Source: a virus. From it: 44,699 bases of DNA. Below the pieces are notes generated by a model. The model searched no databases and had not been told where the DNA came from. It saw nothing but the letters and a program-made list of their open reading frames with translations. The stretch lies in the IMG/VR virus record IMGVR_UViG_3300018005_000022, positions 1 to 44,699 of that record. One strand, 5' to 3'. A program made the translations under genes and the position numbers. Each line of letters begins with the position of its first letter. Position 1 is the first letter of the stretch. Below, piece after piece: positions 1 through 44,699 of the stretch.

Positions 1-273
1 GTTATAGCCGAAACGCCAGAAAAGTTAAAGAAAATGATTTGTGATTATCTTGACAACCCGGATGAAGCCGAAAAAAAGCTAAACAAAGAGTCTATTGTGT
101 TTGGCGGCAATCCACCTATCGGCGAGTGTGGTAATTCGGCACAAACAATAAGAGCAAGCGAACCATGCGAAAAAAGACGGCCGCCAGAAACTACTGTCAT
201 GGAATCCAATCCGAATTACAATCCAATAGAAGCCGATATAGCCATGCCAGCTTTAAGGGGAGCAAGATACTAA
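1..273 (+). pseudogene. Chimeric gene fragment at the window edge
   Basis: The frame is open from base 1 to a TAA at 271-273. The part before position 199 loosely resembles the C-terminus of a sugar-nucleotide epimerase such as UDP-GlcNAc 2-epimerase (a helical stretch, then a NP..G..NSAQTI-like end), but this is a weak resemblance. From 199 the frame enters a 61-bp exact copy of part of the internal virion gene that lies on the opposite strand at 19645-21093, then ends after five unrelated residues. This is not a normal gene. It may be a recombination remnant or an assembly/amplification chimera. Confidence 0.45.
199..259 (+). repeat. 61-bp copy of internal virion gene, inverted relative to its source
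   Basis: These bases are identical to the reverse complement of 20250-20310. The match starts exactly at an ATG and breaks at both ends. It encodes MESNPNYNPIEADIAMPALR, which is internal to the 482-residue virion protein. No base differs between the copies, so the duplication is recent or artificial. Confidence 0.9.
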
Positions 274-309
274 TACTGACTTAATGAAAGGAGGAGCGTA
301 GGGGTACAA

Positions 310-409
310 GGCAGGGGAGACGTGGGCTATAAAGTAGCAGCGATCCGTTAAGGTGAAGCTAGCATAAAACTTAACCGTCTGCAAAATGTAGAGCGACCTG
401 CCCCCTGCC
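310..409 (+). ncRNA. Candidate structured RNA, nested stems
   Basis: This gene-free stretch upstream of the first plus-strand gene can form three nested stems: GGCAGGGG (310-317) with CCCCTGCC (402-409), AGACG (318-322) with CGTCT (376-380), and GTTAAG (347-352) with CTTAAC (370-375). The region is GC-richer than its surroundings and lacks a good reading frame. Nothing identifies a known RNA family. It could be a small phage RNA, a leader of the early operon, or part of the foreign piece at the edge. Confidence 0.35.
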
Positions 410-426
410 GCCGATACGCAAATATT

Positions 427-627
427 ATGATTGAAAATATAAAAAAAGACAGATTACTTGTTTCAGCTTTGCCTGGTGGATTGCTTGATACCTGTATAAA
501 AGAAGCGGCGTTGTTATGTTTGCAGGAAGCAATACTTGTAGAATTGAAACATAATAACAGAAGTTATTATTGTAATCCCAAAGCAATTACAAACGATATT
601 GCGAATAAAAAAGAGGTAAATCCATGA
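427..627 (+). CDS. Hypothetical protein (66 aa)
   Basis: This is the first gene of the plus-strand cluster. It encodes a small protein with a helical leucine/alanine-rich middle, and I recognise no family. There is no clear Shine-Dalgarno before the ATG. Its TGA overlaps the ATG of the next gene (ATGA), which suggests translational coupling and supports it being real. Confidence 0.55.
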   Translation: MIENIKKDRLLVSALPGGLLDTCIKEAALLCLQEAILVELKHNNRSYYCNPKAITNDIANKKEVNP

Positions 628-806
628 CCATCGCATTGTATAAAGAGATTGACCGGCTGAAAGAGGTCAACGGGGAATTGGTTGAGGCGTTAAAACTAAC
701 ATTAGCTATTGTCGAAATACAGAACGGCAATTTATATGATGATATCAACGGGGTTCAGGAGATTGCCAGAACCGCATTATTAAAAGCAGGGGTGAAAAAT
801 GATTAA
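624..806 (+). CDS. Hypothetical protein (60 aa), short helical
   Basis: It starts in an ATGA overlap with the previous gene and overlaps the next gene by 8 bases. The product is predicted to be mainly helical and begins with a short heptad-like stretch (IDRLKEVNGELVEAL). Its C-terminus (ALLKAGVK) is nearly the same as that of the next protein (ALLKSGVK), and the bases there (AGGGGTGAA, also the ribosome-binding site of the following gene) recur. This suggests duplication of a gene-end/RBS unit. Function unknown. Confidence 0.6.
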   Translation: MTIALYKEIDRLKEVNGELVEALKLTLAIVEIQNGNLYDDINGVQEIARTALLKAGVKND

Positions 807-1158
807 CTTAAAAGAAAAATGGATTGCTATTCCGGGGTTAGTAAGACTCAATCCAAGTGATAAAAAAATATTTCGTGATGGATTGTGGAATATTCTTCCC
901 GAAGATGATGTTGAGCGTTTACCAATTTGCACAGTGGATTATGCAGATGACCATGATGAAGCCACAAGAAAAAGTGCTGAAGAAATCGCTCACCTGATTG
1001 CTGCCACACCTGAATTATTGGAAGCGTGTAAAGAAGCACTTAACGCACTCTTGGATTATGTTGACACATTAGAGAAACAGGGATGTATGATGAATTACGG
1101 AAGAAAAGTTATTGCTCAACTATATGCCGCACTATTAAAATCAGGGGTGAAGGTATGA
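799..1158 (+). CDS. Hypothetical phage protein (119 aa), IAATPELLEA motif
   Basis: An AGGGGTGAA ribosome-binding site sits just upstream. The stretch HLIAATPELLEACKEALNAL (about residues 65-84) is typical of small early phage proteins with an 'IAAAPELLEAL' helix, whose function is unknown. The C-terminus ALLKSGVKV echoes the preceding protein. It overlaps the following start by ATGA. Confidence 0.65.
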   Translation: MINLKEKWIAIPGLVRLNPSDKKIFRDGLWNILPEDDVERLPICTVDYADDHDEATRKSAEEIAHLIAATPELLEACKEALNALLDYVDTLEKQGCMMNYGRKVIAQLYAALLKSGVKV

Positions 1159-1424
1159 CCTTTGTAAATCGTAGACCGAGGGATTTACCAAGAAATAGGC
1201 GTGTTAATAGAAATTATCTTGTAGGAGTGTTAAAAATGTTTGATTTAGATTTATCGAAGTTGGCAGAATTTATGTTTGGGAAAGACCCATTGAAATATGC
1301 TTTCCAATTTGCTCAACAAATGCCGCATGGTCAGTTTCAATCACGCAAGCCAAATCAGCGTAGGATCAGGCAAGAGAAACGCCGGACTGTTTTCGCTAAC
1401 AGGCATATAGCAAGAGGATTTTAA
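1155..1424 (+). CDS. Hypothetical basic protein (89 aa)
   Basis: I chose the ATG at 1155 because it overlaps the previous stop (ATGA) and follows AGGGGTGAAGGT. A longer in-frame start at 1083 would run deep into the previous gene. The product is rich in Arg/Lys at both ends, suggesting nucleic-acid contact, but I see no known domain. Function unknown. Confidence 0.5.
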   Translation: MTFVNRRPRDLPRNRRVNRNYLVGVLKMFDLDLSKLAEFMFGKDPLKYAFQFAQQMPHGQFQSRKPNQRRIRQEKRRTVFANRHIARGF

Positions 1425-1426
1425 AC

Positions 1427-1615
1427 ATGAAGCTTTCACCTATATCCGAATACCGCAAGGACAGGCAGAAGCGTATTTTTACTAAGAGATTGTGGCGGAT
1501 AATCGCAGTAGGGATTGTGCTGTGGGCTTTGGTAGGCGTGGTGTTTACGCTGTGGCAGTTAAAGATAGACGCTGACCGAGCACGTGTAGCGTGGATTGAA
1601 TCAATAAATAGATAG
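1427..1615 (+). CDS. Small single-pass membrane protein (62 aa)
   Basis: The basic N-terminus (residues 1-22) is followed by a hydrophobic segment (about 25-45: IIAVGIVLWALVGVVFTLW) and a short polar tail. The positive-inside rule places the N-terminus in the cytoplasm. Its place among early genes argues against a role in lysis. Function unknown. Confidence 0.55.
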   Translation: MKLSPISEYRKDRQKRIFTKRLWRIIAVGIVLWALVGVVFTLWQLKIDADRARVAWIESINR

Positions 1616-1624
1616 GGGGAAGAA

Positions 1625-1696
1625 ATGAGTTGGATACCTTACAAGAAAAACCCTGACAAGAAATCGCCTAAGTATCGCCCGGCAAAGGAAGCGTGA
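1625..1696 (+). CDS. Micro-protein (23 aa), basic
   Basis: A purine-rich Shine-Dalgarno (AGGGGGAAGAA) sits directly before the ATG. The short frame (MSWIPYKKNPDKKSP...) ends in TGA just before the next ATG. It is Lys/Pro-rich with no recognisable domain. Position and RBS make translation plausible. Confidence 0.45.
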   Translation: MSWIPYKKNPDKKSPKYRPAKEA

Positions 1697-1697
1697 A

Positions 1698-1892
1698 ATG
1701 ATTCTAAAACATAAAGGCTACGAGATAGAAGTTGACAACATCGTACATGATGTAACGAAAACCTTTGTCCAGGACTATGATATTATAAATATCCACAATG
1801 ATATCGGAATTATTACAGCAGATTTAATTGATATATATATGGATATTGAGGATTTAATTTTAGCAGAGTTAAAGAAAGGAAATAATCCATGA
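1698..1892 (+). CDS. Hypothetical acidic protein (64 aa)
   Basis: The ATG lies one base after the previous stop. The protein is rich in Ile and Asp (for example ITADLIDIYMDIEDLI) with a short basic end. Such small acidic early proteins sometimes mimic DNA or inhibit host enzymes, but nothing here shows that. It overlaps the next gene by ATGA. Confidence 0.5.
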   Translation: MILKHKGYEIEVDNIVHDVTKTFVQDYDIINIHNDIGIITADLIDIYMDIEDLILAELKKGNNP

Positions 1893-2059
1893 AAAATGAA
1901 GAACTTGACAAAAAGATATTAATAGGATTTGCGGATACTATTGAAAAGGTAAGGTGTGTCGGTTTATTATCACATGATGCAATAATGATTCGCGTTGCCG
2001 CATTTAAAGGACTGATTAAAGTTACAAACAAAATTCTTAAAGATGTAGAAAAATTATAA
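1889..2059 (+). CDS. Hypothetical protein (56 aa)
   Basis: It starts in an ATGA overlap with the previous gene, with AAAGGAAA upstream as a weak ribosome-binding site. It is a small helical protein beginning MKNEELDKKILIGFADTIEK and ending in a lysine-rich tail. No family recognised. Confidence 0.5.
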   Translation: MKNEELDKKILIGFADTIEKVRCVGLLSHDAIMIRVAAFKGLIKVTNKILKDVEKL

Positions 2060-2087
2060 AGCAATAACAGCCGTGAAAGGAGAGAAC

Positions 2088-2369
2088 ATGGAAAAAGAGA
2101 TTTGGAAATACATATTAGAAGTGGAAAATAATTTTGTAATTGAAATGCCCAAAGGAGCAGATATTTTATCAGCCCAAGTGCAATTCGGAATACCGTGTAT
2201 ATGGGCATTAGTGAATCCCACCGCCGAAAAAGAAAAACGGTCATTTTTAATTGTGGGAACAGGTCATCAGATTCATTACGATATGGGTGTTAATTATAAA
2301 TACATCGGCACTTTTTTATTAATGCAAGAAGCGTTTGTAGCACATTTATTTGAAAATATAGGAATATAA
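2088..2369 (+). CDS. DUF7352-like small phage protein (93 aa)
   Basis: The ATG at 2088 follows a strong AAAGGAGAG, so I prefer it to the GTG at 2073. The pattern (IWKY..., VIEMPKGADILSAQVQFG, IWALVNP, a VGTGH motif near residue 63, then YIGT and a HLFE ending) matches my recollection of a small protein family frequent in phages and prophages (DUF7352). Biochemical function is unknown. Confidence 0.6.
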   Translation: MEKEIWKYILEVENNFVIEMPKGADILSAQVQFGIPCIWALVNPTAEKEKRSFLIVGTGHQIHYDMGVNYKYIGTFLLMQEAFVAHLFENIGI

Positions 2370-2398
2370 AATAACAGCCGTGGCTACGGTTGGAATAA

Positions 2399-2848
2399 AT
2401 GCTAGACCGAAACGAAAGGCTGAAAAAACTCGATGCCACGGCTACAAAGGCTATTATGAACTGGGACACGCAATATTTAGACCCTAATTTGAGTAATTAC
2501 GCAAGAGAGAAGATGGTGGAGGAATATCGGAATGAAAAGAAAAGTGAAGAGAAAAACGATGCACAAGACATTTTACAGGAAATAAAAAAGGAGATAAAAA
2601 TGCAAGAAGTTTACATGATTGAACGGAACTCTATCCCGTTTGGGACGGATTGGTTTTGCGCCGGAGAAAAACGCTGGACACAAGATCCAAATAAGGCAAT
2701 TCATTTCCCTTGTAAAGAGTCAGCAAGGGAAACCTTTCGTGCCATATTAAAAGATGACAGCATTTGTTTTCCATTTGACGAATTAAGTGCGGATGGAAGT
2801 TGGAAATATAGTTATGATGTAACAAGTCACGGATGGATAGAACCTTAA
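2399..2848 (+). CDS. Fused frame: helical phage protein plus inserted cassette protein (149 aa)
   Basis: Residues 1-67 form a charged helical protein. Residues 68-149 (starting MQEVYMIERN at 2600) look like a separate small protein with its own ribosome-binding site (AAGGAGA at 2588-2594). The join lies at the end of a 55-bp sequence that is repeated exactly after the stop. In the second copy the original frame would end ..IKKERK-stop, overlapping the next ATG. I infer that a 307-bp unit was inserted and happened to leave the frame open. The second part may be made as an independent 82-aa protein. Functions unknown. Confidence 0.55.
   Translation: MLDRNERLKKLDATATKAIMNWDTQYLDPNLSNYAREKMVEEYRNEKKSEEKNDAQDILQEIKKEIKMQEVYMIERNSIPFGTDWFCAGEKRWTQDPNKAIHFPCKESARETFRAILKDDSICFPFDELSADGSWKYSYDVTSHGWIEP
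2540..2594 (+). repeat. 55-bp direct repeat, left copy
   Basis: This is identical to 2847-2901. It includes the ribosome-binding site of the internal start at 2600. The spacing between copies is 307 bp. Confidence 0.92.
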
Positions 2849-2901
2849 AAGTGAAGAGAAAAACGATGCACAAGACATTTTACAGGAAATAAAAAAGGAG
2901 A
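2847..2901 (+). repeat. 55-bp direct repeat, right copy
   Basis: This is identical to 2540-2594. It supplies the ribosome-binding site of the nuclease gene at 2906. The pair bounds the likely inserted cassette. Confidence 0.92.
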
Positions 2902-2905
2902 GAAA

Positions 2906-3562
2906 ATGAGCAAGACAAAAACTCATCAAAGTTATAAAACCAAAAACGGTATTAAATGCGTTGGCGTAACAACTGTTTTATCTCTATTGAATAAGCCAGC
3001 ATTGCTATACTGGGCGTGGGATTTAGGGTGTAAAGGGATTGATTATAGAAAGTTTGCTGATGATAAAGCGGCGCAGGGAACCCTAGCACATGACATGATA
3101 CTCTGCCATTTATCCGGCACACAAGCCGATACTTCCGATTATTCCAAGAATCAGATTGACGCGGCAGAAAATTCTTTTCTTTCCTATCTTGAATGGGAAA
3201 AGGGGAAAGTCATTAAGCCGATCATGCTTGAAGCGCAAATGGTTCATGAAGAACTACACTATGGCGGCACATTCGATTTTTTTGGTGAGGTTGATGGTGT
3301 TCCTACCCTCATTGACTTTAAAACCGGAAAAGCAATTTACGAGGAAATGGCTATTCAACTGGCGGCGTATAGCAGATTATATGATGCCTATATTAATTAC
3401 GATAAAGTAATTGATAAGCATTTAATCCTCCGCATAGGGCGTGATGAATCAGAGGGGTTTGAAGTTAAAGAATACAGCCGAGAATATATAGAAACCTGTT
3501 GGGAGTTATTTAATCATCTATTACAAGTCTATTGGCTTAAAAATAAAATAAAGAAGAAATAA
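2906..3562 (+). CDS. PD-(D/E)XK phage exonuclease (218 aa)
   Basis: Key residues fit the RecB/Cas4-like nuclease core: His62 (GTLAH), Glu109, Asp124 (GGTFD), the signature Asp137-x-Lys139 (LIDFKTGK), and a QxxxY motif (Gln151, Tyr155). Phage members resect dsDNA ends 5'-3' to give a 3' single strand for annealing. The next two genes encode an annealing-type protein and a NinB-like protein, so this is a recombination/replication-repair module. The AAGGAG ribosome-binding site lies in the right copy of the 55-bp repeat. Confidence 0.85.
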   Translation: MSKTKTHQSYKTKNGIKCVGVTTVLSLLNKPALLYWAWDLGCKGIDYRKFADDKAAQGTLAHDMILCHLSGTQADTSDYSKNQIDAAENSFLSYLEWEKGKVIKPIMLEAQMVHEELHYGGTFDFFGEVDGVPTLIDFKTGKAIYEEMAIQLAAYSRLYDAYINYDKVIDKHLILRIGRDESEGFEVKEYSREYIETCWELFNHLLQVYWLKNKIKKK

Positions 3563-3563
3563 T

Positions 3564-4286
3564 ATGGATAAAAAACAGGGATTGGAATTATTAAGAGAAC
3601 CTTTTTTGCCTAATCAGATAAGTAAACTGCCCAAAGGAACAAAGGCGCAAAATGAATGCCCTGCCAATGAAAAGGTAAAATGTAATATTTGTGGCGGATT
3701 CCATCATCCCAAAGTAATACACCTTGATTATGTCGGCCATGCTGCCCTGACTGATAGATTACTTGATTGTGACCCTTTATGGAATTGGGAGCCTTTTGCG
3801 TTGGAAGAAGGCCTGCCAAAATTTGATGCTCAAGGCGGTTTGTGGGTTAAGTTAACAGTATGCGGACATTCAAGACCGGGATATGGAAATGCAGAAAAAT
3901 CACAATGGAAAACCGTAGGAGATAGAGAAAAAGAGGTTATTGGCGATGCCTTGAGAAATGCGGCTATGAGATTTGGGGCGGCATTGGATTTATGGCATAA
4001 AGGCGACCTCCATATAGATGAAGATGGAAAAACAACACCAGCGGCAACGTCAGAAGAAATATCGCCAAAAACTGAAGCGGTGCCGGATAAGCCGGAAGAA
4101 AAGGAATCTTGTATAACTGAAAAACAGGCAAAAAGATTGTTCGCTATTTCTATGGGGGCAGGGTGGTCAAATAACGAATTAAAAGCTTACCTTTCCCAAA
4201 AATACGGCGTGGAAAAGAGCAATCAGGTCAAAACAAGCGACTACGAAACGATTTGCAAGTATATTGAGGACAATAAGCGAATATGA
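3564..4286 (+). CDS. Rad52-like single-strand annealing protein (240 aa)
   Basis: The N-terminal two thirds show features of phage Rad52-superfamily annealing proteins: VGHAALTDRLLDCDPLWNWE (about residues 53-72), a glycine-bearing beta region, and a KEVIGDALRNAAMRFGAALD helix. There is a possible metal-binding CNIC..HH near residue 41. The C-terminal about 60 residues are a separate helical tail, as in many annealing proteins. It lies immediately after the exonuclease, which is its expected partner. The exact subfamily is uncertain. Confidence 0.75.
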   Translation: MDKKQGLELLREPFLPNQISKLPKGTKAQNECPANEKVKCNICGGFHHPKVIHLDYVGHAALTDRLLDCDPLWNWEPFALEEGLPKFDAQGGLWVKLTVCGHSRPGYGNAEKSQWKTVGDREKEVIGDALRNAAMRFGAALDLWHKGDLHIDEDGKTTPAATSEEISPKTEAVPDKPEEKESCITEKQAKRLFAISMGAGWSNNELKAYLSQKYGVEKSNQVKTSDYETICKYIEDNKRI

Positions 4287-4687
4287 CCCCTATTTTTACC
4301 GGACGAGTTAAATACGGTAAATTCGTACTAGATAATCCGAATAAGTACCTTGTCTGGTTATCAAAGCTCGAAGGACAGTATATTGAATTAGTAGTACGAA
4401 AGCAAAAGAGCCAGAGAAGCTTGAACCAGAACAATTATATGTGGGGGGTCGTCTATGAAATCCTGAGTCAGCATTTAGGATACACCACAGATGAAATACA
4501 CGAGATATGCAAGTTCAAATTCTTGCGAATCATTAAGGTACGCGGGGATGAAATAGGAGGCATGGAATACGTTCGCAGCACGACTAAGCTTAATACCTCT
4601 GAATTTGAGGAATATTTGGAAAAAATAAAAAGGTGGTCAGCGGAAGAACTGAATTGTTTTATACCCGACCCTAATGAGGTAGCATGA
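4283..4687 (+). CDS. NinB-like recombination protein (134 aa)
   Basis: The motif KSQRSLNQNNYMWGVVYEIL (about residues 43-62) followed by the ending ELNCFIPDPNE is the pattern of NinB-type phage proteins, which bind ssDNA and act in recombination. It is coupled by ATGA to the annealing protein upstream and to the zinc-finger micro-protein downstream. Length is close to the usual 130-150 aa. Confidence 0.65.
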   Translation: MTPIFTGRVKYGKFVLDNPNKYLVWLSKLEGQYIELVVRKQKSQRSLNQNNYMWGVVYEILSQHLGYTTDEIHEICKFKFLRIIKVRGDEIGGMEYVRSTTKLNTSEFEEYLEKIKRWSAEELNCFIPDPNEVA

Positions 4688-4827
4688 AGCATTTTTGGCA
4701 ATGTCCCCACTGCACATTTAACGTAACGATAGAAACAGATGATGATAAATATGCTGAATGGCAAATTGAAAAAATAAAGAAGAATCATAAATGTAAGGTG
4801 GTGAATCATGGACAAAATGAGCATTGA
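4684..4827 (+). CDS. Zinc-finger micro-protein (47 aa)
   Basis: The short frame has CPHC at residues 7-10 and an HKC near residues 35-37, a plausible single zinc site. It starts in an ATGA overlap with the NinB-like gene and overlaps the next start by 20 bases. Because it is linked to recombination genes, DNA binding is an attractive but unproven idea. Confidence 0.55.
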   Translation: MKHFWQCPHCTFNVTIETDDDKYAEWQIEKIKKNHKCKVVNHGQNEH

Positions 4828-5152
4828 GGAGTTGCTGTCGGATTATATTCTAAATTATGAAACTAAAAATTACAATAAAGGTTATGTGATTAAGCAAACT
4901 ATTCTTGCCCGCTATGCCGACAAGGATAAGCAGATTGCCGAGCTCACCGGCCGCCTGGAATCATCTGAGCAAATAAGAACTGCCGAGAAGAAAATACTGA
5001 TTGAGGAAATTGAGAAAAATAAAGTCCTCACCACTGAGAACGAACTCTACAAGACCGGCTATGCCTACACGAAAATGCAAGAGGAAGTTAAAGATTTACA
5101 AGCCGAGGTTGACCGCTTGAACAATTTACTTGCTTTAACAACAGGGAAGTAG
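4808..5152 (+). CDS. Coiled-coil protein (114 aa)
   Basis: The ATG follows AAGGTGGTGA. Residues 40-110 have continuous heptad-like hydrophobics (for example IAELTGRLESSEQI and VKDLQAEVDRLNNLL), predicting a long coiled coil. This is a common type of early phage protein. No specific function can be assigned. Confidence 0.6.
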   Translation: MDKMSIEELLSDYILNYETKNYNKGYVIKQTILARYADKDKQIAELTGRLESSEQIRTAEKKILIEEIEKNKVLTTENELYKTGYAYTKMQEEVKDLQAEVDRLNNLLALTTGK

Positions 5153-5159
5153 GAGGGAA

Positions 5160-5636
5160 ATGATAAAAGAAGTAAAACTAATCCTAGATGATTCAGTTAG
5201 AAATATTTGCTACAGACCGTATCCATTACATCCAAGGGGATGTCCTAATTACGGCAAGAAGAAAACATGTCCTCCACAAGTTCCTTTTATGAGAGACTTT
5301 ATTGATTTGACAAAACCAGTTTATGCGATTTGGAATGTTTTTGATTTTTATTCTCATGTCCAAAGAATGAAAAATTTACATCCTGATTGGTCACGGCGCC
5401 AGCTTGAATGTTGTTTATACTGGCAAGGGACGGCAAGGAAGAGATTGCAAGAGGAAATAATTTCTTTTAAATTGTCGTTATTAAATCACCCTTTTTCTGG
5501 CGCAATCGCAATAATAGCATGTCCGGAGGCAATGGGAGTGAATGTTACAGAAACCATGAAATCAATCGGAGAAATTCTTGAGTGGCCTCCGATTACTAAA
5601 ACTTATCAAGTAGCAATAGCAGGAGCAAAGCTATGA
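5160..5636 (+). CDS. DUF2284-like metal-binding protein (158 aa)
   Basis: Cysteines cluster near the N-terminus in RGCPNYGKKKTCPP (about residues 26-39), and a PEAMGVNVTETM motif lies near residue 122. Both recall DUF2284, a family of predicted metal or iron-sulphur binding proteins. Further cysteines (LECC near residue 83, ACPE near 120) could complete a site. It has a strong AGGAGGGAA ribosome-binding site. Its role in a phage is unknown. A 10-codon frame starts in its ATGA overlap (5633-5665) but is probably not a gene. Confidence 0.55.
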   Translation: MIKEVKLILDDSVRNICYRPYPLHPRGCPNYGKKKTCPPQVPFMRDFIDLTKPVYAIWNVFDFYSHVQRMKNLHPDWSRRQLECCLYWQGTARKRLQEEIISFKLSLLNHPFSGAIAIIACPEAMGVNVTETMKSIGEILEWPPITKTYQVAIAGAKL

Positions 5637-5714
5637 CTAACGCCGACAAGAAATGGAATTATTAAACGGAATGTCCCATTTTAAGGTAGAGTTAATATGC
5701 TCATGCATTGGCTA

Positions 5715-5743
5715 TTGACATTTTAAAAAAACAGCTTTACATT
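5715..5743 (+). promoter_or_regulatory. Sigma-70-type promoter
   Basis: TTGACA at 5715-5720, a 17-base spacer, then TACATT at 5738-5743. It lies in the 130-base gap before the gene at 5767, so it gives that gene its own transcript. Confidence 0.6.
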
Positions 5744-5766
5744 ATTATCCCGCACCGGAGGAGATC

Positions 5767-6009
5767 ATGGCTAAGTTAGAAAAAGAGTTTGAGTATTATT
5801 TATCGCATCAAGATGAATTTGTCAAAATATATAATGGTAAATACATCGTTATAAAAGATGATAAGGTACTTGGTGTTTATAATTCAGAATTTGAAGCAAT
5901 AACGGAGACAATAAAACAACATGAACTTGGGACTTTTTTAGTCCAAAAATGTGAAAAAGGAGATGAAGCATACTCACAACACTTCCATTCAAGGGTGAGT
6001 TTTGCGTAA
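5767..6009 (+). CDS. DUF5678-like protein (80 aa)
   Basis: The pattern EFEYYLSHQDEFVKIYNGKY, then VLGVYNSEFEA, LGTFLVQKC, and the end FHSRVSF is that of a small bacterial family (DUF5678-type), often encoded next to retropepsin-like aspartic proteases. No protease is visible here. It has a strong GGAGGAG ribosome-binding site and a good promoter 24 bases before the start. Because it is transcribed alone and closely resembles host proteins, it could be a recently acquired cargo gene (inference). Confidence 0.65.
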   Translation: MAKLEKEFEYYLSHQDEFVKIYNGKYIVIKDDKVLGVYNSEFEAITETIKQHELGTFLVQKCEKGDEAYSQHFHSRVSFA

Positions 6010-6030
6010 GGATATTCCTTTATCTTTTTC
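6008..6030. terminator. Weak hairpin between convergent genes
   Basis: AAGGA, a 3-base loop, then TCCTT, followed by a T-rich run on the plus strand. It lies exactly where the plus-strand early genes and the minus-strand late genes meet. The stem is only 5 bp, so this is tentative. Confidence 0.3.
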
Positions 6031-6033
6031 AAT

Positions 6034-6420
6034 TCAGTCTCCTGCTAGCACAATCAATCGGTCAATTTCAGCGGATACGCTTGCCTTGTAGCTATCAGTC
6101 ATAGGAAGTATAGTCGTGCTCACTGGCTGATCGGCGTCAAGTTCGCTCTGCAAAATAGTAGCTGCAACATTATACGGTGCAGGCAGACTCTTTGCGATTT
6201 GAGTGATAAGAGCGTCATAGGTCAGGCTTCCATTCAAGGCGCTTTTAACTTCATTCAATCCGGCGACAATCGGTGCTTTATAGCTTGGATTGTTGTTAAG
6301 CGCGAGAATGTATGCCGTGTTCGCCACTGCGGTCAATGTCGGCTTGACTTGTAACGGACAACCCGTTATACTGATTAAAACAAATGCTGCTAATACGATA
6401 AACAATACTACTTTTTTCAT
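6034..6420 (-). CDS. Lipoprotein of the lysis region (128 aa)
   Basis: The N-terminus is a lipoprotein signal: MKK, a hydrophobic stretch, and the lipobox ITG-Cys at Cys21. The mature part is alpha-helical and rich in Ala/Leu/Thr, with no proline-rich Rz1-type sequence. It is the last gene of the late operon, after the endolysin, so it might serve as an outer-membrane spanin component or act in superinfection exclusion. Neither is proven. It has an AAAGGAG ribosome-binding site. Confidence 0.65.
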   Translation of the reverse strand: MKKVVLFIVLAAFVLISITGCPLQVKPTLTAVANTAYILALNNNPSYKAPIVAGLNEVKSALNGSLTYDALITQIAKSLPAPYNVAATILQSELDADQPVSTTILPMTDSYKASVSAEIDRLIVLAGD

Positions 6421-6468
6421 TTTAATACTCCTTTCAATGTTTATTAACTGTTGTTTTGTGAAGCGAAA

Positions 6469-6996
6469 TTATTGACTTAACGGCAAAACATCTTCATAAA
6501 TTATGTTGAAATATTTACTCACACGCCACTCGTCAACAAGCTCCTGAGGTGTTAGTCCCCACCAATTTTTACCAGCAATCATTATAGCACCGGCATTGAT
6601 AAGAAACTTTTCCGCTAATTCAGAACATACAGTATCTTTTCCCAAGTGAATCCATCGAGCCAGACCGATTAAATGCAAGAACAGTCTTGAATAGGGGTAT
6701 GTCATTCCTAATTCACCCTTTACAGCATCCCATCCTTTTTGAAAATTATCAGGATTCATTCCCGTCCATCGAGCAATAATGACTTTATCCCCTTTGTATG
6801 CCTCGAAAAGATTTTGCTCCTCGATGTGCCAGACTGCTTCAAACGTACAGCCTTTCTCATTCATTATTATTCCGGCATGAGAATATTCGGCGCTTCCGCT
6901 TTCGTTTCTCAATGCTTCCATAAAGGTAATTGCTTTACCTAACGATTGAGGATTCTTTGTGGCGAACACATCGCCCTGTTGTAATTGAATATTCAT
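6469..6996 (-). CDS. NlpC/P60-superfamily (YiiX-like) hydrolase (175 aa)
   Basis: GDVF at residues 8-11, a conserved SHAGI with His40, and DTVCSE with Cys124 in a downstream helix give the His-before-Cys order of circularly permuted NlpC/P60 (YiiX/DUF830-like) enzymes, which cleave peptide or lipid-type amide/ester bonds. It lies directly downstream of the SleB-like endolysin and starts in an ATGA overlap with a 23-aa frame, so a supporting role in lysis is likely. The substrate is unknown. Confidence 0.65.
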   Translation of the reverse strand: MNIQLQQGDVFATKNPQSLGKAITFMEALRNESGSAEYSHAGIIMNEKGCTFEAVWHIEEQNLFEAYKGDKVIIARWTGMNPDNFQKGWDAVKGELGMTYPYSRLFLHLIGLARWIHLGKDTVCSELAEKFLINAGAIMIAGKNWWGLTPQELVDEWRVSKYFNIIYEDVLPLSQ

Positions 6997-7064
6997 AATG
7001 CACCTACCCAGTTGGTATCTTCATCAACTAACTCTGCATCCAGTTCTGTAAGAAATTGTGACAT
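6993..7064 (-). CDS. Micro-protein (23 aa) in the lysis operon
   Basis: ATG at 7064 after a good GAGGTGA ribosome-binding site; the frame reads MSQFLTELDAELVDEDTNWV plus three residues, and its stop overlaps the next ATG (ATGA). The sequence resembles the N-terminus of larger phage proteins that begin FLTPL..RLIDDG.W (DUF1353-like), so it may be a remnant kept for translational coupling. Acidic, no membrane segment. Confidence 0.5.
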   Translation of the reverse strand: MSQFLTELDAELVDEDTNWVGAL

Positions 7065-7071
7065 AATCACC

Positions 7072-7548
7072 TCACGCGAAAAATACTTGCGCCCCCACTC
7101 TGCAAACCTCTTTCATGCTCTTAACCCACGAAGGGCAGTTAGGCGAATTGAGCAAGGCAACGGTGAGGTACTGATAAGCGTGTGCTTCTGCTATTTCCGG
7201 TGTCCGAGGGATACTGCCGTCTATCAGTCCGCTTGCAATTCCGTAACAATTTTGAAGCACCTGAGATATATTATATTGATTATCCCAGTCATTTGCAATG
7301 TTTTTTAATTGAGGGAAATTCGGATCATTCGGCAAATAGCATGAAAACTGATAAGGCTTTAAACAGACCTCTTGGATGCTTTTACCCATCCACGATTTTT
7401 TATCCACTCGCTCCAGAATTACCGAGCCTACAGCTATCTTTCCCTCATCCGGTTCGCCCCTAGCCTCACCATAGATAGTAAGCCCCATGATTTGTTTATC
7501 ATCGAGCTTGCCGAATATCTGCATTAATTCTATTTCTGATACTTGCAT
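7072..7548 (-). CDS. Cell-wall hydrolase, SleB family endolysin (158 aa)
   Basis: The LTIYGEARGEPDEGKIAVGS motif (about residues 23-42) is the signature of the Hydrolase_2/SleB fold, whose conserved Glu in GEARGE is catalytic in peptidoglycan cleavage. A YQFSCY-type motif follows, as expected. There is no signal peptide, so export would rely on the neighbouring holin-like protein. It has a GAGGTGA ribosome-binding site. This is the best endolysin candidate. Confidence 0.85.
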   Translation of the reverse strand: MQVSEIELMQIFGKLDDKQIMGLTIYGEARGEPDEGKIAVGSVILERVDKKSWMGKSIQEVCLKPYQFSCYLPNDPNFPQLKNIANDWDNQYNISQVLQNCYGIASGLIDGSIPRTPEIAEAHAYQYLTVALLNSPNCPSWVKSMKEVCRVGAQVFFA

Positions 7549-7551
7549 AAT

Positions 7552-7848
7552 TCACCTCCATAAATAATGTATTAATCCAGCTACACCCCCAGTGACTATT
7601 GCTACAATCACTACGGACACAAGCCAGAAAAAAGGCGAAAGTTTTGCTTGCTCAACGGCTTGGTCAATCTTCATTTGATTACCATTTACCGCTAAGTCTT
7701 TTACGCCCTTTTTAATTTCATCAAGAGCAAGAATCTGCAAATCTTGTCTGCCTCTTATTTCTCCCATGCTTTCTTTTATGTCACCAATAGACTTACCTAG
7801 ATTGGTAATATCTTCTCTCATGTTCGGATGTAACGGACAAGTTTCCAT
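7552..7848 (-). CDS. Holin-like protein, XhlA type (98 aa)
   Basis: Residues 1-70 are amphipathic and coiled-coil-like, with KESMGEIRGRQDLQIL. Residues 74-95 form one transmembrane helix (FFWLVSVVIVAIVTGGVAGLI) followed by a short basic end. This layout fits XhlA-type holin accessory proteins. It lies four bases before the endolysin in the same operon with an AAGGAG ribosome-binding site. A tail-related role cannot be excluded. Confidence 0.65.
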   Translation of the reverse strand: METCPLHPNMREDITNLGKSIGDIKESMGEIRGRQDLQILALDEIKKGVKDLAVNGNQMKIDQAVEQAKLSPFFWLVSVVIVAIVTGGVAGLIHYLWR

Positions 7849-7874
7849 AAATTCTCCTTATTTTAGTATTCCGC

Positions 7875-9332
7875 CTACCCTCTAAACATCCCCGAATTAA
7901 CTGCTGGTGCTGTAGGTTGATATGTGGCAGTACAGGAATTATCGGTTGTTCCCCCGCCTGAACCAGCACACGACCATGACCATGTATAGCCGGTTAGCGT
8001 AAAAGCCGTTTCGGTTCCAGTAGCACACATATTACTTGTTGGTGCGCCGGAGAAGAAACCACCACTCGAACTTCCGCAAAGCCCGTTTATAACCGCTTGA
8101 TAAGTAGCCGAACAGGAAGCCGTTGAGCCGCCCCCGCTTCCGATTGCACTCCAACTATATGTGCTTCCGCTTAGGGTTACATCACTGGCTGTCCCCGCAG
8201 AAACTAAATTGGTAGTAGGTGTCGAGCTAAAAGTTTGACCGTTGGCACTTCCGCAAACGCCGTTTATTACAGTATTCGTATAATTCCAGTTTAAACCAAC
8301 TAAAGATGCCTGTAACTGCGTGGCCGAAGCATTGGCTATTTCTATCTCAAAATAATATACTGTTCCGGCAGTTAAGGTTATCGGAGATGTATAGGTTGTA
8401 TAAGCGTCAGAATTATAAGCTACGCAGTTCTGATGTCCTATCGACCTTGCAAAAGGAGTAGTTTTATACCTATATTTTATGACGGGCGTTCCTTGCGTAG
8501 CAGTTACCGTAATCGAAACAAGATTACTATTCGCTTGAAAAGGCACTACGTTGCTTACAGCATAGTCCCCATTATTTAGAGTAAGAACGCCACCGTTTAA
8601 ATGCCCTGTGACAGAATCATTAGTTCCGCCCACGATTGAGGCTGTACCATATAAGAGCCACCACGAAAGGGACTCATGCCCCATTGCGGGATAGAGTGCA
8701 TTTCCCCAATCTCTGCTTCTCGTAGGCACAAGGGCGTTACTATCATTGGCTAGATATCCCATTACCACGTCTCCGGCAGTATTTGGATGGATATAGGTAC
8801 AGTTCGTTCCAGTTATGCCACCGTAGGAAGTAGACAAATACATATCTTTGGTCATGTCACTCAATTCTAGCCAATCTGGAGCCAAAGGTATGTTATTAAG
8901 ATACGCCCATTCTTCTTGTTTAGCGTTCCAATCTTCGATATAAGCACCAGAAGGCGGATAGGGAGTATATTGCACCAGTCGAAGAGTAGCCCCTGCGGTA
9001 GTCATGTAAGACAGTAGAGAATTTAACTCGGAAGTTTCCTGCCCGTAATCAGCTCCAGCCTGATTATAAACCCTATATGGTGTGTAGGACGTGAGCCAAC
9101 TTTGAATATTACTTAATGTGTAAGAAAGTGGCTCTCCAGGCACAGCCTTATTGATGTGAGACGTATAGGTAGGTGTTAAGTATGTCATCAATGTAATCAT
9201 AGGCTGGTCTACCGTACCCGGAGTATAACCGTACCAGATACTATCGCCTGTTCCCATCACATCATAGTGAGTGGCAAAACAAGGAGTAGAGATAATTAAG
9301 AATGCCAGTAGTGTTAAGAGTATTTTTTTCAT
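7875..9332 (-). CDS. Secreted SGNH-hydrolase-like tail protein with C-terminal repeats (485 aa)
   Basis: I chose the ATG at 9332 rather than the TTG four codons upstream. A Sec signal (MKKILL...PCFA, cleavage near 20) precedes an SGNH/GDSL-like domain: Gly-Asp-Ser with Ser31 as likely nucleophile, Asn90 in a NQAGAD block, and His182 in YIHPNTAGD. Two Cys-rich repeats near the C-terminus (NGVCGSANG... and NGLCGSSSG..., each ending CSATYQ or CTATYQ) are of a type found in secreted bacterial proteins. Such enzymes on phages deacetylate or cleave surface glycans. A signal peptide is unusual for a virion protein. Confidence 0.6.
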   Translation of the reverse strand: MKKILLTLLAFLIISTPCFATHYDVMGTGDSIWYGYTPGTVDQPMITLMTYLTPTYTSHINKAVPGEPLSYTLSNIQSWLTSYTPYRVYNQAGADYGQETSELNSLLSYMTTAGATLRLVQYTPYPPSGAYIEDWNAKQEEWAYLNNIPLAPDWLELSDMTKDMYLSTSYGGITGTNCTYIHPNTAGDVVMGYLANDSNALVPTRSRDWGNALYPAMGHESLSWWLLYGTASIVGGTNDSVTGHLNGGVLTLNNGDYAVSNVVPFQANSNLVSITVTATQGTPVIKYRYKTTPFARSIGHQNCVAYNSDAYTTYTSPITLTAGTVYYFEIEIANASATQLQASLVGLNWNYTNTVINGVCGSANGQTFSSTPTTNLVSAGTASDVTLSGSTYSWSAIGSGGGSTASCSATYQAVINGLCGSSSGGFFSGAPTSNMCATGTETAFTLTGYTWSWSCAGSGGGTTDNSCTATYQPTAPAVNSGMFRG

Positions 9333-9333
9333 A

Positions 9334-10605
9334 TTAGAATCCAAAGCAAGCCATAGGAGTAGTGCAACTCCCAGTGTAATTTCCAGTTACCGTTCCACTC
9401 GTTACGCCCGACTTAATATCACCTTGCGGAAGCTGTTGTGGAAAATAGGTATTTGCTATTTGAGCATAAGAACTTCCGATATAAAATTTAAATTGATTAG
9501 TCAGAGATGTTGTCCATGATGGAGCCGCACCCGTCCAAGCAGCAGCGTTTGAACCTTGCTCCAAAATACATCCTGTGCCCAAAGTGATATTTCCATTGCC
9601 GCCATTATAAACGCCAAAACTTAAATTTCCACCATTCCCTCCAGCAATATGGCAGTTATTGCCAATGGCAATAGTAGCCGATGTGCTATTATACAATCCT
9701 GGTCCTGTTGCCCCTGTAAAAGTACAACCGGTGCCAAAAGAGAGAGCACCAGAGTTATTTTTAAAACCGTAAGATGTACTATTGCCACCTCCTGTAAAGG
9801 TACAATTATTACCAGTATTTATTACTCCATTTGTATTGTTGTTTATTCCTGCTCCGCCGCCACTTCCTGCTGTAAATGTGACTCCGTTTCCCACTGTAAT
9901 CGTTGCTGCAGCATGGTTTTCAAAACCGTTTAGGGTGCCGACGCCAGTAATGGTAGAATCATTGCCAATACTCACCGGTCCTGTTGTCAAATTGTAAAAT
10001 CCGATTGCTGTCGCCGCATAAAGATTCCCAGTGAAGGTGAAATTTCCTGTGCTCTCGTCATAGATTGCGTAGGCAGTGGAATTAGAACCGGCTGTCGCAT
10101 CTCCGTTGAAGAGTATAGTGCCTGTGGTATTATCATTTAATCCGTAGGCTGCAGAATTTGAGCCACCTATCAATCCATTTGGGTTGGTGCCTGTGTTTAT
10201 AGTTAAGGTATTCGAGGTGGTTCCCGTTACCGAGATAACACCTCCGACAGAAGGTTTCGTTCCTGCCGTAATTGTTGTCGCTGATAAGGTACACCCTGAA
10301 TTACAAAGGCTTTGGCTTAGGTCTAAACCAAGCTGTCCAGTTTCTCCTGCGGTGGCATTTAATGAGGTAAAGGTACCTAATGTAGCAGGAGCCGAAGCAT
10401 CCCATGTCACAACATAGGAAGCCAAAACAACAGCATCCCCGCTGTGAGGATAGGTCGAGTTACACCCTGACCATACCGTTGTGTCACTGAAATTTCCTGC
10501 CTTCGTAGCCGTACAGGTATAAGCTATGGCAATCGGAATCCCAATTAACAAGGAAGCTAAACACGCCGCAATTATCAGTTCTTTATATAAGGGTAGTTTT
10601 TTCAT
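9334..10605 (-). CDS. Secreted beta-helix-like repeat protein (423 aa)
   Basis: The ATG at 10605 follows AAGGAGG. An N-terminal hydrophobic segment (about residues 9-29) is a signal peptide or anchor. The rest is Gly/Asn/Thr-rich with short repeats such as NNCTFTGGGN and GTGCTFTGATG, typical of a right-handed parallel beta-helix, as in tail spikes and adhesins. It lies between two other signal-peptide proteins. Likely a surface-binding protein; the exact role is unknown. Confidence 0.55.
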   Translation of the reverse strand: MKKLPLYKELIIAACLASLLIGIPIAIAYTCTATKAGNFSDTTVWSGCNSTYPHSGDAVVLASYVVTWDASAPATLGTFTSLNATAGETGQLGLDLSQSLCNSGCTLSATTITAGTKPSVGGVISVTGTTSNTLTINTGTNPNGLIGGSNSAAYGLNDNTTGTILFNGDATAGSNSTAYAIYDESTGNFTFTGNLYAATAIGFYNLTTGPVSIGNDSTITGVGTLNGFENHAAATITVGNGVTFTAGSGGGAGINNNTNGVINTGNNCTFTGGGNSTSYGFKNNSGALSFGTGCTFTGATGPGLYNSTSATIAIGNNCHIAGGNGGNLSFGVYNGGNGNITLGTGCILEQGSNAAAWTGAAPSWTTSLTNQFKFYIGSSYAQIANTYFPQQLPQGDIKSGVTSGTVTGNYTGSCTTPMACFGF

Positions 10606-10615
10606 AGTAGCCTCC

Positions 10616-12382
10616 TTATGGTAATACAAATTCAACGGTCATTGTTAGATAGGTAGCATCACCGTTATCACCCTTGGTCGTGCTTATATCAACTATCTGG
10701 TCACGCTGAATCTGATAATAAGTTGGATTCACGTCAACTGCTGTGCTATAACGAGTTGTGTTCGCTGAAATAGTTAATCCACCCGTCGAGTTGTTGACTG
10801 CGTTGCTGTTAATAACTAAATCTGCCTTCCCTTTATTCGTGCCCGTATCGGCTGTATAAGAGTAGAATGAATACCCTATGATGTAGGCTGTCGGCAGCTT
10901 CCAGACAAATTGAGAATAATTATTCTCAACAACTGTGCTTGAAGAACTAGCCTCATAAGAGCCAGGAATCTGAATTGAAAATTGTCGTATTCTATTGTTG
11001 TCACCGTAATACAAAGCAGTAATAGTGCCAGATAAAGATATTCCTTTAATAGTCATTAAAGCACTTGTCAACGCCGAAATCTGACCGTAATAGGTCGTGC
11101 CCCCGATGGTATATTTAATCGGAGAGCCTACAGAAACCGTGGCTGTATAATCCACGCCCATTGTGATTGTCGAAGTGGAAGCGGGAGTTGATGTATAGTT
11201 TGCTGCTGGAATAAGCATCCAACCTGGCACGATTCCATTTATCGTTTTGTTGGTAAGATTCTGTGTATCCGAATCTCCTATAACTGTGCCAGTAGGTGCC
11301 TGTTTCCATGTCGCAACCTGTACCCCATTTACGTCAGGAGCACTATAGACCATAAACTGATTTCCAGCGCTTGTTAGTGTTGGTTTTTGATAACTTCTAT
11401 TCGCACCTAGAGCAGAAGTTTGATGAGAACCTATGTCACAGTCCCCGTATAATTCAGAACCATAATCATCGTATTCGCAACTAACACCTTTTGTAGTGCC
11501 ATCAATAGTATTGGCTACTTTAAGCATTGTTAGTAAAGGCGTTACAACCGCAGTACCAGCGTAGATATAAGCAGGTCTTGTCGCTCCCGAAGCTCCTATG
11601 TTATAGGTATTGTCAGCAGAAAAAAGAAGATTGCCTGTGAGAGTGCCACCAGCGAGAGAAAATGCCCCCAAATCGGTAAGCATAGCCGCATAATTCGCCG
11701 CCGTGATAAGGGAAATTCCGTTCGCCGAAGCTGTGGTAGAACAGAGGTTGCCAGAGCAAGAACCACTTCCACCAATAGCTTGCATCGTCCCATCACCGGC
11801 TAAACAATAAGAAGATGTTTTTGTACCTGTCCAAAAAGCGGTAATGTCTGTATAAGCCGATAAAGCCGCTTGAAGTCCTGAACTTAAATAAGCGTATGAA
11901 CCCAAAGCACCAGAACCGCATTGCCCAGTTCCTACCACTGGGAAACCCGGCGAACAGGTTAAAGTGTTCTGATAATTAGTATCACCGGAAACAGCGGCAT
12001 AACCCGCACACACCGAACCGGTCGTACAGATTTTTCCTGTTTCAGCCGGTATTGATACCGTATTTGCCCCCAATGCACCTGTTACAGTTTTTACATCAAC
12101 ATAACCAGACGTAGCGTTTTTATATCTCTGGACTGTTCCTGTTCCCCCCGAAACAAAGCAATTACCGGTTGTGCAGTCGCCGACTGCGGTCACTGTCCCC
12201 GCACCTGCCGGAGTATCGCAACCACCAGTATTATAGAGGTAACATTTTGAAGCTCCTGATGTCGTGCCGAATAGTGCATCCACAACGGCAAGAGTGCCAA
12301 AATTACCGCCTATCTGATTATCGGCAAAAACAATCCCGCATAGGCAGACGATTAAAAATAAAATAGCAAATAACTTTTTCAT
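10616..12382 (-). CDS. Tail-fibre-like protein with signal peptide (588 aa)
   Basis: The start follows AAAGGAGGG. Residues 1-20 (MKKLFAILFLIVCLCGIVFA) are a textbook Sec signal. The body has fibre features: VTAVGDCTTGNCFVSGGTGT, SLAGGTLTGNLLFSADNTYN (the 'LTGNL.F..DNT.NIG' motif common in phage fibres) and a C-terminal beta-rich region (residues about 450-588) that may be a knob or chaperone-like domain. The combination of fibre motifs with a signal peptide is odd. Confidence 0.65.
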   Translation of the reverse strand: MKKLFAILFLIVCLCGIVFADNQIGGNFGTLAVVDALFGTTSGASKCYLYNTGGCDTPAGAGTVTAVGDCTTGNCFVSGGTGTVQRYKNATSGYVDVKTVTGALGANTVSIPAETGKICTTGSVCAGYAAVSGDTNYQNTLTCSPGFPVVGTGQCGSGALGSYAYLSSGLQAALSAYTDITAFWTGTKTSSYCLAGDGTMQAIGGSGSCSGNLCSTTASANGISLITAANYAAMLTDLGAFSLAGGTLTGNLLFSADNTYNIGASGATRPAYIYAGTAVVTPLLTMLKVANTIDGTTKGVSCEYDDYGSELYGDCDIGSHQTSALGANRSYQKPTLTSAGNQFMVYSAPDVNGVQVATWKQAPTGTVIGDSDTQNLTNKTINGIVPGWMLIPAANYTSTPASTSTITMGVDYTATVSVGSPIKYTIGGTTYYGQISALTSALMTIKGISLSGTITALYYGDNNRIRQFSIQIPGSYEASSSSTVVENNYSQFVWKLPTAYIIGYSFYSYTADTGTNKGKADLVINSNAVNNSTGGLTISANTTRYSTAVDVNPTYYQIQRDQIVDISTTKGDNGDATYLTMTVEFVLP

Positions 12383-12392
12383 ACGCCCTCCT

Positions 12393-12815
12393 TTAGAAAG
12401 CTACCGGTGTGCAAGATAGCGTTACCGATGTCGTGGCATCTCCGGCTGACTTACTTATGTAATTACCCTGAATATATCTACCGTAGTAATTTGTTATTTC
12501 CAAAACAGTGGGGGAAGCGGTAATTGTTTGTGCCGTAATTCCTAACCCGCTTGCATCTTCTCCTCCCGAATAATCAGCAAAGAGAACACTGACAACTACA
12601 TTAGTTGGAGCAGTGCCACCCCATGTAACGGTGCAATGCCATTTTCCATAAATTCTTCCCGTATCAACTTCACTTCCGATTCCTGTTGAAGTAACGGCGT
12701 TTAATAGCATATATCTTCCAATATTCGCCGGTAAAACTTCCTCAAACGAATATGCTATAATTGACGTTAAAAGAATCACTGCCAATGCCAAACTTCCGAT
12801 AAATATTTTTTTCAT
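12393..12815 (-). CDS. Small secreted beta-rich protein (140 aa)
   Basis: A signal peptide (MKKIFIGSLALAVILLTSII..., cleavage near 22) is followed by a beta-rich domain ending in a Cys pair region (VTLSCTPVAF). It has an AAGGAGG ribosome-binding site. It is the first of four consecutive signal-peptide genes downstream of the giant fibre. No family recognised; it may be an exported accessory of the fibre cluster. Confidence 0.55.
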   Translation of the reverse strand: MKKIFIGSLALAVILLTSIIAYSFEEVLPANIGRYMLLNAVTSTGIGSEVDTGRIYGKWHCTVTWGGTAPTNVVVSVLFADYSGGEDASGLGITAQTITASPTVLEITNYYGRYIQGNYISKSAGDATTSVTLSCTPVAF

Positions 12816-12841
12816 ATAAAATCCTCCTTAGATTTTATTCC

Positions 12842-15800
12842 TTATACATTCACAACGGCTGCTGCCGGTACTGGTGCGGCTAACGCCATTATTCCTGACT
12901 GAATAAGAGCATTGCTAATAGCGACAACCGCATCTGTTCCCCAAAAATAAATTTGTACCAATGTTCCCACAGATACCGAAACACTTGGAATTACTATATC
13001 AAAATAATCATGGAACAGTCCAAGATTTTCTAAATAATAAGAACTCCCATAAGGTACACCATTCAAATAAAGTTGCGCGTACATACGCACCCACGGGTTA
13101 TATGGATACCCTAATCTAAAACTAACTTGCACTTGCCCTACTTGCGTCATTGTCCATTGTCTGGCGAGGACAGGCGTAGTGGAAGTACCATTCACTTGAG
13201 TAGCCGCTGAACCAATAGTATAATTTGTTCCTGATGTTAATAAACAGTTCAGTTGCGCCGGATTCAATAAAACCCAATAATGATGATTGGAATCATAAAC
13301 TAGAAACATCGCAGACGAAGCCTGTATGTCTCCCACCATCAACACAAATCCGCCCGGCCTGACTATGGGATAGGGTGTACCGGAATTATAAGCAAGAGTT
13401 GGTGTGGGTGTAGTATTAGAATAAGAAGTGAAAATTTGGACAGAAAGGGTATTTACCAACGGGAACCCAGGAATGCTGACTGTAAGAGCATCCGATGTGC
13501 CCCCTGCCGTGCCGCTTATAAAATCAGCGCCATTCGCGCCAGCTTGCCCTACCTCGACTAGTAAGTCCCAAAATGATCCGTTAGTTGGTAAATTACCAGT
13601 AGTGGTAGCGATACAGATATAAGAGGAACCTTGGTAACTAACCGCATCATTTACATGATAGGTTTGTGAGCCGCTATAAACTCCCTGCCAGACCACTCCG
13701 TTAATGCCATTTGAACCGTTTGTGCCCGCCTCTACTAGCAAGTCCCAATAGGTTCCATTTGTGGGTAAATTCCCCGTAGTATCAGCAATGCAAACAAAAG
13801 AAGAACCGTTATACGATACCGCATCATTCGGTACATAGGGAGTTAAATTGTTGTAAGTTCCTAACCATATCAATCCCCCTTGCCCAATTTCCGCTATCAA
13901 ATCCCAGTACGTGCCATTCGTAGGTACATTTCCCGTTGAGGTCAGAATACAAATATACGAAGAACCCTGATAGGAAACTGCATCATTAACGGCGTAGGCC
14001 GTACTACCATTGTATGCACCTTTCCAATTAAGCCCCGCAATTCCATTCTGTCCGTTTTGCCCGACCTCCACCAACAGATTCCAGTACGTACCATTGGTAG
14101 GTACATTATTTATGGATTGCAAAATACAAATATAGGATGAACCTTGATAAGAGACAGCATTACCCGGTACATAGTTTATTGAACTGGAATATGCCCCTCT
14201 CCAAACTAATCCAGCTTGACCTACTTCCGCTAAAATATCCCAGTAAGTCGGGTTTGAGGGCGAATTGCCTGTCGTGGCGGCTATCGCAATATAAGAAGAG
14301 CCGTTGTATGAAACTGCATCGCCTATAGCATAGGCTGTCCCTGCGTTATATGCTCCTTTCCAATTTAATCCTGCGATACCGTTTTCACCGTTAGTACCAG
14401 CCTCGACTAACAGATTCCAGTACGTGCCATCCGTGGGGATATTCCCAGTAGAAGCTAAAATACAAATGTAGGAAGAACCATTGTACGATACCGCATTACC
14501 GATAGAGTAAGCCGTACCATTATCATACGCCCCCCTCCAAACAATGCCGCCCTGACCAACTTCCGCTAATAAATCCCAGTAGGTCTGGTTTGTAGGCACG
14601 TTACCAGTGGAAGCCAAAATACAAATATAAGATGAACCCTGATATATTACTGCATCACCGGGGGCGTAAGTTGTCCCTCCTGAATAAGCTCCACGCCATA
14701 CCAATCCGGGTATGCCTTGTTCTCCGGCAGCACCGACTTCGACTAAAAGATTCCAGTACGTGCCATTTGTTGGCAAGTTTCCCGTGGTAGGAACTATACA
14801 GATGTAAGATGACCCCGAATATGAAACAGCATCTCCATCTGCATAAGCTGTTGACCCATTATAAGCTCCCCGCCATACTAAACCAGCTTGTCCTTCTTCA
14901 ACAAGCATATCCCAATAGGTTTGATTTGTCGGATCGTGTCCAGTCGTATTTTGAATACAAATATAAGACGAGCCTAAATACGAAACAGCATCGTTGACAA
15001 CATACACAACGGCGGCATTGTAAACGCCCTGCCATTGAAGTCCCGCAATACCATTTGTACCATTTACACCCGATTCAACAAGTAAATTCCAATGTGTGCC
15101 ATCGGTAGGTAAATTGCCCGTTGAAGCAAGTATGCAGATATAGGACGATCCATTATATGAAACTGCATTGCCTATGACATAAGCCGTGCTTCCATTATAA
15201 GGACCTAACCAAACTATACCGCCCTGCCCGACTTCCGCAAGTAGGTCCCAATAAGTGCCGTTAGTGGGGAGGTTGCCTGTTGAAGAAAGAATACAAATGT
15301 ACGAAGAGCCTTGATAATAAACGGCATCGCCGATAGAATAAGCTGTGCTGCCCGAATAGACTCCTTTCCAAACAAGACCTGGAACTCCTTGATCTCCGGC
15401 CTGACCAACCGCAACAAGCAAGTTCCAATATGTCCCATTGGTTGGAAGATTCCCAGTTGTAGCTTCGATACAAATATACGATGATCCATCATAGGATACA
15501 GCATCGTTCTGTGCATAAGCAGTTGAACCGGAATATGCCCCCCTCCATACCAAACCTTGAGTGCCACTGGTTCCAGCTTGAACTAGTAAATTCCAGAAGG
15601 AAGGATTGGTAGGCAAATTCCCAGTTGTTGTCGCTATACAGACATAGGATGAACCTTCATAATAAACGACATCATTTGCTAAATAAGTAACCGACCCCGA
15701 ATAAGTTCCCTTCCATACTAGACCCGGTTCTCCAGGAGTACCTTGTCCTGAAAGTATCATCAATGCAAAATGAGAAGTATCGCTTTCAGGTAATGTTGTG

Positions 15801-16375
15801 GAATTGGTAATGGCGAGAATACAATTATAAACGCCAGTTGAATCTTCTACTACATCATAAGCCGCATAATTATGTCCGCTTACCCATGCCCCACGCCAGT
15901 TGAAGCCCTGTCCTGCTGGTCCCTGAGTTCCTGTTCCACCAGAAAGCATCAGTGCAAAATGTGTGGAATCACTACTAGGAATAGTTGTGGAATCCGTAAT
16001 AGCGACAATGCAAATGTAAACTCCGGTTGAATATGAGACTAAATCATAGTAGTCATAATTATCTCCGCTTGTCCATGCGCCGCGCCAATTTAAAAGTGTG
16101 GGAGGGAAAAATCCCAGTTCATCCCATGTATTAATAACTTCCCCGTTGGAATCAGTTACAACGAATTTATATAGTCCATTAGCATATATCTGTGCCTGAC
16201 CATTGGTGTCCAATACGATAGGATTTTCTGCCGGAATCGTTAAATCCTGATCTAAAAAAGTCGCTAATGGAGTTGTCGTCCCCGCGATATATGTATAAAC
16301 CAATCCCCCATTCAAGGGATTCCCTGAAGTGTCATGCAAACCTGAAAGTAAAAAATCCACGCATAAATTATTCAT
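12842..16375 (-). CDS. Giant tail fibre with 15 carbohydrate-binding-like repeats (1177 aa)
   Basis: Residues 1-90 are a typical fibre N-terminus (NGGLVYTYIAGTTTPLATF, then NPIVLDTNGQAQIYANGLYK), which attaches to the virion. Residues 96-949 hold 15 tandem units of about 53-63 residues with conserved W.G.Y, Y..GDAVSY.GSSYICI, TGN.PTN..YW.LL. This is a CBM5/12-like (chitin-type) fold with aromatic sugar-binding residues. The linkers carry collagen-like Gly-X-Y triplets (GTQGPAG, GTPGEPG, GDQGVPG). Residues 950-1177 form a beta-rich C-terminal head resembling C1q/TNF-like trimers. Function: host surface recognition. Confidence 0.8.
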   Translation of the reverse strand: MNNLCVDFLLSGLHDTSGNPLNGGLVYTYIAGTTTPLATFLDQDLTIPAENPIVLDTNGQAQIYANGLYKFVVTDSNGEVINTWDELGFFPPTLLNWRGAWTSGDNYDYYDLVSYSTGVYICIVAITDSTTIPSSDSTHFALMLSGGTGTQGPAGQGFNWRGAWVSGHNYAAYDVVEDSTGVYNCILAITNSTTLPESDTSHFALMILSGQGTPGEPGLVWKGTYSGSVTYLANDVVYYEGSSYVCIATTTGNLPTNPSFWNLLVQAGTSGTQGLVWRGAYSGSTAYAQNDAVSYDGSSYICIEATTGNLPTNGTYWNLLVAVGQAGDQGVPGLVWKGVYSGSTAYSIGDAVYYQGSSYICILSSTGNLPTNGTYWDLLAEVGQGGIVWLGPYNGSTAYVIGNAVSYNGSSYICILASTGNLPTDGTHWNLLVESGVNGTNGIAGLQWQGVYNAAVVYVVNDAVSYLGSSYICIQNTTGHDPTNQTYWDMLVEEGQAGLVWRGAYNGSTAYADGDAVSYSGSSYICIVPTTGNLPTNGTYWNLLVEVGAAGEQGIPGLVWRGAYSGGTTYAPGDAVIYQGSSYICILASTGNVPTNQTYWDLLAEVGQGGIVWRGAYDNGTAYSIGNAVSYNGSSYICILASTGNIPTDGTYWNLLVEAGTNGENGIAGLNWKGAYNAGTAYAIGDAVSYNGSSYIAIAATTGNSPSNPTYWDILAEVGQAGLVWRGAYSSSINYVPGNAVSYQGSSYICILQSINNVPTNGTYWNLLVEVGQNGQNGIAGLNWKGAYNGSTAYAVNDAVSYQGSSYICILTSTGNVPTNGTYWDLIAEIGQGGLIWLGTYNNLTPYVPNDAVSYNGSSFVCIADTTGNLPTNGTYWDLLVEAGTNGSNGINGVVWQGVYSGSQTYHVNDAVSYQGSSYICIATTTGNLPTNGSFWDLLVEVGQAGANGADFISGTAGGTSDALTVSIPGFPLVNTLSVQIFTSYSNTTPTPTLAYNSGTPYPIVRPGGFVLMVGDIQASSAMFLVYDSNHHYWVLLNPAQLNCLLTSGTNYTIGSAATQVNGTSTTPVLARQWTMTQVGQVQVSFRLGYPYNPWVRMYAQLYLNGVPYGSSYYLENLGLFHDYFDIVIPSVSVSVGTLVQIYFWGTDAVVAISNALIQSGIMALAAPVPAAAVVNV
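13529..16090 (-). repeat. 15-unit protein repeat with four-unit higher-order period
   Basis: Units are 63, 61 and 56 residues long, then alternate 59/53. Linker types recur every four units: units 5, 9 and 13 end in a QGG(I/L) linker; 6, 10 and 14 in NG.NGI.G; 7 and 11 in QAGL; 4 and 8 in a Q..G.PGL-type linker. This indicates three copies of a roughly 224-residue (672-bp) block (units 4-7, 8-11, 12-15). Confidence 0.8.
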
Positions 16376-16386
16376 TGTTTTTACCT

Positions 16387-17664
16387 CTAAATCCAGCCTT
16401 TAAGTTTCTTTATAGAATCTTCAATTCCCTCGCTTATGTCCGTGCGCCATTGAACTTCTTTCATCAAGGCTATATCCTTTAAAGTGTTGTAAACTTTCTT
16501 ATCCGCTTCTTCGATTGTTTTTCCTGTCTCAACAACACAACCTATGTATCCGTTAGCCCCCGCGAGAACGGGTTGTTTCTTTTCGTCCCACATAACATCA
16601 TGCAACCAGACATTTTCGATGTCAGATTTAGATAGATCAAGAACCTTCATTCCCTTCAGTTCTTTGCATTTCTTTTCGTTGTCGTAATCAGGATATGGAG
16701 GGAATGACATCACAACAGCCATCGAATAATCTTCCTTGAAATCCTGATATCTTAACTGTCCGGTAGCTAGTTTGTAAAAGAACTCTGTCTTGTCGCCGTC
16801 AATCAAATGCCAGAGGTTCTCGATAGCGCAGTACCCAAAACGCGGAGTAAATTCCAAAAACCAAAATTTATCATCTGTAACTATCAAGTTCACATCTACC
16901 ATACCGTGATAGTTATGCTGAGATAGAATCTTCTCAATCGGATAAAGAGCGTTCCTGACTATTTCATCCTCTTCACAGCACCAGACTATTGAACCCTGAC
17001 AGCCGGTATTTTGTCCTCTATTGCCGTTCATAAATCTTTTCTTCTCAATCGTATGAGAAAAATTAGGCAGAAAATGCTGACCGTTGAAAATCCCTTCTGT
17101 TGAGAGTTCAATGCCTTCCACGCATTGCTGTAGAATGAATTTTATGTTCTTTTTCTTTAAGTTTCCCATGTATTCAATCAGTCCGTCATTTGTGCCTTCG
17201 GCTACAAACGTCCAGACGGAATCATCGTTATCAAGTGCCTTAAACACATAGGTATCTTTTTCTTTTTTCAGGAAGTTGATTCCCTCTTTGATCGAAGTAA
17301 ACAACTGATGTTTTGAAATATCCACGTAGTTGTCTTCATTGCCGGAATCTTCCATGATTTTCTGGCCAAGTTCACGGTCAAGTTCAATCTTGTCGCATAT
17401 AGCGGAGGCTCCGACAACCGGCTTTTTCTTTCTGATTTCATCGGCTATCTTTCCCATTCCGGTCATGTCGAAAATGACAAAATCACACCAATCAATATAT
17501 TGATAAAAGTTGGAAATAACTTTTGGATTGTCCCTTCCCTTGCCAATATTGGCATATCCGCCTTGTCTTTCTTTCAGCCAGAAATAGACAGTATTACCTT
17601 CATCTGCAAGGTGACAGGCTAAATGATATCCATCATTAGTCGGTGAGATAAAAAGTATCTTCAT
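16387..17664 (-). CDS. ATP-grasp enzyme, PurD-like (425 aa)
   Basis: Residues 1-90 form a Rossmann-like pre-ATP-grasp domain beginning KILFISPTNDGYHLACHLAD. An ATP-grasp core follows, with YVFKALDNDDSV (lysine of the ATP site), LQQCVEGIELSTEG, and the metal-binding strand FWFLEFTPRFGYCAIE, equivalent to PurD's EFNxRFGDPE. ATP-grasp enzymes join a carboxylate to an amine via an acyl phosphate. It is encoded inside the tail gene block and coupled by ATGA to the upstream small HExxE protein. The substrate is unknown; it could modify a virion protein, a nucleotide or a small peptide. Confidence 0.75.
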   Translation of the reverse strand: MKILFISPTNDGYHLACHLADEGNTVYFWLKERQGGYANIGKGRDNPKVISNFYQYIDWCDFVIFDMTGMGKIADEIRKKKPVVGASAICDKIELDRELGQKIMEDSGNEDNYVDISKHQLFTSIKEGINFLKKEKDTYVFKALDNDDSVWTFVAEGTNDGLIEYMGNLKKKNIKFILQQCVEGIELSTEGIFNGQHFLPNFSHTIEKKRFMNGNRGQNTGCQGSIVWCCEEDEIVRNALYPIEKILSQHNYHGMVDVNLIVTDDKFWFLEFTPRFGYCAIENLWHLIDGDKTEFFYKLATGQLRYQDFKEDYSMAVVMSFPPYPDYDNEKKCKELKGMKVLDLSKSDIENVWLHDVMWDEKKQPVLAGANGYIGCVVETGKTIEEADKKVYNTLKDIALMKEVQWRTDISEGIEDSIKKLKGWI

Positions 17665-18050
17665 TCCAATTCCATCAAATAAGTTTCGTATTCTTCCCAG
17701 TTCAATTTAAAAACTTTTTCTATGACAAATCGTTCTGCTTTCAATCCAAGCATGTGCCCTACATGATAAGGCGCTTTCGGGTCAAAACCAGGGTCATCTT
17801 TGTATTTTCCTTTATACCCAATGTCAAAATCATCAACCATTTTCGGCGTGATTCCATGTTCGTGACACCATTCGGATTCAATCATTTCATGGATAAGAAT
17901 GGCAAATTCGTAAGCCCGTTTCTTCATCTTGGAAATAAAGAAATGCCTGATTCCGCTTACATCATACCAATCTCCACAGGTATCGTATCGTTGTTTGCTA
18001 TGCGGCAATATATTTGCCATTATCATCGGTAAATGAGGTTCTTTAATCAT
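17661..18050 (-). CDS. Small HExxE-motif protein (129 aa)
   Basis: The helix EFAILIHEMIESEWCHEHGI carries His54-Glu55-x-x-Glu58 plus later His residues. This resembles a zinc-peptidase-like HExxE site seen in a family of small phage/bacterial proteins of unknown function. Its stop overlaps the ATG of the ATP-grasp gene and its start overlaps the virion gene upstream, so the three are translated together. It might act with the ATP-grasp enzyme (inference). Confidence 0.55.
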   Translation of the reverse strand: MIKEPHLPMIMANILPHSKQRYDTCGDWYDVSGIRHFFISKMKKRAYEFAILIHEMIESEWCHEHGITPKMVDDFDIGYKGKYKDDPGFDPKAPYHVGHMLGLKAERFVIEKVFKLNWEEYETYLMELE

Positions 18051-19642
18051 TGCTGACCTGTTATCTGCTGTTGAAAATTTTTCTGTTCGTTGCCGACTAT
18101 ATTTGCCATTCTTCCTGCTTGAAACATTTTATTGCTTGAAGGCAACCATTGGCCTGTCTTCGATGTAAATCTATATGCCGCTCCCAATGCTCTGGAAAAT
18201 TCACCTACTATTCTTGGAGAAGACAAAGTTAAAAGACCTAAAAATTTTGGACTAATAGCACCAGAGCCTACTTCAAATATCGCCCCCAAATCCATTGTTC
18301 TGCCTATCCATGACTGAGGTAGGTAACCTCTCAACTGGTATCCTGCCAAGGCTTCCTTAATGTGTGCGCCTGTTTCGGAATCCATCGTTTCTACTAAATG
18401 AGTCCTAAATTCTTTATTATCCCTTAATGCCTGAGTAACTTTTGTTACGGCTGTTTCCGCCGCCGCAGGGTCGCGTGTGGAAAATGCTTTTTGAATTGTT
18501 TTTTGAAGTAACATTGATTCATTGTAATCTTTAAGCATCCCTGAATATTTCGGTTCAACTTTTCCGATAGAAGATATTATTTGTTTCTTTATCGGAGCAA
18601 GAAAAGCGTCTATTTTATTCTGGCCTCCGGGTATTTCAGTGAAATAATCATCCAACTGTTGTTTGAGAATGTCCATTCCCTTCACGGTAGTATCGTCTGG
18701 TTTTCCTCCCCACTTTTTAACCTTGTCATATATTTCCTGAATGTCCCCTTGGTATCTCTTATCCATAGTTGCTCTGCTGAAATCAAGTTTGCCCTTATTG
18801 TTAACGGTAATCCCAAAATTACTTAACTGGTTATCAATAGTGTTGGAGACAGGTGTATAATTTATTCCCGCGTGATTCTGTGAAATTTCATCCATAGTGG
18901 TTTTATATTTACCACGCCTCTGGTCGGCAATGTCATCAACAACTCCATGCACCTGTTCGAGAAGTTCCTCTGCTCGTTTATTTCCTCTCATCCAATCCGT
19001 AAAAACCTTACCGCCCTTAAAGGCTTCTTTGACTGATTCTGAACTGTAACCTATAAGTGTTCCCACGGCAGAGGTAGTAACTTCCTTTGCTGCTTTGCGT
19101 ATCGGTTTTGTCACTGTAGCCGCTATATTTACAGGGTTGGTAACTTCACTTCCTACTTTCGCGGCTTCAACGATTTTATCCAAGCCTGGTATATATTTTG
19201 CCGCTCCTTCTATTCCGCCAAAAACGGTTGATAAGTCCGTAAGAAATCCTACAGGATCATCGTGAATTGTTTTGCTTAACTTCTCTGCCCCGCCGTATCT
19301 ATTAACAAAGAAATCCTTTACCGCTTTTCTTCCTTCGGGAGTAGTAACAGCCGCCGTAATCCCTTTTGCGGTTTGAACCGGATGAATTACAGGTGTGGTA
19401 ATATTCTTTAAAAAATCCAATCCAGAGGAAGGAATATTTTTTATGGTTTCTCCGATAGCCTTGACTCCACCATAAAGACCTTCAAGATTAGGCGAACCGG
19501 AAGCCCAGTTAGGTACTTCACCTTGCTTAAAAGTCCCATCTTCAGAAGGTTTGCCTGATATATCGGTTTTGTCGGGCAGTTGAGAAAAGTCTATTTCTTT
19601 CTCCGCTTGATCCGGCAATTTAGAAAAATCAATTTCTGCCAT
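18047..19642 (-). CDS. Internal virion / DNA-ejection protein (531 aa)
   Basis: I prefer the ATG at 19642, which has AGAGGA at good spacing, to the ATG at 19651, where the purine run touches the start. The repeat IDFSKLPDQAEKEIDFSQLPDK opens the protein, a pattern common in phage virion proteins. The middle is long and helical. Its position after two other ejection-type proteins in a P22-like order (gp7/gp20/gp16 region) suggests it is injected with DNA. Confidence 0.6.
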   Translation of the reverse strand: MAEIDFSKLPDQAEKEIDFSQLPDKTDISGKPSEDGTFKQGEVPNWASGSPNLEGLYGGVKAIGETIKNIPSSGLDFLKNITTPVIHPVQTAKGITAAVTTPEGRKAVKDFFVNRYGGAEKLSKTIHDDPVGFLTDLSTVFGGIEGAAKYIPGLDKIVEAAKVGSEVTNPVNIAATVTKPIRKAAKEVTTSAVGTLIGYSSESVKEAFKGGKVFTDWMRGNKRAEELLEQVHGVVDDIADQRRGKYKTTMDEISQNHAGINYTPVSNTIDNQLSNFGITVNNKGKLDFSRATMDKRYQGDIQEIYDKVKKWGGKPDDTTVKGMDILKQQLDDYFTEIPGGQNKIDAFLAPIKKQIISSIGKVEPKYSGMLKDYNESMLLQKTIQKAFSTRDPAAAETAVTKVTQALRDNKEFRTHLVETMDSETGAHIKEALAGYQLRGYLPQSWIGRTMDLGAIFEVGSGAISPKFLGLLTLSSPRIVGEFSRALGAAYRFTSKTGQWLPSSNKMFQAGRMANIVGNEQKNFQQQITGQQ

Positions 19643-19644
19643 TT

Positions 19645-21093
19645 CTACCATCCTCTTTGCTTGATGACGTAATCTATATTGGCATCGGTTACTTTCTGTT
19701 TGTGTGCTTTAAGATACTGTTCCGCCGACATTTTCTTGGCCTGTTTATCAGCATCCTCTTTTTTTATCCCCTTCGAGTTTTCCTGTATATCCTTGGAAAT
19801 TGTCTGCCAGGGGGTATCAGGCGGATAATTCATGTTGAGTTCTTTTTTGCCTGTAATTTTGTTTCTCAATCTTGTGTTTTCGTCCGCAATAGCCATTACG
19901 CTGTTTTTGCCAAGGGTAGAGGATGTATCTAGCACAATATTCATATCTTCAGGATTCAAGGCAAGGTCGTGTATTTTCCCTATAATCTGCATTTGTTCTA
20001 CGGATGCTCCGGCAATCCCCAACGACCCTGATTCTATTTTAGAAACTTCATTTGACGTGCTTGTAATGGCGAGCCTTAATGCTTCCAAATCACCGGAACC
20101 AGTTATTTTCTGTTTTATCAGATTCATTACACTGTTAAACAATCTTCCGTAATTCGGACCGTATTTCTGCTGTAAAGCATGAATGGTCGTTATATTGTTA
20201 TCAATTCGATTGACAAAATCCCTCGTCAGAGTTTCACGCTTTTGATTTTCCCTTAAAGCTGGCATGGCTATATCGGCTTCTATTGGATTGTAATTCGGAT
20301 TGGATTCCATCGCTTTTGCAGTGGTCATAGCAATAAAGTTTTCTCCGAATCCTGCGTTTTTGAGATCACTTGATACTTCCCTTCCTTCAACTAATGCCTT
20401 AGAATGGGTAGAAATAAGATTCTGCATTGCGGGGGACTCAAACGGAGCTTCCACTCTTTCCTTTGCTCCGCCTACTGAAGAAGCAGATTTGATTTCCATG
20501 TACGAGGCATACTTCGCCTGATCCATAGGAGAAACAGATTTAGGGTCGGTTTTCAGTTTAGCCCCTATTTCTACCATCTTCGCTTCTTCGGTATCAGTTT
20601 TTATTCCCTTGGAAGCGATGTTTATATCTTCAGAAACCATCTTTCGTTCTTTTTCGGTTATATTAGGGTATTTACCGACATATTCCTTTAACTTATCAAC
20701 TCTGTCCATACCCTGATACTTGCCCATAATATCTGTAAGCCCCTGTGCAAATTCATGGTAATTGCTTATGTCTTTTCCCAAATCAGGTAGTTCGCCCAAA
20801 GAATTGGTGCTGGTTTCATTTATTTTTTTAATTGTTTCATAACCTCTTTGAGCAACATCCATATCGGGATTGAACATTGATTTTATACTTTCGCTAAGAA
20901 GTTCTCCCCGTGCTTTTTGTGTGGCGGCTTCCTGTAATCCTTGGGGAGTTCCGGCATGTACCTGTTGTTTCAATGCCTCGGTTTGCAGACCCTGAATGTC
21001 CATCGCTCCCTTCATTTCTTGAAGTTTGAACGCTTCCATGAGTCCCGTGGTCGGTGCGCTTGCCAACCCTAATCCTGCCTGATAGTAATCCAT
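19645..21093 (-). CDS. Internal virion protein, long helical (482 aa)
   Basis: It starts MDYYQAGLGLASAPTTGLME after GAGGTAAA. The protein is almost entirely helical and charged, with QAKKMSAEQYLKAHKQ near the C-terminus. Neighbours indicate a DNA-ejection protein of podovirus type. A 61-bp stretch (20250-20310) is duplicated at the left edge of the window. It overlaps the next gene's start. Confidence 0.55.
   Translation of the reverse strand: MDYYQAGLGLASAPTTGLMEAFKLQEMKGAMDIQGLQTEALKQQVHAGTPQGLQEAATQKARGELLSESIKSMFNPDMDVAQRGYETIKKINETSTNSLGELPDLGKDISNYHEFAQGLTDIMGKYQGMDRVDKLKEYVGKYPNITEKERKMVSEDINIASKGIKTDTEEAKMVEIGAKLKTDPKSVSPMDQAKYASYMEIKSASSVGGAKERVEAPFESPAMQNLISTHSKALVEGREVSSDLKNAGFGENFIAMTTAKAMESNPNYNPIEADIAMPALRENQKRETLTRDFVNRIDNNITTIHALQQKYGPNYGRLFNSVMNLIKQKITGSGDLEALRLAITSTSNEVSKIESGSLGIAGASVEQMQIIGKIHDLALNPEDMNIVLDTSSTLGKNSVMAIADENTRLRNKITGKKELNMNYPPDTPWQTISKDIQENSKGIKKEDADKQAKKMSAEQYLKAHKQKVTDANIDYVIKQRGW
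20250..20310 (-). repeat. Source copy of the 61-bp inverted repeat
   Basis: This lies inside the internal virion protein gene and is intact in frame there, so it is the ancestral copy. The second copy is at 199-259 in inverted orientation. Confidence 0.9.
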
Positions 21094-21101
21094 AATTTAC
21101 C

Positions 21102-21944
21102 TCACGAACTCATTAAACTCATCATTGATGGATTGTAAGCTGGTCCCTGTTCTAAGGTCGGTGTGTATCCTTGCAATCCCTGTAAATAGTTCTGCATAGC
21201 TTGATTCTGTGCATAACCCTGTGCCAGACCCATTCCCATACCGCCTATATTCTGGTACATATTGGCCTGAGACTGTGCTCCGAACTCTAAAGGCTGTATC
21301 TGCATGGCCGCACCCCCAAGATAGGTATTAGCCAATCCTGACCCCAAATTAGAGGCTGTTGAAGCCGCTCCCGAAGCCGCTCCCGCTCCAGTGCTTGTGG
21401 TCTGGCCTACCTGTGCTCCGTATAATTGAGCCAATCTGTTCCACTGGTTCTGTTCCTGATTAGCCATTATGTTTTGGGTAGCGGAACTGATAGCCTGAAC
21501 TCCCGCGCCGGAATTATAAAGACCTCTAGCCGCCATTGCATTATTGATTGCGCCGGTAGTCCCCGTTATTTCATTCTGAGTCAGAGGCGAAGTCTGGTAA
21601 TTCGTAGCGATAGATTGCAACTGAGGCAAAGTCTGCTGATAAGCCTGTAATCCTGCCTGAGTTTCATAAGGTAACAAAGGATAAGCGGCTTCATAGAAAG
21701 GCCGTTGCATGGCAAGACCCTGTTCGCCTAACTGATATTGAAGTCCCGCCGCCTGAGTCGTGGCGTTTGCTCCTATTTGGGCGGATTCTTCTGATGCCGA
21801 TGTAGATTCGCTAGAGGCTAAATAAGAACCTCCAGCGCCTACAAGTACTCCACCAACTATTGCTCCTGCTGCTACCCATGTTCCCCGTTGTCCAGTTAAT
21901 ATTCTTTTGGTTATCAACCAAAGATTACTTAATGTTTTTCGCAT
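21102..21944 (-). CDS. Ejection protein, Gln/Ala-rich with one membrane segment (280 aa)
   Basis: A glycine-rich transmembrane helix (residues about 23-43: WVAAGAIVGGVLVGAGGSYL) is followed by an Ala/Gln/Gly-rich body including GAINNAMAARGLYNSGAG and AQSQANMYQN. This composition and motif set are typical of podovirus DNA-transfer proteins that form a channel across the cell envelope. The start follows GGAG. Confidence 0.7.
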   Translation of the reverse strand: MRKTLSNLWLITKRILTGQRGTWVAAGAIVGGVLVGAGGSYLASSESTSASEESAQIGANATTQAAGLQYQLGEQGLAMQRPFYEAAYPLLPYETQAGLQAYQQTLPQLQSIATNYQTSPLTQNEITGTTGAINNAMAARGLYNSGAGVQAISSATQNIMANQEQNQWNRLAQLYGAQVGQTTSTGAGAASGAASTASNLGSGLANTYLGGAAMQIQPLEFGAQSQANMYQNIGGMGMGLAQGYAQNQAMQNYLQGLQGYTPTLEQGPAYNPSMMSLMSS

Positions 21945-22393
21945 GATTCCAACTCCTTCGCAAAAGTTTGAATTTCGATAACATTATCTAAATCATCAAA
22001 ACTTTTGGCTACTATTTCTTCCTCAATCTTTTCGACATCCGTTTCTTCGGTTGCGTGAACCGTTACCAAAACAACATCGCCTTTATGATAAATAATTCTT
22101 TTCGTCCCCGCCTTGGTAATGAAATAAGCAGGGGCTTCAACTTTTCTTACTCCCCACTCTTCCTTGATATAAATAGTTCCCTGTAAAAGAAACGCCGCAT
22201 GAGAATATTTGTGTATTTTAGTAACAGTTAACATACCGTCCGGCACTCTTATTTCTCTTACATATAAACCTTTGGCAAAACTATGAATCAAAGGAAAGGG
22301 ATCTTCACCGAATGAATCAGGCAAGCGCTTAACCTTTTCTTCAAAAGCCATAATTCCTTTTCTGAAATCGTTTTGTTGGACTACTTCGTTCAT
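21929..22393 (-). CDS. Phage cupin protein (154 aa)
   Basis: The ATG at 22393 has AAGGA upstream, better than the GTG at 22408. The pattern HSFAKGLYVREIRVPDGMLT, KIHKYSHAAFLLQGTIYI, AGTKRIIYHKGDVVLVTVHA is a single-domain cupin common in P22-like and other podoviruses, usually near tail genes. It may bind metal through the His residues. Its role in the virion is unknown. Confidence 0.75.
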   Translation of the reverse strand: MNEVVQQNDFRKGIMAFEEKVKRLPDSFGEDPFPLIHSFAKGLYVREIRVPDGMLTVTKIHKYSHAAFLLQGTIYIKEEWGVRKVEAPAYFITKAGTKRIIYHKGDVVLVTVHATEETDVEKIEEEIVAKSFDDLDNVIEIQTFAKELESCEKH

Positions 22394-22695
22394 GCTGTCC
22401 TTTTCCACTGATAAGTCGTTCCTGTTATATATTCCCAGTTGCCGAAACCAAGCAAAGAATTAGGATTGGTATTCCCCGCCGTGGTAAATACAGAGCCGAT
22501 CGGCCACTGGCTGCCCTGAACAATCGGCTTTAAATTCTCATTCATGGAATTGAGAATCGCCGGAATAGCCGTACTGTTGCTTCCCAGTAAGTTATAGAGT
22601 TTCTGAAAAAACATCATAACCTCAGTAGCGTTATAAGTACCGTCTTTATTTGGTCTCGGCGGTAGATTCAATAATTGCTGTTTTGGTATCAACAT
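22390..22695 (-). CDS. Short tail-fibre/baseplate-like protein (101 aa)
   Basis: The C-terminal half has WPIGSVFTTAGNTNPNSLLG followed by FGNWEYI, a motif ('P.GS.Y......NP...LG.G.WE') found at the ends of many tail-fibre and collar proteins. The N-terminal half is a short helix. It overlaps the cupin start by ATGA. It probably sits on the tail hub. Confidence 0.6.
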   Translation of the reverse strand: MLIPKQQLLNLPPRPNKDGTYNATEVMMFFQKLYNLLGSNSTAIPAILNSMNENLKPIVQGSQWPIGSVFTTAGNTNPNSLLGFGNWEYITGTTYQWKRTA

Positions 22696-22696
22696 A

Positions 22697-25600
22697 TTAT
22701 CTACTCAACACCTGGATTTCCTCTTCACAATCAATTAAAACTAAAGGCACTGCATCTGCAAAAACGTATTCATCCTGCCTGTACCTAAAAACCCCGTTTT
22801 GCCTGAACTCCACAATGGAATACACTTCACCAATTTTCCCTAAACTTCCCGTTCTTTCATCTGTCCAGTCCTGACCGTCTACTCTTGATCTCATTGTGAA
22901 GACGGGTTCACGGGCAGGAATAATAGAACCTGATATGGTAATGGAATCAGAAGTATTTATAATAGGAAGATTATTGAATATTACTGTAGCCTCAATCGTT
23001 TTCCCATTATTATCAGTTAAGGTATAAACACCATCACCGTTTATCCCAACGGGAGTACCATCATTCCATGACAAGAAATTAGTATCTACCATTCCTAAAA
23101 TATAACAGTCATAATTGGCGGTACATGCCGTTCCGGGGTCATCATTATATATCAAATACACACTGTTTTCGGCTTTGGAATTAGCATCAGCAATCGCTAA
23201 AGCAAGAGAGGAAAATTGTTTCCCAGTTCCTACTGTTCTAACAGCTCCCGTCCATAATGTACCCTCAATATATATTTTTCCTGCTGTTTCTTTTATTAAT
23301 AATCCGGTAACACCATAATCAGGTCCATATCCATCACCCTGAACATGATTTGACTGAAGGATTTTGTCATCCACTGCTAATGAATTTTCACAAACGTAAA
23401 CACCCCATCCGTGAACTGGTGAATCATAAGAACACTTAACTAAAGAAACCTTACTTAAATCCAAATATATTAACTGAGCTGCGTCCGCAAAAAGATAAGT
23501 ATTGGTCAAAACGACATCTGTAGATGAAAACATTCCCGTTTGGCTTCCTACTGTGTAAGATTCAATACCATACTGAGTATTATATGCAGGATCGTTAACG
23601 GCTAAAATACATCTATTGGTTTTAAATTTTCCTCCAGAAGCAGTAACCCATAACATTACGTTTGAAAAAGCAGCGCCAAACATTGTAACATTCTCAATAT
23701 AACATTTCCCAAGAAATTCTTGACTCATTAATTCGGCTGTTGCATTAGATGTTCCTATTTTTATGCGACTTTCTATTGTGTAATTTAAGGGATAAATTCC
23801 TGCGGGATTAGTGCAATTACTTAGAGTTACTCCCGTAGTATTAACAGGTTGTGTCATCCTTTGAGTATTAATTTCTGGCAATCCGACTCCTCTTTGAACG
23901 GTCAATCTCAACCGTTCTGACCTCTTTTTATATTTAATACCGTAGTCAACCATTCCGTTACGTTTTACGATTCTCAAAATAGATTCCGCATCCGTGGCAT
24001 ATTGGCGGCTTATCTTATAGATTTTTCCTGATCGTCTATCCCCCACTAAGTCGAATCCCCATTCGGGACATTTACAGGAACATCGCGGAATCCACTGATC
24101 GAAATCTCCGGTATTAATATTCCAAAGTCCCCACTGTCCCTGCCACATATCGGTTTCAGCATCATAGGCTATCGTCAGATTAGCAGTCGGGAATGTAATC
24201 ACGACAAAATTTCTTCCATCGCATTTTACGGAAATGGCAAAGGCATCTTCTATTACTTCCATCTGTTGCATGAGAGAAGCAAAGGGATTGCTGATTACTT
24301 TCGGCGCTCGGTTAATTAATTGAACCAAATTTCTGTCGTTATCTATCATCCAGTGAAGATTGCCGTCAAAAATAACGCTGTCCGGCGCTATCGTTCCAGT
24401 CTCGCTGGTAAGTCCTTCATATTTGGAAAACGGGGAGGAACCATCATTAACCCAGTATTCAATGGATTTCTTTCCGAATAGAATTATCATGTCAAAACGG
24501 GTATCGAGTGCCTGTAAGACTTCTCCTTTGGCTTCCATGTTGGCGAAACTAAGTCCCTGCCATCCGGCACTGTAAGCCGCGCCTGGAACCCATGAAGTCT
24601 CAACTGGTTGAGAAGTCGCCTCGAAACAGACAACCGGAGTTCGGCCTACCACTAAATAAGTATTTGTTCCTGAACCGATGTCGAAATTTTCTCCGTTGTA
24701 ATCTTCAAGATAAATTGTCCCAGCCGCCGTTCCAGCGGTGAATGTTCCTGAACTTACTTCCACTGAAACAACTGAAGCTGAAGCCGTTCCTGCCGCATTT
24801 TGGATGACTGAACCTGCTGTCGGATTTACAGAACCGTTTATAAACGGCATAGAATAATAATTCTGATTCGGTGGCACAACGGTCTTCTGCCAGTATGTAG
24901 CCCAGTTGTTTCCGGTTATTGGTTGGTTGCTGTTTATATTGACGGGATTTGTAGTGGCTTCGGCTATCGCATATAAAGCAGTCCCCGTTTGTGTTGGCTG
25001 TGCTGTTCCCTCCGCGCAAGGTGGCAATCCTAAGGGCTTGAAACCGAATGAAACCGCCGCGCCTGTTACATCACCGGAAGCTCCCGGTGAAATCGTAATG
25101 GTCGTTCCGTTGATTTGTTCTATCTGATAGTCGCCCGACAAACCCGCAATGACTATGTATTGATTGACCGCCATTCCCGCATTGGAATTAACTATCAGAG
25201 AGGTAGAACCGCTGGAAACCGTTCCGGTAGTATTTCCTGAATTTAAAATCGGCATTGAATAGGCAAAAGGCGAGGCTCCGAAATTTGCCGTTATTTGTCC
25301 GGCCTCACCGTAAACTATCGCTTCGTATCTTAAAGAAACAGCTGGATAAATTGTTCCGCTTATTCCTGAATAAGCAATTCCAAGTGAAACTCCATTTTTA
25401 TAAAATATTAAAATTCCGTGATCTGCATCATAGGAAATTCCGATAACGTCTCCCTTGACAAAATACTGGCCATTGCCTTGCTCCAAGCCGTTGTGATATT
25501 TGGCGCTGTTATTAGCGTAAGACCATCCTTCACTGTCTGAACCGAAAAATCCGCTCTTGTCCTCGCTTGCCAATTCAGAAGCTATCCCGATGTAAACATT

Positions 25601-26833
25601 CGGTTGAACCGATACATCTGAAGCAACATCTGAATCAATTTTGACTTCCCAATACCATTTCCCCTGAGAGACTCCCTGGGTTGCCCGAACATTACCAAAT
25701 ATATTGTAATCCGTTGAATTACTGGTAGCAATTAAGTTGTTTCCACTAATAGCCACATAAGAGTTCTGATCTGAAGGATTCCACGCTGTCGCAACATTTA
25801 AATAAAGAAATGTTCCCGTTCCTATTAAAAAATTTATTTTGTTCCAAGTTGTCAGGTAAATAGTTCCTGCTGCTGTTCCTGCCGCAAATGTGCCTGAACT
25901 AACAATTACCGAAGCTACTGTTGCTATAGCCGTACCATCAAAACTCTGGATTTGTTTTCCTGTAGGGTCTTGAGTTCCATTGACAAACGGCATTGAGAAT
26001 CCTGTGGATAATGAACGATAAATAAAAGTTCCTGGACCTGTTAAAAAAGGAACATCGTTCCATACAGAAATACTTAGCGTTCCCGCCGCATTTCCATCGG
26101 CAAATGAACCTGATACTAAGGTCACGCCTGAAATTGTCGCCAGAGCCGAACCGTCAAGACTGGAAATCTGCAACCCTGTGGGATCGAAATTTCCGTTGAT
26201 GAAGTTCATTGTTACCCCAGCCATAGAAACAGCCGTGTTATTATTGATGCACATATAGCTATTGCCGTCAGAGCCTTTAACTACATCGGCTGTATAAACT
26301 CCGGGATCGGAAAACTTGAAAGTTGATGTTCCTTTTTCATTAGCAATCACATGGTCGTCCATATAGGATACGTGAGTAGCCGCCGTAGGAACTCCCAAAC
26401 CTTGAGGATTTTTCAAAGTAACAAGGTCATCGGTATAAACCAGTAGCCCACCTGAAGCCATGAAAGCCGCTTTGCCGCCTTCCCCACATTCCTCAAAGTT
26501 AGTCAATCCTATAGTTAAAGTGACCCCTGTTAATTGAGTAGCTGTTCCAGTCTTATCTATCTTAAAAACAAGTCCGCCGCTAACGGCTAAAAGTATTTTT
26601 TTTGAAGGCCACCACCATAATCCATCAATCGGTAAATCAGTCCCTAAATCACAAAACGACGGCACTAAAAGTCCCGGCCTGTTCATGGTCAGATACTTCT
26701 TTTCGTCCTTCAGATAGTAAAGAAATCCGTTGATAAGCAAAGAAGATAAAGCGGACAAAGCAACATCGGGAACGTCCACATAAGGCGGAGTATTAATCGG
26801 ATTCTTTTTAATAAAAAAAGATGTCTTTGCCAT
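22697..26833 (-). CDS. P22 gp10-like tail hub, greatly expanded, with SPRY domain (1378 aa)
   Basis: The N-terminal 175 and the 745-980 regions carry beta-propeller strands of the P22 tail-stabilisation family (gp10), for example LPIDGLWWWPSKKILLAVSG, MIILFGKKSIEYWVNDGS and ITFPTANLTIAYDAETDMWQ. Inserted are three homologous units (about 205-275, 279-350, 660-730; motif NG..(D/N)PTG...I....G.A), a SPRY/B30.2-like domain (about 358-522: GKWYWEVKID, YIGIASE, GDVIGISYD), and a beta-helix-like stretch (about 990-1180). P22 gp10 is about 470 aa, so nearly 900 residues are extra. It closes the neck and may also bind the host. Confidence 0.75.
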   Translation of the reverse strand: MAKTSFFIKKNPINTPPYVDVPDVALSALSSLLINGFLYYLKDEKKYLTMNRPGLLVPSFCDLGTDLPIDGLWWWPSKKILLAVSGGLVFKIDKTGTATQLTGVTLTIGLTNFEECGEGGKAAFMASGGLLVYTDDLVTLKNPQGLGVPTAATHVSYMDDHVIANEKGTSTFKFSDPGVYTADVVKGSDGNSYMCINNNTAVSMAGVTMNFINGNFDPTGLQISSLDGSALATISGVTLVSGSFADGNAAGTLSISVWNDVPFLTGPGTFIYRSLSTGFSMPFVNGTQDPTGKQIQSFDGTAIATVASVIVSSGTFAAGTAAGTIYLTTWNKINFLIGTGTFLYLNVATAWNPSDQNSYVAISGNNLIATSNSTDYNIFGNVRATQGVSQGKWYWEVKIDSDVASDVSVQPNVYIGIASELASEDKSGFFGSDSEGWSYANNSAKYHNGLEQGNGQYFVKGDVIGISYDADHGILIFYKNGVSLGIAYSGISGTIYPAVSLRYEAIVYGEAGQITANFGASPFAYSMPILNSGNTTGTVSSGSTSLIVNSNAGMAVNQYIVIAGLSGDYQIEQINGTTITISPGASGDVTGAAVSFGFKPLGLPPCAEGTAQPTQTGTALYAIAEATTNPVNINSNQPITGNNWATYWQKTVVPPNQNYYSMPFINGSVNPTAGSVIQNAAGTASASVVSVEVSSGTFTAGTAAGTIYLEDYNGENFDIGSGTNTYLVVGRTPVVCFEATSQPVETSWVPGAAYSAGWQGLSFANMEAKGEVLQALDTRFDMIILFGKKSIEYWVNDGSSPFSKYEGLTSETGTIAPDSVIFDGNLHWMIDNDRNLVQLINRAPKVISNPFASLMQQMEVIEDAFAISVKCDGRNFVVITFPTANLTIAYDAETDMWQGQWGLWNINTGDFDQWIPRCSCKCPEWGFDLVGDRRSGKIYKISRQYATDAESILRIVKRNGMVDYGIKYKKRSERLRLTVQRGVGLPEINTQRMTQPVNTTGVTLSNCTNPAGIYPLNYTIESRIKIGTSNATAELMSQEFLGKCYIENVTMFGAAFSNVMLWVTASGGKFKTNRCILAVNDPAYNTQYGIESYTVGSQTGMFSSTDVVLTNTYLFADAAQLIYLDLSKVSLVKCSYDSPVHGWGVYVCENSLAVDDKILQSNHVQGDGYGPDYGVTGLLIKETAGKIYIEGTLWTGAVRTVGTGKQFSSLALAIADANSKAENSVYLIYNDDPGTACTANYDCYILGMVDTNFLSWNDGTPVGINGDGVYTLTDNNGKTIEATVIFNNLPIINTSDSITISGSIIPAREPVFTMRSRVDGQDWTDERTGSLGKIGEVYSIVEFRQNGVFRYRQDEYVFADAVPLVLIDCEEEIQVLSR

Positions 26834-27714
26834 TATCGTCTAAACTCAGGGAATACCCTCATTTCTGAACTTTCACGTCCTCCGGCCATTGCCGAAGCCT
26901 TCGCCATCATTGCTCTCTGCTGTAAATCCTTTCTTTCCCATTCCTGAAGAGCATGTTCAGGGGAAAGTGCGTCTGCAAGCAACCAAACCAAAGCATTATC
27001 CCATTTTACTGGAGAATCAGGGTCATCCCGCGCTTCCATGACATCTTCGGTTCTTACTGTCTTTGTGAAAAAAACACACCCTGAAGAGTAGGTTGTCCCG
27101 CTCACCCAAACACTTGAAGGCAGTGCAGTAGCAATCGTGCACAATTCCCAATACTGTTGCCAGTTATCCCCTGTAATCGGTTGATTTGTTGAATCCGCTA
27201 TATGGTCTGTAATACAAAGGTAACTTTTGCCGTCAGTCCCGATGATGAAGCCAGTTGTAGTCTGCCATACCGGATAAAAGTAGGCTATCGGTTGCTGAAG
27301 TTGCCAGTTTACCCAAACTCTGTTAGGTTCTCCGCCTTCTTTTTTGGTGGACTGCTGCATGTAGTTTTCTCTTGTAAAAGGCGTAATTTCAGTATCATTC
27401 CCATTCTGTCTGAAAAACCAATACATTGCGTCAGTCATCAAGGGGTCAAGGTAATAAGATGGATAACCCGATAGAAGGGGAACAATCGCTTCTCTCTGTT
27501 TCCAAAGCAAAATTCCCCCGTTCTGTAAATCGTTCATTATCAGATTGATTTCCTGAACTGCACTCTGGTATTCATTCGGAGTGGGATTATCAACACCGAA
27601 TTTTTTAAGCGCCTTTCTTACGATTCCATCCAAATTCATCAGAAACTTGGTTGAACCCGTATTCCCGATAACCGGAACTGAAGTGGCAAATATTTGACTG
27701 TTTTTAGGTTGCAT
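26833..27714 (-). CDS. P22 gp4-like head-tail adaptor, extended (293 aa)
   Basis: Residues 25-100 match the P22 gp4 pattern (NLDGIVRKALKKFGV, QEINLIMNDLQNGGILLWKQ, YYLDPLMTDAMYW). The C-terminus has WLLADALSPEHALQEWERKD, also typical. Between them lies an inserted CBM5/12-like unit (VWQTTTGFIIGTDGKSYLCI, then QPITGDNWQQYW) similar to units in the giant fibre and the gp10-like protein. P22 gp4 is 166 aa. Function: it binds the portal and stabilises packaged DNA. Confidence 0.75.
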   Translation of the reverse strand: MQPKNSQIFATSVPVIGNTGSTKFLMNLDGIVRKALKKFGVDNPTPNEYQSAVQEINLIMNDLQNGGILLWKQREAIVPLLSGYPSYYLDPLMTDAMYWFFRQNGNDTEITPFTRENYMQQSTKKEGGEPNRVWVNWQLQQPIAYFYPVWQTTTGFIIGTDGKSYLCITDHIADSTNQPITGDNWQQYWELCTIATALPSSVWVSGTTYSSGCVFFTKTVRTEDVMEARDDPDSPVKWDNALVWLLADALSPEHALQEWERKDLQQRAMMAKASAMAGGRESSEMRVFPEFRR

Positions 27715-27715
27715 A

Positions 27716-27916
27716 TCAATCTCTCTTCCTCAAAGGTGTCACGATTGGCAGTTTAGGCAAATCCTGTGGGTGAACCGGATCATAGCAACCCTCGCAGACA
27801 ATCGCGCCTGACCTCTTTTCCTTAATTAATTCCGAGCGAAGATAATCCACCCCGCATCTATCACAGGTTCTTTTATAATCGCCCGGAACGTATCTATTTC
27901 GAGGGTAGACCCTCAT
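27716..27916 (-). CDS. Zinc-ribbon protein (66 aa)
   Basis: CDRC at residues 18-21 and CEGC at 41-44 form a four-cysteine zinc ribbon, with a basic N-terminus. Such small proteins often lie between capsid-side and gp4-like genes in P22-type phages. It has a GAGGTAAA ribosome-binding site. Role unknown; structural or regulatory. Confidence 0.65.
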   Translation of the reverse strand: MRVYPRNRYVPGDYKRTCDRCGVDYLRSELIKEKRSGAIVCEGCYDPVHPQDLPKLPIVTPLRKRD

Positions 27917-27926
27917 GGTTTACCTC

Positions 27927-28721
27927 TTAACCTGAATCCTCCGGCATGTAACGAGCACTGACTACTGCGCTTCCCGTCAAGGCGGAAAGGAACAGCCTAA
28001 TAAATTTCGGATTCGAGCCTTTAAAACTGAACATAGCCCCCATATTCGCCAAATCAGTGGCGGAAAAAGGATAAACCTGTATGTCTTTAAAGGTCGAAGT
28101 GAACGAAATAAACTGAACCGCCACAAGACCCGAAGTGGGAGTCATATTGCTGGTGTTCGCTGTCCATGCTGCATTGGCTTCGATGATTAATCGTCCAACC
28201 GGACACCATGTCTGCGGGTAAGATGACCCTACTACCCAGTCAGCCGCCGCCGCTTGAGCCAATACAGCGGAAGCGTAAGCCTGAACTCCGGTTTGTGAAC
28301 CTGGAACCAGCGTATGTAGAGTGCCAGCGGAATCAATATAAACATTGATAGCGCCATAAACGTTCCCTGCACCTGCCCCTATCACATGAGCCGCCGAAAA
28401 AGCCTGTCCTGCTGTCGCCGCCGATGCTGAATAATTTACATCCTGGATGAGATAATTGAACGATGAACCGATAGCGAGATAAACCCCGCTGTGTCCCCCT
28501 GAAGAAGCTGCTAAGAGTCCTGCCGGAGTGACTATTCCGGTATGAGCGTCCTTGTCAGTCCATGACCCTTGAAAATTAACGATCAATGCACTGACCGCCG
28601 CCACTCCTGTAGGTTCGTAGGAAACATGAATTGTATGGTCTTTTACGCCAACATCTAAATTCAGTTTTACCGGACGGCTTGCACCAACACTTGAAACTTT
28701 GTCAAAAAGACGAAATGCCAT
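27927..28721 (-). CDS. Virion protein, probable head or neck fibre (264 aa)
   Basis: The ATG at 28721 follows GGAGGT; two hairpins precede it. The protein is Ala/Gly/Ser/Thr-rich and beta-structured, with AAADWVVGSSYPQTWCPVGR and LIIEANAAWTANTSNMTPTS, and ends FIRLFLSALTGSAVVSARYM. It lies between the paralogous head-fibre genes and the tail adaptor, so a capsid surface or neck location is likely. No named family. Confidence 0.55.
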   Translation of the reverse strand: MAFRLFDKVSSVGASRPVKLNLDVGVKDHTIHVSYEPTGVAAVSALIVNFQGSWTDKDAHTGIVTPAGLLAASSGGHSGVYLAIGSSFNYLIQDVNYSASAATAGQAFSAAHVIGAGAGNVYGAINVYIDSAGTLHTLVPGSQTGVQAYASAVLAQAAAADWVVGSSYPQTWCPVGRLIIEANAAWTANTSNMTPTSGLVAVQFISFTSTFKDIQVYPFSATDLANMGAMFSFKGSNPKFIRLFLSALTGSAVVSARYMPEDSG

Positions 28722-28733
28722 TATAACCTCCGT

Positions 28734-28804
28734 CTGGCGTTTCACCAGCTATACGTTTTTAAATAAGGTTTTGTACCGCGTTTCACGGTCTATGCGTTTT
28801 TAAA
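28734..28804 (-). promoter_or_regulatory. Tandem mRNA hairpins with a shared loop
   Basis: Two imperfect 27-bp repeats lie in the leader of the next gene. On the minus strand one reads CTGG-TGAAACG-CCAG (28734-28748) and the other ACCG-TGAAACG-CGGT (28775-28789), each preceded by TTTAAAAACGYATAG. The 7-base loop is identical while three of four stem pairs change in a compensating way, which indicates selection for RNA structure. The downstream hairpin sits just before the GGAGGT ribosome-binding site. Confidence 0.6.
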
Positions 28805-29657
28805 ACGGCACTACCTGAACCTTTGCCCCCATCGCTATGGGATACCAAGACATGAAAGTCTTGACCGCACCTGTAGCCGGAACTATCGGGCTGTTGTAGT
28901 AATTCGCGGTAACAACGGCATCGTTCAAATTTGAAGTCCCTTGTATGAACCCTCCCGCATCCGTTGACATTACCGTTACATAACCCATGAGAACCGAGGC
29001 CGCTGCTGTCGAAGGAAGTCCGGCAATCGCCGCTGCTTCAGTTGAGTAACCAGCTCCATTTCCTGCTCCTGCCGCACAGGTGATTGTTCCACCTGCTACG
29101 ATGGTAAATGCGTAAATGCCCCATTTGTTCTGAGGGATAGTTCCCGCGACTAATGCTGTTCCTGCCGTTACTGCCGCCTTGCTTACGGTTGCTCCCGTTA
29201 CATTGAAGGTGAACGCTATATTGGCCACCTGCATAGGGTTTGAACCAATATACAATGATGGACTGGAAAGTAGTCCTTCAAAATTTATCAGGACTTGACC
29301 GTCACCGAGAATCATAGGCATGTGGAGAACATTACCCGCTCCGATACCCACGTCCGATGTCTTGACCAAGGGCGTAGTTGCTGTTCCATCCAGTAAGAAA
29401 ATTTGTTCCGCTGAAGCAGAAGCTATATTCGTTACCGCACAGAGAGCAATCGGAGTGGTCTGCCCCAATGGAAGAAACGTAAACATTACAGGGAAAGAAC
29501 CAGACCCTATGGCTATTTCGACTTTAAGGCCGAGAACCCGAAGTTCTATCGGGCCATTGTCAACTACAAATCTTGCCAAGCTGCCATACAGCATTGATGC
29601 CGGTAATATTTTCGACTGAACTCTTAAAAGGCTGGCTTTTGTTTTTAATCCTATCAT
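28800..29657 (-). CDS. Head-fibre/decoration-like protein, long paralogue (285 aa)
   Basis: The ATG at 29657 follows AGGGGGTGA. Residues 15-120 are clearly related to the next protein (shared RFV(V/I).NGPIE, LC..T..ASASAEQ.FL.DG, LVKT, HMP...DG, and the end K(T/V)FMSWYP). About 130 residues are inserted near the C-terminus, including IPQNKWGIYAFTIVAGGTIT and ASVLMGYVTVMSTDAGGFIQ, a module seen in phage surface proteins. Likely a capsid-decorating or fibre protein. Confidence 0.6.
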   Translation of the reverse strand: MIGLKTKASLLRVQSKILPASMLYGSLARFVVDNGPIELRVLGLKVEIAIGSGSFPVMFTFLPLGQTTPIALCAVTNIASASAEQIFLLDGTATTPLVKTSDVGIGAGNVLHMPMILGDGQVLINFEGLLSSPSLYIGSNPMQVANIAFTFNVTGATVSKAAVTAGTALVAGTIPQNKWGIYAFTIVAGGTITCAAGAGNGAGYSTEAAAIAGLPSTAAASVLMGYVTVMSTDAGGFIQGTSNLNDAVVTANYYNSPIVPATGAVKTFMSWYPIAMGAKVQVVPF

Positions 29658-29668
29658 TTTGTCACCCC

Positions 29669-30127
29669 CTAATACATTTTGACAATGGAATCCGCAGAAA
29701 GCGGATACCATGACATGAAAACTTTTACTAACCCGGTAGCAGGTGCACTCCCGCTGAAAACCATTGTAATCGAACCGTCAGACAGATAAATCGGCATGTG
29801 TAATGCCTGACCCGCCGCCTGTATTCCGAGGGCAGTCGTCTTGACCAAGTGTGTGACCTTTACTCCGTCAACCAAGAAAAGCTGTTCAGCCGATGCCGAA
29901 GCTGTATCTGTTGTATCACAAAGGTCTGTTGCTGAGCCGCCAGCGGGAACAAACCTGAACTTCAAGGTATTTGCTCCTGCCGGGATCGCTGTCTTGACCC
30001 TTATTCCCAGATATTTTACTTCTATCGGACCGTTGTGAATCACAAATCTCGTTGTGGTTCCTGTAAGTTCCGCCGCAGTTAAATACTGCGAATTTGTCCT
30101 TAAAAGACTTGCTCTACTGATATTCAT
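29669..30127 (-). CDS. Head-fibre/decoration-like protein, short paralogue (152 aa)
   Basis: It starts MNISRASLLR after GGAGGTAGG. It shares its whole length with both ends of the downstream 285-aa protein, so the two arose by duplication, with the downstream one gaining an insert. It lies next to the major capsid protein, favouring a role on the capsid surface. It is beta-rich with no signal peptide. Confidence 0.6.
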   Translation of the reverse strand: MNISRASLLRTNSQYLTAAELTGTTTRFVIHNGPIEVKYLGIRVKTAIPAGANTLKFRFVPAGGSATDLCDTTDTASASAEQLFLVDGVKVTHLVKTTALGIQAAGQALHMPIYLSDGSITMVFSGSAPATGLVKVFMSWYPLSADSIVKMY

Positions 30128-30162
30128 CTTTACCTACCTCCAACCAGGATGAAGTTAAATTG

Positions 30163-31080
30163 TTAAGCTCCTGCCGACCCATAGATACATCTTGGATCAT
30201 CCCAACCTGCGACATAACGGTCTGTTGATTTGAACAATCCATTGTCGGAACCGAAATCGTTATCCTTGCTGAACTGCAATCCCCATTTGGTGTGCTTGTA
30301 ACTGACAAGCCCTTCGGTGCAATCCGTAAGGATTCCCCAAAATTCATTGTCGGTGATGTAATGAGAGACAAGCCTTCCTTCCGGGAAAAGATTTTTCGCG
30401 GGATTAGGCGCATTGGAAGCCGGAGTTTCCGGGTCTTTGTCTGCACCCAACAACTGAAACGCCGTCCAATCGTTGTACGGTGTCGTTATCAGCTTTCGAG
30501 CCTGAAGGTTGACCTTCAATCCTCTGTCGTCCACCCACGCAGGAATATCAATCGCTACAGCCTGTTCCAAAGCCGTTAAACTGAGGTCGGACTGCGTTGA
30601 CGGGGTGTTGGCAATATAGCCTCCGCCCAAAAGCGGATGCAATAATGAGAACAGGCAGACTCCATCAGCCCCAAGGTAAGGCGCTGAACTGGTGAACCCG
30701 TTGTTTAAAACATTGGCATGGTCCCATTCTTTCGTCTGGTGCATGGATTTCTTGAGTGCTTTCGGAAGTGCGTTGATCTTGCCGTACTGATCGTCTGTCC
30801 ACATTTCCTTGGTTACAATGAAGCCCAAACCGCGCACAAAATGGTAAAGGCTGTGAACCGGACCCTGAAAAGGATCATCGTAATCAATAGCTTTGCCCTG
30901 ATCTTTGATCGGTGCAAGGCCGAACCCCGACATTCCAAGGGTCTTTTCATAGTTCTGGCTTGACGGTTTAACGGGGAATATCTGTGACCATTCCGGTTTG
31001 TAATCCGGGTAGGAAGTTCCCCATATAGCCGCCAGTCCGGGATACAACAACTGACTAAAATTTACAGTATTTGAAGCCAT
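30163..31080 (-). CDS. Major capsid protein, HK97 fold (305 aa)
   Basis: The start follows AGGAGG. Features of Mu gpT-like/HK97-type capsid proteins include an N-terminal ELLYPGL-like segment, GFIVTKEMWTDDQYGKINAL (long spine helix region), LLHPLLGGG, a loop PYNDWTAFQLLGAD, and the conserved end RYVAGWDDPRCIYGS. Scaffold-like and decoration genes flank it. It is among the most secure structural calls here. Confidence 0.8.
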   Translation of the reverse strand: MASNTVNFSQLLYPGLAAIWGTSYPDYKPEWSQIFPVKPSSQNYEKTLGMSGFGLAPIKDQGKAIDYDDPFQGPVHSLYHFVRGLGFIVTKEMWTDDQYGKINALPKALKKSMHQTKEWDHANVLNNGFTSSAPYLGADGVCLFSLLHPLLGGGYIANTPSTQSDLSLTALEQAVAIDIPAWVDDRGLKVNLQARKLITTPYNDWTAFQLLGADKDPETPASNAPNPAKNLFPEGRLVSHYITDNEFWGILTDCTEGLVSYKHTKWGLQFSKDNDFGSDNGLFKSTDRYVAGWDDPRCIYGSAGA

Positions 31081-31092
31081 GAGTTTTTCCTC

Positions 31093-31626
31093 CTAGATTC
31101 CCGCATACGGAGCGGAGAAGATACTATTGTTAAATTTCGCTATGACTATCGCACTATCGCCCCACGCATTGTTCGGAGCAGGGAACAATCCCAAAATGAG
31201 GAAATCGTGTGTGCTCGAACCGGGGGTATCCAGCGCCATTGCGCTCTGATACGAAATCGCATTTCCCGCCGCATAGGGAATGATGTTCGATGTCATAAAT
31301 ACCGTGTTCGCCTGAGTGGTGGTTACTCCTGTTTTGACCTGAACCTTATACAAGATTCCGGGATCGTCAAATACATGGAGAATCGTTGGCGTGTTGCCGT
31401 TTGCCACCTGAACTGGGTCAGGAAAATATTCAGCCGCAATGCCGAGATGAATCAATCCCGACCCCGCCGCCGCAATACTCACCGACCCACCGGAGGTAAC
31501 AATTACCGGATCTCCTTTATATATGACTTGCCCCGATGTTACCGGATAAACATGGGGTTCAGGTATTCCGCTACCTGTTATATGTCCAATCGGGATGAAC
31601 CCGAATGGGCTGTTAGTGTTTGCCAT
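31093..31626 (-). CDS. Capsid decoration (cement)-like protein (177 aa)
   Basis: It starts MANTNSPFGFIPIGHITGSG. The following VYKGDPV-like segment (GQVIYKGDPVIVTSGGSVSI) and HLGIAAEYF match small beta-rich head proteins encoded just before the major capsid protein in many phages. It has an AGAGG ribosome-binding site. Likely stabilises the capsid shell. Confidence 0.65.
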   Translation of the reverse strand: MANTNSPFGFIPIGHITGSGIPEPHVYPVTSGQVIYKGDPVIVTSGGSVSIAAAGSGLIHLGIAAEYFPDPVQVANGNTPTILHVFDDPGILYKVQVKTGVTTTQANTVFMTSNIIPYAAGNAISYQSAMALDTPGSSTHDFLILGLFPAPNNAWGDSAIVIAKFNNSIFSAPYAGI

Positions 31627-31643
31627 TTTAAACCTCTCTTAAA

Positions 31644-32231
31644 TTAAGTTGTCCCATCCCACTTTCCGGCCTTGTTCATGTCGGGAATTACCCCCGAAGG
31701 GTGTTGGGTGTAAACGCCTGAACGCTTGTCCCCTCCCGCTTCTCCTATCTCTCTGGATAGGGTTCTTTTCATGGCCTGAGAATCCTGAATGGGTGATTTG
31801 TCCTTGAAATATTTCCGCCGACTCTCGGCAACTCCCACAGGCATCCTTACGAGGATTAGTTCATTTACCCGATACGCACCGTCAACGGTTAGTCCTACCT
31901 GCAAAGCTCGTTGCCCGAATTTTTCATCCATCTTGCGGGCAATGTCTCTGTCAACTTCCCACTGTTCCATCATCCGCTTTCTTATGGAATTTGGGTTGTC
32001 CAATATAAAACGATAAACGAAACGAGGGTCTTTCATTTCAGTGGGTATATCTGTAATCCTGGCCGGTCTCCAAGGAGCTGAAGGTTGGCCTTTCGATGAA
32101 GTGTCAATTTTATCAGGAGTGATAGGCAATGGTTTTGTTTTTAGTTTTTCGTCCCTTTTCTTTTTTGCTCCGGCCTTCATTTTTTCAATATGTTCCGCCG
32201 ACAATGTTTTCTTGGGTTTTGTCTCTTCCAT
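31644..32231 (-). CDS. Hypothetical head-region protein (195 aa)
   Basis: A basic N-terminus (Lys-rich, residues 1-37) precedes a compact region with APWRPARITDIPTEMKDPRF and EQWEVDRDIARKMDEKFG, a pattern seen in phage proteins encoded between scaffold and capsid. The first base of its ATG is the last base of the scaffold stop. Function unknown; possibly a capsid-assembly factor. Confidence 0.55.
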   Translation of the reverse strand: MEETKPKKTLSAEHIEKMKAGAKKKRDEKLKTKPLPITPDKIDTSSKGQPSAPWRPARITDIPTEMKDPRFVYRFILDNPNSIRKRMMEQWEVDRDIARKMDEKFGQRALQVGLTVDGAYRVNELILVRMPVGVAESRRKYFKDKSPIQDSQAMKRTLSREIGEAGGDKRSGVYTQHPSGVIPDMNKAGKWDGTT

Positions 32232-33142
32232 TATTCTACCTCCCCGATTGCCTTGAGTTGAGCTAGATAAGTGGCTTCGGCCTTCGCCGGTCCCACGCTG
32301 TCGTCCAACATCAAGTGTGCTATACGTTTTTGTTCTGCGGTAAGGGTTGCCCCTTTGCCTTTGTTTTCGCCGCGTTCATTGTCAACGCCTTCGACTTTGG
32401 AAGTCTTTTCCTTCTCTGTTTTTTTCTTCCACTCGAAGCGCTTTTCAATGTAATCAGCGACTTCCTTCAACCTTTCAGCGGTTAGTTCGATTTTGCCCTT
32501 ATATTTGGGTTTGTTCATCAGGGCGGTATCATATTCTTTCGCCGCGCTGGTCATCACCGGATCAAAGTCATCACTTTCACTGTTAAACCATGAAGTGTTC
32601 TGAACAAACTCTTTTATGGCTTTGGTGTCCGGCCTATCTTCGGTTGCCGGTTTTGGTTTTTCCTTTTCTTCCTTTTCCTTTTTTTCTAAATCTTCTTTTT
32701 TCCGGTCAATTTTTGTGTTGAGCCTTTGAATCTGTTCATCAAGGACATCAACCTTGTCCCAATCAGCCTCGGTGCGCGCCGCTTTTCTTGCGGTTTTCAT
32801 ATCGCGGAGGTCGGTTTCCATCTTCTCGATTTCCGCCTTTCCCGTCTCGGTCTGTTTCTGCACCTGAGTCTGAACTATCTTTTCCGTGGAAGATGTTATC
32901 TTCTCGGCGGCTTCTGCCAGTTTCCGGTTGTGCTCTGCCATTAATTTCTGATCAGCTTTCGCTTGTGCGGCATCACGTTCGGCATCCTTGCTTTTCCGGT
33001 AAATTACCCGAAATCTTTTGTTGTCCCATGATGGGTCAGATGGCGCATCATGTTCAACACCCACAAATTCTCTAAAATCCTTTTCTTCGGCTTCATGCGC
33101 TTCAGTAGCTTGCGAGGTATCAGCCCCTTCATTTTCTCCCAT
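32231..33142 (-). CDS. Scaffold protein (303 aa)
   Basis: The ATG at 33142 follows AAAGGAG, better than a start further upstream inside the GroES-like gene. The protein is very rich in Glu, Lys and Asp with long coiled coil (for example TDLRDMKTARKAARTEADWD and DRKKEDLEKKEKEEKEK), no cysteine, and lies between portal-side genes and the capsid gene. These are the hallmarks of a scaffold that guides procapsid assembly. Confidence 0.7.
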   Translation of the reverse strand: MGENEGADTSQATEAHEAEEKDFREFVGVEHDAPSDPSWDNKRFRVIYRKSKDAERDAAQAKADQKLMAEHNRKLAEAAEKITSSTEKIVQTQVQKQTETGKAEIEKMETDLRDMKTARKAARTEADWDKVDVLDEQIQRLNTKIDRKKEDLEKKEKEEKEKPKPATEDRPDTKAIKEFVQNTSWFNSESDDFDPVMTSAAKEYDTALMNKPKYKGKIELTAERLKEVADYIEKRFEWKKKTEKEKTSKVEGVDNERGENKGKGATLTAEQKRIAHLMLDDSVGPAKAEATYLAQLKAIGEVE

Positions 33143-33464
33143 GTTTTTTCTCCTTTCCTTCAGCGACTTTAATTGCGAGTAAGTCTTCCTCATTGCAAAG
33201 CAGATACTCAACGTCTTTGTCTTCGTTTACTTCGATTCCCGCCCAAGTGAGTTCCTGTTTATTCAGGGCATACGGAGCGTATCTCCCGAACAAAACAACA
33301 TCCCCTACTTTGGCAAGTTCGCAGTCCTCTCCCACAGCGATGATTTCTCCAACGCCGACCTTGGCTTCCTGACTGTTTTCGGCAATGATGATTGACCCGA
33401 CTTTTTTGATTACATTACGGCGGATCAACAATCTTGTAAACAGCGGCTTCAAACCGATTTCCAT
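33129..33464 (-). CDS. GroES-like co-chaperonin (111 aa)
   Basis: The Cpn10 pattern is clear: an N-terminal strand with KPLFTRLLIRRNVIKKVGSI, IIAENSQEAKVGVGEIIAVG, KVGDVVLFGRYAP and the final NEEDLLAIKV. Phage GroES analogues (for example T4 gp31) replace the host cap on GroEL to fold the capsid protein. Its location beside scaffold and capsid genes supports that. It has an AAAGGAG ribosome-binding site, and a terminator-like hairpin lies upstream. Confidence 0.75.
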   Translation of the reverse strand: MEIGLKPLFTRLLIRRNVIKKVGSIIIAENSQEAKVGVGEIIAVGEDCELAKVGDVVLFGRYAPYALNKQELTWAGIEVNEDKDVEYLLCNEEDLLAIKVAEGKEKKHGRK

Positions 33465-33489
33465 AACTGCATCTCCTTTCTTAGATGAA

Positions 33490-33531
33490 ATAAAAAAGGC
33501 TAACCATTTCTGATTAGCCTCAATTTTTTTG
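33490..33531. terminator. Bidirectional intrinsic terminator
   Basis: AGGCTAA (33497-33503) pairs with TTAGCCT (33514-33520), flanked by A6 on one side and T7 on the other, so it can end transcription on either strand. On the minus strand it lies between the 42-aa gene and the GroES-like gene. It would therefore dampen head-gene transcription or require antitermination. Confidence 0.65.
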
Positions 33532-33552
33532 ATAGCATCCGATATTGAATTA

Positions 33553-33681
33553 TCAAAGAACTTTTATGCTTTCCGTTTTTTCAATATGAACAATCTTCCC
33601 GCTTTCAAAAACTATAACAATCCTGCCGTACAGTTTATCAGCGATGTATTTTTTAATCAAGTCTATTATTTTATCCATCAT
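33553..33681 (-). CDS. Small hypothetical protein (42 aa)
   Basis: It starts ATGATG, overlapping the previous stop (ATGA), and reads MMDKIIDLIKKYIADKLYGR and IVIVFESGKIVHIEKTESIK. This fits a short helix plus beta-hairpin. The 'GRIVIVFESGKIVHIE' stretch recurs in small phage proteins. It ends just before a terminator. Function unknown. Confidence 0.55.
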   Translation of the reverse strand: MMDKIIDLIKKYIADKLYGRIVIVFESGKIVHIEKTESIKVL

Positions 33682-33929
33682 TTCTCAATGACCGGAACCT
33701 GTTCAATGTTTATTGTGACCGGATTCTTGATTTCTTCTTCAATAACCTGAATCGCCCTGTCATAACCTATTTCCAATCCCCTTAGATATTCAAACTGGTT
33801 AATGCTTTGGCTCTGAATATATTTCTGCTGTGTCTCGTATTTATAAGCCTTCAGGATAAGCAAGAGAGTCTTCGTTCCCTGAGTGTCCTGCCACTCTTTA
33901 ATCATCGAGACATAATAATCATTGTCCAT
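33678..33929 (-). CDS. Hypothetical helical protein (83 aa)
   Basis: The ATG at 33929 follows AGGAAAAG; a longer start would run into the zinc-ribbon gene. The product is mainly helical with aromatic residues (LEIGYDRAIQVIEEEI near the middle). It overlaps both neighbours by a few bases. Its position after the portal suggests a head-assembly accessory, but there is no direct evidence. Confidence 0.55.
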   Translation of the reverse strand: MDNDYYVSMIKEWQDTQGTKTLLLILKAYKYETQQKYIQSQSINQFEYLRGLEIGYDRAIQVIEEEIKNPVTINIEQVPVIEK

Positions 33930-34164
33930 TTTCTTTTCCTTTCTGGCAATGGGTACAGAAGTATTCGTAATCAACCCACGGACGCATTGAAGGATGTCTT
34001 CGTGATCTTCTTATAACTTCTATTCTTTTCATTTTTGCTGTCCTGAATAACCCGCCACATTCATCACATATAGAAAATACAAATCCCCATCCTAAATACC
34101 TTTTAATTTGGTCTAAGTTAAATATTTCATCAAGTTTGATTTCCTTTTTTCTAAAAAAGAACAT
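33919..34164 (-). CDS. Zinc-ribbon protein (81 aa)
   Basis: CDEC (residues 33-36) and CTHC (residues 70-73) make a four-cysteine site separated by a basic stretch (RRSRRH). It ends by overlapping the next gene by 11 bases and follows the portal stop immediately. Function unknown; nucleic-acid binding is plausible. Confidence 0.55.
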   Translation of the reverse strand: MFFFRKKEIKLDEIFNLDQIKRYLGWGFVFSICDECGGLFRTAKMKRIEVIRRSRRHPSMRPWVDYEYFCTHCQKGKENGQ

Positions 34165-36207
34165 TTATTGCTGCGTTCCTTTCATAGCTTGCGCCATCGC
34201 CTTGTGTTGAGCGGCCTCATTCAAATAAATAAATCCCAGATGTTCCCTTGTATGGGCTTCCAATAACTTCTTGCCATGCGGTGTCAACTGGTCGTGATAA
34301 TTTGAAGCCTTGAACCCGTCATGCACAGTAACATGCTCATGGTGGTTCTGGTGAGGAAGCGCCGGAGTAATGGTATCTTTTATCAACATGGAGTTTTCTT
34401 GTTCCGGTTGCAGATCGGGAGGTGGAGGAGGTGGTCCGGGCTTCTTCAAAATGGATTCGATGTTCGGAGCTTCGAGGGCTTCAAGATATTCCTTAGTTGC
34501 GTAATACATGCTTTCGGGGTTCTGCATCATCAAGGGATTTGTCTTGGCTTCCTGAAGCACCTGTTGGCTCTTTATCAGTTTTTCCGCCCTGCTGGTAATA
34601 TTCGGGTCGGAAACCGGAATCACCATCACATTGCTGGCAAAATCATTCTTTCCGCTTTCGATGGACTTCCACTCCTGAGAGGTCTTGTCCTGAACCAAAG
34701 CATAAACTTTTTCATCAAGGACATCATGGTCAATATCGAATATCTTTTTAAGTTCCTGTCTGAATGATCTGTGGAGCCTTTTCTGAATGACTGAGAATAC
34801 CTTCAATCCCTGTTCGATGACCGCAAGCATCGTAGTAGCAGCGGTATCCGAGGGAGGCATAGCGCCGGACATCCATTCGGAAGTAGTCGTGGTTTCCTTC
34901 ACATAATCGTGAAGCATACCGATTATCATAAAAAGTATGCGGGAGGGTTCCTTGAACTGGAACTGGTAGATAGCGTTCCTAATGTCGGGAGCCATGACAT
35001 CCACTTCCTTAAAGACACCCATTTCAAAACCGAGGTCGCCTTTTTTCAGTCCCGCTCTCTTGTTAATGAATCCCGCGATTATGTTATTCAGATGACCGGC
35101 ATCGAGCAACTGATTCAGGGCTGTGTCGGCGGCTTCATTCATGTGGTCGAGCAACTGCCCGAATCCGAAGGCATAAACCGAATTGGGATTGGGAATAAAA
35201 CTGTATCCGGTGAAGTATTCTTCTATCTTGTCTCTGCTGTGGTCTTCGTCCCATGAAAGCCTGGAAACTATTCTTAGAACTTTTTGGCTGGTGTAATCCA
35301 CCGTGACTATGTATGGACGCATCCTGCCGTCTTTTTTCTTCAGTTTCTTTTCTTTGTATTCGTAGTTTAAGTCAAGGTAGACATGCTGCTCTAAAAGTTT
35401 TCTTTTGTTGGTAAATTCCTCATCGGGTTCCTGCACCCCCTCAGTTTTATCCTGCATGTCTCTGGTTTCCGGCATGTTCCCGTCAACTCTATTGCTTTCA
35501 GGACTCAGTACCAGACCTTCAGGTTTCAGGTATATCTTCTTGTCCTGAAGTTCCTCGATCTTGTCTATTTCCTTCCAGATAATATGGGTCTTTCTCAACC
35601 GCGGGTCGTTAAGGCTTCTGGCCTTGTAATTGACCACGAACTCATCCACGGTGAGAAACTTGGATACGGGTTGCTTGTTCTCGTAATCAGGATAGGTTTT
35701 TTTAACTACAAAACCGTCAATGGGAAGCGCCATGAGAAGCTTATCCATGTCCTCTTCCCAGTCAGTCATTTCATACCTTAACTGGTAGTTCATGTAGTTT
35801 TCTGTGCGTTTGGCTTTGTCCCTTTGGGTTCCATCACGGGTATAGCATTTTACTATATCTTTTCCTAAGAGGGCTTCGTAAGCTCTGGCCTGAAACTGTA
35901 GACAGGCCACTAGAATGAAGGGCAAATGGGTATTGGCGGCTTTCGGCCAGGGGTAGTCTTTGGGTTCCCTGTATCCGGCGAACATTTTCAGCCAGAGGGC
36001 GCGGCGCTTGTCAAATTCGGTACGAGAATCTATATCGGAATCAAAAGCCTCGACAACTTCAGAACCTATCTTATCAAGGTCTTCTTTCTTTATTTTAGCG
36101 GCAATATTTACTTCTTCGACAGGGGTATCGTTAATCCCGTCAAACAGTTCATCAATACCCGGTAACTGCCGATCTGCCTCTGTCGTCTCTGTAGTATTCG
36201 GTCCCAT
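34165..36207 (-). CDS. Portal protein, P22-like group (680 aa)
   Basis: It has the length and motifs of large portals: YPWPKAANTHLPFILVACLQ (N-terminal wing), GYSFIPNPNSVYAFGFGQLL and MNEAADTALNQLLDAG (stem and crown region), SEWMSGAMPPSDTAATTMLA, then a Pro-rich linker and a His/Gln-rich helical tail. Twelve copies form the DNA channel at the capsid vertex and bind terminase and the gp4-like adaptor. Its start overlaps the terminase end by 56 bases. It has a GAGGTAG ribosome-binding site. Confidence 0.85.
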   Translation of the reverse strand: MGPNTTETTEADRQLPGIDELFDGINDTPVEEVNIAAKIKKEDLDKIGSEVVEAFDSDIDSRTEFDKRRALWLKMFAGYREPKDYPWPKAANTHLPFILVACLQFQARAYEALLGKDIVKCYTRDGTQRDKAKRTENYMNYQLRYEMTDWEEDMDKLLMALPIDGFVVKKTYPDYENKQPVSKFLTVDEFVVNYKARSLNDPRLRKTHIIWKEIDKIEELQDKKIYLKPEGLVLSPESNRVDGNMPETRDMQDKTEGVQEPDEEFTNKRKLLEQHVYLDLNYEYKEKKLKKKDGRMRPYIVTVDYTSQKVLRIVSRLSWDEDHSRDKIEEYFTGYSFIPNPNSVYAFGFGQLLDHMNEAADTALNQLLDAGHLNNIIAGFINKRAGLKKGDLGFEMGVFKEVDVMAPDIRNAIYQFQFKEPSRILFMIIGMLHDYVKETTTTSEWMSGAMPPSDTAATTMLAVIEQGLKVFSVIQKRLHRSFRQELKKIFDIDHDVLDEKVYALVQDKTSQEWKSIESGKNDFASNVMVIPVSDPNITSRAEKLIKSQQVLQEAKTNPLMMQNPESMYYATKEYLEALEAPNIESILKKPGPPPPPPDLQPEQENSMLIKDTITPALPHQNHHEHVTVHDGFKASNYHDQLTPHGKKLLEAHTREHLGFIYLNEAAQHKAMAQAMKGTQQ

Positions 36208-38692
36208 CTTCTACCTCTTCTTCCCACTGCCTGTTGATTAACGCATATCTGTAAAGGTTCTCGCAAAAATCGTCTTCCACTTTGGAAGGCTTCAATGTCT
36301 TGGGGTCAATGACGTAATTTTCGATTTGTTCAATGCTCTTCTTCAGGTCGGAGAAAAAGAAAAGCGAGGGCATCTCGTTCTCGCTCATAAGCATTTCCTC
36401 GACCAGTTTGATTCCGTTGTCCTTGTCCTTGGAAGCCACCTGCAAATAGATGTCGTGAGAGGCGAATACATCGGACATGATTTGAAACACGGTCTCATCG
36501 GTGTATCCTGAATTAACATCCCCCTTGGCCAGGGGGTCAATCCATATCCCACCTACTCTCAAAGAGTTGTCTATCAGGACTTTCAGTATCCTTTCAGCCA
36601 TTGCCTTGGAATTTCCATGATCCCATATCTCGGCAACCTGCCAATGGAAGCCCCTGGGTTCTGTGGCATAGAAACTAATAGCCCACGGTTTAGAGGGATG
36701 AAAATCAATCAGGACATCAATGATCCAATCCAAGGGTATGCCGTTCTTAAATCTCGGTTTGATATGAATCCTCCGGTCTATGTTCCAAATAAGACTTGAT
36801 AAATACGAGGGTTTCCCCCGTAGTCTGGCTTCCCGTTCATCGGGACTCAGGGTTTTCTCAAACTGCCGAACCCCGTCCATTGTAAGACCAAATCTTTTAT
36901 AATTGGTGACTTCTCCGCATTTCGGGCATATTCCTACGGTTCCTGTGTCTCTGTCCTCAAACCTGTCTATGTAATCTCCGCACTCATTACAGACAGAAAC
37001 ATTATTCAAAATATCCGCATTGACCCCAAAAACAGAGGTATCGGGAGTCCCGTCCTCATTAGTAGCTCTGACGACTTCCTTCTGCACCCATGCTTCTTTT
37101 AACAGGGTCATGCCGAAATATTCCCTGCCGGAACGGTCTACGAGACCCCTGGCGCAAGCGACTCTAATTTCCCTAGAAGACGGTTCATCGTCAATCACCA
37201 AGTCCCCATTCCATCCTTCAAATAAATCAGCCCTCTGCCCGTTGGACATTATTTCAAGGGTGGAACCCGTCTTAACATCTTTCCAGAAATAATCTATCCC
37301 CTCATTGTTTTTTTTCTTTTCCACCTTCCGCGACTTTGGCCACCACTCTTCCAGCGCCGGAACAACAACTGTCTTGATATGCACTCCCCAGTCCTGCCCC
37401 ACAACCCTTATTTTTCTCGGCTGTTTATGGGGAAATTTCAACTTGATACTTGAATCCCAAGGGTAGTACCCGAACATCGTGGCAATCGCCAGCCACACCC
37501 ATGTAGTTGTCTTCGCCGAATTATGATTAATCAATCCACCTGTATAATAGTTGTGATATTTAGGCACTTCAAAATCAAATACCTCTTGACAGGTGGAAAT
37601 AGGTGTGATAGATACAATACCATTAACGCCACTAAAAGGAGATATATATGAGCCAGAAGAGAATTGTTGATGTAAATCAGTTAAGGGATTTGATCGAAGT
37701 TCAGAAACTTCAACACCGCATAGTTGCGAAGATAACCGGAATACCGGTGAAGAAGATGACAAAGTTTTGCCGACGATACGGAATAAAGACTCAAAGGACT
37801 GGTCCAAGGAACGCTGAGCTTCACCCATCTTGGAAAGGAGGCCGGACGATTTCAAAAGGGTATGTAAATATTTACTACCCCGACCATCCTTACGCAAACA
37901 AGCAGCACTATGTTCGTGAACACCGTCTCGTAATGGAAAAGAAATTAGGCCGTTATCTTCTACCACATGAGGTTGTCCATCATATAGACGGCAATCGTGG
38001 GAATAATGATCCAGGTAATTTGATAGTCTTTCAGACAAATGCACAACACCTGAAGGTTGAACTGACAGGTCATGTTCCAAATTGGACACCGGAAGGAAAG
38101 ATGGCGATTGCGGATGCCCAAAAGAAAATAACTCCTGAAATGCGTAAAGAACATGCAAAGAGGCGCACATTAACCGTTGAGGGAAAAAAGAAAATATCCC
38201 TTGCTGTGATCGCTTCAAACAAACGCAGGAGTCGTAAATCCATTGAACCGGAAGCCAACCATGATTTGTCAAAATCCGATGACCACAAGCGGCCGTTATA
38301 GTTTGTCCGTCTACCATTTCAACCCTATAACACTTGTGGAGACCTTCTTTTTTAAACGGAGCGGAGGCCTCTACTTTTATTCTTTCCTTACCATTCCACG
38401 CATAACAGGTGAAAGATAAACCCCTTTCGTATAATTCTCCTATTGAAATTTTACCACCCCATGTTTGTATAAGTGTATCAGCTGTTAAACAACGATTCCC
38501 CCCTGTAAAATAAAATATTTTATACTGGGGATTCAGCCATGCCTCCAGCATCTCCGCTTGTTTAGGATTCGGATTGTTCGGCACAAACTCGATCTTATTC
38601 TCTTGGGCAAGTCTCTCCGCCAAAGAAAGCAATTCAACCTTCTTCTGCTTCAGTTCAACCAGCTTGGCCTGAATTTCCCCGATGCTATCCAC
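36152..38692 (-). CDS. terL: Terminase large subunit interrupted by an intein (846 aa precursor)
   Basis: I choose GTG at 38692, which overlaps the stop of the 55-aa gene upstream; an ATG at 38740 is the alternative. The Walker A motif reads GGNR, then the intein, then SAKTTTW. Walker B is LVIDDEP (about residues 498-504 of the precursor). A CNEC/CPKC zinc pair and a nuclease-type region (WIIDVLIDFHPSKPWAISFY, GIWIDPLAKGD) follow. Without the intein the protein is about 522 residues, normal for TerL. Splicing would be essential, since the intein splits the ATP-binding loop. TerL packages DNA through the portal encoded next. Confidence 0.88.
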   Translation of the reverse strand: MDSIGEIQAKLVELKQKKVELLSLAERLAQENKIEFVPNNPNPKQAEMLEAWLNPQYKIFYFTGGNRCLTADTLIQTWGGKISIGELYERGLSFTCYAWNGKERIKVEASAPFKKEGLHKCYRVEMVDGQTITAACGHRILTNHGWLPVQWIYDSCVCLKRSQQGIFSFFPQRLMCASLHVLYAFQELFSFGHPQSPSFLPVSNLEHDLSVQPSGVVHLSERLSNYLDHYSHDCRLYDGQPHVVEDNGLISFPLRDGVHEHSAACLRKDGRGSKYLHTLLKSSGLLSKMGEAQRSLDQSFESLFRIVGKTLSSSSPVFRLSSQLCGVEVSELRSNPLTDLHQQFSSGSYISPFSGVNGIVSITPISTCQEVFDFEVPKYHNYYTGGLINHNSAKTTTWVWLAIATMFGYYPWDSSIKLKFPHKQPRKIRVVGQDWGVHIKTVVVPALEEWWPKSRKVEKKKNNEGIDYFWKDVKTGSTLEIMSNGQRADLFEGWNGDLVIDDEPSSREIRVACARGLVDRSGREYFGMTLLKEAWVQKEVVRATNEDGTPDTSVFGVNADILNNVSVCNECGDYIDRFEDRDTGTVGICPKCGEVTNYKRFGLTMDGVRQFEKTLSPDEREARLRGKPSYLSSLIWNIDRRIHIKPRFKNGIPLDWIIDVLIDFHPSKPWAISFYATEPRGFHWQVAEIWDHGNSKAMAERILKVLIDNSLRVGGIWIDPLAKGDVNSGYTDETVFQIMSDVFASHDIYLQVASKDKDNGIKLVEEMLMSENEMPSLFFFSDLKKSIEQIENYVIDPKTLKPSKVEDDFCENLYRYALINRQWEEEVEDGTEYYRDDRGRSAVTGY
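37586..37614 (+). promoter_or_regulatory. Possible promoter for the antisense HNH gene
   Basis: A perfect TTGACA (37586-37591) is followed 17 bases later by TAGATA; a better TACAAT (37613-37618) is at 21 bases. It lies in the DNA that encodes intein block F on the other strand, 34 bases or more before the HNH start. The -10 is weak. Confidence 0.35.
37648..38301 (+). CDS. HNH homing endonuclease encoded antisense within the intein (217 aa)
   Basis: It lies wholly inside the intein on the other strand. AAAGGAG ends six bases before the ATG. Residues about 11-45 look like a DNA-binding helix-turn-helix. The HNH_3-type core runs 88-134: EHRLVMEKKLGRYL, VVHHIDGNRGNNDPGNLIVF, NAQHL. The C-terminus (150-195) is basic and NUMOD-like (TPEGKMAIADAQKK, VEGKKKISLAVIAS). 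The last about 20 codons overlap intein block B in antisense. Its likely job is cutting intein-less terL alleles so the intein is copied. This is a real gene, not a shadow, by its domain, RBS and length. Confidence 0.85.
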   Translation: MSQKRIVDVNQLRDLIEVQKLQHRIVAKITGIPVKKMTKFCRRYGIKTQRTGPRNAELHPSWKGGRTISKGYVNIYYPDHPYANKQHYVREHRLVMEKKLGRYLLPHEVVHHIDGNRGNNDPGNLIVFQTNAQHLKVELTGHVPNWTPEGKMAIADAQKKITPEMRKEHAKRRTLTVEGKKKISLAVIASNKRRSRKSIEPEANHDLSKSDDHKRPL

Positions 38693-38852
38693 GTCTCTTC
38701 TTCCTTGGCAGTCCCTTCTCTTTGGTCTTGGCGAAATCATGCAGCTGCTTCTTCGTCATGTCCGCCAAACCCTTATTCCTACCGTACAACTTGGATGGCG
38801 AATGTTCCGCTATAGCCATCGCTTTTCTTTGAGCTACTGATTTACTAGGCAT
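38685..38852 (-). CDS. Small basic phage protein (55 aa)
   Basis: It starts MPSKSVAQRKAMAIAEHSPS after a GGAG-type site and contains KLYGRNKGLADMTKKQLHDF and AKTKEKGLPRKKRRG, a pattern common to small phage proteins just upstream of terminase. It is strongly basic, so DNA binding is likely. Its end overlaps the GTG start of terL by eight bases, implying coupling. Confidence 0.7.
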   Translation of the reverse strand: MPSKSVAQRKAMAIAEHSPSKLYGRNKGLADMTKKQLHDFAKTKEKGLPRKKRRG

Positions 38853-38853
38853 A

Positions 38854-39066
38854 TCAATGCTCCTTTACCTTCGCTTCCCCTAAAGATTTCTCAACCATCC
38901 CCGGTATCTGCGTCCCCACCGGAACTACATTAAACCCAAAATTCGCCACTCCCGCCCCGATAAACTGTATCATCGGAACTATCTGGCAATGATACTTACC
39001 ACAAACTTCCATGATTTCCTTCATGCACTTCTCACACGCTATTTGCTCCACCGTGATAATACTCAT
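38854..39066 (-). CDS. Hypothetical protein with CxxC (70 aa)
   Basis: It has a strong AAAGGAGAG ribosome-binding site and a start one base upstream of a stop-linked neighbour. CEKC at residues 11-14 plus Cys22 and Cys27 might hold a metal or disulphide. The second half is hydrophobic (IQFIGAGVANFGFNVVPVG). No family recognised. Confidence 0.55.
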   Translation of the reverse strand: MSIITVEQIACEKCMKEIMEVCGKYHCQIVPMIQFIGAGVANFGFNVVPVGTQIPGMVEKSLGEAKVKEH

Positions 39067-39165
39067 AAACTCTCCTTTCTGCGCGAATTACCGCTTTTAT
39101 AAATTATATAACTATATCAACTACTTATAAGTCCTTTTATGTTTTTCGCCAAGAATGGGGGAAAC

Positions 39166-39212
39166 AGCGTATACCGTACCTCTAGGGGTGTCAAACCCCC
39201 GTAGGGGGGGTC
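39166..39212 (-). promoter_or_regulatory. Promoter-like TTGACA with two alternative hairpins
   Basis: On the minus strand TTGACA (39189-39194) has TACGCT at 17 bases or TATACG at 15. The same bases can fold as GGGG with CCCC around the TTGACA, or as CCCCC with GGGGG just before it; both use 39196-39200, so they exclude each other. It lies in the 213-base gap upstream of the 70-aa gene, whose remainder shows only AT-rich DNA and an ACTTATAAGT palindrome (39123-39132). Confidence 0.35.
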
Positions 39213-39279
39213 TACAATACTTACTACCTCAATTCGATTGCTAAGTAAGGACTCGAACTGATACGCTAACATATTAATA

Positions 39280-39804
39280 TTATTTATAATGATCATTATC
39301 TAAATTACCAGATACCCCCAAATCTACCCCCAAACCATCAGATGACTGTAATCTTGCAAGCTCCTTTTCCAGCCTGACAATCTCATTATCAATCTTGCTG
39401 ATATCCTGAGTAACTACATGATATGATACGTTTTCCGTTGAGAGGCCGCGCTCAATGCGCTCTTTATCATAGATTTGACACGCGCCGAGTATTCTTGATC
39501 CAACCGGAGCTTTTTTGATTTCGTCCTCGGTGATTGAGGATAACAATCTATCCTGTAATCCTGCGAATATATCAGCTCTATTCTCTTTAAATTCAATTAT
39601 TCGCTGCATTTCCAGGTTATGACGCTGTAATACTCGGACCACATGGGAGTGATCGCAATCTGTTAGCTCGCCTATTTGTCTGGTGGTTAGATTAGGATTA
39701 GCTTGTTTAATTTCTAGGATTTTTTGAGTACGTTCTGATCTTATTTTTGGTGTGTTTGGTGCTTGCAGGGCGGACTTATCTTTGGTTGTTGCGGTCGTAT
39801 CCAT
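39280..39804 (-). CDS. HTH protein, candidate terminase small subunit (174 aa)
   Basis: Residues 22-65 form a helix-turn-helix (RTQKILEIKQANPNLTTRQI, then DCDHSHVVRVLQ). A helical oligomerisation-like region follows (ADIFAGLQDRLLSSITEDEI, ACQIYDKERIERGLS) and a coiled tail. This arrangement and the place at the head of the packaging genes fit a small terminase that binds the packaging site. The name is inferred, since small terminases are poorly conserved. Confidence 0.6.
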   Translation of the reverse strand: MDTTATTKDKSALQAPNTPKIRSERTQKILEIKQANPNLTTRQIGELTDCDHSHVVRVLQRHNLEMQRIIEFKENRADIFAGLQDRLLSSITEDEIKKAPVGSRILGACQIYDKERIERGLSTENVSYHVVTQDISKIDNEIVRLEKELARLQSSDGLGVDLGVSGNLDNDHYK

Positions 39805-40208
39805 GTTGGTTGATCGCCTCTTTTAGTAATAGCCGATGCCCGGCTGTTTGATGTTCGTTTTGCTAGCTATCGCTTCGCGTACGCTTCGCACTGAACTTTA
39901 AGGTACTATCTATTATTTATATAATAGGACGAAGATGACATTTTTTCCTTAAAATATTTGTGTTTGATTCTTTTAAGGGTGTGATTTGTTTTGATTTAAA
40001 AGATTTGTACTAGTATGTTGCCTAGTAGGACATATTTTGACCACTTGTTTTTTATTGATTCGACAACATTGTCGAGAGAATCGTCTTTTTGCCCGCCGTT
40101 TTTGTCGAATCTGGCTATTGATTTTATTGCATTATTTCCTATTCGACAGATTTGTCGGGTAATTTTCAGCTTTTTCCCTTAAAATCCGGCAATAAATGTC
40201 GAATTTTA
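39805..40208. other. Gene-free spacer with repeated ATTCGACA sites
   Basis: No plausible gene. It holds a perfect inverted repeat CGACAA-CA-TTGTCG (40061-40074), another CGACA-GATT-TGTCG (40144-40157), and single sites TTGTCGAAT (40102-40110) and TGTCGAAT (40197-40204). Also (T)CCTTAAAAT near 39947 and 40177 with an inverted copy near 39971, CGCTTCGC twice (39871-39878, 39882-39889), and CTATTA-N6-TAATAG (39910-39927). Candidate pac site, origin or control region for the packaging operon. Confidence 0.5.
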
Positions 40209-40601
40209 TCAATTAGCTAATGTTGATAACTTTTTATTTTGTCTTATAAAACGTCCGGCTTTTTTATTGATACGGAAAAAATGCCTGTATGAAATATGGA
40301 AAATCTCGGAAATGTCCTTTTTGGTGAGCTTTACCGCTATTAATGCGGCGATTGCCCTTGTCGTCTTGTCCGGTATGTCTTTGATTTTGTCAATTTTGTT
40401 GTTATAGTCAGTAATGCGCTCGGCTAATACCTCGTTGTAGTCCTTCTCGGCTATATTATTTTCCGTGAATAAATCCCTAGACAGGCGTTCCTGGCGCGGC
40501 ACTCTGCCGTCTATCCATACCAGCGGGGCACATGGAGTCCTACATCTTTTATGCGAACACCTTTGACATACAGGGTCTTTGAATTTAGTCATTATATCCA
40601 T
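40209..40601 (-). CDS. Cys-rich HTH-like regulator (130 aa)
   Basis: The ATG at 40601 has AGGA upstream; a TTG seven codons earlier is possible. CQRCSHKRCRTPC near the N-terminus suggests a zinc-bound knot. The C-terminal part (LTKKDISEIFHISYRHFFRI) reads as a helix-turn-helix. It is the last gene of the replication operon and lies next to the repeat-rich spacer upstream of the terminase genes, so it is a good candidate for a late activator (inference). Confidence 0.5.
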   Translation of the reverse strand: MDIMTKFKDPVCQRCSHKRCRTPCAPLVWIDGRVPRQERLSRDLFTENNIAEKDYNEVLAERITDYNNKIDKIKDIPDKTTRAIAALIAVKLTKKDISEIFHISYRHFFRINKKAGRFIRQNKKLSTLAN

Positions 40602-40776
40602 GAGGCTTTTCCTGCCGATCAACCCAAATTCTTATATCATCAATATTCTCTAAAACCGCTTGCCAAAATTTCAGCCCGAAGTCGCGCCAATACTCAGTGC
40701 CTTCCCTATCAACACCAGTAAGCACTCCAAACATTTTATTGCCTTTATATGTTGTTTCTCTAGTTGGTAATGGCAT
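40585..40776 (-). CDS. Hypothetical protein (63 aa)
   Basis: It starts just after the previous stop with GGAGGG six bases upstream. Aromatic-rich: TEYWRDFGLKFWQAVLENID and IRIWVDRQEKPHG. Its end overlaps the start of the next gene. No family recognised. Confidence 0.5.
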   Translation of the reverse strand: MPLPTRETTYKGNKMFGVLTGVDREGTEYWRDFGLKFWQAVLENIDDIRIWVDRQEKPHGYND

Positions 40777-40777
40777 G

Positions 40778-41326
40778 TTAGCCCTCCGCTATTTGTTTTT
40801 GCTCATTAGAAAAACCTATTTTAATAATTTCCGGTTTTTTATCTGGAAATCCAAGACGAGAATTTTCCATTTCTACTGTCCCCGGTAAATATTCTGGATG
40901 ATTGCCGCGCCCCCCCATAATAGAATAAAGCCGTTCAAGTTCCTTTTGTTTCCATTTTTCTTCATCAACGGTCATTGTAGCCGCCAGTTTATCCCAGCCG
41001 CCCATAACCTGCAAAACAGAATGAATTACCGGATCACTAAACTTCACACTTTCATAATTACCAATTCTTTTAATGGCATTTAAAACTTCAATCCATGCCT
41101 CCGTTGCTCGATGTTCTTTTTTCCCTTTTAGTATTTCCATAAAATCGGCTGGCTTTGGAAAAAACTTACTTGAATAAATAATTTCTTTAAATGCCGATTC
41201 GCATTGTTCATCGGTAAAAGGTTCTAATATTTTCCAGTATAAATCATTTAATGAACCTGATACTGGTTTATCAAATGTTTCACTTAATAATGACATATAC
41301 TCTTTAAATTTTATTTCATCTCTCAT
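40778..41326 (-). CDS. Helicase-loader-like replication protein (182 aa)
   Basis: The ATG at 41326 overlaps the stop of the initiator gene (ATGA) and follows GGAGG. The region FKEYMSLLSETFDKPVSGSL, then LEPFTDEQCESAFKEIIYSS and FFPKPADFMEIL, matches a group of phage replication proteins (DUF6475/loader-type) encoded after DnaD-like initiators. It probably helps to bring the host helicase to the origin. No helicase or polymerase is visible in the window. Confidence 0.55.
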   Translation of the reverse strand: MRDEIKFKEYMSLLSETFDKPVSGSLNDLYWKILEPFTDEQCESAFKEIIYSSKFFPKPADFMEILKGKKEHRATEAWIEVLNAIKRIGNYESVKFSDPVIHSVLQVMGGWDKLAATMTVDEEKWKQKELERLYSIMGGRGNHPEYLPGTVEMENSRLGFPDKKPEIIKIGFSNEQKQIAEG

Positions 41327-42078
41327 TTTGGCGGCCTCCAATTTTCTAAAACTTTTATTGTTTTTAAAGTATTATCTGAAAATTTACCGGTTAATGGATG
41401 TACTAATTCATTTAAGTAGCTTTCAAACTTAGTTCCAAAAAGAGTTTCGGGACGTAAAAATTGAGCCATTTTTTCATCATTTAGCCATTGAGTACATTTA
41501 TTGTCTATAACTTTATAAAAGTCATCAATCGTTCTTTTCCCATTATTACCCCATCGCGCTTTTATTTTTACTCTTGTTTCTTTTGTATTACAGTCAAAAT
41601 TTTTACCTGTTTTTTTGTTGAGATATTCAATTATCCCCTCATAGGGGATTATAGGGGTTATATCTTTTTCTGCTTCTTTTATCTTTATTCTTTTATCTTT
41701 TATCTTATTGACGTTGAGGATTTTCGGAGTTACTACGGAGTTACTACGGAGTTTTCGTTGTGACCAATCATCTAATAATTCTGTAAATTTTGGAATAAAT
41801 ATAATTACTTGGTCATTATTAAAATCAATTTCCCACTTACCGGAGTTTTGTATATGTTTTAAAATCTTTATAACGAGTGTTGATTGTCTTTTATGTAACT
41901 TTGTGGTGAGATAGGGTTGAGTTACGGTTAACTTCCAGTTATCTTCGGTTTTAAACTCCCGACTGTATATCTCTAAAACCCCAAAAAAAACCAAATAACC
42001 GTCAGCACCAAATTGAGTTATTAAATCAAAAATAAATGGATCGTCTAAGCTATCAGAAATATGCTTATACCACTTCAT
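41323..42078 (-). CDS. Phage replication initiator, DnaD/Phg_2220_C type (251 aa)
   Basis: The N-terminal winged-helix-like part begins MKWYKHISDSLDDPFIFDLI. The C-terminal 80 residues (IEYLNKKTGKNFDCNTKETR, RTIDDFYKVIDNKCTQWLND, LRPETLFGTKFESYLNE) are the conserved Phg_2220_C domain of phage replisome organisers. It acts at the origin with the loader-like protein encoded next. There is no clear Shine-Dalgarno; an extended -10 and a hairpin lie in its leader. Confidence 0.75.
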   Translation of the reverse strand: MKWYKHISDSLDDPFIFDLITQFGADGYLVFFGVLEIYSREFKTEDNWKLTVTQPYLTTKLHKRQSTLVIKILKHIQNSGKWEIDFNNDQVIIFIPKFTELLDDWSQRKLRSNSVVTPKILNVNKIKDKRIKIKEAEKDITPIIPYEGIIEYLNKKTGKNFDCNTKETRVKIKARWGNNGKRTIDDFYKVIDNKCTQWLNDEKMAQFLRPETLFGTKFESYLNELVHPLTGKFSDNTLKTIKVLENWRPPK

Positions 42079-42101
42079 ATATATTTATCGCCAAAAGCAA
42101 A

Positions 42102-42148
42102 AGCCGAAGGGGGCTGTGAGGACGCTGGGTGCGACCTCCCCTCCGGCT
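42102..42148. promoter_or_regulatory. Two-part hairpin in the initiator leader
   Basis: Outer stem AGCCGAAGGG with CCCTCCGGCT (one mismatch), inner stem GAGG-A-CGC with GCG-A-CCTC around a TGGGT loop (42126-42130). It lies 24 bases before the initiator ATG. It is GC-rich in an AT-rich setting, so a role in translation or transcription control is likely, but no known family is evident. Confidence 0.45.
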
Positions 42149-42212
42149 AATGCTAATGGCTTTCCTTAAATTAAATTGATTATTGTTCATGGACACAGTC
42201 TCCATACTTATC

Positions 42213-42221
42213 TTTATACCA
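42213..42221 (-). promoter_or_regulatory. Extended -10 promoter candidate
   Basis: On the minus strand TG-G-TATAAA, a near-perfect extended -10, about 135 bases before the initiator gene. No -35 match. It would start an RNA carrying the hairpin at 42102-42148. Confidence 0.35.
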
Positions 42222-42242
42222 CATTGAATTTATTTGGCTTCG

Positions 42243-42272
42243 TTTCCGTTCGGGGAATTCACCGAACGGAAA
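42243..42272. terminator. 11-bp perfect hairpin over a stop codon
   Basis: TTTCCGTTCGG (42243-42253) pairs perfectly with CCGAACGGAAA (42262-42272) across an 8-base loop. The stop codon of the 63-aa gene lies in its loop. No T-run follows on the minus strand, so it may be an RNA-processing or stability element rather than a classic terminator. Confidence 0.45.
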
Positions 42273-42450
42273 ATTCAATCTTTGCTTTTCGTGATAAAAA
42301 ATCCTCGATTTCTCTTGCGGCTATTTGATATTTGTTTTTTGGTTTTAAATTATAATAAACATATCGCGAAAAAAGTTGAAGGGCAGACGCTTCTGCATCT
42401 TCTTTATCGTAAGCGTCAATATTTAATTCGATTGTTACTATGCCTTTCAT
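42259..42450 (-). CDS. Hypothetical protein (63 aa)
   Basis: It starts in an ATGA overlap with the HNH gene. The beginning MKGIVTIELNIDAYDKEDAE and AREIEDFLSRKAKIEF near the end suggest a small alpha/beta protein. It ends inside a strong hairpin. No family recognised. Confidence 0.55.
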   Translation of the reverse strand: MKGIVTIELNIDAYDKEDAEASALQLFSRYVYYNLKPKNKYQIAAREIEDFLSRKAKIEFSVR

Positions 42451-42821
42451 TTTTCTAGCATTACCTTCAAAGTGATGTACCAGTTCTCTTTAAAAAACTG
42501 ATTGTTCTTGACGACCACGTTTTTTCTGTCGGTCAATTCTTTAAGCCATTCCTCTGTCCTGACTTTGTTTTTTAAAAGTTTATCTAAAAAGAAAGGGTCA
42601 AGGTGAGCCGCTTCATTTCCGTTCGTGTGGTGTTGATGGCAAAGTATTATGCAATTCATAGGATCGTATCTGACTGACTGATTTTTCTTATTGTAGAAAT
42701 GGTGCGGGTGTAGTTGGGTATAATTTACAGAGCAATTAGGATACTCGCATTTATGCCCTGCGTTCATAAGACCGACTTCGCGCCACATGCGCAGTAATGT
42801 TTTATCAGAGACTTTTTTCAT
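42447..42821 (-). CDS. HNH protein of the NinG/recombination type (124 aa)
   Basis: The ATG at 42821 is preferred to a TTG two codons upstream. CEYPNC near the N-terminus, LHPHHFYNKK, and IILCHQHHTNGNEAAH give zinc-type HNH nuclease motifs seen in phage recombination or DNA-processing proteins. Unlike the intein-borne HNH gene it stands alone in the replication cluster. The C-terminal third is helical and basic. No good ribosome-binding site. Confidence 0.7.
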   Translation of the reverse strand: MKKVSDKTLLRMWREVGLMNAGHKCEYPNCSVNYTQLHPHHFYNKKNQSVRYDPMNCIILCHQHHTNGNEAAHLDPFFLDKLLKNKVRTEEWLKELTDRKNVVVKNNQFFKENWYITLKVMLEK

Positions 42822-42827
42822 AGGCAA

Positions 42828-43085
42828 TTAAAGGTTATCTTGTTTTTGAACATTTTCTTCCATTTTTAAAACTTTTTCTAAGTGTCTTTTCTCTGATTTT
42901 AAATCTCGTTCCAAATGCTCAATGTTCTTCTTTGCATCGGCTATCATAAAATCGTGAGCCTCTTTCCATGTATCAAAATAATGCTCTATCCCATTTCTGG
43001 CGTGCATTTCCGCCCATTTATCAACTTTACGATAATAAATTTTAGCGATACATCCGGCGAAATATTTCATTGGTAGTTTTTTCAT
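42828..43085 (-). CDS. Hypothetical helical protein (85 aa)
   Basis: It follows AAGGAGAG. After an N-terminal beta-like part (MKYFAGCIAKIYYRKVDKWA) the rest is a long charged helix (FMIADAKKNIEHLERDLKSE, KRHLEKVLKMEENVQ), likely a coiled coil. Function unknown. Confidence 0.55.
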   Translation of the reverse strand: MKKLPMKYFAGCIAKIYYRKVDKWAEMHARNGIEHYFDTWKEAHDFMIADAKKNIEHLERDLKSEKRHLEKVLKMEENVQKQDNL

Positions 43086-43108
43086 ACTCTCCTTAACGGC
43101 GTGTCACT

Positions 43109-43366
43109 TTAATAATAACAACTTTCTTCTTTCGCAAGTTGACGTTCTCTAGCGTCAGCAAAAATATCTTGCACAATTTTTTTATAATCAAACGCTAGTT
43201 TTATATCATCAGTAATCGTTATCTTCTTTTGACGTAATGCTGCAAGGGTGCAGGTTGGACATTCATTAGCGGCAAGATACACTTTATCTATGGCTAGTTT
43301 TATTTCCTCAAGATTACTAAAAGTAATATCTCCCCACTCATTCTTATTAATTTGAGGCTCTGGCAA
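43109..43366 (-). CDS. Hypothetical protein (85 aa), uncertain start
   Basis: The frame has no internal Met, so a TTG at 43366 or a missed start is implied. CPTC near residue 37 and a helix (DIKLAFDYKKIVQDIFADAR) are the only features. The frame is well separated from neighbours, but the start and the GC-rich leader make this call weaker. Confidence 0.4.
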   Translation of the reverse strand: MPEPQINKNEWGDITFSNLEEIKLAIDKVYLAANECPTCTLAALRQKKITITDDIKLAFDYKKIVQDIFADARERQLAKEESCYY

Positions 43367-43369
43367 TTC

Positions 43370-43424
43370 GGCGTGCCCGGTGCTGTTCGCTCGGTTGTAG
43401 GCCGTAATGGTGGCCGGACACGTC
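43370..43424. ncRNA. GC-rich foldable spacer
   Basis: CGTGCCCGG (43372-43380) pairs with CCGGACACG (43414-43422), extendable by two pairs, around a 33-base loop that itself has GGCC-N8-GGCC (43400-43415). It lies between the repressor stop and the 85-aa gene and is clearly GC-richer than its neighbourhood. A small GCCT-AAG-AGGC stem follows at 43426-43436. Confidence 0.35.
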
Positions 43425-43436
43425 TTGCCTAAGAGG

Positions 43437-43628
43437 CTAAATAATTAAGTCCTTCGGATTAAGATTTAAAGGCTTTGCCAATTTTTCTATTATCCGCATA
43501 CTGCTGATATTATGATTAAGATAATAGTGGACCGATTGCCTATCAACACCTAAAGCCCTTGCATAATCCGCTTTACGCCATTTTAGGCGATTTAATTCTT
43601 GATTGATTTTTTTGACGTTCAATTTCAT
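43437..43628 (-). CDS. Small HTH repressor, Cro/C1-like (63 aa)
   Basis: The ATG at 43628 is preferred to a TTG two codons upstream. A helix-turn-helix spans about residues 16-40 (WRKADYARALGVDRQSVHYY, then LNHNISSMRIIEKLAKPL). Its length suits a Cro- or XRE-type DNA-binding protein. A strong promoter ends so close to the ATG that the mRNA is probably leaderless, and there is no Shine-Dalgarno. It faces away from the plus-strand operon across a shared control region, so it is the likely switch regulator. Confidence 0.7.
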   Translation of the reverse strand: MKLNVKKINQELNRLKWRKADYARALGVDRQSVHYYLNHNISSMRIIEKLAKPLNLNPKDLII

Positions 43629-43635
43629 GGTCAAT

Positions 43636-43664
43636 ATTGTATTTTATTTTTCGGTTATTGTCAA
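43636..43664 (-). promoter_or_regulatory. Strong promoter for the HTH gene
   Basis: On the minus strand TTGACA (43659-43664), 17 bases, TACAAT (43636-43641). Seven bases separate the -10 from the ATG at 43628, so transcription should start at or next to the start codon. Confidence 0.75.
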
Positions 43665-43682
43665 ATGGTTTTTTTACTAGTG

Positions 43683-43704
43683 ATAAGTTATTGAATCCAC
43701 TTAT
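43683..43704. promoter_or_regulatory. Candidate operator between divergent promoters
   Basis: ATAAGT (43683-43688) and ACTTAT (43699-43704) form an inverted repeat between the two opposing promoters. It is a natural site for the HTH protein. A related palindrome ACTTATAAGT occurs at 39123-39132. Confidence 0.4.
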
Positions 43705-43728
43705 AAATAATATTTGTAAAAAAAACTA

Positions 43729-43757
43729 TTGACAAAGGAAGGCTCTTATGAGACAAT
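43729..43757 (+). promoter_or_regulatory. Promoter for the plus-strand operon
   Basis: TTGACA (43729-43734), 17 bases, GACAAT (43752-43757). It drives the gene at 43788, whose ribosome-binding site is AAGGAGGGG. Confidence 0.6.
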
Positions 43758-43787
43758 CCCTGCCAACGAATCAAAAGGAGGGGAATC

Positions 43788-44354
43788 ATGAAAAATAAAT
43801 TTGAAACGATGATGAATTTGGTGGATGAAGTAGAACACATAAAAGAAAAAATATCTTTTATGGGTGAAGTCTTTGCGGCGGTAGCAAAGAGATTAGGAAA
43901 AGATTTAACAAAAGAATTAGACAATGTCACAAGCGATATCGAAACCGAAAAAAAACGTCAGGAGACAAGAGAAAAAACAATTTCAGAGGCTGGAAAATCG
44001 CTGCCGGGTTTACAAAGAAAGCTGTCAATAGCAAAAGAAAATCTGAAAAAGCTGGAAGATCAAAAAAGTGAGGGTTTCTGCATGAGCGAACACGAACAAA
44101 ATGAGAATGCACAGAAACATAAAAAATACCACTTCTTCGGGGATGCAAAGCGGTATGAGTCGGAAAAATCTTCTCTGACAGGAGCAGATATCAAGGCAAT
44201 AGCCGGCGTTACGGCAGCGTACCAACTCTTTTTAGAAGGGGAGGGGGACACCCCAGACAAGCCAATTGCAGATAGCGAGACCGTAGTTCTGAAAGAGGGG
44301 GAGGATACCAGACATTTCTATGCGGTTCCACCGGCAACATTCGGGGCAAAATGA
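43788..44354 (+). CDS. Coiled-coil protein with C-terminal ubiquitin-like domain (188 aa)
   Basis: Residues 1-98 are helical and charged. Residues 112-186 match the bacterial multiubiquitin-type beta-grasp domain: KKYHFFGDAKRYESEKSSLT, TGADIKAIAGV, YQLFLEGEGDTPDKPIADSE, then HFYAVPPATFG and a final AK. An in-frame ATG at 44082 with GAGGG seven bases upstream could give the 90-aa ubiquitin-like part alone. Such domains are normally encoded beside E1-, E2- and JAB-like genes, none of which is seen here. The C-terminal Gly before Ala-Lys might be a processing point (inference). Confidence 0.72.
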   Translation: MKNKFETMMNLVDEVEHIKEKISFMGEVFAAVAKRLGKDLTKELDNVTSDIETEKKRQETREKTISEAGKSLPGLQRKLSIAKENLKKLEDQKSEGFCMSEHEQNENAQKHKKYHFFGDAKRYESEKSSLTGADIKAIAGVTAAYQLFLEGEGDTPDKPIADSETVVLKEGEDTRHFYAVPPATFGAK

Positions 44355-44398
44355 CTCCGATCGAACTGCAACTCCAAGTCCTTCAGATGATCAAATGA
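44351..44398 (+). CDS. 15-codon frame after the ubiquitin-like gene
   Basis: It starts in an ATGA overlap and reads MTPIELQLQVLQMIK. It may be the remnant of a partner gene that has been deleted, or not a gene at all. The following 195 bases (44399-44593) hold no gene. Confidence 0.2.
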   Translation: MTPIELQLQVLQMIK

Positions 44399-44470
44399 AA
44401 TTTGAAAATTGCGAAAATGCGCCACAATCAATTTTAGGCTCAAAATGCCTGCGTCGGGCGGGGGGATTTC

Positions 44471-44497
44471 GTTGACACTGTTTATAAATATGTCAAC
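44471..44497. promoter_or_regulatory. Inverted repeat with TTGACA
   Basis: GTTGACA (44471-44477) and TGTCAAC (44491-44497) form a perfect 7-bp inverted repeat around AT-rich DNA. The TTGACA has no good -10 at the normal distance, so an operator is more likely than a promoter. It lies about 100 bases before the last gene. Confidence 0.35.
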
Positions 44498-44593
44498 AGG
44501 CTTTAAAATGGTATTTTAGATGATACCCGGAAGCGATTAAAACAAGATTTAAGACCATAAGAGAAAATATTTTGTAAAAAGGAGGAAGGTAGT

Positions 44594-44699
44594 ATGTGCG
44601 AGTTCGTAAGTTGGATTGATTTTGACGGGAAAGAATATTTTTTAAAAAATTCCGATCTTGAAACAAAAGACGGTAGAAAACTTCTTTTATCTCATGTAA
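44594..44699 (+). CDS. Small phage protein, cut by the window edge (35 codons seen)
   Basis: It starts MCEFVSWIDFDGKEYFLKNS after a strong GGAGGAAGG and continues SDLETKDGRKLLLSH to the end of the window. The opening 'MCEF.SWI..DGK..FL.D.D' is known from small proteins in phages and prophages of unknown function. Incomplete at the 3' end. Confidence 0.6.
   Translation, partial: MCEFVSWIDFDGKEYFLKNSDLETKDGRKLLLSHV

Follow-up and report, generated by a model that had tools for sequence, protein, structure and literature searches.

A phage terminase intein with an HNH endonuclease gene on its opposite strand

The window analysed here is the whole 44,699-nucleotide stretch of viral DNA recorded as IMGVR_UViG_3300018005_000022 in IMG/VR. 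On its minus strand lies a gene for a large terminase subunit (TerL; 36152-38740), which encodes 862 aa without interruption, adjoins the portal gene, and has a C-terminal part similar to annotated large terminases. We found that this frame contains an intein of 324 aa (37520..38491, minus strand), which runs from Cys1 to a final His-Asn followed by a +1 Ser and is inserted as GGNR^SAKTT. The exact bounds follow from the junctions, GGNR^CLTADT...GLINHN^SAKTTT. As defined by the ORF and the junction, the N-extein (38492..38740, minus strand; TerL aa 1-83) ends in the Walker A/P-loop sequence ...TGGNR, and the C-extein (36152..37519, minus strand; 455 aa plus stop) begins with SAKTTT, the rest of the P-loop. 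Elsewhere, positions 12842-16375 of the window encode a repetitive protein of 1177 aa that resembles a tail fibre and in which matches to a single family recur up to 15 times. A tRNA scan of the window found none.

Within the 862-aa frame, the intein N-terminal domain model TIGR01445 matches aa 84-158 at 28.2 bits (cut-off 24.5), and the C-terminal domain model TIGR01443 matches aa 386-408 at 20.7 (cut-off 15.6). These correspond to two halves of a Hint domain. The N-terminal half (38222..38491, minus strand; residues 1-90) holds blocks A and B, with the block-B His at position 71, and the C-terminal half (37520..37621, minus strand; residues 291-324) holds blocks F and G. In an AlphaFold2 model, confidence is high in both halves (pLDDT 94-98 and 95-98, respectively) and mostly below 50 at residues 103-285. 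This middle part of the frame (37637..38185, minus strand) is open, unconserved and mostly antisense to a nuclease gene described below. The best PDB matches of the model are DnaB mini-inteins (E 4e-6), in keeping with a Hint fold. Residues C1, H71, D306, H323 and N324 are invariant in an alignment of 31 inteins from 31 lineages, and the features of a class 1-type Hint domain are all present: Cys1, a block-B His, a block-G His-Asn and a +1 Ser/Thr/Cys. From the intact catalytic residues and the essential nature of the host motif, we infer that the intein is self-splicing. It is not a split intein or fractured gene, as TerL is one continuous frame, nor does it meet the definition of a canonical homing intein with an in-frame endonuclease, as the nuclease is on the opposite strand.

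That nuclease gene (37648..38301, plus strand; 217 aa) has a Shine-Dalgarno sequence, AAGGAG (37636..37641, plus strand), 6 nt 5' of its ATG. Its product matches PF13392 (HNH_3) at 8.5e-9, above the gathering score, and the HNH endonuclease family phrog_20891 at 7.7e-27. It consists of an N-terminal helix-turn-helix (1-51), an HNH part (about 57-142) and a helical tail; an AlphaFold2 model (pLDDT 85) shows both the helix-turn-helix and the HNH part, and its best structural match is I-HmuI, which is weak (Foldseek E 0.37; Z 6.6). All 40 related HNH proteins examined match PF13392, and alignments of 40 and 38 members contain invariant HNH residues, among them E108, H112, N120, N124, N131 and H134. 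In the phase used, the first codon positions of the HNH and intein frames pair with each other, and HNH position 3 pairs with intein position 2. The last 25 or so HNH codons are also antisense to intein residues 64-88, which form the final part of the Hint N-terminal half and include block-B His71; the overlap thus extends beyond a spacer. Shine-Dalgarno sequences of at least 5 nt precede the gene in 24 of 38 HNH lineages, and also in 52 of 74, compared with 14% of control windows. A promoter scan 5' of the HNH gene gave nothing above chance, and we recognised none; we infer that expression of the nuclease would need its own plus-strand promoter or read-through. An initial annotation, made from the sequence alone, had proposed a complete HNH_3-type gene with a Shine-Dalgarno lying antisense within an open TerL-intein frame that has no endonuclease domain itself, and both parts of this claim held.

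The arrangement is not peculiar to the window. Its four closest HNH relatives in IMG/VR are all antisense in open TerL-intein frames. When an alignment of five HNHs was used as the query, 80 of the 80 closest IMG/VR relatives were found in TerL genes with the same layout and the same antisense phase, and two loci in TerL genes of metagenome-assembled genomes (MAGs) share both. A second HNH subfamily, reached via Pectobacterium phage Ymer and Pseudoalteromonas phage PHS3, showed the same layout at 80 of 80 IMG/VR loci. With the best 80 relatives taken per subfamily, the class comprises at least 160 related viral sequences; the related phages with the same opposite-strand pairing that would support the initial annotation thus exist. 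The cultured phages Ymer and PHS3 share this layout and its phase, and seven more Pectobacterium/Dickeya phage records are at least 91% identical to Ymer over the whole gene. Among the GenBank phage matches examined, only PHS3 and the Pectobacterium/Dickeya group show the layout. Free-standing bacterial HNHs mostly have no antisense open frame. An assembly artefact, which would have refuted the initial annotation, was considered and rejected, given that at least 160 independent contigs as well as cultured phage genomes carry the layout. The antisense HNH is also the reason for annotation errors in two GenBank records: in PHS3 (L162, KX912252.1), TerL is cut down to its C-extein and the HNH is called as a neighbour, and in Ymer (L161, OP748252.2), TerL is labelled "hypothetical protein" and the HNH is unannotated.

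The C-exteins of these loci are spread over several terminase families, and nearly every junction falls within Walker A, mainly as GGNR^SGKT, GNRxGK^T or GGxG^SGKS. The window's nearest HNH relatives (L005, L001 and L003) use the GK^T site, three codons from the site used in the window. Of 54 loci in the TerL family to which the window belongs, 11 have a P-loop intein with an antisense HNH and 42 have no P-loop intein; one member of the family, L299, has an ordinary-looking in-frame intein away from the P-loop. Another locus, L014 (1163-4927), encodes a TerL with two inteins, one of the antisense-HNH kind in the P-loop and, judging by eye, an apparently canonical LAGLIDADG-type intein further down.

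We also took a census that was independent of the HNH, using the intein N-blocks as query. This returned 89 loci, namely 74 with an antisense HNH, 14 HNH-less mini-inteins (about 130-142 aa) and one truncated by a contig end. No in-frame HNH was found in any of these 89 related inteins, and in-frame nucleases in homologues, which would have refuted the initial annotation, are therefore not supported. The Hint domain of L307, an intein of 315 aa with an antisense HNH, is 75-77% identical to those of the mini-inteins L310 and L305, and what sets L307 apart is the stretch with the antisense HNH, located between blocks B and F. The proposal that the nuclease gene entered an intein in reverse held in part: it fits this comparison, which does not show whether the block was gained or lost. 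Phage TerL mini-inteins of about 132-142 aa (L308, L310, L314, L338, L364, L368, L384 and L385) are possible small splicing tools.

Evidence that the element moves comes from alleles with and without it. L274 and L271 are the same phage sequence, with flanks that are 99.97% identical over 3347 bp downstream and 99.56% identical over 1365 bp upstream of the element, but L271 lacks the exact 885-bp element; L270 is likewise empty at this site. The intein-less homologues of the window, L262 and L298, have TerL proteins 88% and 87% identical to that of the window and read GGNR^SSKTT at the same site. In addition, many distant pairs are more alike in the HNH than in TerL (e.g. identities of 0.54-0.62 versus 0.25-0.31), as would be expected of a horizontally moving element. 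The precise presence and absence demonstrates gain or loss of the whole element, but it shows neither the direction nor a cutting step. Cleavage of the intein-less allele by the HNH protein, and the expression of that protein, are inferences. The window also contains, at 2906-4286 on the plus strand, genes for an exonuclease and a single-strand annealing protein, a recombination pair that may serve in the repair of breaks made during homing.

We then considered the claim that both frames have been kept open, which held. Keeping the HNH protein and its own codons while shuffling synonyms, we calculated that the window's HNH gene should have about 10 antisense stops in the phase used. It has 0, and 0 of 2000 synonymous permutations were free of stops. 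Across 39 HNH lineages (38 in TerL inteins, plus L094 in a methylase), we observed 0 antisense stops where 255 were expected; with TerL codon usage, the expectation was 239 (38 lineages where computable). By comparison, 75 free-standing HNHs had 418 antisense stops versus 472 expected, and the other two antisense phases of the same intein HNH genes had ordinary stop rates of 3.5 and 5.5 per 100 codons. A chance ORF is rejected by these counts. A preference for a phase that is easy to keep open is also rejected: in free-standing HNHs, the phase used has 4.4 stops per 100 codons, versus 3.5 in another phase. Since the used phase is not the lowest in stops, its use is better accounted for by common descent or by the way the gene was inserted, and the HNH tree does not decide between one and several origins.

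The two frames differ in what selection preserves. In 37 disjoint pairs, HNH differences at codon positions 1, 2 and 3 numbered 1436, 1169 and 2554, and in close pairs they numbered 198, 140 and 526. The identity of the antisense intein middle in the 37 disjoint pairs drops far below HNH identity and decays much faster; for instance, the HNHs of L001 and L002 are 86% identical and the antisense middles 52%. The codon-position pattern, together with the lower antisense identity, shows that the HNH frame is under purifying selection, while the intein middle drifts and is merely kept open. A lack of purifying selection in the HNH frame, the last of the three results that would have refuted the initial annotation, was thus not borne out. 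Where the HNH C-terminus of the second subfamily is antisense to the Hint N-domain, the intein shows 0.129 third-position changes per codon versus 0.432 in the extein, and the HNH and intein proteins are both 88-89% identical. Low third-position change with conservation of both proteins indicates that the same bases serve two proteins.

Several other explanations deserve consideration. The HNH could be a packaging-associated nuclease, like HK97 gp74, which works with the terminase at cos, and could be parked in terL for co-inheritance. HNH genes near terL are common, and whether they serve homing or packaging is debated, the two not being exclusive (PMC10448857); furthermore, all intein cases found here lie in the packaging gene. 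We nevertheless consider this unlikely, because the HNH and intein travel as one precise module inside the P-loop, the HNH is absent from otherwise near-identical phages and from related mini-inteins, and it resides in very different TerLs, as the identities above show. Less likely still is that the HNH does not act alone, with mobility provided by other nucleases in trans or by ordinary recombination and with the antisense gene mainly protecting or regulating terL, for example through antisense RNA. The lack of a recognised promoter, the expected effect of antisense transcription on terL and the phage's own exonuclease/annealing pair speak for this; however, purifying selection on the HNH codons and enrichment of Shine-Dalgarno sequences are as expected for a translated nuclease.

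Two further alternatives are all but ruled out. If only one frame were real, either the HNH would be a degenerate relic or the open antisense frame a chance by-product, and some genes do carry long antisense ORFs by chance. This is countered by the purifying selection on the HNH in the 37 disjoint pairs, the absolute stop avoidance in the 39 lineages, the near-expected stop numbers of free-standing homologues and the ordinary rates of the other antisense phases. Alternatively, the insert could be removed as an RNA intron and not by protein splicing, since phage terL genes can carry self-splicing introns, as in ICP1 (PMC10448857). The frame is open through the Hint blocks, however, all splicing residues are invariant in 31 lineages, and no Rfam match was found in the window.

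The best explanation, and in our judgement a likely one, is a homing intein with its endonuclease gene on the opposite strand. It rests on what has been shown, i.e. layout, conservation, stop avoidance, selection on the HNH, Shine-Dalgarno enrichment and precise presence/absence; splicing, cleavage, HNH transcription and homing are inferred. TerL would be translated from the minus strand through the whole insert, and the Hint halves (residues 1-90 and 291-324) would fold together around a long unstructured loop, excise themselves and restore the TerL P-loop. The plus strand would be transcribed separately and, from its own Shine-Dalgarno, would yield a free HTH-HNH nuclease. This nuclease would cut intein-less terL alleles at the P-loop, and repair from an intein-bearing copy would insert intein and nuclease together; we infer cutting and homing from the occurrence of alleles that differ exactly by the element and from its spread across unrelated TerLs. 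The intein middle would have no function of its own other than to remain stop-free. Any stop in that frame would abolish TerL, and HNH codons are therefore limited to those without antisense stops, a restriction that the counts show. Against the homing reading stand the absence of a recognised promoter, the weak I-HmuI match, the possibility that the alleles reflect loss, and a packaging role that is not excluded. The suggestion in the initial annotation that the layout separates nuclease expression from late terminase expression is plausible, but it is an untested inference for which no promoter was recognised.

Elements of this layout have precedents. Canonical homing inteins with an in-frame HNH domain are known, e.g. 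in the dCTP deaminase of cyanophage CL131 (PMC6293099), as are TerL inteins in the ATPase domain (Kelley et al. 2016, PMC5050341). The window's intein resembles them in its Hint domain, its nuclease between blocks B and F, its insertion in the TerL ATPase domain and its HNH_3-type nuclease, but their nucleases are in the same frame within the intein polypeptide, whereas here the nuclease is a separate opposite-strand gene with its own ribosome-binding site. The ShiLan domain, a hidden same-strand, out-of-frame HNH in a phage methylase (Arsenault et al. 2025, PMC11855218), likewise overlaps an open host frame, has a disjunct distribution and leaves a host-frame reading without known function. 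It has no splicing domain or detectable RBS, however, and is thought to be retained in the host protein; in the window, the HNH is on the opposite strand, Hint blocks are present and the intein would remove the loop, so the element is not of ShiLan type. Some nuclear group I introns carry antisense homing endonuclease genes, e.g. I-DsqI, that are expressed and active (PMC9548176). These too place a nuclease opposite the host-gene strand inside a self-removing element, but an RNA intron makes no demand for an open frame on the host strand, and here both strands must code. Finally, split inteins are reported to flank free-standing nuclease genes in "fractured genes" (Dassa et al. 2009), which share a nuclease gene apart from the intein polypeptide; the intein there is divided between two genes, whereas the window has a single uninterrupted frame antisense to the nuclease gene.

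The literature searched, which left out a possibly relevant preprint (Gosselin et al. bioRxiv 2025, doi 10.1101/2025.01.02.630785) whose title mentions "non-canonical architecture", yielded no description of a nuclease gene lying antisense within an intein. In-frame HNH inteins, out-of-frame ShiLan domains and antisense nucleases in group I introns are thus already known, and an antisense nuclease in an intein appears to be new, subject to a possible prior report; the initial annotation likewise named no described class with this layout. Two methylase loci show other overlaps. In a huge phage (L164, 1573-3927; LR756508.1), the middle of a DNA methylase gene contains an HNH ORF (L164:1946-2833) in a different frame of the same strand; going by the Hint-like blocks of the methylase, this is a second overlapping layout inside an intein. 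In a Nitrospira MAG (L094, 3004-3471), an HNH lies antisense to a methylase gene, with the phase seen in the TerL inteins, but no Hint blocks can be recognised; this resembles a ShiLan insertion placed on the other strand.

A bolder reading, towards which we lean without much assurance, is that these are widespread and old "antisense-nuclease inteins" specialised on the TerL P-loop, whose two strands have co-evolved: the HNH has been purged of antisense stops, and in one subfamily the HNH C-terminus and the functional Hint N-domain are both under constraint at shared base pairs. The antisense orientation may itself have been selected, e.g. for expression apart from the late terminase mRNA. The layout means that a distinct gene can reside on the other strand of a protein intron, and that intein surveys restricted to the host frame may overlook the nuclease and class these elements as lacking one; it also explains mis-annotated terminases in GenBank. 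The cultured phages and the near-identical phage sequences with and without the intein are suited to direct homing experiments. The class as a whole provides a large natural data set of antisense overlaps in which one frame is selected for its protein and the other is only kept open, and with it a clean way to test how overlapping genes are maintained.
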